Positions 1 through 64,000 of a DNA stretch of 64,000 nucleotides are shown here, piece by piece. Position 1 is the first letter of the stretch. Each line of letters starts with the position of its first letter. Source of the stretch: Tethya wilhelma (Eukaryota; Porifera; Demospongiae; Tethyida; Tethyidae); NCBI GenBank assembly GCA_964030475.1, contig CAXIPT010000002.1, forward strand, positions 19,811,010 through 19,875,009, written 5' to 3'. A program made the translations under genes and the position numbers. Below the pieces are notes generated by a model. The model did no database searches and was not told where the DNA came from. It saw only the letters and a list, made by a program, of their open reading frames with translations.

Positions 1-474
1 TGCAACAAATACACCAAATGTCACTGCAGCTATTGACAATCCGGCTGAAATGTTACCATATAACTTTCCTTTAGCATAACGACCTTGCTTAGAGGCTTCC
101 TTTGACTGTACATAGAATAATTAACAGTAAATAGTAATAGCTTTGATATAGAGCAACCACACCCAATTCTACTATACTTGACTCACCATAATTGACAGCA
201 CAACAGCAGGGAGGGTACAGAATAGAGTTAATATGTTGAAGAACCCACACAGTCCTGCCACTACCACGGACAACACCAAGTAGCTGTGTGGGTGGAGGCT
301 AGGTGGAAGACCAAGTTGTGCTACAGCATAATTGGGCTGCTGAAGCCCACTAGTTGGCTGTTGAGCAGTTAAAGGCTACAGAATTTAATACAAGAGTAGC
401 AACAATTACAATATATATAAATCAATAGAATTTACCTTCTCTTGTAAATCGTGGTTACCATTAGCACTCATCAT
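1..474 (-). CDS. CD225/dispanin (IFITM-like) gene A, 3' end outside window
   Basis: Small two-pass membrane protein of the CD225/dispanin family, whose best-known members are the interferon-induced IFITM proteins and the proline-rich transmembrane (PRRT) proteins. Exons read on the minus strand: 474-436, 375-187 and 105-1 (cut by the window edge). The first exon gives 13 residues beginning MMSANGNH. The second carries the conserved block LPPSLHPHSYLVLS followed by a hydrophobic stretch with GLCGFFNILTL. The third starts SKEASKQGRYAKGKLYGN and enters the second membrane segment. Exon number and phases (0/0) match the two downstream paralogues exactly, so this is one unit of a tandem array. The family assignment rests on the loop-plus-TM pattern. 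An antiviral role should not be assumed, since many dispanins have none. Confidence 0.82.
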
Positions 475-646
475 GCAATGTTGTTCAAAGTTTATCACAT
501 GAAAAGGCTAAAATATGCGGCGCGGATTACATGCGTGGGCATGGGCCGGATATCCGGATGTGCATTTCAGAGACATACATGCACTTATGATAGAAACACA
601 CACAGTCAGTACACAGTCTTGATGTGATAGTCAACTTGACAAGACA

Positions 647-1857
647 CTAAAGTCCCCAAGCATTCTGGCTACAAACTTCTTGACCAGTAAAGCCAGCACA
701 TGTGAAGAGCCATGTTGCAAAGAACACACCCAGTAGAATTCCAAAGAAAGCAAACACCAGTCCAAACAGTAATGCACTCATTGTTAGTCCAGCTGCAATA
801 TTGCCGTACATCTTTCCTTGAGAATACTTCCCCTTTCTCGAGGAGAAGAACGACTGGAAAAAGAGAGAGATGTGAAGTATACATGCACTGAATTCACCAT
901 TTTTCTACTATCTACTGATAAGTCTTACCAGAATAGAGAATGTGATGCCAGGAATAGAACATATCAACGAGAGTATGTTCATGAAACCACAGAATATAGA
1001 GATGATGATGGAGAATCCCAAAAAGCTGTGCGGGTAAAGCTTAGGAGGGAGACCAGACTGTGCCACCACATACTGAGGAGCAATTGCATTGGGAAGGGGT
1101 GCATAGCCTGTGCCACCACTGCCAGTGGCATAATTAGGGGGATAGTCTGCAAACTGTGAGAAAACTTATTATTATGGCTAGAACAGTGAAAGTAAGGATC
1201 AAGAGCATATACAGTGTGTAGCCAATGCACTACATGACAGTGGAGTAGGAACTATTTTGACATTGGGGGGGCCAAGCAATGAAGCAGGTAGCTTTTTTTG
1301 TCTTGTATGCTGGACTATAGCCCAGATCTTAGAATTGACTAAATGGTTTTATCACAGAGCAGCAAATCTAGGGGGGTCTGGGGGCATGCCCCCCCAGAAA
1401 ATTTTTGAAATTTTGGGTAATTTTGGTGAAATCTGGTGCATTCTGTAATTATAACATCTTTTATACCACAAACCAGAGTTCTGCTGTATGTTTCCTTTTG
1501 CTTCTCCCTACATTTATGGCCAGCCATAACTTTGCCACCCCATTATTGGGGGGGGCCAGGCCCCTCTAGCAAAAATACTGGGGGGGCCAGTGGCCCCCCT
1601 GGTTCCTACTCCACTGCATGATCAAAGCATAATGATGTGGTTGGTTGTACACATGCTATGTAGATCTGCTTATCTGTGGTTAGTTAGTAAAATATTTTTA
1701 TGGTCACTGCGCGCACTTTAATTATTATGACGTCATTTGTCAAAGCGCATGCCATAAGTTCACTCACTGACTCCGTTTGTTGTCGATTATGATACACTGT
1801 AAGAAGCTAGTAACAGTTTACCTGATCTTGATTCTTTGCCTCTTCTTGTTTCTCCAT
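647..1857 (-). CDS. CD225/dispanin (IFITM-like) gene B
   Basis: Complete three-exon paralogue: 1857-1822, 1153-929 and 853-647, 156 codons including TAG, about 155 residues. It starts MEKQEEAKNQDQ. Exon 2 holds a Gly/Pro/Tyr-rich cytoplasmic lead and then LPPKLYPHSFLGFS entering the first membrane segment (SIFCGFMNILSLICSI). Exon 3 begins SFFSSRKGKYSQGKMYGN, then a second hydrophobic segment rich in Phe and Leu and a short tail ending NAWGL. Exon 3 is 207 nt, exactly as long as the homologous exon of gene C, which supports descent by tandem duplication. Intron 1 is long (668 bp) because a hAT-like MITE sits inside it. Family membership is well supported; the cellular role is unknown. Confidence 0.85.
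1238..1616. mobile_element. hAT-like non-autonomous element (MITE)
   Basis: The 379-bp segment is bounded by a perfect 15-bp terminal inverted repeat, CAGTGGAGTAGGAAC at 1238-1252 and its reverse complement at 1602-1616. It is flanked on both sides by CATGA (1233-1237 and 1617-1621), a 5-bp target-site duplication. The terminus fits the hAT pattern YARNG. G-runs (ggggggcc) occur just inside both ends. No transposase is encoded. It lies in intron 1 of the second CD225 gene. Confidence 0.8.
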
Positions 1858-2083
1858 GGCTGAAAGGCCCACAACACTCAGTGGGCAACAGTTGTGACAC
1901 ACCCACGGATATTAAAGGAAGTAAGCGCACTTAATTAATAAAAGGCGTGGCTCAACACTTTACACCATTGATGCTCTTATCTTTATTTATGTTAACAGCT
2001 AATTATGTATATATGACATGACATTAATTGTTATGATATTAATTTTGGTGAATGAAGATCAAAAATAAAAATATCAAAGGATG

Positions 2084-2703
2084 TCACGATAATGGACGTC
2101 CAGCAAAATCTTGAGTACATCGTCCTGAACCACAGTACAAGAAATAAGAACCGTAGATTGATATCCCAACAAGGATTCCTACAAAGGCAACCACCATTCC
2201 AAACAACAAACCACCAATTGAAAACCCAGCTGCAGTATTACCAAGGAGTTTCCCATAGTAATACTTTCCTCTCTTGTTGTGGTAAAATGACTACAAAAGA
2301 ATAACAATTATCATTTTAAAACAAATGGAGCTAAGCTAATCTAGCTTACCATAATTGATAGGGAAACTGCAGGAATTGAGCAAATCAAGGTCAAAATGTT
2401 GAAGAATCCACAAAATATAGCAGTGAAAGTCGAAAACAACAAGTAATTGTGTGGATAGAGACGGGATGGGAGTCCAGCCTGGGCAACAATGTAGGTAGGT
2501 TGTGGCTGAGGAGCTGTCCACATCACTGGACCAGCAGTATACTGTGGAGGAGCAGCTTTAGACTGGATAGAAAGAAGGTCCACTTGAGCCTAAATCAATT
2601 ATTATTTCTATAGCTATTTGGTAAATCACTATAACTTATTAAGGTTATATAAAAGACTACATCCTGGTCACTTGACATTCAAACTGACCTGTTCTTCATC
2701 CAT
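2084..2703 (-). CDS. CD225/dispanin (IFITM-like) gene C
   Basis: Third and most upstream member of the tandem array: exons 2703-2689, 2589-2350 and 2290-2084, 154 codons including TGA, about 153 residues. It starts MDEEQ and has a Pro/Gln-rich cytoplasmic lead containing WTAPQPQPTYIVAQ. The motif LPSRLYPHNYLLFS opens the first membrane segment (AIFCGFFNILTLICSI). SFYHNKRGKYYYGKLLGN is the conserved cytosolic loop, followed by a second glycine- and valine-rich membrane segment. The C-terminal tail contains CGSGRC, two cysteines that could be lipidated in this family (inference). All three genes share intron phases and the exon-3 length of 207 nt where visible. Confidence 0.87.
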
Positions 2704-2959
2704 TTTCTGTTTTTTAAAAAAATCCTTCAGTTCTGTTCATATCTAGACTCAAAATGAGCAGCTCAACTTCTCATCAACAACTAACCTGTGAGCTGACAGG
2801 GTCAGAGGATTAAGGTCAAAGGATGTTATTGCACTGCATCATGAATACCAGACAAGCATTTGTAGCTGTACTATTACTAGTCTAACTGTCTGTAATATAG
2901 ATGACAATGTTCCACTTTTGAACAAAAAATTATCATGATTTAAAAACAGACAACAACAA

Positions 2960-3475
2960 TCATCTACAGCAATCACTACGGATACACAGTGGTTTTAGAG
3001 CAGTATAAAATGTTCCAATTGCTGCTCCTAAAAACAACAAACAAAACAGCACCCCGGGTACAAAAAAGGGAACAGTGCCTCCCAGTGCAAGACACAACAG
3101 TATCTGTGCAGCTAGTTTAGCTGGGATCCCTAGGAAATAGAGTATGGTCACCATCAGAGACATGGATTGGTGCGGGAAGCAAATGGGCTTGTAGTCTTCA
3201 TCATAGAATATTATACATAGTCCACCACCGGCTCTGTTGCCAATGTCGTCATCCAATTCATCATTGAGTCTCATCCAGATGTAGGTGATGAGATAAATGA
3301 TCCAGTAGACAGCTGAGACCAGGTCAAAGATGAACAGAGGAATGAATACCAGGAACCAGTTCCAGTTGGTCGCAGCCACCACTTTACTCAAGAGGAGCAC
3401 TCCAAATAGAGTATGGAGACCGTAGATTAGGCTCAATCTGGTGTATACTAGTGCAGCCTTTGAATAGAAACCCAT
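2960..3475 (-). CDS. TMEM185/TMEM60-like multipass membrane protein
   Basis: Intronless 171-residue ORF with at least four hydrophobic segments. The core NWNWFLVFIPLFIFDLVS (about residues 36-55) is the hallmark of the transmembrane Fragile-X-F-associated family (TMEM185A/B, TMEM60), whose molecular function is poorly known. An acidic cytosolic-looking loop (NDELDDDIGNRAGG) separates the first and second pairs of segments, and the C-terminus is short and Cys/Arg-rich. The length lies between TMEM60 and TMEM185. ATG 3475 is the first in-frame start and lies 232 bp from the divergent DsbA-like gene. The family call is good; orthology to one human gene is not resolved. Confidence 0.75.
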   Translation of the reverse strand: MGFYSKAALVYTRLSLIYGLHTLFGVLLLSKVVAATNWNWFLVFIPLFIFDLVSAVYWIIYLITYIWMRLNDELDDDIGNRAGGGLCIIFYDEDYKPICFPHQSMSLMVTILYFLGIPAKLAAQILLCLALGGTVPFFVPGVLFCLLFLGAAIGTFYTALKPLCIRSDCCR

Positions 3476-3707
3476 GGCGAGTCACTTCACTGCTTCAGAT
3501 GTTCTTTGTGTTGAGTCAGCAGTCCATGTTTATGTCACATGACAGGAAACTTCAAAATAGCCCCACCCACCAGCCAGGACATTGAGCTGAGTTGTATAAA
3601 GCATGCGACATTGTTTGTACCTCTACTGCTGCAGATCATCATCTAGACGCCATTTGTTGCAAATTGTTAGATCTCTGAGCTTCACAGCAACCACATCTGC
3701 CCGAGAA
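3476..3707. promoter_or_regulatory. Shared intergenic region of a divergent gene pair
   Basis: Only 232 bp separate the start codons of the TMEM185-like gene (-) and the DsbA-like gene (+), so both 5'UTRs and promoters must lie here. A TATA-like 'gtataaa' is present near 3595. Bidirectional promoter function is inferred from spacing alone. Confidence 0.45.
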
Positions 3708-4714
3708 ATGGAGGGATCAAATCAAAAGCCCAAGCTACAAGTAAATATTGATGTCACATCAGATGTCATTTGTCCTTGGTAAGGAAAGAGCTCACTCACT
3801 GTACAGTCTTGACTAACTTACATTGATTAATATCCCATACAGGTGTTGGGTTGGAAAGAAGCATCTTGACACAGCAATGCAGCACCTTGGTGACGACTTT
3901 GAGTTCAACATTCACTGGAAACCATTTCTTCTCAATCCGTACATGCCAGAGGAAGGCATGCCACTCAGAGATTACTTCAGACTCAAGTTTGGAGATGAAG
4001 CTGCTGAACGCTTTCTTTCTGGATCATCTCCCGTAGCACAGCAAGGAAAAAGTGTTGTACGTCAATAAAGTAATGTGTACATAGTACATTGTAAAAAGCT
4101 TGCAGCTTGATCATGACATATCCCTCTTGTTTGTAGTAGCAAGTGCATAGACTCAGGCCCTAGTATAAACATAAAAAGGAACATTTGCATGCCAAAAAGT
4201 TCAGACTTCATCTTCTGCTCTGTTCTTTGTGATCATTGCTTCGAGTTCTCCTCAACTCCTCAAAGATTTGAAAGTCATTAAATTTTAGCGGCTGTTGTCT
4301 CTGTCCAATCACGATTCAGTGTTGTGTCTCTCATTCCCATTTTATAGGGTATCACATTCAATCATAACCGGCTGGTGGTGTCCACAAAGAAGCCACACAT
4401 TCTTCTTGATTATGCCTCCAAAGAAGGCAAACAACACGCCATGCAAGAAGTGTTGTTTCGTGCCTACTTCACTGATGGTTTGAACGTGAGCTCAGATGAA
4501 GTGTTGGGTGAACTGGCAAGAGAAGTGGGTTTGGATGTGGAAAAAGCAATTCAGGCACTCAGTGACACAGAGGCTGTTCGTGAGTTTGAGAAAGGAGTTA
4601 AAGATGCACAAAGCAAAGGTACGGATAAAAATGGGGTAATTGTAATAGCTGGACAAGATACAATCAGTATCACGGATAATTTCTGGCATTAGGAATCCAT
4701 CCTACTGCATATAT

Positions 4715-4746
<32 letters not shown>

Positions 4747-4915
4747 GCACACACACACACACACACACCGACTCATTGCAGGTATTACTGGTGTTCCTTT
4801 CTTTGAGATATCGTTAAAAGATAACCCGGCAGTGAAGCAGTGTTTCTCAGGAGCCCAACCCATTGACACATTTGTTAAGGTTTTCAGCAGAATGAAATCT
4901 CTATCAAAAGTTTAG
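3708..4915 (+). CDS. DsbA/FrnE-family thioredoxin-fold oxidoreductase
   Basis: Four exons (3708-3778, 3843-4056, 4348-4618, 4782-4915) give 690 nt and a 229-residue protein. The N-terminus has a beta strand, then VICPWCWVGKKHLDTA; the CPWC pair is the thioredoxin-like CxxC site typical of FrnE/DsbA-like proteins and is split by intron 1. A helical insert follows (DYASKEGKQHAMQEVLFRAY), then ITGVPFF near the C-terminus, whose cis-proline loop (GVP) faces the active site in this fold. There is no signal peptide, so it is probably cytosolic. FrnE-type proteins act in disulfide chemistry or stress tolerance; the exact substrate cannot be read from sequence. A (CA)n tract sits directly before exon 4. 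Confidence 0.85.
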
Positions 4916-5213
4916 AACACAGATGGAACATAATACAGATTATGACTATAAACAAAACTAATCATTTTTTATAACATATTTTGTATATATAAAAATACAA
5001 ACTATTTGTAATAGGTGTTAACAACTTGAGGTAGGTTACGAAGTGTTAATATCTATGTCTGTACATACATTTACTGTATAATATCTATCAAATGATTCAA
5101 GGTTTGTTTCAGCAAGTTAAGAGTCAGAGATCGTCATACACTTCTACAGGAAGTAATCACCATCAGCTCATATTCGAGCAGCTGCTGCCTGGAGAGTCAC
5201 ACACTGCTTCATA

Positions 5214-5390
5214 CTAGCTGTCTTTCAGAGACCTCTGTAGTCCTTTCAGTCGACTGTAGTCGTCTTTTGAGAGCCCTTCTTTCACGTGCTTCTTTAAGAG
5301 GAACTCTCTTAACTTCTGTTGCATCTCAGAAGCTGATATAGACTCTTCTTTGAGCACAGTACAGCTTTTCTTGTTCAGTTTATCTGCCAT
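5214..5390 (-). CDS. Possible small basic/helical protein, unrecognised
   Basis: A 58-residue ORF from ATG 5390 (an in-frame ATG at 5426 would add 12 residues). It is charged and helix-prone, with a Lys/Glu/Leu-rich stretch around EMQQKLREFLLKKHVKEG, and ends RSLKDS. No intron or known domain was recognised. Its start lies about 120 bp from the divergent GANP-type start at 5508, which resembles the other divergent pairs in the window and gives some support that it is a real gene. It could instead be the last exon of a longer gene or chance. Confidence 0.35.
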   Translation of the reverse strand: MADKLNKKSCTVLKEESISASEMQQKLREFLLKKHVKEGLSKDDYSRLKGLQRSLKDS

Positions 5391-5507
5391 ATAAATGTGT
5401 GCTGCACAGCCACGTGGCCTTAGCATTACGTCATTGTGTAATTTTTAATTTAACCCCTAAGCAACTGTACACAATTTTCTTTATTTCTCTGCAGTTTCAG
5501 TATAAAA

Positions 5508-6666
5508 ATGTACAGTTTGAAAGCTGACCTGGCTCAAAAGAGAGTAAGTAAAAGACATATTATGAATTTAATTTACTTTGCTGTTAACTAAAATGCTTTC
5601 TTCTTTCCAGAAAAAGCTAGCTGTTAGAAGGTTGTCACAAGGAGGTATGCTTTACAAAAGTTGTACAGACTACTAGCTACTATCTACCCACAGACGTCCA
5701 TGCAACGAAAATAACACTCTATATGAATTCATTTAGGTAAACGTCCTAGTTTCAGAGGCCGCGGTGCTGCTGGTCGCGGAGGTAGAACAAGACCAACACT
5801 CAAAAGTCAAGAAGCTCAGAATATGAACGAAAACCCTTTCATCCAGCAAGTTCGAAAGAAGGAAACTGTACCATCAGCTTCTTCCACTAATGCTGATGCT
5901 AAAGACCCATCTCAAGTCGAAGCCAACCCATTCTTTGCAGCCATGACGAAATCAAGACCTAGCTCTGTGACTGGAGCTCGTGGATCATCAAGACCTCCTA
6001 GTTATGCTGCTGCTGTGACCACCGGGTCTAGCAGGGGTAGAGGAAGGAGGGGAATGACTCAGACAAAGCACGCTGTTCCTGGCTTCATAACCCACGGACC
6101 TCAATCTGTCTCTGTTGCAAATCCAGATGCTTCAACTTCCAATAATCCATTCCTGACTCAGTCGACTCAGTTTGAAGGCAATCCTTTTGTCTGGACTAAT
6201 ATATCTTCCAATGAACAGAACATTCCAGTGCACTTTGATCCATCACAAATGGAGCCACAGCCTCCTGGATCTGTTTATCAACCATCACGTAATGACCCGG
6301 GGCCTACTCACCAGCTAGCACAGCTTCCAAGCTACTCTGACTCTCTATCTCAGCAGACCATGTATTCTCCCCCGCACATGATGCAGGAGTCACACCCTAG
6401 CTCTCGGAGGATAGCTCTCCAGATGGGCATGGAGCCTCAGCCTCTTCCTCACAGCTCTAGCGCTGCTCTTCACGTGAAGGGTATCCCTGATGATCTGAAT
6501 AATCCAGTATTTTTGAAGAGACACTTTTCACGTTTTGGGGCCCTGAAGGATATCAAGTGTAATCGCAACAAGTTGTATGCCACTGTGGAGTTTGAAATGA
6601 GAGTATGTTCATTAATAGTGTCACTCCATTCTCTCACACAAACACACATTGTCATTAGAGTTGCCA

Positions 6667-6700
<34 letters not shown>

Positions 6701-6774
6701 NNNNNNNNNNNNNNNNNNNNNNNNNNNNNNNNNNNNNNNNNNNNNNNNNNNNNNNNNNNNNNNNNNNNNNNNNN

Positions 6775-6850
<76 letters not shown>

Positions 6851-9800
6851 CACACACACACACATAGGAAGCAGCAGTGAATGCGAAAAAAAGTGGAAGA
6901 AAGCTTCGACCAGAATACTCCCCAGTTCAGATATTCTGGCATGCTGCTGCTGCAGTAGGTGGTGGTGGTGGCAATGAGTCACGCCCCCCTCAATCACGGA
7001 ATCCATCCCAGATGGTAAACACCGAAACAACAACTACCACCACTGCCACACAGCTAGAACAACACCAACAATCATTGGTTGTGGGCTCTGACTCCAACCA
7101 TGGACAGTTGAGCTCTTCTCTTCAGCATCAGTTGACTCAAGAGCAATCAGATCGGCCTGATGTCAGACCTGCATCGTCATCTCATGGCTTAAGGAAATGG
7201 CCCAGTCACAGTGGTCCACAGCGCAGTGTCACTCTCACTGGGATGAAGTCGAGTGGTCAGAGTGGGAAAAAGATTGCTGCTCCTAAAAAGAGCATTTTTG
7301 AAAGACTTGGTGGCAAGTCAAAGGTATTGCTAGATTGGTTGTCCTGGTGTGCACTGAGATGTGATGTCAGAATATACTGTGCTAAAGCTCATGAGCTTTG
7401 GCAGCATTTACCTACTTCATATTTGAATATAATCTTGTATGGCTATACAGGAAGTCACATGACTAAACTCCATCTGGTAGAATGCCTCTAAAAAAATCTA
7501 AATATTCAACTGATTTCAAAATTTCAAAGTGCTTATTCTTTTGATTGCCTTTCCAGCTTTCTACGCCTTACCAGTCAAAAGTTAGCTATTTTGTCCCATA
7601 AGAAAAGTATTGCATGAATCTCATTATTTCCGGCATTCTCAAACCAGATGGACTTTAGGAGAGTTGTAAATCTACCCTTGTTTCCAATGATGATATCTTT
7701 AATGTAGAAGAAAGTCAAAAAGGAAGAAGCCGACGATGAATGGTGCCCTGATGATGGTGGTGGTGATGGTGGTGTTGAAGGAGGAGAGGAGGATGATGAT
7801 GGTGAAGATGAGGGTGTGTTTGAAGGGAGGGACTTCATCAATGAGCTGGGCAACAGGTCAACGGGGAATGAAATGGACACGGTCGCTAGAGCCGTTCAGC
7901 ACCCTTATTACTTGAGGTCGATGGACCAGCCGGATGAGTCATCTCAGGAGGCAACAGGAGCGTCCACTCAGGCCAGGACTGTGAGAAGAGAGGAAATAGA
8001 TTCAAGGTCCGTTTACGATATTCCAGTTCTCAACCTACCACCACCTCCTCCGCCAAAGGGAAACACTGCTTTGGATTTCTACGATGCCTTGAACGCCAGA
8101 GATTCAGAAATCAGAAAAGGTATGGCCACTGTATTTGTTTGAGTGTAGTGTGAATTTACTGTTGATGTTACTGCCCATGTTCTTCAGGTATTGTCAAACA
8201 GACAACTCTAACAGATGCTCAGGTCATCGTTGGTACGTGTCCTGACATGTGTCCTGAGAAGGAACGCTACATTCGCGAGGAGACACGAAGACTCAGCTGG
8301 TTTGAAGTGACAGCAGACTCTGTGCCTGGGGTGAGGGGAAAAATAAACATTCACTTTCAGTTGTACTGCTGTAGATGACTGTCCAGTTGGATTGTCGTTA
8401 TTGTCTGTCATTATTCAGGCTGCCAAAGTGGATCACACAAGAGCTGTGAAGGAGTACAGTGGATCAGCAGCTGATAAAGTTAGTCTATTTCTTGACTGTG
8501 TACCTATTGTCAGTCATGGTGACAAAAACTGCATGGTCTACTGTGTGCTGTATACATGTATAGGAAGAACCTCTCCCTCACGAACTTCGACCTTTAGGAG
8601 TTCTCTGTATGACAATGGACTATCTGGTTACCATGGTGATGGATGCAGGCAGCGACAGACCAGCAGACTGGTACGACTTTCTGTGGAATCGAACAAGAGC
8701 CATTAGAAAGGTACTGGTATGATTGTGTAGCCTTGTTCCCAGGCTCCTCCTTCATGAATATCTTTTTCTTCGTTTTCAAAGAAAATGTTCATAAGGAGCA
8801 GCTTATGAACGAGGCTAATGATTGTGATAACTGATCATGATCATAGAGTCAGGTCATTGTGCTGTTCTTTGCTATGTAGGACATTACATTACAGCATCTG
8901 AGTTCTTACGAGTGTGTGGAACTCACAGAAAAGTGTGCAAGGTAAAAAAGCTGATGGTCCTAGCAACCGGTCAGTGTCAATGTTTTGTGCATCTATAGAT
9001 TCCACATTCTGTGCTCTCACTTGCTGTGTGAGGAGCCGATGGACTCCTTCAACCCAAAACTAAACAACGACAACCTCAACAAGTGTCTTCTCAGTCTCAA
9101 ACAGTTCTACAGAGACCTCAAACACGAGCAGGTAAGGATCGAGTGATGCGATGGTAAAGGACGTTAACATCACTCAGGTTTCGCGTGGGCCTAGGGGGTT
9201 TCCCCGATCATTACGTCATAATTGTGCCGCGCGCATGACCATCACATTTGAGCTAGCTAAGATGGCTGAACCGGCTACCATAGACAAGGTGAAGGAAGAA
9301 CTGACGTGTGCAGTATGCCTCAAGCTCTTTACCACCCCCAAGACGCTCCCGTGCTTACACACGTTCTGCGAGAACTGCTTAATCAAAAGCGAAGAAATGC
9401 GACGGAGGACGAGAGGTAGAAATGATAGCGAGGACACAGTGGAGTGCCCAATGTGCTTTGGCAAGAGCAGTCATCAGGGCGGCGTGAAGAAACTCACGAC
9501 GAACTTTACGTACACCAACTTGGTGGAGCATGTGAAGATTCACCGTCAAGTTACAACAGACCAGAATCTACGATGTGGCAAGTGCAAGGAGGATGTTGAC
9601 GCCCCTGCCGTTGCCTTCTGCTACGACTGTGGTGCTGCTCTTTGTAAATTCTGTCACGAAATGCACCAACGTAATCGTGAGCTCTCCTTGCACACAACTT
9701 TGACTCTCGAAGAGATCAAGAATCGCGAAGCAAGCACGGACGATTTGCCCAAAGTGAAACGGGCGTACACTTGTAGTGTGCATGGCGATGAACAAGAGTT

Positions 9801-11931
9801 GAAACTCTATTGCTTCACTTGTTCTGAAGTCATCTGTCGAGACTGTACCGTGACGAAGAGCGAGCATCGCGATCACTCTTACGAATTTATCTCGAAGGTT
9901 ATTGAAAGCGAGAAAGAAGATCTCAAGAGACACCTCAAGCCACTCCAAAATGTCCTCAACAGTGTCAAAAAGTGTTCCGCCAAAGTCAAATCTCACTTGG
10001 AAAAGTTGGAAGAGGTCAAAAATGAACGAGACGGTCAAATCACCACAGCTGTACGCTCTGCCGTTCAATGTCTTGAAGACCGTCAAAAGCTACTCCTGCG
10101 TGAATCATCAGAAATATACGAGTACAAGAAAAAGAACCTTGTTCTACAACTAGAATCAATCGAAGAGGCTCAAAGTTCGATCGTGAGTGCTCTTGACTTT
10201 GCTGCCACCACCATGGAGAGGGGTACAGATGTGGAGGTGTTGATGAACAAAGCCGTCATGATCTCGCGGTCGAAAACACTTCAAGAGGCACATGGCAAGG
10301 TGTTCAGTTCGTTTGAAGTCACCGAAGAGGATCACACAAACTTTGTTTATGATCCAGAACCGTTCGGGCAGTTTGGCATGCTCTGGGAGGCTCCTTGTGC
10401 CACTAAGAGCACCTTAGAGGGACCGGGTCTTGACCATCCCATGCAGGGAGAGGAGACCCAGTTTATTGTTCACGCTCACGGCCTGTCTGGCCAGAAGCTA
10501 CTCCACGGAGGTGGGCTGTGCTCCGTTGAAATCACCTCCACGCCTGTTATTGCAAAGGAACCTCATGTCTTAACCCCAACAGTCACTGATAACTCAAACG
10601 GCACTTACACTGTCTCCTATACTCCACGCTATTCCGGTGCCAATAGCATATCTGTTAAATTTGGCGAGGACACAGTTAAAGGATGTCCGTATGAAGTGAG
10701 CGTCGTTCGAAATTACATCCGCCCTTTTCCAGAGCCCAACATCTTCACCATTCCCAATGCCAGTCCGTGGGGGTTGGCCATGATCTCAAGCACAGAGCTG
10801 GCGATCACGGCCTCCGATTGCCTTGTGCACATTTACACCATTAATGGAGAGCCAAAAGGAGTGGTGCCGTCCAGCTTTGTTCGTCCATACGGCATTGCTA
10901 CCGATCACGCTGGCTACCTGTGGCTCACTGATAGAGAAGCTCACACCATTTCAAAGTTCAAACGAGAGAGCAACGGGGACTTTGTGAAGCTCTTCCAGTT
11001 TGGCAACAGAGGAGTCAACCCGGGTCAGTTCAGCCACCCTCGCGGTATTGCTGTGAACCCTACCACCGGATACATCTATATCTCGGACATGAAGAACAAT
11101 CGGATTCAGATTTACAAGCCGGAAACATCGACCGATTCAGAGCCCCAATATCTCTCTTTGTTTGGTGGTCCGGGTAAAACTCCCGGCTGTTTCAACCTGC
11201 CTGCCGGACTCTGTTTCAACCGAAAGGGGGAGCTTGTCGTGTGCGACGATCACAACTGTAGGCTGCAGGTGTTTGATCCAGAAGGACAGTTCCTTTACGA
11301 CATGGGCACCAACAAATCCCACAAAGGTCTCCTCTGCTCTCCGATCGGAATAGCAACAGATTCTCTCGGTCGCTACATCATCACAGAGTTTGGTAGCCAT
11401 TGCGTCAGTTTTCTGAGCCCGGAAGGAGAGATATTGAACTGTGTTCGAACCATCGGAAAGGGCTATGGTCAGTTTGTTCACCCTCGTGGGATCACAGTGG
11501 ACTCGTCAGGTTACGTGTATGTTGCTGACAATGAGAACATGAGAGTAGCTCGGTTTTAGGTGTCGCAGGTTTTACTGTAGAACTATTAGCAGCCATTGAT
11601 TTGTTTGCTTTATTGTCCATCGATTTGTTTTAGTTTCAATTCATCTTTAATGTACGCAAGGGAAATTGTTTGTATAAAGTGTGTTGTACTACTTGTGATG
11701 AAGAAGATGTTGTTATGAAAGCCACATTGTGCATGATATCTTAATTAGATAATGATCTTTTATGGTTATCTTTCTAAGGACCGGCCAATTTCAAAATTTC
11801 CCTCTTTACAGGGTTTACAGTGTCCAAATGAGGCCGAGTTCTGTTGCTATGACATTCTATTGCATCTTACTGAAGGCAAAGTGCTTACGTGAGAACATCT
11901 GTGTTCATTATGATGCCCGATTGTTAGGAGT

Positions 11932-11980
<49 letters not shown>

Positions 11981-12363
11981 CACATGGCCACAGGATACAC
12001 ACTGAGTACTCAGATAACATCAAACAGTCCGAGCAGGTGAAATTTGCCATCAAAGCAGCTCTTGCTTTGGATTCTAACAACTTCATCAAGTTCTTCAAAC
12101 TAGTCAAGTGAGAGCAAAGATAGCAATGCCATCTTTGGCTGATCAATTTTTACTTTTATCCACTATTATGTGACACTGTATAGGTCAGGGACGTTCTTGT
12201 GTGCTTGTCTCATGCATCGCTACTTCACTCTGGTTCGCTCAAAAGCACTGAAAACTTTGAACAGAGCTTACAGTCTTTCAAAGAAACCCACAGAATTTCC
12301 ACTAAAGTCCCTCGCTAGGATGCTGGCATTTAATGACACAACACAGGTACGTGTGTACGTGTG

Positions 12364-12394
<31 letters not shown>

Positions 12395-12466
12395 NTGTAT
12401 GTGTGTATGTGTGTATGTGTGTATGTGTGTATGTGTGTATGTGTGTATGTGTGTATGTGTGTATGT

Positions 12467-12506
<40 letters not shown>

Positions 12507-15500
12507 GAGAAAGGTCTAGAAATACTGTGCACTCTTCAAGTGTGTTCCTCCAACAAACAGGCTAGTGAATTCTGTCCTTCATTCGGTCTTGGTGTGGTTG
12601 GCAGTGATGTGGTGTTTGTTCGAAACGGCATAGAGGATCCTGAAGAGCCCATACCAATTCAGCAAAGCTACCATCTTGTCACTAAAAAGAACAAGAAATG
12701 TCTAGGAGAGGTTTGTACCTTAGTAATAATTAGGGAAGTGTATGCTTCTATTCAAAAAAATAGATTGAAAGTTTTATTTTAGATGATTATTTTGCCACTT
12801 CCCAAATCATTCATGTGGTAAAAAAACAACAAAAAAAAACAAAAACAAAATAAAACAAAAAAAATCCCAAAGAGTAAATCACTTTATGTTGTGAAAACTT
12901 GTCCATCTTCAGAGAGAGAGTTATCATTCTAATAGCTGATGTAAACTCTATATTCTCAGGTGGTGAATGGCGGTCCTCTACCTCCAGTAGCCACTCACAG
13001 GCCCTACTCCAGCTTCTCAACCGAGGCTCTTTCACTGTCACCCAGAGCAAGGGAACCGACTCCCTTACCAGAGCTCAAGCCGAGCTACACTGAAGAGGAT
13101 CTCACTGCTGTTGTGTCGACTGTAATTGGTGAGATCGTGGGCTGTGATTTGAGGAGAATCGCTGAAGAGTGTGTGCAGGAAGAGGTAAGGGTTGACGATC
13201 AACATGTGTGAGCTGGTTTAATTTGTGTGTCTCAAATTAACTACTGCGTTGTTATTATTGCCAAGTATTAGTGGATCTACTTGTGTGTGTTTTGTGTGTG
13301 TTTCTGCTCTTACAGACTGAACACCAAGCTCTAATTAAAGCCTGTGCTTCCCTCATGTGCAATGAATTGATGAACGAGTGCATTCAGCAAGAAACACTCA
13401 AAGTAGCCCAAGCCACGCTCACAGAAGCTCAGGACACCAGTAAGGCCAAAGATGAGCTCTCAGAGAGGCTAGTAATGGAGGTATTGGAGAGTGGGGTGGG
13501 CCAGGAAGTGGCACAGATGGTGGAGAAAGTGTACAGGTTTGTTTTTTAACAATGGATGTGTATTGGTGGTGTATGTACCATAGTGTATTGTTGAGTATGT
13601 ACCACAGTGTTATAGTGTGGGTAGTTAAATTGAATGGAGAAATGCATTGTACTTGCAGGTATTGTGTTGTTCAAGCTCAAGCTACTGACTCAGCTGTAAG
13701 ACACATTACCGAGGAGCTGCTTAAGGAAGGTGTGGACCATGAGTCTGGGAGTGTGGTCGAAGAAACATATAGTGAGCTCATTCAAGAAAGAGAAGATAAT
13801 CTAGAGGCTCTTGAGAGAATTGTTGTGACAGAGCGACTGAGGAGATATTGGGCAAGGTGTGTTATATTATGTGTGTGCATGTGTACATTGAAATGTTATG
13901 GATGTTTCAAATCAATCATTCATCAGTTGGCGTCATATGCTGAAAGTTCGACAGACTATATCGGGCATCCCACCCCTCCCCCCTCTGATACCGTTACAAC
14001 GGCAACTAGAACTACTTCTACCCCTTGAGAAGCGGCAACGAATTGAGACCACGACTTTGGAAGAGGAAGACCATATAAGGAAACAACTAGAGGCAAGCAT
14101 AAAGGAAAGAGAAAACGCAAGGTACAGAGAATGTTTTTTTATCAAAAGTGTCCTCCTAGAGTACCTTGTATCTTGTGCAGGAGAGAGTTGTACTCTCCTC
14201 TTGAGATTCCTTCACTGCTTCGAGAGTCACTCCTCTCGTCTCGTATGCCCGAGGGTATCACACATCCACACCGTCACCACCTCACTCCTCACATCTACTG
14301 GAAACTGGTGTTCCTCTTTCCACCCACCCACAAGATGAGTCCGACTGACATGAGGATGGTGCAATGGCTCCACCAGAAGCTACAATTTCAAGACAAGTCT
14401 GGCACATCAGAGCAACCACCACCATCATCAGCAGCGCCTTGTGAACTATCCAACGATGTCGTTCAATCTCTGTCTATTTCATCCACCCCTCTTGAAGGAG
14501 AAGATCCTCCTAGAGCAAACACTCACAGACTGCTTAGGCTAGCTGTGAAGAGTGCATCCAGCCAGGTGAGACAGGTTGGCGGTCAGGCTCTGAGGAAAGA
14601 GTTTCTCGGGACAGCGGCTATCATGGTGTACCTACCTACACCTGTTGAAAGAGTGGGTGAAGAGGTGAGTGTCGATGTGATGTGGAGTGCAGTCAGACTT
14701 AGGCTATCAAGCTACAGATTCTGCTTAGTCTATTGAGGTAGACCCCTTTCCCCCTGTGACAGGTCAGGGGTAGAAAATAGAAAATGAGTCTAGCTCTTTG
14801 ATAGATAATGTCCTGCTTAGTAGTGCACATCAATTGATAAGTGAGTAATTCCATGCCAAATCAACACATAAACCCTTGAGGTATACATGTTATTAAAGCA
14901 CACCTTGATTTGGGCATCATAAGTTGCATGGTTTCTCCTTTATAAGCCTCTGAAATTCGCCATTTTTAATGACATTTCCCCATTTATTAGCAAATAACCA
15001 ATCTCCTGTTTGTTTTCAGCTATCGAAGCTGGTACCATTGTACTCGGCATGAAATTTTGCTTCAGATGATATATTTGAAGTGGACAGTCGCTCATTAGTA
15101 GGTCAAAGGTCAATTATTGAAGATGTAATTTAGCATCACTCAAAAACAGCTGGGTTTTTTCCGACAATTTCACATTCGTGTGATCTGTAAAATTCTTCTT
15201 TATGTTGTACATGTACAAGTTTGGTGATGGGATCTAAATGGGATCAGAAGATACAGGCCTATATATACACCTGGCTACATCATTTGCAAAAGAGAAATAC
15301 CACACTCAGGAGTATTTTACATTCGACATTCGGCATGAGACATGCGACATGCGGCATGCGACATGCGACATGCAACATTCGACATTCGGCATGCGACATG
15401 CAACATGCGACATGCGACATGCGACATTCGACATGCGGCATGCAACATGCAACATGCGACATTAGACATGCGGCATGCGACATGCGACATACGACATACG

Positions 15501-17782
15501 ACATTTAACATGCAGCATGCAACATGCAACATGCAACATGCGACATTCGACATGTGGCATGTGACATGCGGCATGCGACATATGACATGCAACATGTGAC
15601 ATGCGCCATGCAACATTCGGCATGTGACATGCGGCATGCAACATGCGACATGCTACATGCGACATGCGACATGCGACATTCAACATGCAACATACGACAT
15701 GCAACATGCGACATTCGACATGCGGCATGCGACATGCGACATGCGACATGCGACATTTGACATGCGGCATGCGACATGCGAGATTCGACATGCGACATGC
15801 GGCATGCGACATGCGACATTTAACATGCGGCATGCAACATGCGACATGCAACATGTGACATGCGACATACGACATTATACCACATACGACATTTAACATT
15901 AAACATTACATTGGCTACTTCATTTGCAAAAGATAAAATCAATAAATAGAAATACTACACTCAGGTGTTTAGATCCCATTACCAAACTTGAACATAAAGG
16001 AGAATTTTTACAGATCACAAGAGTGTGAAATTTCCGGAAAAAAACCAGCCGTTTTTGAGTGATGAGCACTAAATTACATCTTAAAAAATGACTTTTGCCC
16101 TGCTAACAAGTGACCGTCCACTTCATATACCGTAATTTGACTAATATTCGCATTGGGGAAATTTTCGTACGCATCGCCATGTGTGAAAATTAAATTTTGA
16201 TGACCCTTAACCAATATTCATGCGGGTGCTGCACATGTACGAAAATTAAGCACGCGGAATTTTAACATACGGAATATTTTCAATTTGAAAATATCCCAAA
16301 CTACAGTAATATCATCTGAAGTGAAATTTCATGCCGAGGTGCTCATTTTTTTGTGTTGATTTGGCATGGAATTACCCAAGTGTCTGTTGGGAGAGAGTAT
16401 ACGTATTAATTTTTAGAAAGTGAGTAAAAAAATTTTTGAGAATTCACCTGACTTCCTGTTTGTCCTCAGGCACTGATTGGGTACATCTTGGAAATGGTGA
16501 ATGTTGTAATTGGTCCTTGTCAGGGGGTACCCCTGCTCATTATCTACCCTCACCAGTTGGAGGAGAACCACCTTGCTCTCTTGTTAAACACTAGAATGTG
16601 TAAGTTGGAGATGTGTAGTATCCCATTAATACTGGGTAACCTGTATAAACGTACACATGCACTCACCTACAGCACTCAAGATGTGCCTTCAAGATTCTTT
16701 CATTTCTGAAGTGCACTGGATGAAACTCTCTGTACCAGATGGCCTTTCACCCCACCCTGTACAACAGGTGTGTGTGTGATGGCTACTTCATTTGCAAAAG
16801 ATAAATACCAATAAATAGAAATACTACACTCAGGTGTTTAGATCCCATTACCAAACTTGTACAACATAAAGAAGAATTTTTACAGATCACAAGAGTGTGA
16901 AATTTCCGGAAAAAAACCGGCCGTTTTTGAGTGATGAGCACTAAATTACATCTTAAAAAATGACTTTTTGCCCTGCTAACAAGCGACCGTCCACTTGTTA
17001 TACCGTAATTTGACTAATATTCGCATTGGGGAAATTTTCGTACGCATCGCCGTGTGTGAAAATTAAACACGCGGAATTTTAACATGTGGAATATTTTCAA
17101 CGCGAAAATATCCCAAACTACAGTAATATCATCTGAAGTGAAATTTCATGCCGAGTACAATGGTACCAGCCTCGATAGCTGAAAACAACCAGGGCATTGG
17201 TTATTTGCTAATAAATGGGGAAACGTCATTAAAAATGGCCAATTTCAGAGGCTTATAAGTGAGAAGTCATGCAACTTATGATGCCCAAATTAGCTAGATG
17301 TGGTTTAATAACTTGTGGTAAGGTATAAATACCTCAAGTTTTGTTGAATTCTGTGAGGGTGCTCATTTTTCCCTGTTGATTTGGCATGGAATTACCCAAG
17401 TGTCTGTTGGGAGAGAGTATACGTATTAATTTTTAGAAAGTGAGTAAACTTTTTGAGAATTCACCTGACTTCCTGTTTGTCCCCAGGCACTGATTGGGTA
17501 CATCTTGGAAATGGTGAATGTTGTAATTGGTCCTTGTCAGGGGGTACCCCTGCTCATTATCTACCCTCACCAGTTGGAGGAGAACCACCTTGCTCTCTTG
17601 TTAAACACTAGAATGTGTAAGTTGGAGATGTTTAGTAACCCATTAATACTGGTTAACCTGTAAAAATGTACACATGCACTCACCTACAGCACTCAAGATG
17701 TGCCTTCAAGATTCTTTTATTTCTGAAGTGCACTGGATGAAACTCTCTGTACCAGATGTCCTTTCATCCCATCCTGTACAAC

Positions 17783-17815
<33 letters not shown>

Positions 17816-19080
17816 AACTCTCAGTGTTTCTGACAAGTCACCTATAACTCCTTTGAGTTGGTATAGTAATGCTCCACCATATTACATATCTTGGTCTAAA
17901 TCTAAAGATATTCATCACTGTGTTCTCATCTCTTGTCCATTCATGTACAGCTGTGCTCTGGTCTGCGATGGTTGGCAGACCACTCCTCCCCTCAACCTTC
18001 ACTCTGCCACTTGCCAGTCAAAGAATTTGTAGAAATGGGTATGCAAATGTTTTTATTGTGTTAAAACTTTTAACTTGTCTCTCTACCTCTCTCTCAGGTC
18101 TCCTTGAACACTTTGTTCCACTTGTGGTCTCAGATCAGGAAAATCGTTCAAAATTACATCTCCCCTCTCAGCCTCCAGCCCCTATCGTTACCCTCTACAA
18201 TGCTGTAATAGAATACTTGGTTTCCGTAGCAACTGCCAATGAACTGAAGGCCTCAAATTGGCCACTAACTGAATTTGCTCCCCAGAGTTTCTCACACAGA
18301 GGTCAGCATCTAGTACTCACAGTTGAGCCAAATCCTAACATTTTTTCCCTTTTCCTTTCAGGCTTGCCTCCTCTAGATTGGAACAGCCCTGGACACCTGG
18401 CTGGCATCAACAGGTGTATCGGTTCTCTCTACCTTCCTATGCCTCCTCATTACCATGGCAACCACCAGCACCAAGGCACGATGGAATGGTCCAAGCAATG
18501 TGAGCAGTGTCTGGAGTACGTCAGTCACATCACATTGCCTGAATGGGTTGGAGAGAAGACATCTAGCATACCTCTACTGTCCAGGTGAAGTGTGTTGTAT
18601 TATATGTTGTAGTATATACTAGTTGTGTAGAGCTAGCCGCCAGAACAGTCTTGTGAGTGTGACACTGTATATATTGTACCAAGATGTACTCTTGATTGTA
18701 CTCATACAATACACTAGTGGTAGTTCACTATTATTTTGTATTGATACTGTATACGTAATCAATTTCACAGAATCAAGTCATTACTCCATCTTCATTATTG
18801 CAAATTGGAAGGGGCTGACCCATTCGCTACTCCAAGTGTGCCTTGGGATCAAGTCATCACAGCATGTACAGATCACATGCTCTCTCAACTGCAATCGTGT
18901 GACCTCTGGGTGAGCTGTCTACTGCACGGCAACGAGGCCACTGCCACGGTGAAATTCTCCATCCCAACAAGGTGGCTGCAGGCTCAAGCTGAGACCAGTC
19001 TCCTCTCTGTTGAACAATCATCATCATCTTCTACTTTCAGAAAGAGGTTTGGTGCTCATTAAATAGAATTAACCTTCAAT

Positions 19081-19125
<45 letters not shown>

Positions 19126-19883
19126 NNNNNNNNNNNNNNNNNNNNNNNNNNNNNNNNNNNNNNNNNNNNNNNNNNNNNNNNNNNNNNNATGCACATTTTT
19201 TTCTTCTTCATTCCCTCACACAGACATAGAAGATATCGTAGTGATCCTCCATTGCTCTCTGTTTCATACCACACTCCTAACTCTGGTTCACTGAGTGTGG
19301 GTGTGTCTCCCGCAGTACAGATTCGTGGTGCTGGTGGTGGTCCAGCCCGTGAGGAGGAGAATATTGATGAAAATAAACTCAAGAAGAAACTGGAAATGAG
19401 CATACAGAATGAAAAGACCCTTTCACAAAGGTTTCAAAGTTATTAGTATGCTTGTTTTGTCATAGTTGCTGTATTTGAAGTGCTCTCTCTCTCTTTCTCT
19501 CTCTCTCTCCCTCTCTCTTTCTCTCTTGGTTTTAGTTTTGAAGCTCAGTTGCACCAATGGCTGTCAGGGCCATCCACCATAGACAGTGAGCCTCCAAGAG
19601 TTGCTTCAAGTTCTTCTGACTCTGCAGAGGAGACTTGGGAGGACAACTCCATCGCAAGAGGACTGAAACAGCTCAGGAAGAAAATCAGGCTAACCAGGTA
19701 CACAGGGTGTACACACGACTAGCTACATTGTCCCTCCTATGGGGTTGTTGGTCATACATGTACATGTAACTAATTGGTTGTTGTTTTTTTTTATCAATAT
19801 GTAGGTGGCAGGACACCCAAGACAATATTCACTTGCACTCTCTTGTCAGTGGTAGTAAGAAACGCTCTTCATATGTTTTGTAA
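5508..19883 (+). CDS. MCM3AP: MCM3AP/GANP-type mRNA-export scaffold (SAC3 family)
   Basis: Large protein of the SAC3/GANP family, the nuclear-pore-associated scaffold that couples mRNA processing to export. Coding exons: 5508-5543, 5611-5644, 5737-6602, 6868-7323, 7708-8119, 8188-8330, 8419-8478, 8564-8710, 8880-8941, 8999-9131, 11812-11888, 11994-12107, 12184-12346, 12561-12710, 12960-13184, 13316-13536, 13659-13856, 13927-14121, 14181-14664, 16470-16599, 16673-16767, 17487-17616, 17690-17784, 17951-18038, 18098-18301, 18362-18584, 18771-19046, 19224-19430, 19536-19697, 19805-19883. Frame is kept throughout: 5865 nt, about 1954 residues, against about 1980 in human GANP. Visible parts are an N-terminal region with four NPF motifs, an RRM ([12 protein letters not shown] onward), the SAC3 signature [15 protein letters not shown], a helical middle, and the GANP-specific C-terminal half. 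One intron contains a whole TRIM-NHL gene. Exons 16470-16767 are duplicated in tandem at 17487-17784. Confidence 0.92.
6671..6865. repeat. (CA)n microsatellite with assembly gap
   Basis: A CA dinucleotide tract is interrupted by 74 N (6701-6774) and ends at the splice acceptor 'catag' before the GANP exon at 6868. The true array length is unknown. Confidence 0.95.
9262..11559 (+). CDS. TRIM-NHL protein (RING, B-boxes, coiled coil, filamin, NHL), intronless and nested
   Basis: Single-exon E3-ligase-type protein of 765 residues (start [10 protein letters not shown]; the ORF stays open 37 codons further upstream). Domains in order: RING with CAVC at residue 16 and CPMC near 65; B-box 1 (RCGKC...[13 protein letters not shown], about 100-145); B-box 2 ([17 protein letters not shown]...[14 protein letters not shown], about 165-205); coiled coil to about 330; a filamin-type Ig domain (about 395-500); and NHL propeller repeats (e.g. 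[38 protein letters not shown]) to the C-terminus. This is the TRIM2/TRIM3/TRIM71 architecture: ubiquitin ligases that also bind RNA or cargo through NHL. The gene lies wholly in a 2.7 kb intron of the GANP gene, on the same strand. Lack of introns beside intron-rich neighbours suggests retroposition or a lineage-specific intronless TRIM expansion. Orthology to one human TRIM is not resolved. Confidence 0.92.
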   Translation: MAEPATIDKVKEELTCAVCLKLFTTPKTLPCLHTFCENCLIKSEEMRRRTRGRNDSEDTVECPMCFGKSSHQGGVKKLTTNFTYTNLVEHVKIHRQVTTDQNLRCGKCKEDVDAPAVAFCYDCGAALCKFCHEMHQRNRELSLHTTLTLEEIKNREASTDDLPKVKRAYTCSVHGDEQELKLYCFTCSEVICRDCTVTKSEHRDHSYEFISKVIESEKEDLKRHLKPLQNVLNSVKKCSAKVKSHLEKLEEVKNERDGQITTAVRSAVQCLEDRQKLLLRESSEIYEYKKKNLVLQLESIEEAQSSIVSALDFAATTMERGTDVEVLMNKAVMISRSKTLQEAHGKVFSSFEVTEEDHTNFVYDPEPFGQFGMLWEAPCATKSTLEGPGLDHPMQGEETQFIVHAHGLSGQKLLHGGGLCSVEITSTPVIAKEPHVLTPTVTDNSNGTYTVSYTPRYSGANSISVKFGEDTVKGCPYEVSVVRNYIRPFPEPNIFTIPNASPWGLAMISSTELAITASDCLVHIYTINGEPKGVVPSSFVRPYGIATDHAGYLWLTDREAHTISKFKRESNGDFVKLFQFGNRGVNPGQFSHPRGIAVNPTTGYIYISDMKNNRIQIYKPETSTDSEPQYLSLFGGPGKTPGCFNLPAGLCFNRKGELVVCDDHNCRLQVFDPEGQFLYDMGTNKSHKGLLCSPIGIATDSLGRYIITEFGSHCVSFLSPEGEILNCVRTIGKGYGQFVHPRGITVDSSGYVYVADNENMRVARF
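11936..11970. repeat. (CA)n microsatellite
   Basis: Dinucleotide tract followed by a TA run, in the GANP intron just before the exon at 11994. Confidence 0.9.
12357..12500. repeat. (GT)n/(GTAT)n microsatellite
   Basis: Compound tract of GT and GTGTAT units with one unresolved N, inside the GANP intron after exon 12184-12346. It produces long spurious ORFs of Cys-Val repeats. Confidence 0.9.
14843..16376. mobile_element. Fold-back element with ~400-bp inver­ted arms
   Basis: The left arm (about 14843-15240) is the imperfect reverse complement of the right arm (about 15960-16376). Both termini carry GTAATTCCATGCCAAATCAA in the outward orientation, and both inner ends carry a 'gggatcta'/'tagatccc' block. 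A second, less deleted copy of the right arm (16779-17396) results from the adjacent tandem duplication; it retains about 150 bp missing from the first. The loop between the arms is filled by a heptamer minisatellite flanked by a short direct repeat ('ggctac-tcatttgcaaaaga'). 'aagtg' occurs next to both outer ends and may be a target duplication. No protein is encoded. It lies in a GANP intron. Confidence 0.72.
15320..15897. repeat. (CATGCGA)n heptamer minisatellite
   Basis: About 580 bp of a 7-bp unit CATGCGA with variants CATTCGA, CATGCGG, CATGCAA and CATACGA, roughly 80 units. Because 7 is not a multiple of 3, every frame on both strands reads as a heptapeptide repeat (e.g. MRHATCD), which explains the cluster of ORFs here. 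These are not genes. Confidence 0.95.
15912..17800. repeat. Tandem duplication carrying two GANP exons
   Basis: Copy 1 is about 15913-16780 and copy 2 about 16781-17796. Each holds the right arm of the fold-back element followed by the exon pair 16470-16599/16673-16767 or 17487-17616/17690-17784. The first exon is identical in both copies over 130 nt. The second differs at four positions, two of them amino-acid-changing (G to V and P to S). Copy 1 lacks about 150 bp of intron sequence between two 'gag' triplets. Both exon pairs are in phase, so splicing all four would give an internally repeated protein. Confidence 0.88.
19082..19188. repeat. (CT)n microsatellite with assembly gap
   Basis: A CT tract runs into 63 N (19126-19188) within the GANP intron before exon 19224. 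Confidence 0.95.
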
Positions 19884-20127
19884 CATGCAATCTGTAATCC
19901 GTACATGAGAATATAGTTACACTTCACATGCAACAATTCAACTGTCTCTCACAATAACAGGTTTAATTTGTGTAAAAATACATAAATTATCATAATCCTC
20001 ATGCGGTGATTTCTATTGTAAATCTGTGGATAAAAAAATATCTGTCAAACTATAATAGTAAATGAACAGTGAACCACACAAACACACAATCACAAGAATA
20101 ACAAACTGTTATGTGTTTGAAATATTG

Positions 20128-23100
20128 TTACGACACAGGGTCTTCCATCACAAAGGCAGCAGTGTCCGAGTTTTCTGGTTGTGACACAGTTGAGTCCTTG
20201 CGGCCATCTTGACTGCTTGTGTCTTTGTCCAGGTCTTCGGTCACCTCTTCCGTGACCTCTTCTATTGCTTCTGGTGGTGTGTCGTCAGGTTTAGTATCTT
20301 CTTCCTATATAGATTGAGTGTATGGGATGGTGATTTGGAGGTGTATGATAACAAATATATCAAACTATACCTTTATTTCTTCAACCTTTTCTGTTTGAGC
20401 TTGTGTGTTTGGTGCATCCTCATCTGAGTGTTGCTGCGTGGTTGGCTCCTCCTTTACAGGCTGCTCACTCTCATTCAGTGGTTCTCCAGGCGCCGCAGAG
20501 TCTCCTTCTTGTTCCTCAACTTCTTCAGCTACTGATTCTTGTTCATTATTACCAGGAGTCTCTGATTTTTCCTCTTCCGTGCCTTTCACCTCTTCATCAA
20601 CAACGGCCTCCTCTATCTCTTCATCAACTGGTCCATCAGGTATCTCTTCAGGGACATCATCATCTCCCTTGGTGGTTCTCTCCTCCTCTTCTCTCTTGCT
20701 GAGCACGCTGTGTGTTCTGCTCTGTTCCACCACCTCCTCTGGAATAGATTCGGTGGTGTCGTCAATTTTCACACTGCTGGTCGTCTCGTTGGGTTGTGGT
20801 GAGTGTTGTGTCGGCTCTGGAGTGGATTCCTTTGCTGTTGTTGTGGGTTGTGATTCCACTGGTGGTGGTCTGGTGGCGTCTTCTAGTGGGTTACGATTTA
20901 ACGAGAGATCGATTGAAGTTTGAAGAGGTTGTGTCTTCAGTTCAACATCATGTGTGGTCTGGAGAGGGCAAAAATATTAAATATTATGATATTCATTACA
21001 CAGCCACTAAAGAAGTGTTATCTAAACACCCCAGCATGCAATTTTGACAAATCCTAAATTCATGAAAATTCACAAATGGTCTAATCTTTACAAACAATTT
21101 CAAACCCAAAGGAACCCTCCCAATGCCTGTGCAGACAAGTATCTAATAAACTGGCAAAAGGCTGAGCCACTCAGGTGCCTAGCGTGAGAACTACAGGAAT
21201 GTATATAATGTCAGGCCTGAGGGCATCCATGCATAGGAAAATGATGTGATTCTATTGAGATTACCTGCTCTGTTTGTGGTTCTTCCAATTTCTCGTTGCT
21301 CTCTTCATCAGCAATCTCCTCAGCTTCCTCGAGATCCACTGGTTTCTCCACTTCAGTGTCTCCACTCTCAATCACCACCTCAGCCTCCTCCACATCAGTG
21401 CTCTCAGCCTTGGCTTTGAATAGCGTTTCACCTAATAAATTATGATATTGTGAACCAAACACCAACACGCATTAATCTCTGACCACATTTGTAACGCGAT
21501 ACCAAAACAACCACTTATTGTCCATTCATTCATGATCATTCACCTTGTGATTCATCACTGTACTCCTGACTGGGTTGTTTAGGGGTCGGGGAGTTGTTCT
21601 CCTTAGCGTGAAACAATCCACCAGTTCTTTTCGATGTGCTCGAACCTTCAGAAGACACTAAGTCTTCTTCTTCTTTTTCTTTTTTGGCTACTTCACCCGT
21701 CTGGCTCTTCCTTTCAAGCTCGGGACTCACACTGGCTTTAGTTGCATGGGTAGTTTCAAGCACAGTGGTGGCCGTTGTCTGACTTTGATTGAGGGGATGT
21801 GACGGTGGCTGTCTACCAGTGAGAGACTGTGGAGCCACTGCCGCTGGTGGGCGTGGTGATGGTGGTGAAGAGGGTAGCTGGCCAGTTGGACTACCGCCAA
21901 AAATTGAGTCCTGTATAATATACACAATAACATTGTGTGTAAAACGTGGACATTCACAAACTGGTGGTGTGGTGATTTTGATCTTACTGCTCTGTGATCC
22001 TCGATGGCTTTCACTCTTGCTTCCTTGTTCTTTCTCCCTGCCATTGGTCTACTAGCCCGGCGTTGAAGAGCACGACGTTGTAACGACATCGTTAAGAAAG
22101 GGGTCTTGTTCGAGTCACTCAAACTACCGCTATCTTGCTCTGTGTCAGTAAGATGGGCTTTGTCCGCAGCTCTTCGTCTTAATCTAACAGCCATTCGTGG
22201 TAGGGTAGTGTGTCTGTGAATACGAAAACAGCTAGTGTGATAAGGGCATCATCTCTTACAAAGCGGGAGTACCTTAATAGTTTCCTCTCTTCAGTGGCAC
22301 AGTACGATACCCTCTGGAAGGCTCTGGTTCCCTCAATGGCCACGTACTTCCCTCCATCTTGCAGTTCACTCACAGCGTGGAGTGTCCGTCCGTCAAGAGT
22401 ACACAGTCTCTTCACAGGAGTGAACAGGTTCACTTTTTCAGCGACAATCTCCAGCACATGATCCCACGAACCCATGATCCTTCGAGTCAGCAATACTCTT
22501 GCACCACGGTAGCGCTCATCACCATTACGAAACACACTAACAAACAAAGGTCCATGCTCACATACACTACAGCAATAAATAGCTTATAATGTGAACAATG
22601 AACTCACTGAATGACAAATGGTTTTTCTACCGGTTTCTTGTATCTTGCTGATGCAACAACAGCTTGATGTGTTCTTGGAGGCACAATCAACTGTAGTGTG
22701 TAGTACATAATGAATCAGTGTGTGCCCCAGTGTTCCAGATAATTTGGCAAGTTTCTTACCTCAGCTCTAGGAGGCCTTCTCGGTAGCAACTTTGGGGGAC
22801 TGTCTCCATACCTGTGATGATCATAGGGCATTGTGATGCTTCAGTGAGGGCTTTCTTATAGTCTGTCAGCATGCAAGTAATTTCTCACTTGACTTTCTTG
22901 AAATGCTCAGCCCCTCCTGCCACATAGTAGTGTCCACTTCGCAAATCATTGAGATTCTTCACTCTGTGTCCTCCACTTGGAGTGTAGATGTTTCTGATAG
23001 CAACAGGAGCCTTCAATCCACTGGTCACTCTGTTGAGAAAGGTACTGAAGTCACGAACTTGTCTATCGTTCACTACCAAACACTTTGGCTGCGAATGAGA

Positions 23101-23178
23101 AGCGCCATTTCTGTAGAGGTACACCTTCTTGGCTGTCTTCGCCTCATAGAGGGACATCATGAGCTTCGTTCCTTCCAT
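20128..23178 (-). CDS. Doublecortin-domain protein, DCDC2-like
   Basis: Nine exons on the minus strand (23178-22889, 22811-22760, 22690-22608, 22536-22273, 22213-21988, 21910-21544, 21431-21265, 20958-20371, 20304-20128) total 2214 nt, 737 residues. Two doublecortin domains sit at the N-terminus. The first includes VYLYRNGASHSQPKCLVVN and IYTPSGGHRVKNLNDLRSGH (about residues 18-97). The second includes HVFRNGDERYRGARVLL and LCTLDGRTLHAVSELQDGGK (about 140-230). The C-terminal 400 residues are low-complexity: a basic linker, a Pro/Ser/Thr-rich part and a long Glu/Asp-rich tail. DCDC2 proteins bind tubulin through the DCX pair and act in cilia and on microtubules; the acidic tail is also a feature of vertebrate DCDC2. 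Head-to-head with eEF1A and tail-to-tail with GANP. Confidence 0.88.
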
Positions 23179-25687
<2,509 letters not shown>

Positions 25688-25854
25688 TGCAGGCTGTGCT
25701 GTGTAGGGTTACGAAAGACTGTGTACTTTAATTTAATATTATTTGTCATTTGTAAACCGATTTTAGGTGATTATTATATACGATTGTTGCTTTGTTCAAT
25801 CACAGTATTTGCGAAGAAAAAATATTTGTCTATATTCAAGCTCTTTGTTAAATC

Positions 25855-26735
25855 ATGGGTGGGCATAATTTAGAAACTACTCGTGTTCCCAAACCATGTG
25901 TTATGTCTGCAAGAAGGATTTGGACTAATGTATGGGGTTGGTATGTCAGAACATTAGACTCCAAGCCTCTGTTAACACAGGCTGCAACGACAGGTAGGCA
26001 TAATATTGCACTGAGATTTGCTATTCTTACATGAAATTTCTAACTTTAGGATTTGTCTGTGGTCTTGGAGATACCATTGCTCAGACATGCATTGAAAAAA
26101 GAAAACACTCTAACTACAACTTTAAGCGAACAGCTACAATGACAACGATTGGATTTGTGTTTACGGTGTGTGTGTGTGTATGTTTGCAAGTCTCAAACTA
26201 CACAATACGTACATTTGCTTGTAAATGTTGTAGGGACCAGTGTTGAGAACGTGGTTCTTGGCATTGGATAGGATAGTAGGCCCTTCAAGAACAACCAAAG
26301 ATGCACTGAAGAAAGTGTTTCTGGATCAAGTAGTGTTTGCTCCTGTCTTATTTCTGGTGCTGCTGCCTCTGTTTGGCTACTCACAAGGCATGAACACAGT
26401 ACAGGTCAAGGAGAAAGTTAGAACAGTAAGCACATAAGTAGTAAAGATTATTTTCAGCAGTTGTTTTTTTAGCATAACTGCCTTTTATTTGGTGCACATT
26501 CATGCTAGCTATAGTGTACCACATCTACACACATCTCACATACACACAAAAGGAGTACTTCAACATGCTCTTTGGTTTCTACAAGCTCTGGCCTGCTGCT
26601 CAGCTCATCAACTTCTACTTCATTCCTCTGAAGTTTAGAGTCAACTTCTCTAACATTGTCTCTCTCTTTTGGAACGCTTATGTTGGTTGGATAGCTAACA
26701 GGCCAGTTGAAGACACTTCTAAACACCACAAGTAA
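25855..26735 (+). CDS. Mpv17/PMP22-family inner-membrane protein
   Basis: Four exons (25855-25993, 26050-26165, 26234-26425, 26553-26735) give 630 nt, 209 residues. The family includes Mpv17, PXMP2, Mpv17L and yeast Sym1, small four-pass proteins of mitochondrial or peroxisomal membranes implicated in channel function and mtDNA maintenance. Typical motifs seen: WYVRTLDSKPLLTQAATTG, GLGDTIAQ, the middle GPVLRTWFLALDR, and the family signature in the last exon, KLWPAAQLINFYFIPLKFRV followed by SLFWNAYVGW. The acceptor of exon 4 (cacaaaag) has a weak pyrimidine tract. Exons 3 and 4 are duplicated downstream, giving two possible 3' ends with the same protein sequence. Confidence 0.87.
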
Positions 26736-27608
26736 CACATCTGATCCAGGCAAAAATATCAAGTACCATTATCATTTTGACAGCATTTCTTTTATCAGAA
26801 TTACCAAATCAATTCAATTATAATTACCGATCTTCTGATAAAAAAATAATAATAATCACATAAGAGAATTTTTTTTGTAACAACCAGGAGCTTCTGAGGA
26901 ACATAATACGTACATTTGCTTGTAAATGTTGTAGGGACCAGTGTTGAGAACGTGGTTCTTGGCATTGGATAGGATAGTAGGCCCTTCAAGAACAACCAAA
27001 GATGCACTAAAGAAAGTGTTTCTGGATCAAGTAGTGTTTGCTCCTGTCTTGTTTCTGGTACTGCTGCCTCTGTTTGGCTACTCACAAGGCATGAACACAG
27101 TGCAGGTCAAGGAGAAAGTTAGAACAGTAAGCACATAAGTAGTAAAAATTATTATGAGCAGTTGTTTTTTTTTTTTTAGCATAACTGCCTTTTATTTGGT
27201 GCACATTCATGCTAGCTATAGTGTACCACATCTACACACATCTCACATACACACAAAAGGAGTACTTCAACATGCTCTTTGGTTTCTACAAGCTCTGGCC
27301 TGCTGCTCAGCTCATCAACTTCTACTTTATTCCTCTGAAGTTTAGAGTCAACTTCTCTAACATTGTCTCTCTCTTTTGGAACGCTTATGTTGGTTGGATA
27401 GCAAACAGACCAGTTGAAGACACTTCTAAACACCACAAGTAACACATTCAGGCAAACATATGGAGTACCATTATCATTGACAGCATTTCTTTTATCAGAA
27501 TTACCAAATCAATTCAATTATCAATTACCGATCTTCTGATAAAAATAATAATAATAATACTAATCACATAAGAGAATTTTTTTTTGTAACAACCAGGAGC
27601 TTATGAGG
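26204..27608. repeat. Tandem duplication of the Mpv17-like 3' half
   Basis: Two copies of a ~700-bp unit (about 26204-26904 and 26905-27608) run from 'aatacgtacatttgcttg' in intron 2 to 'aaccaggagct' after the stop codon. Each carries exon 3, intron 3, exon 4 and 3' flank. Differences are few: small indels in A- and T-runs plus scattered substitutions. Confidence 0.93.
26935..27442 (+). CDS. Second copy of Mpv17-like exons 3-4 (alternative 3' end or duplicate)
   Basis: Exons 26935-27126 (192 nt) and 27260-27442 (183 nt) repeat the last two exons of the preceding gene with intact splice sites, frame and stop. The two copies differ at seven coding positions (four in the first exon, three in the second) and all seven are synonymous, so the encoded peptides are identical. 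There is no second copy of exons 1-2, so this is a partial gene: an alternative terminal exon pair, a non-transcribed duplicate, or an assembly duplicate of the other allele. Confidence 0.7.
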
Positions 27609-27667
27609 GTTAATTAATTCATCGTATTAAAAGAACCTATACATAATTCCTGTTGAACAAAGTTTTC

Positions 27668-28932
27668 TCATCTCCTCTTCTTTCCTTTCCTACTGGCTGG
27701 ATGTTCCCTCTCTGACTTCTTCTGTTGCTGGAGCTCCTGGCTCTGTTTGTTGTATCTCTTCCATAGCTCATAACCAACTAGAACAGCTAGGAAAAGAAAT
27801 CCAGCATACACCCAAAACTCTCGATCTGGAATCTTGAAGAGAGAAGGTTTCTTTAACGCCAGCAATTCAACAGAGAAGATGAGAGTTGCACCACCTGGCA
27901 GGGTATGGCGTTTGAGAACAAGTTGTGACCATAATAATGAAACAATTGTTGACATTGTGCCTTAATCATAATAATTAATGTGATTGTTATGTTTTAAAAA
28001 TGCTACACATTAGCTAGTACAATACACACCTGGGATTACGTCCTTGATTCCAGTATCACCGTATGCCATATGTGAGGGAATTTTCAATGTTCTCTCTTCA
28101 CTGTTACAAATAGAAAAACACTCAAAATGAACAGAACAGCAAGACAGTGCATGCACCTCAAGTCTTTAAGGAAAGCTGTTGTAATTTTGATGTTCCTATA
28201 TATTTCTCTGCTATAAATGCTGTATTCAGATGCAACTTTTTAACAAGCTACTGAGACTAGCTGGAGCCTTCTCTGTTCAAAAAAGCAGTGAGAAATTTGA
28301 AAATCCACCACTGAACAAATAAATGGCAGAACTTACCAGATGATCTGAGGTATAATCTGAATAGTACTAGTGTTCATAGCAAGAGATCTAGAAACAAGCA
28401 AGCACTATATACCTTCCTCACTTACAGCTTACCCTTCACACATTCCAAGCAGCCCCTCATCCCAACCTGCAAATTATACATCATTACAAATGTGGCTCCA
28501 ATGCTGCACCTTGCTTTGCTGCTGACCTTTAATGACTTGACCAGCTCCAAGTTTTATGGTAAAGGGTTCTCTTTGACGAGAGCTGTCAAACACCTGGCCA
28601 TTCTCCAGCGATCCCTACATAAAACCCAAGGTATTGACAATGAGGGTAGACTAGTGATAGTGAAGAGAACATCTGAAACTTACAGTGTAGTGAACAGTTA
28701 GACTGTCACCGGGCTCAGCAAATACGTTGCAGTTTTCAGGTTTATTCTGTTGAAAATAAATTTTCAATTTCATGTTGATTCGTGATCAGAACTAGTATTT
28801 TCCAACATCAACATCAAGATTACTTACTTCAGTAGTGATTTCAAGCTTTTTCTTCTTGGCTTGTGCAGGCAACAGAGAACATACCAAGACTGCAGCTACG
28901 AGATGTATGAGCAGCAACCATCTGATCTCCAT
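27668..28932 (-). CDS. ER FKBP-type prolyl isomerase with C-terminal TM (FKBP11-like)
   Basis: Six exons on the minus strand (28932-28828, 28746-28684, 28614-28527, 28466-28433, 28100-28030, 27894-27668) give 588 nt, 195 residues. The N-terminal signal peptide is MEIRWLLLIHLVAAVLVCSL. The FKBP domain shows the usual blocks: DSLTVHYT, NGQVFDSS, PFTIKLGAGQVIKGWDEGL, KIPSHMAYGD, and IPGGATLIFSVELL. A single membrane helix follows (WVYAGFLFLAVLVGYELW) and then a Lys/Arg-rich cytosolic tail ending GKKRR. The signal-FKBP-TM order and length match FKBP11 (about 200 residues), a secretory-pathway peptidyl-prolyl isomerase. Its tail meets the Mpv17-like gene; its head faces the SR-protein gene. Confidence 0.9.
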
Positions 28933-29258
28933 CTTTATAGGTGCACCCCCAGACTTTCTGCGCATGCGCATTCAGTGAGAAAAGAAGGTGGTGTCAGAAC
29001 GAACTGAGTGTCTTTACGTCTTTACCTGTCAAAAATCACATAAAAACTAAGGTAAGTCGAAGGGTTTGTCTCAAATAAGTGATATATATGTGTCTAGAAA
29101 GTTTTGTTTGGTCTTTTGTGGCGAATTTTGGATGATGCTTCAAATTTCAAACGAAGTTTAAGCTTGGGGAAGAGCGTGCACTGTACTGAATTTGCTAGTT
29201 CTATCACGTGTACTTTCTCTACACTGTCAAACTCTCTTTCTGTTGGCCATAGAGAAGC
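28933..29258. promoter_or_regulatory. Divergent FKBP11/SRSF promoter region with NRF1-type palindrome
   Basis: 326 bp lie between start codons. TGCGCATGCGCA at 28959-28970 is a full NRF1 (alpha-Pal) palindrome. A pyrimidine-rich stretch (tgtctttacgtctttacc) near 29010 may be the SR-gene start. A donor-like 'aaggtaagtc' at 29049-29058 and an acceptor-like 'ttggccatag' just before ATG 29259 suggest a leader intron. Function is inferred from motif and position. Confidence 0.5.
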
Positions 29259-30031
29259 ATGAGTAGACGGAGCAGAAGTAGGAGTCGTGACCGCTACAGG
29301 TACAGGAGCAGAAGCCGAGACAGAGGGGACAGAGGAGGGGACAGAGGGGGTGACAGGGGGAACCGCCGCCCACCAAACATCGAGGGAATGATCAGCTTGA
29401 AGGTGGACAACCTCTCCTACCGGATCACACCGGAAGATCTGAAGCCCATCTTTGAACGCTACGGTGAAGTTGGAGATGTTTACATTCCCAGGGATCGATT
29501 CACGAAGGAGTCGAGAGGGTTTGCATTTGTTAGGTTCTACGACCGAAGAGATGCCGAGGATGCAATGGATAAGATGGACGGCTACGTGCTGGATGGAAGA
29601 GAGATGAGGGTGCAGACTGCTCGTTATGGGAGACCACAAGAGCCCCCCCAAGTGCGCTACGGAAGGAACTATGTGCCACCTTCGCGGGGAGGGTAAATAC
29701 TGTATTGAGAGAGAGAGAGAGAGTGTGTGATGTTTGTTTCTTCTCTTACAGTCGGAGGTACTCTCGCAGCCGGTCAAGGAGCTACTCTCCTAGGAGACGA
29801 AACAGGCGATCATCCTATTCTCCTAGATCTCCCAAGCGTCGCTATAAGAGGGAGTACTCACGTTCCCCCTCTAGGGACCGGAACCGCTCCCCCTCGAGAG
29901 ATGAGTCAGCCTCCCCCTTCAGGGACGGAGAGAACCGGAAGTCCGAGTCCCGTTCTAGGAGTGCGTCGCCTGAGCAACAGAGGTCTCCTTCTGAGTCTCC
30001 CCGGCAGACTTCCAGGTCTCCCAGCCCTTGA
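29259..30031 (+). CDS. SR splicing factor, SRSF2-like with extra N-terminal RS segment
   Basis: Two exons (29259-29692, 29752-30031), 714 nt, 237 residues. The RRM (about residues 44-125) is clearly of SRSF2/SRSF8 type, with [28 protein letters not shown] and the RNP1-like [19 protein letters not shown]. It is followed by an RS domain of SR/SP repeats to the C-terminus. SR proteins bind exonic enhancers and recruit the spliceosome in the nucleus. Unlike SRSF2, whose RRM starts near residue 14, this protein begins with about 30 extra residues of RS, RD and GDRGGDRG sequence before the conserved RPP..EGM lead-in. The long 3' region may hold further untranslated exons. Confidence 0.92.
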
Positions 30032-30928
30032 CTTTCTTATCAGAGGGATGGAAATTTTCTGGTGTGCTACGAGATGGGCAACACATCAATGCTCTCTGAC
30101 TGTTGCAGTGTATTTTTCTCTCTGTAAGCATTTGTAGTGTAATGACACAAACACGCTAATGTACTTTGTATTTGATGCACACCATTAGTGTATCTGCACA
30201 CATAAACACTCATTTATAATGTGCATGTGTATCCATTAATTTAGGGGTTGAATTGTTGTTTTTCTTTCTTTCACCTTTACTACCACTGAAAGTGTAATGG
30301 TTTGTTGTTTGGGCTCTGTTTGTATTGTACCTCCTTACATTAAACTGTTGTTGTAGTATTCTGTTTGTTTTTGAAAACCCTTATCTTACTACATGTATGT
30401 TCCCTAACTGTTGTTGTTAGGTGGTGGTGTGCACTAATAGGAGTAACTCTCGTGAGAGCATGCAGTACTGTAGCAGTGCAGCAGTGTGTGCTGACCAGTG
30501 AAAGGTGCAAGGTGTTGACACCACCATCCCCACGTAGGCCAAGTATTTGAGCTGACCGCCTCGCCCCGGCCCTCTTCCAGCCTGTGTGTGCATGCAGTTA
30601 CTGTAGCAGTGTTCCGGCAGTTTGCGTGTGTGAGAGAGAGAGAAGTGAGCCTGTCTGTTGGCGAGAGTTCAGATCCAGAGCTACCGCACCTGTTGCAGTT
30701 GTTGCTGTTGACCTATCATCGTGGTTTTGTTGGCTGCGTATGCGCGGGACTCTGTGGCATAGGCACGTAATGTGCTAGCAGCTGCAGAGTCTGAATATAC
30801 ACGTGGCACGTGTTGGAGTAGAAGTAAAATGAATGCTTTTTAGTTGATCTGTTTGTGATGTAGTTTTGCTGAATAGTGAGTATACACAAGAATACAAGTC
30901 ATATATTCTTGATCAATCAGTTGTCTGG
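30032..30928. other. SRSF 3' region, no coding gene seen
   Basis: 897 bp between the SR-gene stop and the ANAPC10 stop (convergent). It contains T-rich probable 3'UTR and possible splice-like signals (ttgttgttaggtggtgg near 30420). SRSF2 genes commonly use 3'UTR splicing for autoregulation, so some of this may be spliced UTR. I see no supported ORF. Confidence 0.5.
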
Positions 30929-31019
30929 CTATCTACATGTAAGCATCGAACAAAATTCAACAGTTTCAAAGTCTACAATGCCTTCATCTGTAGTATGTAT
31001 GTGCTTTAGAGTTCTGCAA

Positions 31020-31050
<31 letters not shown>

Positions 31051-31873
31051 AATTAATGAAATAGCTATTGCCAAAAGACAATCATGACAAAAAAAACGTG
31101 ACTTACTCTGGTTCAAATATCTTGACTTGTCTTATGTGTGTATCCCTTCCATTTTGATGATTTGAGAGAATAGCTATCTGGAACAGAAAGGCCCTCACTG
31201 GTCTACAAGCAAGCAACCAAGTATGTACACATAAAACACCAAAAACCAAGCAAGTAGTACAAAATAGGAATCTTTGTGAGCATTACTGAAGCAATACTTG
31301 TGTGTGTTCTTTCCTTACTTGTCGTGTTTGTCAACTATGTCAATTTGGACCCATTCCTCTGGTTCGTCCAGCTCCAAGACTTTTAGTTGCTGCACTCCAC
31401 ACACACACACACACACACACACCAAATGCTATGTTTATAATGCTACTTTGTATGTTTTGAACTCACTTGCAAATCATGAAAATTTGTTCCAGCTCTGATG
31501 GAAATTTTTCTGGGGGTGTAGCTTTCGTCTTGTTTGTAGTCTGCAAAGATGTCCAGTCGCTATTTAGAACAAAGTTGAAACTGGGATTATTGTTTTTGGG
31601 TTGTTTTTGTGTGTACGTACTCTGACAGCTGTCTTCTTCAAGAACTCAATGTTTATGAGATGTGGTTGGACACCATCTGATCTATATGGACATTGAATTA
31701 ATTCTATATAATGCACAGCATGCCACTCACTGCCAATATGTTTCTTTTGAACCGTCCCTCAGTTGCGCCACCCCGTAGCCAGGTTTGCAGGAGGAGACGG
31801 ACCACACTGCCTGGTTCCCTATTTCCAGTGGTCGACGCTTTTTGCTATGGATAGCAGTCTTCTGCTCCTGCAT
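30929..31873 (-). CDS. ANAPC10: Anaphase-promoting complex subunit 10 (DOC domain)
   Basis: Six exons on the minus strand (31873-31731, 31681-31617, 31540-31467, 31389-31319, 31202-31107, 31013-30929) give 534 nt, 177 residues; human APC10 has 185. This APC/C subunit helps bind substrate D-boxes together with the co-activator. The DOC/APC10 beta-sandwich is recognisable: [59 protein letters not shown], and [18 protein letters not shown]. The exon 2-3 junction lacks about five residues (the KTLCIYAD-like strand), so that border or the local sequence may be imperfect. ATG 31873 was chosen; another in-frame ATG lies at 31969. It faces the transgelin gene with 144 bp between starts. Confidence 0.92.
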
Positions 31874-32017
31874 TTTGCAAACACATGTGTATGGGTGGAG
31901 CAATACATAGAGTTCACTTCCGGCCGCATGGAGATTCCTTATTTGGACGTCTGTCTCTGTGCACTTCATGCGAGGTTACCCATAACCGTCAGTTTTTTTC
32001 TAGTCCAAAGCTAAAAC

Positions 32018-32584
32018 ATGGCTTCAAGACCTGATGGATATGGCATGACAGCTGAGCTAAAGCAAAAGCAAGATTCCAAGTACGACCCAAAGTTGGAGGG
32101 TGAGGCTAAGAGGTGGCTGCAGGCAGTTGTAGGGGAGCCTTTTCCCAGTGGCTCCTTCCATGAAGCTCTGAAGGACGGGGTCTACCTGTGCAAGGCAATC
32201 AACAAGCTGCGTCCAGGCTCTGTTAAGAAAATCAACACTGGCAAGATGGCATTCAAAATGATGGAAAACATTGGGAACTTTCTTGAGGCAGCCGGTACTT
32301 ATGGGCTACCTAAATCTGACTCGTTTCAAACAGTTGATTTGTACGAAGCCCAGAATATGCCACAGGTGATCAATTCCATCCATGCTCTGGGAAGAACGGC
32401 CAACAAGAAAGGATTCTCTGGAGCGACGCTCGGACCAAAGGAAGCACAGAAAAATGTGAGACACCACGACCCAGAGGAGCAGAAACGATCAAGTTCGTCA
32501 GTTATCGGTCTCCAAATGGGCACCAATAAAGGTGCTTCTCAAAAAGGAATGACCCCGTATGGCCAACAGCGACAGATTCACTGA
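32018..32584 (+). CDS. Transgelin/calponin-family actin-binding protein
   Basis: Intronless 188-residue protein. A single calponin-homology (CH) domain spans about residues 25-135 (EAKRWLQAVVGEPFP, DGVYLCKAINKLRPGSVKKI, FLEAAGTYGLPKSDSFQTVD, PQVINSIHALGR). One C-terminal calponin-like repeat follows: IGLQMGTNKGASQKGM, then YGQQRQI. This CH plus CLIK-repeat layout is that of transgelin (SM22) and related actin-bundling proteins of muscle and non-muscle cytoskeleton. ATG 32018 follows 'aaaac', a good start context, and the upstream sequence is the ANAPC10 promoter. Lack of introns is unusual beside its neighbours. Confidence 0.95.
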   Translation: MASRPDGYGMTAELKQKQDSKYDPKLEGEAKRWLQAVVGEPFPSGSFHEALKDGVYLCKAINKLRPGSVKKINTGKMAFKMMENIGNFLEAAGTYGLPKSDSFQTVDLYEAQNMPQVINSIHALGRTANKKGFSGATLGPKEAQKNVRHHDPEEQKRSSSSVIGLQMGTNKGASQKGMTPYGQQRQIH

Positions 32585-33291
32585 TTTTCGGGCAAATTGA
32601 ACATACAGGGTGTTTTTTTTTCTTTCCCCTCATGAATATTTGATAGGATTGTGAGTGAGTTTCTGTATAATAATATTTAATATCTCAAGTGGCTACGTAT
32701 AACAATAATATACATTGTATGGTGAACATTGTTAGGTGATTTTAGGATCATAACTGTATACATTTACAGGTAATGAATATAATGCTACATGTCACATGCT
32801 ATGCAAGTAAGTAGACCCATGCTGCTTTTTCTGAAATCTTTGTGATTCTTCCTCTAGTAAAGAATGTGGCATAGTTATAGATGGGGTGGGTGGATCTAGT
32901 TGCTAGCTGAGCTAAACTGCTCTAGTAGCCAACATTCCACACTAATTGTCAGTGTCCTGTTACAGTACAATGAATGCCATTGTCTATACAGCCATTCTGT
33001 CATCTAGCAGCATGACCTGACATTTCTGTCATTTAACAGCATGACCTGACTTTGCCATGTGATGTACATGGTCCGTCCGTGAGCCGACAAATTTCTATCA
33101 CCTAGCATCATGACCTGACTTATTTCTTGGAACAGTTTCATAAGAACTCTTGATCAAACTGATAAAGATACCAAAATAAACAGTACAAAAATCAAGACAC
33201 GACAAATCCCCTAAAGGATACCAAACACAAATGAAAGACAATTCACGGGATCTCTAGTGAAAAACATTGCAACTTTGTGTTTTGACTGACA
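32585..33291. other. Convergent 3' region with short degenerate repeats
   Basis: 707 bp between transgelin and the pseudouridine-enzyme stop. Three degenerate copies of a ~28-bp motif containing 'agcatgacctgac' or 'gcatcatgacctgac' lie at 32996-33023, 33024-33052 and 33092-33120. No supported gene. Confidence 0.6.
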
Positions 33292-33975
33292 TTACAATGT
33301 TAGTTCAAACACCGTAGCCTCCCAATCGGCCCACTCTTTGATGGCATCCTCACTCAAGAACTGTGGGGATAACTCCCTGGCAACGGCGTACTGTGACTGA
33401 AGAGAGCAGTAGGCAGCTCGCAGGCCAGCTTTGATGGAGAGGTCGTGGCTGAGTCCTCTTACGAGACCTGAGATCATTGCTCCAACAAAACTGTAGTGAA
33501 TGTGTGCCGATGTGTTTTGTGTTGAAAGCAAAACAGGTGTGCAATTCATGATTGCATTATCTACAGCTGTACAGTATTGTGGTAGGTAGAGAAGCATGGA
33601 CAGGAAACCAACCTTAACTTCCACCTGATTCAATTGCATGTCTCAGAGTACACATTATTTCACAAAGAAACCACAGATAGGCACAGTAGTGCAACCCCTA
33701 CATCACACACACACCTACCTGTCTCCCGCTCCAGTTACACTGACAACTGGAACAGGTAACAAGTGATCGGCTGCTGGAGGGTAGTGCAGGCAGACATTCC
33801 TCTCTCTGTTGCAGTAGAGGAGACCATCTTTACCAAGAGAGACAATGAGTGTCTGGATGTCATTAAGGACCGGAGGAACAAGTTCTTGACATTCAGATAA
33901 CTTTTCCTTCAATGTCAAACCTTATTAAATATATGAGAAAATACAAATCACATCCAGTAGGTTGATTTAAGCCAT

Positions 33976-34055
<80 letters not shown>

Positions 34056-34091
34056 NATACAAATCACATCCAGTAGGTTGACTTAAGCCAT

Positions 34092-34134
<43 letters not shown>

Positions 34135-36812
34135 TCGTGGATGGTTGATTTTGACTGGATTTGCCTGTCAGCGTTTGGTACATGTTGCGCAGCTCAGCTA
34201 AGTTGGGAGAAGCAAAGGAAAGCTTTGAGTGAACCCCTGTCGTGATTGGCTTCACTGACTTGTCCACACAGGTTGGCTCATACCACACTAAAACAACATG
34301 GAGAAATGTCAACAATTGTGAGTACTGTTAGTTGCTATGTGCATCAAGTCAACCTGGTATGTTAGCATCCCAACACACATTGCACACATAGGCCAATGTT
34401 TCAGCTGGAATGTTGCCATCCACACACACAAACGACGTCTTCAGTAAATCCTTCGAGAATCTCTTTATCTAAAAAATTAGGCCAGTGAACCAACTAACTA
34501 GACTCATAACACAAATTTCATGAAACCAGCTAAAGCAAGCACCACACCTCTTGAAGCTATGGAGACCATCATTACTTACCCATTCAGCTGTGACAGTGTC
34601 ATTCACCTCCATGTCTCCAATAGCACAGAACATCTCTCCCGTGTGCTCCAGTAGGGCACAGTAAGTGGCCGTGGGCAGCTGCTCAGAGTGGAACAATCCA
34701 GAGGAAGACTGCATATACACATAAGATTGACACTCACTGACAACTTTATACCAATATGTACCACTGTGCACCTACCATTGTGTACTATTACCTACCACTG
34801 TGTACCATTACCTACCACTGTGTACCATTACGTACCATTCCACACTCTTGAATATTATCGGCAATGAGTCGTCCATTGTGGTCACTACCAACTGCAGACA
34901 GGAAAAGAGGAGGGGTACCAAGACGTGATATGCACTCGGCAATATTTCTACCAACGCCACCAAACGATTGCATCAAACTTCCTGGGTTGGTCCCTTCCAT
35001 CTGAGTATGTAACGATCAAACTGAATTTTTTAAATGTTAAAATGTGTGCATGGCACATGCATACACACTTTTATCTTCGGTGATTTTATCTTGGCAGTGA
35101 AGTCGAGAATAGAAGCTCCAATAACAGCTGGTCTCTGACTGGTGGAGGAGTTGGAGGAGGTACTGGGAATTGATGGATGAAATTTCTGAGAAGAGCAATT
35201 GCCATTTTGTTTGTCTCTGTCTTTTTGAAGCTTTGAAAGTTCTACTGAAATTTGACTGCCAACTTTAGCATTATGTTTTATGAGTTCAATATCTTTACAA
35301 TGGCTAAGGATCAATAATTAATTAGAGTGGATTCTAAACTGATTGTTACTGGAGGATACTAGCTTCCAATGACTTTCCACCAGTCAATTCATTCACTCTT
35401 TGCAATACGAATGGAGTGACTGCCTTACCCTTGACACCTGTGTTTCTACCATAATATCAGAAAGATCAAACGACAGTCATGTGCATATGCTGCAACAGTC
35501 ATGTGAGTATCATGTGACATATCAAAGTCCCCTTACTTACTTTGCATCACATAGCGCTTGTTGTATAACTTGTTCAATATCATCACCAGAGGTGAAGGAG
35601 GGGGTGGGGACTGCTATTAGAACCCCACTGTCCACATTCAACGCTTCATTAGCATCTGAAAAGAGGCACACTATTACCATATTGCCAGAAAATTTGGCGG
35701 ATTGAGCCTCTTTTTGAATTTGCCTTCACCAAATCTAATTCCCCAACAAATTTTCCAGCTATACAGTTTATGCATACCAATAAGTCTAGCAGCTTCCAAT
35801 GGTGTTGTGACATTGTATGGTGCTTCATGGCCACTTCTTGCTGTGAAGAAAGCAGGGAATTCTCTACTCGGTCCAAAGGTCGCAACAGTGACCCCTTGTG
35901 TCTCGAGATACTCCAGAGTCCGGCCAATGTCCAGTATCGATTTGACTCCTGCACACACGACTGCTACTGGTGTACGCCCCAACTCAGTCAAGTCAGCACT
36001 GATGTCCATGGCTTCAGTACAAAGATACATATCACAATAAAAAAAGTATAGCATTATGTCATGCAAAAAAAAAAAAAAAATTAGCGAGACTTACTGCTCT
36101 CTCCTTCTCTGTGGACTCCTCCTATTCCTCCAGTGACAAACATTCTAATACCGGCTTTATGAGCACACAGCATTGTACCGGACACTGTGGTGCCTCCACT
36201 CCAATCCTACATACAATGTCATGTGATTATCACATGATTTAGTTAGACATCATGTGATGTAGACTCACATGGCTAAGAATGAAAGCCAAATCCCGACGAG
36301 AGACTTTGAAAGTCTTCTCGTCTTTTGAAGGAGAAGCCAATCTCTTTATCTGTGATGGAGTCATGCCTGCACATAGATATCCACTATTTAACAGTGTAAT
36401 GGGTGCACACTTTTATCTTCAAATCCATACACTTACCAATGTGTACCCTCCCATCCAACACTCCTACGGTGGCTGGTAGGGCGCCGTGGGATCGCACTAT
36501 CTCCTCAACATGTAGAGCAGTGTCGAGATTGGCTGGATACGGCATGCCATGACTCACGATGGTCGTCTCCAAGGCAACAACTGGGGAACCTGTGACAACA
36601 GCCTCTGACACCTCAGGCTGTACCACCATCCACCCCCCTGGAGTGCATGCAGGTATATATATATATAGAGGGTCTCATCATGCTCATTGATACTTTGCAG
36701 ATCGTGTGCAGTTTATACCTGAGTTGTTTTGAGAATAGACAGTGTAGTTGCAACGGGAGATCTTTGCAGCTGTGATGCTCTTCAAAGTCCTTTGTATAAA
36801 CTTGCAAGCCAT
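33292..36812 (-). CDS. Bifunctional pseudouridine-5'-phosphate glycosidase / PfkB kinase
   Basis: Fourteen exons (36812-36719, 36637-36437, 36366-36269, 36206-36095, 36011-35778, 35655-35541, 35445-35360, 35292-35069, 35000-34836, 34708-34580, 34468-34354, 34287-34135, 33920-33719, 33490-33292), 2127 nt, 708 residues. The N-terminal half is a PsuG/IndA glycosidase: [91 protein letters not shown]. The C-terminal half is a PfkB sugar kinase: [17 protein letters not shown] near its start and the anion-hole signature [14 protein letters not shown] near its end. Together they would phosphorylate pseudouridine and then split it to uracil and ribose-5-phosphate, salvaging modified-RNA breakdown products. 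The basic, hydroxylated N-terminus ([17 protein letters not shown]) may target mitochondria (inference). A Ser/Thr-rich linker joins the halves. Confidence 0.92.
33938..34131. repeat. Duplicated (CA)n locus, likely a join artefact
   Basis: A ~40-bp unique segment (atacaaatcacatccagtag...ccataaaa) and the CA tract after it occur twice, at about 33941-34055 and 34057-34131, with one N at 34056 between them. The copies differ by one base (gatttaag versus gacttaag). This looks like an overlap that was not collapsed. Confidence 0.85.
35676..35766. mobile_element. Short TIR element (MITE family 'TATAGC')
   Basis: About 90 bp with imperfect inverted ends: accatattgccagaaaattt at the left, and at the right the reverse complement of tatagctggaaaatttg. 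It lies in an intron of the pseudouridine-enzyme gene and resembles three other elements in this window. Confidence 0.6.
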
Positions 36813-36877
36813 TATTCTGCTAACTGGTTTACCCAAAAGTCCTTATATTCAGTCCACGTGAGTTGGTAAGCGGTCGT

Positions 36878-37756
36878 NNNNNNNNNNNNNNNNNNNNNNN
36901 NNNNNNNNNNNNNNNNNNNNNNNNNNNNNNNNNNNNNNNNNNNNNNNNNNNNNNNNNNNNNNNNNNNNNNNNNNNNNNNNNNNNNNNNNNNNNNNNNNNN
37001 NNNNNNNNNNNNNNNNNNNNNNNNNNNNNNNNNNNNNNNNNNNNNNNNNNNNNNNNNNNNNNNNNNNNNNNNNNNNNNNNNNNNNNNNNNNNNNNNNNNN
37101 NNNNNNNNNNNNNNNNNNNNNNNNNNNNNNNNNNNNNNNNNNNNNNNNNNNNNNNNNNNNNNNNNNNNNNNNNNNNNNNNNNNNNNNNNNNNNNNNNNNN
37201 NNNNNNNNNNNNNNNNNNNNNNNNNNNNNNNNNNNNNNNNNNNNNNNNNNNNNNNNNNNNNNNNNNNNNNNNNNNNNNNNNNNNNNNNNNNNNNNNNNNN
37301 NNNNNNNNNNNNNNNNNNNNNNNNNNNNNNNNNNNNNNNNNNNNNNNNNNNNNNNNNNNNNNNNNNNNNNNNNNNNNNNNNNNNNNNNNNNNNNNNNNNN
37401 NNNNNNNNNNNNNNNNNNNNNNNNNNNNNNNNNNNNNNNNNNNNNNNNNNNNNNNNNNNNNNNNNNNNNNNNNNNNNNNNNNNNNNNNNNNNNNNNNNNN
37501 NNNNNNNNNNNNNNNNNNNNNNNNNNNNNNNNNNNNNNNNNNNNNNNNNNNNNNNNNNNNNNNNNNNNNNNNNNNNNNNNNNNNNNNNNNNNNNNNNNNN
37601 NNNNNNNNNNNNNNNNNNNNNNNNNNNNNNNNNNNNNNNNNNNNNNNNNNNNNNNNNNNNNNNNNNNNNNNNNNNNNNNNNNNNNNNNNNNNNNNNNNNN
37701 NNNNNNNNNNNNNNNNNNNNNNNNNNNNNNNNNNNNNNNNNNNNNNNNNNNNNNNN
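36878..37756. other. Assembly gap (879 N)
   Basis: Unsequenced. It begins 66 bp upstream of the start codon of the pseudouridine enzyme and ends at the donor of the last visible CAND1 exon, so it must contain the missing CAND1 3' exons. Confidence 0.98.
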
Positions 37757-37758
37757 AC

Positions 37759-43534
<5,776 letters not shown>

Positions 43535-43834
43535 CTTCGATAAAGGTACTTGGACAGTATTTAGTAAATCCTAAACAGATCTGCAAGGCAGATAAAAGGT
43601 AATGTCATTTGCTAGTGATCATTGGAGAAGATCATACACCCTATAGCTCATAGCTCATACCAGAAACATACCTTTCAGTAGCTCCACTTTTCACCAGTCT
43701 CATGCATGCAGGTTACGTCAGCTGATCGTCACGTGATCTATCACAAGGTTTAGAAACTCCGCCCCTTTCTAGTTGTCGATGAATTTTATAAAGTTGAGGC
43801 AACACCGTACATGCTGAGGAATTAGGAACTCTGG
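43535..43834. promoter_or_regulatory. CAND1/FEM1 shared upstream region
   Basis: 300 bp between divergent start codons. It contains 'ttacgtcagctgatcgtcacgtga': a CRE-like TACGTCA and an E-box CACGTG within 25 bp (about 43714-43737). A shared promoter is inferred from spacing. Confidence 0.5.
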
Positions 43835-45901
43835 ATGGAGAAACGCAACCAAGAGCTTCCAGTCTGCGTCTTTACAAAAGATGAGTTCACCAGACTGTGT
43901 GAATTTTCTAAGAACGGTCACCTCGAAGATGTAGTAAAACTGATTGATGGTGTCCTCTCCTCTCGGAACTGTCGCGTGGGACCCAACACGTTTTGTCCTC
44001 AACCCTCACATCAGAACCCTACTCCCTTCGTCCTCTCGGCTCAGCACGGTCAGAGGGAGGTCGTCCAGTTCTTTCTCGATCGCTATAGCAACAGCATAGA
44101 CGTCAATCATGCAGCTACAATAGTCTCCATCACTACCAAGAAGAAGGTACACTGTGCTACTGCTCTTTGGGCTGCCAGTACTGGAGGCCATCTTGAAATC
44201 ATCAAGCTGCTAGTAGCACACGGTGCACAGGTCAACAAGCCAACACTGACCCTCTCGACCCCTCTGAGAGGAGCCTCGTTTCACGGTCACCTCCAGGTGA
44301 TGGAGTATCTTCTTGAGAGTGGTGCGGAGATCAATACCCCCAATTGCATTGGCCAGAGTCCACTGTGTATAGCAGCCATGAGAGGTCAACTGCAAGCGGT
44401 CAAATACTTGGTGGATAACGGTGCTGATAGGCATCAAAAGACCATCAACGGGTATTCCGTGATGCATCTTGCTGCCACCAAAGGTCGCGTCGATATTGTC
44501 AAATACCTCCTCTCCATTGGCCTCTCTCCTTTGTTCCAAGAGGCCAAACCGTTTCAGAATGACTACATCCCTTGTCCGCTCTACCTAGCCGCCTCCACCG
44601 GTCAGAGGAGGATGGTTGAGGTACTCATGGATCTCCCCGGGTGTCCCCCCACGTGTAAAGCCGATGCCCTCCTCCTCCTTGGCTCAACACGGTGTGAAAT
44701 TAGTGCCCGGGGACTAACAATGGGATCTCGGGAAATGTGGGCCAAAGCGTTGGACATCTACGAGGAGAACCAACTGGAAGTGGAGTATTTGCCGCCTCTG
44801 AACAGCTACGGGGGAAGGATCGAGATGAAGACCCATGACGACCTGACGAGGCTCTCAACCGAGCCCAATTTCACTCGCCACGAAGCTTATTTCCAGAGCT
44901 TGATAATCCGCGAGAGATGCATGGGTTATGGCGATCAGGGCCTCATCTATTTCCTTATCCGTCGAGGCATGTGGTTCTGCAATCAGAGCAGCTACACAGA
45001 ATCAGAACTGCTGTGGTTCAGAGCCATGGACATGGAGGTGAAGGTGTGCGAGCAAGAGATCAGTCATGCGCGCTACGGTCACTCTGAAGGCCTGCAGCGA
45101 GACCTGGAGAAAGATCTCTCACAGTACGCATGTGGTCTTTGGCGTATGGTGCATGATTCTTGTCAGTACAAGCCCGACTTTAAACGCTACGTTCAGTTTG
45201 GCTTCAAAGAGTTGGAGATTCTTGAACTTCTCAAGACAAAGTCGGAAAATGCCATCATCATCGACACACAGGTCATCCTCGGAGTGATGATGTACATCTT
45301 TGCATCATGGCTCCACTACGACACAAACGTCAGTACAGAGGTGTTGAGAGAAGACAGTCTCTGCTCACAAGAATGTGAGGAATTAGGTCAAAAATTCGTG
45401 GAACAATATCTCCGGTCAACGAAAGGATCAACCCTTCTCCATTACGCACTCACAAACTTTGTAATCTTAGAAGATGAGGAGAACATTTACGACAAGTATC
45501 CCGATTTAACTCAACTGATCGAAGCACTGTTGCACTGGGGGGCCTATCAAGTGATTGATGTGCCCGACTGCTTGGGACTCAGACCCATTCATGTTGCCGT
45601 GAAGACGGCCAATGAAAACCACCAGATGGACTCTGAGGTACCGCAGTTGATATCTCCACTTATCACTTGTGGTGCTCACTTGGACGCTGTCAACAGTCAC
45701 GGGAATACGGCAGTAGAACAGTGTACAAATGAAATTGCTAAAGTGGTTCTTTACTCGAGTGGACCCCTTCCTCTTACTTGCCAAGCGTCAAATTGTATAG
45801 TTCGTGAGAGACTTCCGTATCGAAGTATTGGATTGCCGACACATGTGGTGAATTTGGTCAAACTGCATGACATGTTATCAATAGATGACTCTTGTAGCTG
45901 A
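43835..45901 (+). CDS. FEM1-family ankyrin protein (CUL2 substrate receptor)
   Basis: Intronless 688-residue protein, close to human FEM1A-C (617-669). About seven ankyrin repeats occupy residues 15-260 (e.g. CATALWAASTGGHLEIIKLL, STPLRGASFHGHLQVMEYL, QSPLCIAAMRGQLQAVKYL, YSVMHLAATKGRVDIVKYL). A helical TPR-like middle region follows (DALLLLGSTRCE, MWAKALDIYEEN, RGMWFCNQSSYTESELLWFRAMDME), then more ankyrin units near the C-terminus (STLLHYALTNFVI, RPIHVAVKTANENH). FEM1 proteins recruit C-degron substrates to CUL2-RING ligases. The start MEKRNQELPV follows a GC-balanced leader shared with CAND1. Intronless structure in an intron-rich area suggests retroposition or ancient intron loss. Confidence 0.93.
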   Translation: MEKRNQELPVCVFTKDEFTRLCEFSKNGHLEDVVKLIDGVLSSRNCRVGPNTFCPQPSHQNPTPFVLSAQHGQREVVQFFLDRYSNSIDVNHAATIVSITTKKKVHCATALWAASTGGHLEIIKLLVAHGAQVNKPTLTLSTPLRGASFHGHLQVMEYLLESGAEINTPNCIGQSPLCIAAMRGQLQAVKYLVDNGADRHQKTINGYSVMHLAATKGRVDIVKYLLSIGLSPLFQEAKPFQNDYIPCPLYLAASTGQRRMVEVLMDLPGCPPTCKADALLLLGSTRCEISARGLTMGSREMWAKALDIYEENQLEVEYLPPLNSYGGRIEMKTHDDLTRLSTEPNFTRHEAYFQSLIIRERCMGYGDQGLIYFLIRRGMWFCNQSSYTESELLWFRAMDMEVKVCEQEISHARYGHSEGLQRDLEKDLSQYACGLWRMVHDSCQYKPDFKRYVQFGFKELEILELLKTKSENAIIIDTQVILGVMMYIFASWLHYDTNVSTEVLREDSLCSQECEELGQKFVEQYLRSTKGSTLLHYALTNFVILEDEENIYDKYPDLTQLIEALLHWGAYQVIDVPDCLGLRPIHVAVKTANENHQMDSEVPQLISPLITCGAHLDAVNSHGNTAVEQCTNEIAKVVLYSSGPLPLTCQASNCIVRERLPYRSIGLPTHVVNLVKLHDMLSIDDSCS

Positions 45902-46073
45902 CCAATAGAGCTGATTGTTTTTTTGTTTGTATAAATTATTATTGTGTATTTATACAAAAATATTTTCGTACTAATGAACTGCGCATGCGTGAAACCACGT
46001 GGCCGACGTTTAGCGTCTATGTACGCGGTTGATGCAGCTAGCCTACTTTTGCCACTATCATAAAAAAGTGAAC

Positions 46074-49002
46074 ATGCCTATGTCGGATGTCTTTCAGTAT
46101 GTTAGGACACAATACGAAGAGAAACCTCGTCCAAAAGAAGAAGCTGGACCAGGACACAGAAAGGTAGCTATGAACCTGTCTGCACTGCACTAGCTGCATA
46201 CTATACACGTACACTTTATTTTCCATTACGTAGGCTCTTGCTCGAAACAATGAATGGTTCATTACAGAGCTCCCTGACAAGTGGCTGGTAGATTATGAGA
46301 GGCGAAAGAAACATCAGCATACAGGCTACTTTGCCCACAATTATCTTCCATACAAAACGTTTGCCAACTTGAAACACACTGACGTTTACGACTTGTTAGG
46401 AGAGCACTTGGGGATCAGTGTGAACAAGCAATTTGCGTTTATGACTCTACAGAACTACAGCAAAAGTCAAGGGCATAATATTCAAAACGAGGAATCACAA
46501 AGCTCTTCCAGTGAACCACCCAACACAGTATGTCAAAGGGTTACATTATATTATTATGTTCAAATGTTGCAAATCTTTTGCAGATTGTTGTAGTCTGTGA
46601 AGGAAGCAAAGCTCGTCAATCTTTACCTCCTTCAAGAAATGCCGGCTTGTCAAGCATCAGGACTGCTCTCAGCTCTGACAAGAGGCTCATGAGAGACACG
46701 GCAGCTGGGAAGTCATTTAGAGAATCACTGTTGACCGAGGAAAGACGTGGGGTAAGCAGCATGCACATTGGACACATATGTGCCTGCTTTCTCTCTGACA
46801 CAGCTACGTATTATACATGAGCATATATTATCATACTACACAGAGATATCTTCAAAACATGAGAGCTGCCAAACCAGTTGAAGATAGATCTGGTGCTCAA
46901 GTTTTTGTGCACAATCCTTCCAGCTTTTTGTCTCCAATGGTGTTCACTGCCTCAAGCAAGACTTGCTTCTTTCTTCCATCAATGACTGCTCGCTCTACTG
47001 AGTCTCCTGGAAGAGGAAACCAGGGGGAAAGGAGTGAGTGCAAAGGCACCACGGGAGGTCAAGAGGATGATGATGAAGAAGAGAATGGAAAACCAATCAA
47101 AACTGTTGGACCAAACCTCTATGTTGCATTGGCTGCAGCTCATTTCAAACTTCACCATGGAAACAATCACTCAAATGAACTGCACACAAAGAAGAAACAG
47201 GACATAAGGTTTGAGCACTGTTCATGTTGACAACAACTTATCACGCATATTATTTTATCTGCTGGTGCATCCAATCCTTCTATCTTGTTTAGAACTCAAC
47301 AAAAGAGATTGTGTATGGCCAAGTTGAAGTCGGTGTATGCAATCCTTTGCTGTCTACATAACATCAAAACAAAGGACCTCAGGAGTAGAGTACGGAAACT
47401 TATAATAATTGTAAAGTCATGCAGTAACCACTAAACTCTTCCCATCTTGTTTTAGGAACCACTCTCATATGTGACTATCAAAGCCATTGCCGCAAAACCC
47501 CTTCACACTCTGAACAAGGACTACCCCGGCACCCATCACCATCATCACCATGTCGACCTCCTCCACCATCACTCCCCCACGGCCACCCCTCACCATCGTC
47601 TCACCTCACACACCCACAACTCTACAGAGGCAGTACTCCACGGCCATCAGCGCCCGATTCACAGCAACCTCCATTATCATCAGAACAAGCACGGTCCCTT
47701 GAGGTACAAGAATTTTCACTACATCTGTGATACCTGTAGACACAGTGTAACACACTCTGATGACTTTACACAGGCATGTCAAAGTTCACCATGAGCCTCA
47801 GATTGAGACGTGGGAAGAGGTACTTGAACTGCACCGACTCTCCAACAAGAGTGAACTCAAATCTCCACCAGAGCCCATGAGCAATGCCAACATCCATGGC
47901 GGCCAGGTTGTCAAAACCCAGAGGATTCTCCCTCCATGGCAGAGACAGCTCATCTTTGTGGACAATAAAGAGGAGAGCTTGTAAGTTTGAAAGTTTAGAA
48001 GAAGAAAAAAAAAGAGCTGGCAGTGGTGGGATTCGAACCCACGCCATCGAAATGACTGGTGCCTTAAACCAGCGCCTTAGACCGCTCGGCCACACTACCT
48101 CTTGCTGTGTGTAAGGTGATTTTGATGAAGTTTTTTTCCTCTCCTTTTGTTTATTGCAGAAAGAAAGACCCAGCACAGAAGCTGTGTGAGTGTATAGAAT
48201 CATTTCACCACTTTAAGAGCGAGACTTCTCAGCAAATAAAAACAGCACTCAAGGATCGAAAGAGGTTATTAATCCTAGTCACTAATGACTCAATTGGGAT
48301 TGAAATTCATTACAACTGTGAAACTGCATACAGTCAGATGGAGAAGCATTTGTCTAGCAAGCTGACCTTTCTAAAGCTTGGTGCCAACACAAAGGAGTGT
48401 CTGGAGGAAATGAGAGTAGGAGCTTATCGTTTAAAGAGGTTGGAGAGGGCAGAAGAAACAAGCAAACCAACTTGGTCAGTATGTTACTGTTAAAGATATG
48501 ATGGTTCCCACTCGAACTTGACCAGCTAGAGTATATAATGTGCATGTAGGTTTGTTCTTCTTGAAGATGAAGTGAAGAAGGTGTTTGGAGATGATGGCAG
48601 AGACAGAGCTGGTGCTAGCTTTCTAGAGAAGCTCAAGCAGTTCATTTTTGTTGACAACAATACTCTGCCTCATGTTGCTGTGAGTTTATAGCATGCATCC
48701 ACATACACTGAGCCACATAATCTTACACATAACTTTTATAGGAAAAGTTCTGCCTGCTTGTCATGTCCCTTCCAGTCTACCAACTAGCCAGACAGCCTGT
48801 GATCAGTGCAATGGAGGTACACTACATGCAGTCATACTTCAATCTCCATGTAATCTTCAATTTCTTTTTCATGCAGTTTGTCTTGGAGAGTGTTTTGAAG
48901 TTGCCTCCTAACTTGTTCTCCAAGCTGAGAGAGATGAGGGACCTTCCAGCTGTCACTAATGAACTAGCTTCTCCAGCGTATGTATTTGGTATGCTTGTTT
49001 GA
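46074..49002 (+). CDS. Unrecognised 685-residue protein, 11 exons
   Basis: Exons 46074-46163, 46234-46527, 46584-46751, 46844-47208, 47293-47332, 47456-47703, 47774-47980, 48160-48474, 48550-48679, 48742-48816, 48877-49002 total 2058 nt with continuous frame. I do not recognise the family. The N-terminus (MPMSDVFQYVRTQYEEKP, WFITELPDKWLVDYERRKK) is charged and conserved-looking. The middle is low-complexity, with an acidic stretch (GGQEDDDEEENGK) and a His-rich segment (THHHHHHVDLLHHH). The C-terminal 250 residues look like a helical globular domain (KLCECIESFHHFKSETSQQ, LLILVTNDSIGIEIHYN, FVLESVLKLPPNLFSKLREM). No signal peptide or TM is seen. Upstream lies an NRF1-like GCGCATGCGT at 45981-45990. 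One intron hosts an antisense tRNA-Leu gene. Confidence 0.8.
48018..48099 (-). tRNA. tRNA-Leu(AAG)
   Basis: 82-nt type II tRNA on the minus strand, without an intron. The acceptor stem GGTAGTG pairs with CACTGCC (one G-T wobble), followed by discriminator A. The A-box GTGGCCGAGCGGTC and B-box GGGTTCGAATCCC are intact. The anticodon stem CTGGT/ACCAG encloses loop TTAAGGC, anticodon AAG. The long variable arm and G at the D-loop positions fit Leu. It lies in the intron between exons ending 47980 and starting 48160 of the unrecognised gene, in opposite orientation. Confidence 0.96.
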
Positions 49003-49252
49003 ATAAAACAACAATAAGTGATAATGTCAATAAATTATAATACTCATTACGGTTGTAGTAAAATAATAAACATATCTCTGATAAAATGGCAACTAGCATC
49101 TATATCAATGTCAAGTGAACACTAATGAACTACACACACAATTTCTAGACTGTTCAATGGTCCAAACACATAATATTATGTTACTATACTACACAAAAGT
49201 CTGTCAATATATTATTGTGTCCTCTTTTTTGATTATTTATGGTCACATTATC

Positions 49253-50718
49253 TTATTCGACTTCGCTGGAGTGGCTCATGCTGTCCTTAGCGGTGTCTTC
49301 GACAAAGTACGTGATGAGGGACCCTTTCCCTTTCACAGACACCACTCCGCGGTACTCAAACACATAGCCACGAGAAGAGAGCANGAGGGGGGGCAGGGGG
49401 TCACAACAAGTGTCATACTGATTACCTGCATGCATGTCTATTGATACATCATCTCAATAATTACTCAAAGGATTGTTTGGACTATTGACTCTCAAAGCAT
49501 ACTCTCTCAAAATTAAATCACATGAGTATCACATGACATTCTCCGAATCATCTCACCTGTGTCTTTCCAATGATCCCGGTGCTCTCCATTCTGCTGGCCA
49601 GGTTCACCGTGTCCCCCCAGATGTCGTACTGAGGCTTCTTGGCTCCAATCACTCCCGCCACAACTGGACCGTGACTGATGCCAATCCTCAGTTGGAAGTT
49701 ATTGTAGGAATCTTGGTTGATGAGGTTCAGCTTGCTCCTCAGAGCAAAGGACAAGTCGAGAAGAGCCTCAAGATGCTTCCAGCTGTGGGTCTTCTTACCC
49801 TGGTTGAGAGAAATACATTTCAATGTCAGCATCAAAGGAAAACAAAAAAAAAAAAAAAAGGAAAAAAAAGAAGAAAAACAGAAGAGAAAAAAGAGAACAA
49901 GTTATGTAAATTCTATAAACTACTTCTGACTCCCGTAACCCATGCAGACAAATGGTAAAGGATCGAGATTATTTTTATGAATAGACATTGCAAAGAGATA
50001 TTTTACATAGTATACTCACTGTCTGGTTCACTCCCGATGCCACCATGTAAGTGCTTCCAATCGTCTTCATCTTCTCGATGCAGTGGAAGCGCTCCTCCGT
50101 TAGCAGCTGGTCAAAGTCGGCAAAGATCTCATTGAGCAGGCGCATGCACTCGATGCCCTGGTTGTTGACATCTCTCTCCTCGTAGAACTCAGAGAAGTCA
50201 GGAATGGAGGCAAACATGACCCCGGCTTCAGGATGGTAGTCGTAGTAGAGCTCCTGTAAGAGTAGCATCACATCCCATTAAATAAATGTGCACAATTGAT
50301 AGTATAGAATGGGAATTTTCACCACTAAAAAACTGTGCTTGTTTAATTTTTGTCATTTTGAATGATTATAATTTTGGTAAAGATCAACATTATGTTGTTT
50401 CAAATTTTCACATGTGTAATTTCGCCACCTGCACTACTGGTGAAAAAAATTAATGTTGAAAATTTCCCGATCTACTGTACAGTATAGAGACAATGACTGC
50501 ACAGAAGGAGGACTGAAAAGTGAAAACCCAACAGAAGTCTTCTTGTAGTCCACATCTCTTAAACCGCATGAGACATTGTTGCATGTCTCTATGACTGCTC
50601 ACCATTGGACTGACGTCGGGAGCTAGGTAGTGTCCCACCACGTGGTCAGGAAGGAGGTTGGTGAGGAGGGAGCAGTTGTGTGCTTGAAGAGACTCCACTT
50701 CCTTCTGCTTCTTGTTGA

Positions 50719-50765
<47 letters not shown>

Positions 50766-52821
50766 GTGTGTGTGTGCGCGCTTGCATGAAATGATTACGT
50801 ATGCAGATGTGGGGATGGCATTTTCTTCAACAAACCTGGGCAAAGTCACATCTGGGTGCTTGTGGATCGAGTGACTCGAAAAATCGGACAACAGGAGCAT
50901 TAGGTTCACATTCAACCTGTGTACAGAAACAAACCACCATGCATGACAGGGCAAAGGATAGAATAGCTAATGCGCAGCTGTCACTATTGATACTGACCAG
51001 CCCAATGTGGCTGCAGAAGAAGGCCAAGAGCCAGAGCAAGATGAAGATACAGTAACGAATGAAACGCCGATTCTTCATGAGGTCGTTCATGCTGAGAAAG
51101 ATGGGAGAATGCAACACCTGATGGAAGGAGACAAAGTCAAATGCAATCATTATGACAAACGTACTGCACTAGATAACCTTTCAGTAAACCATAAACACAT
51201 GTCATTGAGCCTGAGTTAAGAGTAGCCTGGCTAGTACCTTGATCTTGTCCACTAAAGAGATGAAGGTGGCCATCGTGATGATGAGAGTGCATATGAGGTA
51301 GCAGATGTGGACGGAAACACGAGACCTTGGAAGAATGATGAGCTGGTTGATGTAGAACAAAATTTGAAGGGAGAGAAGACCGATCATGAAGAAGTGGGTC
51401 TGAGTGAACGGCTCTCGAACATACTGTGTGTGTGTGTGTGTGTGTGTATGTGTGTGTGCAAGTGTACATTACTTTGTGTTGCCCATACATACTTTGGCCT
51501 CAAGGTTAGTGTCCTTAAATCTCATGGAGAACCGATTGGCATACTGCTTCCACAGGCTCTTTGTGCTACTGTCAGTGATGGCCTCTTCCAGTCGACTCAG
51601 AAACTCTTTCTGTTTCTCCTCAAAGCCACTGTAAGTCTCCTCCGACCCGTTCTGCACTGTGTCCAACTCATAGGACTTCTCATTGCTGGAAGCACTTGGT
51701 TCAGACATGTCTGCCTCATCCTCTCCATTCTGTAATATAGTCACACATTAACAAAGGCACATGCTATAATAATGCCATAGGCAAATATATAGCACAGCAG
51801 GCCATTTCCAGCATGCCATATTTCTGATGTCTAGCTACTCCATTCGTTTGCTAACCTTGGAAGCAAAGCCAAGTGTGTCAAAGATATCCTTCACACCAAA
51901 TCTCCTCCTCTGTTCGTAGCTTCCCTCAAAGAAAGCCTGCTGTGGTATGGACATGCTCCTATTGGGGGTACGGGGGTCTTTGTAGTGGGGGAACATCGGG
52001 GATTCAATGGGGAGTGGTTCGATGCCCCCTGGAAGGGTGAGGGTCAAACTCTCTCGACTGATGTAACTAGTGCGGGGCGAAGGCAGCTCCAGACCAGAGT
52101 CAGTGGACAGGGCATCGTAGAAATCCTAACAGAGAAACATAGGTTATTCATAGTGGGTACTAAACAATATCCATCATGTAGTGTGTTGACACAACTCAAT
52201 AGAAAAATTGTTGTTGCAGGTAATAACCAGTCAAGTGTAGTGTTAAGCACAGCTGGCCACCATTCAACCACCACAAAGACTTCTAGGATTTCACGCTAGT
52301 ACAACTGGTGTTCTCCTAGGACTAAGGGATCCAGTCCCACATACATGCCTCCTTACCTTGGTTTCTTCCTCAGCTCTGCATGTCACAAAGTATGTGTGCA
52401 TGTCAGAGTCTTCCAAGAGTTTGTTCCGTGACTTCCCATCAGCAGGCACCACCTTGTAAGCACCGTTGAGAGCAGCTAGAGTGGCTTCACTAATGTGCAC
52501 CTTCCTACAAGTTGAAAGTAGAAGATAAACAGAGATTTCTAGTCAAACAAGAGGCCAATAAGATAGTAACATGAATGAATGCATGAGAGGCCCTCAAGAT
52601 TATAAATATAACTATAGGTCACTGCATGTATTTTGATGTACCCAGGTATGCCACCAGCTTCCATTGCATTGGCAAGAGTGACGGCATTAGACCAGACGTC
52701 AAACTGCCACTTCTTGAGCCCGATCAATCCACAGAGCACCGATCCAGTGTGGATACCAACACGCATGTCAAGATCATGTCCTGTCTCCTCAGCAACATGT
52801 CTGGAGTGAGAGTGATCATGC

Positions 52822-52881
<60 letters not shown>

Positions 52882-53233
52882 AATTTCAGTTGTAGACATG
52901 CAGTGCAAGCTAACTTGCAGCTGGGAACAATGTTTCCTTGCTCTTCCCAACTGGCCACAAAGGTTGGTCCATAAAAATTAATTATACCACACCGCTGAAG
53001 ATGGTGTTCAATTACAGCCTAGGCCCATCCTTCTCTACTAACTTGTACAAACAAGCCAAACTGTAAATTAACCAGTGTTTAAGTAGTCCTTGTGGCTTGG
53101 CTTACTTGATGACTTCAATCATCTGCAGGCCCATCTCAACACAGCAAGCAGCATGGTCAGTTCTGGAATCATAAAGGCCAGAGACACAGTAGTAACAGTC
53201 TCCAAGGATCTTGATGCGGAGACAATTGTTGCT

Positions 53234-53284
<51 letters not shown>

Positions 53285-54868
53285 CATGCACTCAATGACA
53301 TTTCTCAGTATACTGTGCACACATAATGAATCAATGCATTGTGAACACATGCATGTTATTGTAGTTTGGATACTCATGTACACATACTTCAGCAAGGCAG
53401 TCAAATCTGGCAAAGAGTTCATTGAGCGTTCGAACCAGCTCCTGAGGTGACACTTTCGAAGAGAATGCCGTGAATCCTTTAATGTCGGCAAACAGGATGC
53501 TGCAAATTTGCAACATGGAGAGGAAATGAATGCATCTTGGTGTGACATGGCACCATTTCATTGAGCACAAAGCATTTACAATCATCTCACATCACTTGCA
53601 AAAACCCTGCACTCACCTGACATCCTCAAACCTTTTCATGTACAACTTGTGAAACTGCGGATTGTTGATGAGATCATGTGAGTGACTTCGCCTGTGGAGG
53701 TCATCCTGTATAGAGTGGGCTAGATCCCCAGGGAAAATGGACAGGAGCAGCTTCTCCTAAAACACACAAACCAGGAGAAAGAGACATGACAATGTTACTC
53801 ATAAGATACATTGAATCTTAGACAAGACTACTGGAAAACATGCAGTGGAGAGTGTGAGTGACTGCAGACACCCACTTTTCCCTGTCTTTAGAAAAATTCA
53901 GCTGCATCTGCACAATGGTGAATCTACTAATGTTTTGCATTTATTAAGGAATGGGTTTGATACTCTGAGACGTTCACCTGTCTTCCATTTGCTTGTTCAA
54001 TTTTGAGATGGGTGGACACACTTTTTTCAATCTCTTGAAACGCGATCAGTGCTAGTTTATTTGTCCTAACATGAACTATAGCACACATCAAAATTATACC
54101 AATCACCAGCAAGGAAGCAGCTAGCACCTAGAGCAAGTAGAAAAAACTCTTAACAAAATGCTCATGCTGTCCATACGATAAAGGCTCTAGAATGCAACTA
54201 TAAGCTATATAGATAGATACCTCATCATTGAAGGTTCGTTTGTAGAATTGGCCTAACACATTCGAAGAGATCAGAAACCAAATGAAAACTGAAATGATGA
54301 TGGAGCTCTGGAAGTAAATGGTGCTAACAAAAAGCAACAGCGAAACGTTGATGACAATATCAGGTATGTAGATGATGAACCGGGAAAAGACTGCTATCAC
54401 TAGCAGCATGAATGAAAATATCACGGCAACATGAAACCACTTCAGGATAAAGCGTCGCTTGAATGCTCGAACTATCAAATATACTGCATGATAGGTACCA
54501 AAGACAAAACTGAAATACTCTAAACGAATTGGAGGAAGGAGAAGACTACTTAGATCCAGGTTGTGCAACAGGAGCAGCTCCAATCGATGAGCAATGATTA
54601 CGAAAATGGAGTAGCAAACAATGGTGGAGAACATCGAGACAAGAGAGGAGTTGGTACTCCTCCTACGGTACACTGTGTAGACATCTCTCGACTCCTTGTA
54701 GATGAATGAGGTGGTAGAGTAGAGATTTCTTGGTGTCCAATTCAAGATAAAGTACGCAACATTTTTGAGTACTTCTTTTAGCATTTTGACTACTCTGAAA
54801 GACAATGGCTGGACACTTTTGAGTACTTTCTTTACCATTTTGACTACTCTGAAAGCCAATGATTTCAT
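49253..54868 (-). CDS. Membrane adenylyl cyclase (class III, two catalytic domains)
   Basis: Sixteen exons on the minus strand (54868-54221, 54127-53978, 53756-53617, 53499-53388, 53233-53106, 52800-52642, 52504-52357, 52125-51856, 51729-51493, 51423-51238, 51117-50998, 50916-50836, 50719-50603, 50253-50020, 49799-49557, 49417-49253), 3138 nt, 1045 residues. Order: first membrane bundle, C1 with [11 protein letters not shown] and LGDCYYC (both metal-binding Asp), [19 protein letters not shown], a linker, a second membrane bundle, then C2 with [24 protein letters not shown] (adenine-selective Lys), [15 protein letters not shown] (Asp plus the N..R pair) and [13 protein letters not shown]. The catalytic residues are complete, so it should make cAMP at the plasma membrane under G-protein control. 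One unresolved base (49384) falls in the last exon. A second N-terminal cassette lies upstream. Confidence 0.93.
50303..50485. mobile_element. Short TIR element (MITE)
   Basis: 183 bp in an adenylyl-cyclase intron. Left end gtatagaatgggaattttc; right end gaaaatttcccgatctac, then agtatag. These are inverted and of the same family as the element at 42238. Confidence 0.65.
50720..50780. repeat. (GT)n microsatellite abutting a cyclase acceptor
   Basis: On the cyclase strand this is (CA)n ending in 'acacag', directly at the 3' splice site of the exon starting at 50719. Confidence 0.95.
52826..52876. repeat. (GA)n microsatellite
   Basis: Plus-strand GA tract in the cyclase intron; on the cyclase strand it is a CT tract upstream of the exon starting at 52800. 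Confidence 0.95.
53236..53282. repeat. (GA)n microsatellite serving as polypyrimidine tract
   Basis: On the cyclase strand it reads (CT)n then cag, forming the entire polypyrimidine tract of the exon starting at 53233. Confidence 0.95.
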
Positions 54869-55107
54869 TGGCTTTAAGTATGATAGCACTTAACCACCTA
54901 CAAGTTTCACAGTCAGTATACACTATCACACCTTTCTTACCTAACAACAAAAGTGTCACTAAACTACAACTTCTGACAAAACTCACTGACTAGATGCGCA
55001 TGCACAAATGAGGAACAGGCAGCTATATCGCCAGGGAAAAGTGGGTGTCCCGTGAAACTAAACTTTAAAGTAACAATTTATCATCACATCAATTTTATAC
55101 AATGCAC

Positions 55108-55937
55108 CTGGTTCTTGCTCTCTTTCTCAATCTCCAAATGAGTGGACACACTCCTCTCAATTTTACCAAACGACAGTTGCTTTTCAGTTTGGTTCAGAAT
55201 GTGGACCAGCATGCAGATGATAATAAGACTCAGTTGGATGCACACAGTACTCATCAGCTGTGGTACATGCATGAAGAGGGGAAATGTGAAAGTAAAATAA
55301 ATGCAGTACATAATATGCATGCACATACCTCTTCACTTATTGTCGATTGACCAGTCACGAGAAGAATTTGGAAAATTTTCACAAGACACAGCACAATCGA
55401 GAATGAGAGAGTAAGGATTATGGAGCTCTGGAAGTAAATGGTAGCAATGAACAGTGTTGCAGCAAGTCCACTGGTTACCAGAGTGACAATATAGACATCA
55501 ACACCAAGAAGTAGGATATCGGTCTGAGCTACTCCAACAGTGATACACAGTAGTGAAACGACAGTAACTGGATGCACTCCTGATAGGGACAAGGATTTCC
55601 TCCTCCAACCAACCAATAAAATGTACATTATCACGTGGATTGTTCCAATGATAAAGAAAATGATGGGTGGTATCAGTAGCTGGAATGGTAAACGATGCAG
55701 TACCACAATGGGAGCTATTGACGTGAAGGATACAACCACAGAGTAGATAATGTACGTGAAGAACACGAGAAGAATGTAGGAATGAAGAATCCGTTGGAAA
55801 TAACTTCTGTAGACCCTTTTGGAGACTATGTTTTGATTCCTTGGTGTCCAGTAAAATATCCATATCAGCATTTGGATCACGTAACGTTTGAATTTTGTAA
55901 ACATATTTCCTGCACTCTGGTAAATATTGAAAGCCAT
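55108..55937 (-). CDS. Second N-terminal membrane cassette of the adenylyl cyclase
   Basis: Two exons (55937-55329, 609 nt; 55257-55108, 150 nt) encode 253 residues parallel to the first two exons of the downstream cyclase. Both carry a basic amphipathic start, an aromatic/basic WTPRN motif, about five or six membrane segments including TIYFQSSII, and a 150-nt second exon ending in IERSVSTHLEIEKE.. (the other copy reads [14 protein letters not shown]). Lengths and phases are the same, and the donor after 55108 is phase 0, so it could splice to the exon at 53756 in place of cassette B. It has no catalytic exons of its own before gene B. It is either an alternative first-exon pair or the head of a truncated duplicate. 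Confidence 0.8.
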
Positions 55938-56512
55938 TTTCAAACTTTACCATGCAGCAGCTACCACAGAAATAACCAATCCACCTCAGTTCAATCGTTT
56001 AAATATCACTCGATTCCATTACATTTTGTTGATATTGGGAAGTTTTCCATAATAGGGTCAAATAGCTGCAAATCATAGCTAGTTGGAGGCTAGCCTCGTT
56101 CCCAGGCCTGCATATTGCAAATTAGTGAAAATCTCTGGAAAATGATGGCCATCTCTAACCACGCCCACTGAAGCTACGCATGCGCACTATATGCATTAGC
56201 GAGCCGTGAACTGCGGTTGGGAACGAGGCCGATGTGGTTCAGTACAGCATTATATAGTAGAGCCTATACAGTGACACAAGCAAGCATTTTCCTGAATTTT
56301 GTTGGTTGTGACGGACTGTTGTGTGGAGAATTATGGAGCCATATGGAGAAGCCTACAGTGCGGATGAGCATAGATGGAAAGAGGTCAGTTCCAGGAAATA
56401 GACTACATCAGTGTTGCGGCCCATTGCTGCAGCATCACACATACAGCCACGAAAAAGATGCTTGCTTGTTTTTTCTATAAGCCACTAGTGAACCTTCATT
56501 TGTTTGGTACAG
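55938..56512. promoter_or_regulatory. Upstream region between cyclase cassette and Pumilio
   Basis: 575 bp. An NRF1-type ACGCATGCGCAC lies at 56176-56187. A small open exon (ATG 56343 to donor 56383) could be a Pumilio leader exon; spliced to the exon at 56513 it would run out of frame and stop, so it is a possible upstream ORF rather than the main start. Confidence 0.45.
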
Positions 56513-58509
56513 ATGTGTTGGAACCCTTGCCCTAATGAATATCCGCAAAGAAGTGGAGCTCCCCAGCAACCAACAGCAATGAGACAACCAGACCCAGTAA
56601 GAGAAAATCTTTTTTTCCCATGATAAATAGCTAAAACTTCATAAATTAAATGCGAATTCACAACAAGGCTTATTAACACCTAAGCTTATGGTTTGCATAG
56701 CTACATGTGACAGTTGGAGATGTGCATAATAATGCATGCACCTTGACACTATAATGTGCAGCATTGGAGTGAATGGTGTGTCCCTGAAGGTGCCAGCATG
56801 TTCGTTCCCCCAAGCCGCCATGGCAGCTGTCAGGTGGTGTTCAAACGACCGGTAAAAGCCAGAAACCGCAAGCAGGCGAATGGGGGGAAAAAGGATGCAC
56901 ACCGTGACAGTCCTTATTTGGAACAATTTTCACCTCTTCCTCACATCACTCAGCCTCCTCATGGCCTACTTGTTGCACTCGCTGGGCTTAAGCACCCAAT
57001 AGTACTCACGCTTCAGTCTATTCGTGGTCAATGTTTCGAATTAGCAGTTGATCAAAATGGATCTCGACTAATCCAGCAATTTATTGAGCAAGCTAGCAGT
57101 GAAGACAAGCACGCCGTCTTTGAGGAGATCCTTCCAGGAACTTTAAGATTGACAACCAATATTTTCGGGAACTACGTAATTCAAAAGTTCTTTGAGTTTG
57201 GGACACCTACTCAACAGCTTTGTCTACTCGAAAAACTTCAAGAGAACATCCTGGAACTTTCTAAAGGAGTCTATGGCTGCCGAGTGATACAGAAGGCCAT
57301 TGAATTTGTACCACCAGAAATGCAGGTAATCTGCATGTCAAATAATATACTGCTTTAGACTTTAAATTATTCTTAACATGCACCATCAGTGAATCAACAT
57401 ATTCTATAATAATTCTTCCTATACCATGTATACCAATGATATAGGCTGAGATTGTTGCTGAACTAGAAGGCCACATTGTAGAGTATGCAATGGAACAACG
57501 CGGCAATCATGTGATACAGAAATGCATTGAGTTTGTGGACCCAATACTCCTCAAGACAATGGTGCACTCGATCACTGGACACGTAAGCTATAAAGCATTG
57601 GGTTGTCACAAACCACCATTGGTTGCTAATCATAGATTATAATATAGCTCACACTATAATATCTGCTATAGCTAATGGTATCCATTAAAACCAAATGTTT
57701 TTGCTTTTTTTAAAAAAAGAAAATATTTTCTTCCATTTCTATTCTTGATTCAACCTATTAGGTGTTTGAGTTAGCTGTACATCCATTTGGGTGCAGAGTG
57801 ATTCAGCGTGTATTGGAGCGCTGTGGGAAAGAACTCACAGATCTAGTTCTGAAGGAACTATTGGAACACACACTCAAACTAGTGCAGGTATTTTCTAACA
57901 TCAACCAGTAATTTTTAGCCGCAGCTACACCTTAATGGAGGTGTTTAGACAAGCTTGCNNNNNNNNNNNNNNNNNNNNNNNNNNNNNNNNNNNNNNNNNN
58001 NNNNNNNNNNNNNNNNNNNNNNNNNNNNNNNNNNNNNNNNNNNNNNNNNNNNNNNNNNNNNNNNNNNNNNNNNNNNNNNNNNNNNNNNNNNNNNNNNNNN
58101 NNNNNNNNNNNNNNNNNNNNNNNNNNNNNNNNNNNNNNNNNNNNNNNNNNNNNNNNNNNNNNNNNNNNNNNNNNNNNNNNNNNNNNNNNNNNNNNNNNNN
58201 NNNNNNNNNNNNNNNNNNNNNNNNNNNNNNNNNNNNNNNNNNNNNNNNNNNNNNNNNNNNNNNNNNNNNNNNNNNNNNNNNNNNNNNNNNNNNNNNNNNN
58301 NNNNNNNNNNNNNNNNNNNNNNNNNNNNNNNNNNNNNNNNNNNNNNNNNNNNNNNNNNNNNNNNNNNNNNNNNNNNNNNNNNNNNNNNNNNNNNNNNNNN
58401 NNNNNNNNNNNNNNNNNNNNNNNNNNNNNNNNNNNNNNNNNNNNNNNNNNNNNNNNNNNNNNNNNNNNNNNNNNNNNNNNNNNNNNNNNNNNNNNNNNNN
58501 NNNNATGGC

Positions 58510-58568
<59 letters not shown>

Positions 58569-58802
58569 CAAGCATATACACATGTGTATATTATAAAAAA
58601 TTCTTTGTCTAAAGTTTGTGTTTAGACTTGCAAATGAATCATTCTTTCCTCCTTCACATGTTATGGGACACTCAGACCGTGAATTTTCAAACACATTGCA
58701 GTACAGTATGATTTGCATGGTTAGTTTTTGCCATTCCATCACAGAATCCAGGAATTGTAAACAAACTGTCTTTCTAACATAAACAGATTCATGTTGTTGA
58801 GT

Positions 58803-58845
<43 letters not shown>

Positions 58846-59031
58846 GAACTTCACCACCTCACCAAAGACCAGTACGGCAACTATGTCATCCAGAAGGCGA
58901 TCGACACAGCAGAGCCAAGCCAAAGGAAAATCCTCCTTTACAAGCTGAAGCCTTATCTCTCTGGAAGTTGCAAGTGCAAGTATGCTAGATCTCTCGTCAA
59001 GAAAGTCAATCACTTCATAACCTCAATGTAA
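56513..59031 (+). CDS. Pumilio RNA-binding protein (PUF), one exon in gap
   Basis: Visible exons 56513-56596, 56762-57325, 57445-57582, 57762-57887 and 58845-59031. PUF proteins bind 8-nt sites in 3'UTRs and repress or destabilise mRNAs. Recognisable repeats with base-contacting triplets: CFELAVDQNGSRLIQQFIE (NxxRxxQ), TNIFGNYVIQKFFEFG (NxxxQ), SKGVYGCRVIQKAIEF (CRxxQ), EYAMEQRGNHVIQKCIEF, FELAVHPFGCRVIQRVLE, and TKDQYGNYVIQKAID in the last exon. The repeat(s) expected between 57887 and 58845 fall in the 546-N gap; the last exon needs a phase-2 predecessor, so at least one exon is missing. The N-terminus ahead of the PUF domain is only about 80 residues, far shorter than in fly or human Pumilio, so upstream exons may be missing or the protein is short. 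Confidence 0.9.
57959..58504. other. Assembly gap (546 N) inside the Pumilio gene
   Basis: Unsequenced, followed by a (GA)n tract (58513-58564). It hides at least one PUF-repeat exon. Confidence 0.98.
58803..58843. repeat. (CA)n microsatellite abutting the last Pumilio acceptor
   Basis: The CA tract ends 'acacacag' immediately at the exon starting 58845. Confidence 0.95.
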
Positions 59032-59430
59032 TAATTTGATAATCAAATACAGCTGCCATTCTATTCAGTAAGTTGTGAAACTTTCCCACCCTTGTATTAT
59101 TGTTATATCACTTTGTGCATTACTTTATACTGCTGTATTATACTGTGTCACTATATGTATGGACTGATGTACTAGATAAATGTGTATAATTATCAGTCAT
59201 GATTTCTCAACATGTTGTGTTAAGTGTTTGCCATTCAAATAGGTTTGTTTCTGGTTGTAAGATGTAGTGCAGTTTATCGTTGTTACATGTAGTCAGGGAG
59301 TACTTGTTTAATCCACATTCTGTACATTTATATACGTATAATGGACATTATAATTTTTGTGTGAATCAATCTTACGAGAATCAACTTACAACAATATTCT
59401 GAAAGGCTTGTTTATTTTGAATAAAAAATC
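59032..59430. other. Convergent 3' region Pumilio/SWSAP1
   Basis: AT-rich, with several aataaa-like signals (e.g. gaataaaaaa near 59420 on the plus strand). No gene seen. Confidence 0.6.
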
Positions 59431-60363
59431 TCAAAACAACAATCTTAGAAATTTAATAATAAATAACATACCTGATGCTTTCAGTACTGTGGGAAACCAT
59501 CTTTGGATGAGGTCAAGGTTCACTCGAGTTGGGGAGGAGCCGTATTGAGTCAGCGATAAGATACACGTACAAGGACTGGTGGCTTGTGATGATATGAACT
59601 TTGCTCCATCAATAATGTGAGCACAAGCCTTGCTCACTTCAGCAATAAGGTTGTGACTTTTTGCCTAGAATCAAAGAAAACGGGTATTAAATTTTATCAC
59701 AAACAAATTGGAAAATGTGGCCTCGTGACCAAATGCATGGCGTACAGGTTATTCATAAATTTGTTGCACACATGTATTAACAGCTCACTTGTAAGAGTGG
59801 TGCATAATACTTGTGGAAGTCGTCCACAATGATACATTTGATGTTGCCATGGCTACCATCATGGTCACCACCCAGAGTGTCTCCTAGCGGGAGGTGAAGA
59901 GAATCAAATATTGCCTGCAGCTCACTAAGGCTACTGGGATACCTGGATGCACAATGTGGAGTTATCATCATCATTGACAAGAATATCTAAAACTAAGTTA
60001 GTGCTGTCTCTGTATGTATACATCCTAGAGTCATAGTTGAGGATGGTAAGACTTATAGTTTGATTGACTCACTTAAAGTGGATGTGATTGAGAAGTTTAA
60101 AAGAAGGGTTTTGTTTCTCTCGAGGGAGGAGTGGGAGGTGGTCAAAGGAAGTTGGACAGAGGTAGAGCACACACCCAGCTCCTTCTGAGACACACTCAAG
60201 AGCATGTTGGAAGAGTATAGATGACTTGCCACTGTACAGATCATATAATAAAGAAAGTGTCATTTATCTACATACTGGGGTTATGGAGGGATTTCTCTTA
60301 CCAAGAAGGAGGGCCAGTCAAACAGATACTCTCTTCCACATTGATTCCAAAGAAGAGCACCAT
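59431..60363 (-). CDS. RecA/RAD51-like ATPase, SWSAP1-like
   Basis: Four exons on the minus strand (60363-60302, 60231-60073, 59942-59789, 59664-59431), 609 nt, 202 residues. The N-terminal Walker A GPPSCGKSSILFQ is split by intron 1; Walker B is KCIIVDDFH in exon 3. The later part (CTCILSLTQYGSSPTRVNLD, then QRWFP) matches the order in SWSAP1, a small RAD51-paralogue-like ATPase (about 230 residues) that works with SWS1/ZSWIM7 in homologous recombination. The stop at 59431 comes just past a GT donor-like site, so a further C-terminal exon cannot be excluded. Head-to-head with the EGF-repeat gene, about 100 bp between starts, in a CG-rich spacer (tgtgcgcgcgc). Confidence 0.78.
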
Positions 60364-60463
60364 GATTTGTCTTTGGCGGGAATTTTGAATTTTTGTGCGC
60401 GCGCTTTAGGGGGGGAAATTTTTAGTGATGCGCGTATTAGATCAAAGTGCAGTCAGCTTGAGG

Positions 60464-61396
60464 ATGAAAGGTTTCAGCAGTAGAAGTGCTGCTCTACTAT
60501 TCATATTAGCCACCATCAAAACTGGATTTTCGCAGTCGTCTGGCTGTCCCGTGATTGGCGAGAGTGACTTGGGAGGAGTGGGTTCACCAAATATAAATGG
60601 CCTCATTCCAGATGCAATTCGCGCCACACAAGGAGAAAACCCTCCACCTGTACCAGTGCAAGTACTCAACTATACAGTTGTATGTATTGCTCAGGGCTCA
60701 ATTCAAAACGAACTACGCATGATTTCTGTAGTAGCTCACTTTCTTCGCACAGATAACATGATGGAGCGTACCTTGCAGTTTCAGTGGGCATGTGATAACG
60801 GAGATTGGAAAGCTATCATTTTTGGAACACCAAATTTTGCGGTAACAGATCCTCCGACTGGAACTCTTGAGACACCACTACGAGTAGACTGTGATTTGTG
60901 TATCGACCCGGCTCAGTTTGGCACCACAGCAAACCCGCAACACTGTGTTCGTAAGTTTATTAAAAATTGTGCATTGCTATAGTGATGTGACAATGACAAT
61001 TGCTAGTACATCTTAAGGGGTTGTGTTTATGATTCACCTCTCGAAGCATGTCCTCGTGTTTTATGCCACTCCCATAGAGGGCTGTTTGATTATTGTTATG
61101 CTTGAATTTTAGTAAAAATAAACAGTAGCTAACTCTGTACTCTCTGCCGCTGACACTTGTGTGTTACTTGAGACAGTGTATGCTTATAAGAACTTCTCAA
61201 GATAGTGATTCTGTATGTTGTAAGTGCAATAGTCTTGGTATTCAATGACAGTAAACGCCATCCTGTGTAAACTTGATCCATAGATAACTTGATGTGTATA
61301 TGAAAGTTCATGGAAACCCTATCTGTTACCAAGTGTAGTAAAGTGGCTCCGAACAACATTTGGTTTCTTTTTCTGCATGATGGTGTGTGTGTGTGT

Positions 61397-61434
<38 letters not shown>

Positions 61435-64000
61435 TCACCCTTAGCTGAGCTAGATGAATCTTGCACTGTGGATGCTACCTTAATAACGTCTATGTAACAC
61501 AGATTGCTGTCACTTAACTCTCTACATAAACCAACCCTCATTACTTAACTCTCTGGAATGTTCTATATGCTCATTCTTGTTTAGGAATGTCCAGCTGTTG
61601 TGAACTATGCTTGATAGCATTGATGCATCTTACGAGTGAATTCCTTTACTATGATGTCCAGACAAAATTGTAGTAGGAATAAGTAATGCATTTTTGCTGA
61701 CTTACATTGCCAACTAGAATATAATTGGCTTAAGATGCACAGGGTGTCGGCATAGCATGACATTATTGTGGAATCCTGCAGGGCTATATGGCTGTACATA
61801 TAGTGCAGCTTCATGTGTTATTGTACAACTAATTACTGAGTAACTGTATGTTATTGTATGACAACCATTCATGAGAAAATATGCCCAAATTATTGCACAC
61901 ATGTAGCATGTTCCCCAATGTGCAATGAGGGATTGAGAAGGTGTACTGGCGGAAGTGATAATGATTGTTGTAACTACTTCAGTACAGTCAACAGCTGCGT
62001 TGCAAGCTGTCCATCCAATACAGTTACTAACAGTAGTACATTCATGTGTGAATGTTTCCCTGGTTACACTGGAACAGACTGTGACATTGATATAAATGAG
62101 TGTGATCTCATCAGTCCCTGTCAGAATGGAGGCACCTGTTTCAACTTTGACGGTGGATTCAACTGCACCTGTCCTTCTGGCTACATGGGAGAACAACAGA
62201 TTGCTGTCACTTAACTCTCTACATAAACCAACCCTCATCACTTAACTCTCTGGAATGTTCTATATGCTCATTCTTGTCATGTACATTAGGAATGTCCAGC
62301 TGTTGTGAACTATGCTTGATAGCATTGATGCATCTTACGAGTGAATTCCTTTACTATGATGTCCAGACAAAATTGTAGTAGGAATAAGTAATGCATTTTT
62401 GCTGACTTACATTGCCAACTAGAATATAATTGGCTTAAGATGCACAGGGTGTCGGCATAGCATGACATTATTGTGGAATCCTGCAGGGCTATATGGCTGT
62501 ACATATAGTGCAGCTTCATGTGTTATTGTACAACTAATTACTGAGTAACTGTATGTTATTGTATGACAACCATTCATGAGAAAATATGCCCAAATTATTG
62601 CACACATGTAGCATGTTCCACAATGTGCAATGAGGGATTGAGAAGGTGTACCGGCGGAAGTGATAATGATTGTTGTAACTACTTCAGTACAGTCAACAGC
62701 TGCGTTGCAAGCTGTCCATCCAATACGGTTACTAATAGTAGTACATTCATGTGTGAATGTTTCCCTGGTTACACTGGAACAGACTGTGACATTGATATAA
62801 ATGAGTGTGATCCAACCAGTCCCTGTCAGAATGGAGGCACCTGTTTCAACTTTGACGGAGGATTCAACTGCACCTGTCCCTCTGGCTACATGGGAGAACT
62901 GTGTGAAGAAGACGTAAATGAGTGTGATCCCATCAGTCCCTGTCAGAATGGAGGCACCTGTTTCAACTTTGACGGTGGATTCAACTGCACCTGTCCCTCT
63001 GGCTTCATGGGAGAACTGTGTGAAGAAGACGTAAATGAGTGTGATCCCATCAGTCCCTGTCAGAATGGAGGCACCTGTTTCAACTTTGACGGAGGATTCA
63101 ACTGCACCTGTCCTTCTGGCTACATGGGAGAACTGTGTGAAGAAGACATAAATGAGTGTGATCCAACCAGTCCATGTCAGAATGGTGGCACCTGTTTCAA
63201 TTTTGACGGAGGATTTAACTGCACCTGTTTACCAGGGCATGTTGGGAGAATGTGTACAGAATGTTTAAAGAACTATACTCTTTTGAATGGAAATTGTGGT
63301 AAGGCCTACAGCTAGTAGCTTCACTGTACTAGCTAGTAATAATTTTGTAATTGCCAATATTTTTGTGTGTGTGTTGCAGTGTGCTCTCTTGACAACTGTG
63401 TTCCTGGAAAGTGTGCAGGTGTTCCTGCTGTTTGCTCGGAGTGTATCAATGGTTTCAAGGTTTTGGGTGATGGAACTTGTGGTATTACTTTATTGACTTG
63501 AAGAGTACTATAGATGCTAACCATCTTGTTGTTTTACCATTATCCTGGGGGTACTAATTATCTATGATTTCATCAATGTAGGCCCAAAGTGCATAATTGA
63601 AGAGTGTGAAGTTTGTCCCATTGTTGATAAATGTGAGCTCTGCATCGGAGGTGGTGTACCAAAGGAAGATGGAGAATGCATTGAAAAAGACTCGGACCCA
63701 TCAGGTGGTGGTTTGGAATTTCTTGGTAATTATAGTTTAACTGTTAGTCTGTTACTTCGATTCCCTATGTGTTGTCAGCTCCAACTTTTTGACACTCTTT
63801 AAGTTTTTTTTCAATCAAAGATTGAAGCCAGGGAAGAAATTTGTTTACTCATAGATATTATACACTATGTGTATAATATCTATGGTTTATTCTCACAGGT
63901 ATTATCTTTGGATCCATCCTTGGCATTTTTGCGCTGTTGGTTGTTGTGATAATGGTCCTGGCTGGTGTCGTTCTCTATCGTAAGAACAGGCTATCATCAT
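60464..64000 (+). CDS. EGF-repeat type I membrane protein, 3' end outside window
   Basis: Exons 60464-60950, 62612-63298, 63380-63481, 63582-63725 and 63899-64000 (cut by the window end). The signal peptide is MKGFSSRSAALLFILATIKT (an in-frame ATG also lies at 60428). The first extracellular module of about 140 residues has several Cys (GCPVIGESDLGG, CDLCIDPAQFG) and no recognised domain. The second exon gives a Cys-rich segment and then four near-identical EGF units of 39 residues with the EGF-CA lead INECDP and core CQNGGTCFNFDGGFNCTC. Two further Cys-rich units (CVPGKCAGVPAVCSECINGF; CIIEECEVCPIVDKCELC) precede a membrane helix (IFALLVVVIMVLAGVVLY) and a basic stop-transfer RKNR. A surface receptor or adhesion role is likely; the ligand is unknown. 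A broken duplicate of the EGF exon lies at 61907-62194. Confidence 0.85.
61384..61432. repeat. (GT)n microsatellite
   Basis: GT tract in intron 1 of the EGF-repeat gene, about 70 bp before the duplicated segment. Confidence 0.95.
61499..62899. repeat. Tandem duplication breaking an EGF exon
   Basis: Copy 1 (61499-62194) and copy 2 (62196-62899) are near-identical, offset 697-705 bp. Copy 1 ends inside the first EGF unit (…CPSGYMGE) and is joined directly to intron sequence, with no splice donor and an in-frame stop (TAA at about 62213). Copy 2 continues into the intact exon. Confidence 0.93.
61907..62215 (+). pseudogene. Truncated duplicate of the EGF-containing exon
   Basis: Starts with the same acceptor (atgtag) and coding sequence as the exon at 62612 but is cut at the duplication junction and runs to a stop after QQIAVT. 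If spliced in, it would give a secreted, truncated protein; otherwise it is skipped. Confidence 0.75.
62795..63262 (+). repeat. Four 117-bp EGF-unit repeats
   Basis: 'atgagtgtga' marks recur at 62801, 62918, 63035 and 63152, exactly 117 bp (39 codons) apart. Units are nearly identical at nucleotide level within a single exon, showing recent expansion or conversion. Confidence 0.95.

Follow-up and report, generated by a model that had tools for sequence, protein, structure and literature searches.

Two homologous cassettes for the first membrane domain (M1) of a transmembrane adenylyl cyclase, here called A and B, stand in tandem in front of a single catalytic core in the sponge Tethya wilhelma. 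The gene occupies 55937-49253 on the minus strand of the 64,000-nucleotide stretch that we analysed (the window) and follows the order M1-C1-M2-C2; both cassettes are intact and have in-frame joints to the core, and an inverted repeat with predicted pairing brackets cassette B. Judging from the sequence, we consider it rather probable that A and B are alternative M1 cassettes serving one core and that an RNA stem aids A in skipping B, with roles for promoter and stem that we infer. Our analysis confirms the structure of the two cassettes; their alternative use is likely, and the stem, known from one genome, is a strong lead.

Results

The preliminary description of this locus had placed two membrane cassettes of 253 and 266 residues before one set of catalytic exons, and its coordinates, lengths, motifs and phases all proved correct: A1 (609 nt) and A2 (150 nt) make 253 codons, and B1 (648 nt) and B2 (150 nt) make 266. 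A GT donor closes all four cassette exons, an AG acceptor precedes both A2 and B2, and every joint is in phase 0. The donors of both cassettes read in frame into the acceptor at 53756, as had been proposed, and on the sequence level A and B are thus 5' exons able to use one common acceptor in the same phase (Table 1). The A2 donor has a middling score of 5.95, with 6 of 15 other donors lower. Downstream, we rebuilt 14 exons from splice signals and reading frame, which yield C1, the C1b linker, a partial M2 and C2; this one C1-M2-C2 set lies 3' of both cassettes, in agreement with the single catalytic set described before.

Table 1. Exons of the cyclase gene and arms of the inverted repeat (window coordinates)
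Feature	Position	Strand	Content
A1, cassette A exon 1	55329..55937	-	start codon, N-terminus, first five hydrophobic segments of M1
A2, cassette A exon 2	55108..55257	-	sixth hydrophobic segment, coupling helix KIERSVSTHLEIEKESKNQ, phase-0 donor CAG|GTGCAT
B1, cassette B exon 1	54221..54868	-	three candidate start codons in or beside a 49-nt tandem duplication
B2, cassette B exon 2	53978..54127	-	last hydrophobic segment, coupling helix, phase-0 donor CAG|GTGAAC
First shared exon, start of C1	53617..53756	-	acceptor serves both cassettes in the gene model
Remaining C1 and C1b exons	53499-53388, 53233-53106, 52800-52642, 52504-52357, 52125-51856	-	Pfam PF00211
C1b/M2 exons	51729-51493, 51423-51238, 51117-50998, 50916-50836	-	M2, first half only
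C2 exons	50719-50603, 50253-50020, 49799-49557, 49417-49253	-	open frame and splice signals; last exon with one N
Arm 1	55032..55049	-	GACACCCACTTTTCCCTG on the transcribed strand; 58 nt past the end of A2
Arm 2	53867..53884	-	CAGGGAAAAGTGGGTGTC on the transcribed strand; 110 nt ahead of the shared exon; perfect complement of arm 1

The predicted protein belongs to the transmembrane adenylyl cyclase family by its C1, its C2 and its overall similarity. The class III catalytic domain model PF00211 (Guanylate_cyc) matches two stretches (Pfam, E 1.6e-113), the closest solved relatives of the B isoform are AC5 (8sl3, E 7.4e-166) and AC8 (8buz, E 1.3e-164), and with this isoform as query phmmer stretches cover both C1 and C2 of AC5, AC8 and AC9. 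The front end of the A isoform finds its best matches in two Amphimedon proteins, and among the best 120 of 7321 matches a profile search is led by Amphimedon, followed by Halichondria, a Stomoxys protein and Ephydatia. In C1, identity to Halichondria (153/225) is the highest among the four sponge cyclases compared. Metazoan cyclases of this family (AC8, AC5 and AC9, and the sponge 'type 2-like' enzymes of Amphimedon, Halichondria and Ephydatia) have the same C1, C2, M1 and coupling helix, whereas the gene described here has two M1 cassettes and, in the assembly, an incomplete M2.

Cassettes A and B are, by their sequences, homologous first membrane domains. They share 75 of 240 aligned residues (31%), with a global alignment score of 251.6 against 10.3 +/- 13.2 for shuffled sequences (maximum 58.2 in 1000 shuffles), about 18 standard deviations away. 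Hydropathy shows six peaks in A and four above the same threshold in B. The Pfam M1 model AC_N gives B 14.6 bits against a cut-off of 30.9 and does not list the A isoform, a shortfall that fits rapid divergence of M1. A structure model of exon A1 alone was poor (mean pLDDT 60.1) and matched no PDB entry at E up to 0.001, and a search with the M1 of cassette B by itself returned no homologue at E up to 10 among 4090 candidates. Among the best candidate places scored in the genome we found no other copy of cassette B and one weak match to cassette A (position 19841838 of contig C1, E 0.39). At the start of cassette B, a tandem duplication of 49 nt (90% identical, 54759-54861) repeats FRVVKM.K.VLK and adds start codons.

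The duplication that gave rise to A and B appears old, as silent sites are near saturation. Third codon positions of the two cassettes are 36% identical, and the dN/dS comparison that the preliminary description had proposed gives dN 0.70 and dS 2.67 by NG86 and 0.67 and 1.62 by LWL85, with a maximum-likelihood dS that runs off to 14. Identical codons are used at 35 of the 75 common residues, compared to 28.4 expected under independent codon choice. We do not claim a conversion tract in the near-identical DNA of the shared TIYFQSSII motif, for which the probability of at least 8 of 9 same codons is about 0.002 with the motif chosen post hoc. Despite the old divergence both frames are open: in simulations with substitutions only, no indels and no selection, 400 runs at each level of change left the frame intact 45 times at 0.1 changes per site, 7 times at 0.2, twice at 0.3 and never at 0.5.

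Compared to four other sponge M1 domains, A and B are about equally similar, with identities of 59/229 for A and 64/223 for B, 59/221 and 62/236, 44/168 and 47/174, and 61/234 and 57/243, and their mutual score exceeds that of either with any of the four. In a tree of M1 sequences, which includes a Halichondria model lacking the start of M1, the branches of A and B have lengths of 0.91 and 0.94, and internal supports (46 and 35) are too low to date the duplication relative to the split from Halichondria or Ephydatia.

The coupling helix between M1 and C1, which has been termed a cyclase-transducing element (PMC9552081), is better kept in A than the rest of the cassette. The last 22 residues of A are identical to those of two Amphimedon proteins at 13/22 and 12/22 positions versus 43/203 and 40/203 in the rest of A (Fisher p 0.0003 and 0.0007); the corresponding values for B are 10/22 and 11/22 versus 41/203 in both cases, and A and B share 12 of these 22 residues. 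The two close Amphimedon proteins show no such contrast when compared with each other (13/22 versus 119/220). A kept helix is what one would expect of a cassette that is still coupled to a cyclase domain. With its intact frame, a similarity to other sponges near that of B and its coupling helix, cassette A shows no sign of decay in its sequence.

These observations bear on the main alternative, also raised in the preliminary description, that A is a truncated tandem duplicate, what remains of the 5' part of another cyclase gene after loss of its catalytic exons, which would be silent or encode an M1-only protein such as a dominant-negative partner of B. Reading past A2 reaches a stop after only 7 codons, as a truncated gene might, and N-terminally truncated AC8 proteins have been reported to act as dominant negatives (PMC11971047). 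A possible remnant of exon 3 lies 3' of A2 (17/19 nt, 55022-55040), but it is weak: shuffled sequences average 21.1 and reach its score of 31 in 11 of 2000 cases, and of 1014 overlapping tile-and-strand comparisons in the window 24 do as well, so we do not claim it. An M1-only relic would have no evident need for the coupling helix that A keeps, and A has diverged about as far as B. Neither AATAAA nor ATTAAA occurs between A2 and B1, but the same is true of the 3' flank that we searched.

On contig C25, at 256141-256730 (L040 3641-4230), lies a decayed copy of the cyclase gene in which shared exons 4, 5, 8 and 9 are represented in part, along with introns. Its three longer pieces are 82-90% identical to the cyclase gene, rearranged, with exon parts gone and, by eye, frames broken. 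This is how an unselected copy of the cyclase gene looks in this genome, and the state of cassette A differs from it, which also speaks against a truncated duplicate. Taken together, we regard a relic as rather unlikely. Even so, cassette A likely originated as a tandem duplicate whose own catalytic exons were lost, and alternative use is its likely present state; one reading concerns origin and the other present use, so the two possibilities named in the preliminary description are compatible.

A second cyclase gene (C9) supports the reading of A and B as alternative cassettes in another way. Its acceptor before C1 lies at the same place, on a codon boundary directly before GAC AAG CTC (DKL), so the M1/C1 joint looks modular and a natural site for exchange of M1. 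By eye, this paralogue has a single M1 in the 9 kb examined.

The preliminary description was right about one catalytic exon set and did not see that the assembled M2 is about 100 residues short. Amphimedon and Halichondria have, from CDFA up to the segment ahead of C2, a stretch with the last M2 spans that is absent here, and the junction is a 116-nt (CA)n-rich intron (50720-50835) between the exons 50916-50836 and 50719-50603. Queries from Amphimedon and Halichondria, weak for such diverged sequence, did not recover the missing half of M2 in the window or the genome; a weak match at the right place was limited to the end of the query that overlaps the next exon (E 0.013 in the window search, E 0.5 with Halichondria). 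Three M2 spans would put C2 on the wrong side of the membrane, which raises the suspicion of an assembly collapse or a deletion allele, and the gap is probably one of these at the (CA)n-rich intron. The cyclase allele as assembled may be non-functional. The database model of the Ephydatia muelleri protein (P0123) also lacks most of M2, and more, in what may be a prediction error.

The short M2, lying exactly at a (CA)n-rich intron and with its missing stretch not found elsewhere, invites the explanation that two complete cyclase genes were collapsed or misjoined into the present locus, or that A comes from another allele. This is improbable in our view. The A2-B1 interval, at 239 nt, has no simple repeat by eye, and a gene with so divergent an M1 would be expected to have catalytic exons that differ too much to be collapsed. 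The weak match to cassette A elsewhere in the genome has none of the listed catalytic places beside it.

Absent from the preliminary description is an inverted repeat that brackets cassette B, a perfect 18-nt pair that is the longest inverted repeat reported in 53600-56300. The arms are complementary at 18 of 18 positions, compared to 14 at most in 5000 shuffled pairs of the intervals. A search of the 124.6-Mb genome allowing up to 2 mismatches placed the arm sequence exactly at two places, both at the cyclase locus, and with 2 mismatches at three more; a reversed control pattern found three places. When we folded the 1,391-nt segment that runs from A2 to the shared exon, a calculation that leaves out proteins and co-transcriptional order, all 18 arm pairs formed with probabilities of 0.90-1.00 and were contained in both the minimum-energy and the centroid structures, with a duplex energy of -36.9 kcal/mol. 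By prediction, the looped exons are thus flanked by stable complementary intronic arms, with 18 of 18 pairs. With two exact genomic places only, and no target duplication around the arms by eye, we do not take the repeat for a transposon end. We likewise rejected the start of the shared exon as a competing partner for arm 2, since shuffles paired as well in 244 of 3000 cases and tile-and-strand comparisons in 68 of 1764 (tiles over the arms included).

We gauged how unusual such a repeat is against 3827 overlapping interval pairs from the window and from 20 pieces of 10 kb spaced along contigs C1 and C2. Intervals of the same geometry held at least 18 complementary nucleotides in 16 of the 3827 pairs, in four places (L027, L031, L036 and window 41340). 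Across 261,830 bases there are 109 inverted repeats of at least 18 nt within 2 kb (low-complexity arms excluded, the cyclase pair included), most of them in one cluster in L027, a dense array of long inverted repeats at 200-3650 with common AGGTTACCTAGGTTTCCCATGG. By our reading six others are isolated, with 500-2000 nt spacing; copy number was determined for four, of which one is unique and the others occur many times, at 18, 133 and 97 places with at most 2 mismatches. The unique one is a perfect 26-nt pair at position 1008949 of contig C1 (L018 8949-9746), 772 nt start to start, with no other copy at up to 2 mismatches. Unique inverted repeats therefore arise in this genome without known function. 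As a rough estimate, such a pair would fall in exactly these two intervals by chance about 1e-4 to 1e-3 of the time, which favors a functional stem, though without proving one from a single genome.

The stem would also ease an unusual splice. The intron from A2 to C1 measures 1,351 nt, compared to 69-349 nt for the other 16 introns of the model, and with the stem formed 58 + 110 nt (about 170 nt) would lie outside it, within the normal intron range. With no stem, acceptors nearer to A2 than that of C1 would be open to it; the one at 54897 (score 8.7) would stop the frame after 7 codons. The B2 acceptor at 54127 scores 7.6 (it was itself in the training set of the scoring) and, joined to A2, would add a seventh membrane segment. 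A mixed or combined use, in which A1 joins B2 or A2 joins 54871 to include both cassettes, would have both joints in frame, but we give it little credence: in A transcripts the inverted repeat puts B2 inside the loop, the acceptor at 54871 has a lower score (4.9), and the intact helix of A2 would be idle in an A1-B2 form.

Discussion

We propose that the locus arose by an old tandem duplication of the cyclase's first two exons and would now be read in two ways. In a transcript that starts upstream of A, the arms would pair in the pre-mRNA and loop out B1 and B2, and A2 would be spliced straight to the shared C1 exon, giving an enzyme with M1-A. A transcript that starts between arm 1 and B1 would contain no arm 1 and form no stem, and B2 would be spliced to the shared exon, giving M1-B. 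Both isoforms would keep a coupling helix and the same catalytic halves, with the difference limited to the first membrane bundle; the start site would pick the cassette and the stem would enforce the choice. This model would entail expression of both cassettes, two start sites, action of the stem and altered membrane-borne regulation. That the start site alone sets which of two interchangeable membrane receptor domains is used, with only the upstream transcript holding both arms, is conceivable but appears doubtful to us. The swappable first membrane bundles put forward in the preliminary description fit the sequence, given an undecayed A with its helix kept, the C9 acceptor and the inverted repeat; alternative promoter use and changed membrane sensing, the other parts of that proposal, may accompany them.

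Pairing of this kind has precedents. Human exons that lie in the loop between paired conserved regions are reported to be less included, and such pairings are depleted around exons (PMC8052449). The docker-selector exons of Dscam are described as tandem duplicates with long-range intronic pairing able to loop one out, and tandem exon duplication has been proposed as a route to such pairings (PMC6071210). The sponge locus differs in having one significant pairing and no competing selectors, with 5'-terminal two-exon cassettes as its units. We did not find a docker-selector arrangement, with one docking site and two or more selectors, at the cyclase locus, where arm 2 pairs with arm 1.

Alternative promoters are known from other cyclase genes. 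Adcy3-at, a cold-induced form of AC3 in mouse brown fat, is reported to come from an alternative promoter that alters the N-terminal membrane half of the enzyme (PMC11971047); there the first membrane block is removed (146 residues replaced by 28), whereas the sponge gene offers a second complete M1. Dictyostelium acaA has three alternative promoters on one cyclase gene (PMC2952602, PMC4739590), and the opening lines of these abstracts state no exchange of membrane domains. Among the matches listed in a search of the open-access literature, no title or beginning of an abstract described an alternative whole M1 in a cyclase.

The role of the cyclase membrane bundles is debated, and ligand sensing has recently been argued (PMC11606603, PMC12414865). 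In an engineered mAC5(membr)-AC3(cat) exchange, the lipid or ligand response is reported to move with the membrane domain (PMC11606603); that swap replaced TM1 and TM2 together, whereas the sponge gene would change M1 alone and by a natural choice of RNA. Chimeras of AC5 and AC6 with swapped transmembrane subdomains were effectively catalytically dead according to a review (PMC12414865). This argues against M1 being freely exchangeable, and a single M2 would need to accommodate both sponge M1 domains. If our reading holds, one gene would make two differently sensing cyclases with constant catalysis and would offer a test in vivo of the role of M1. Should the membrane domains of these cyclases be receptors, this would be a natural receptor swap on a fixed effector, and the gene would be a further example of whole-domain use decided jointly by the choice of promoter and by long-range pairing of RNA.

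The cyclase gene has two recognizable neighbors. Cassette A stands head-to-head with a Pumilio-repeat gene on the plus strand (56747-57355, PF00806, E 4.1e-30), and a tRNA-Leu with anticodon AAG lies on the minus strand at 48018-48099, about 1.2 kb downstream of the cyclase stop codon.
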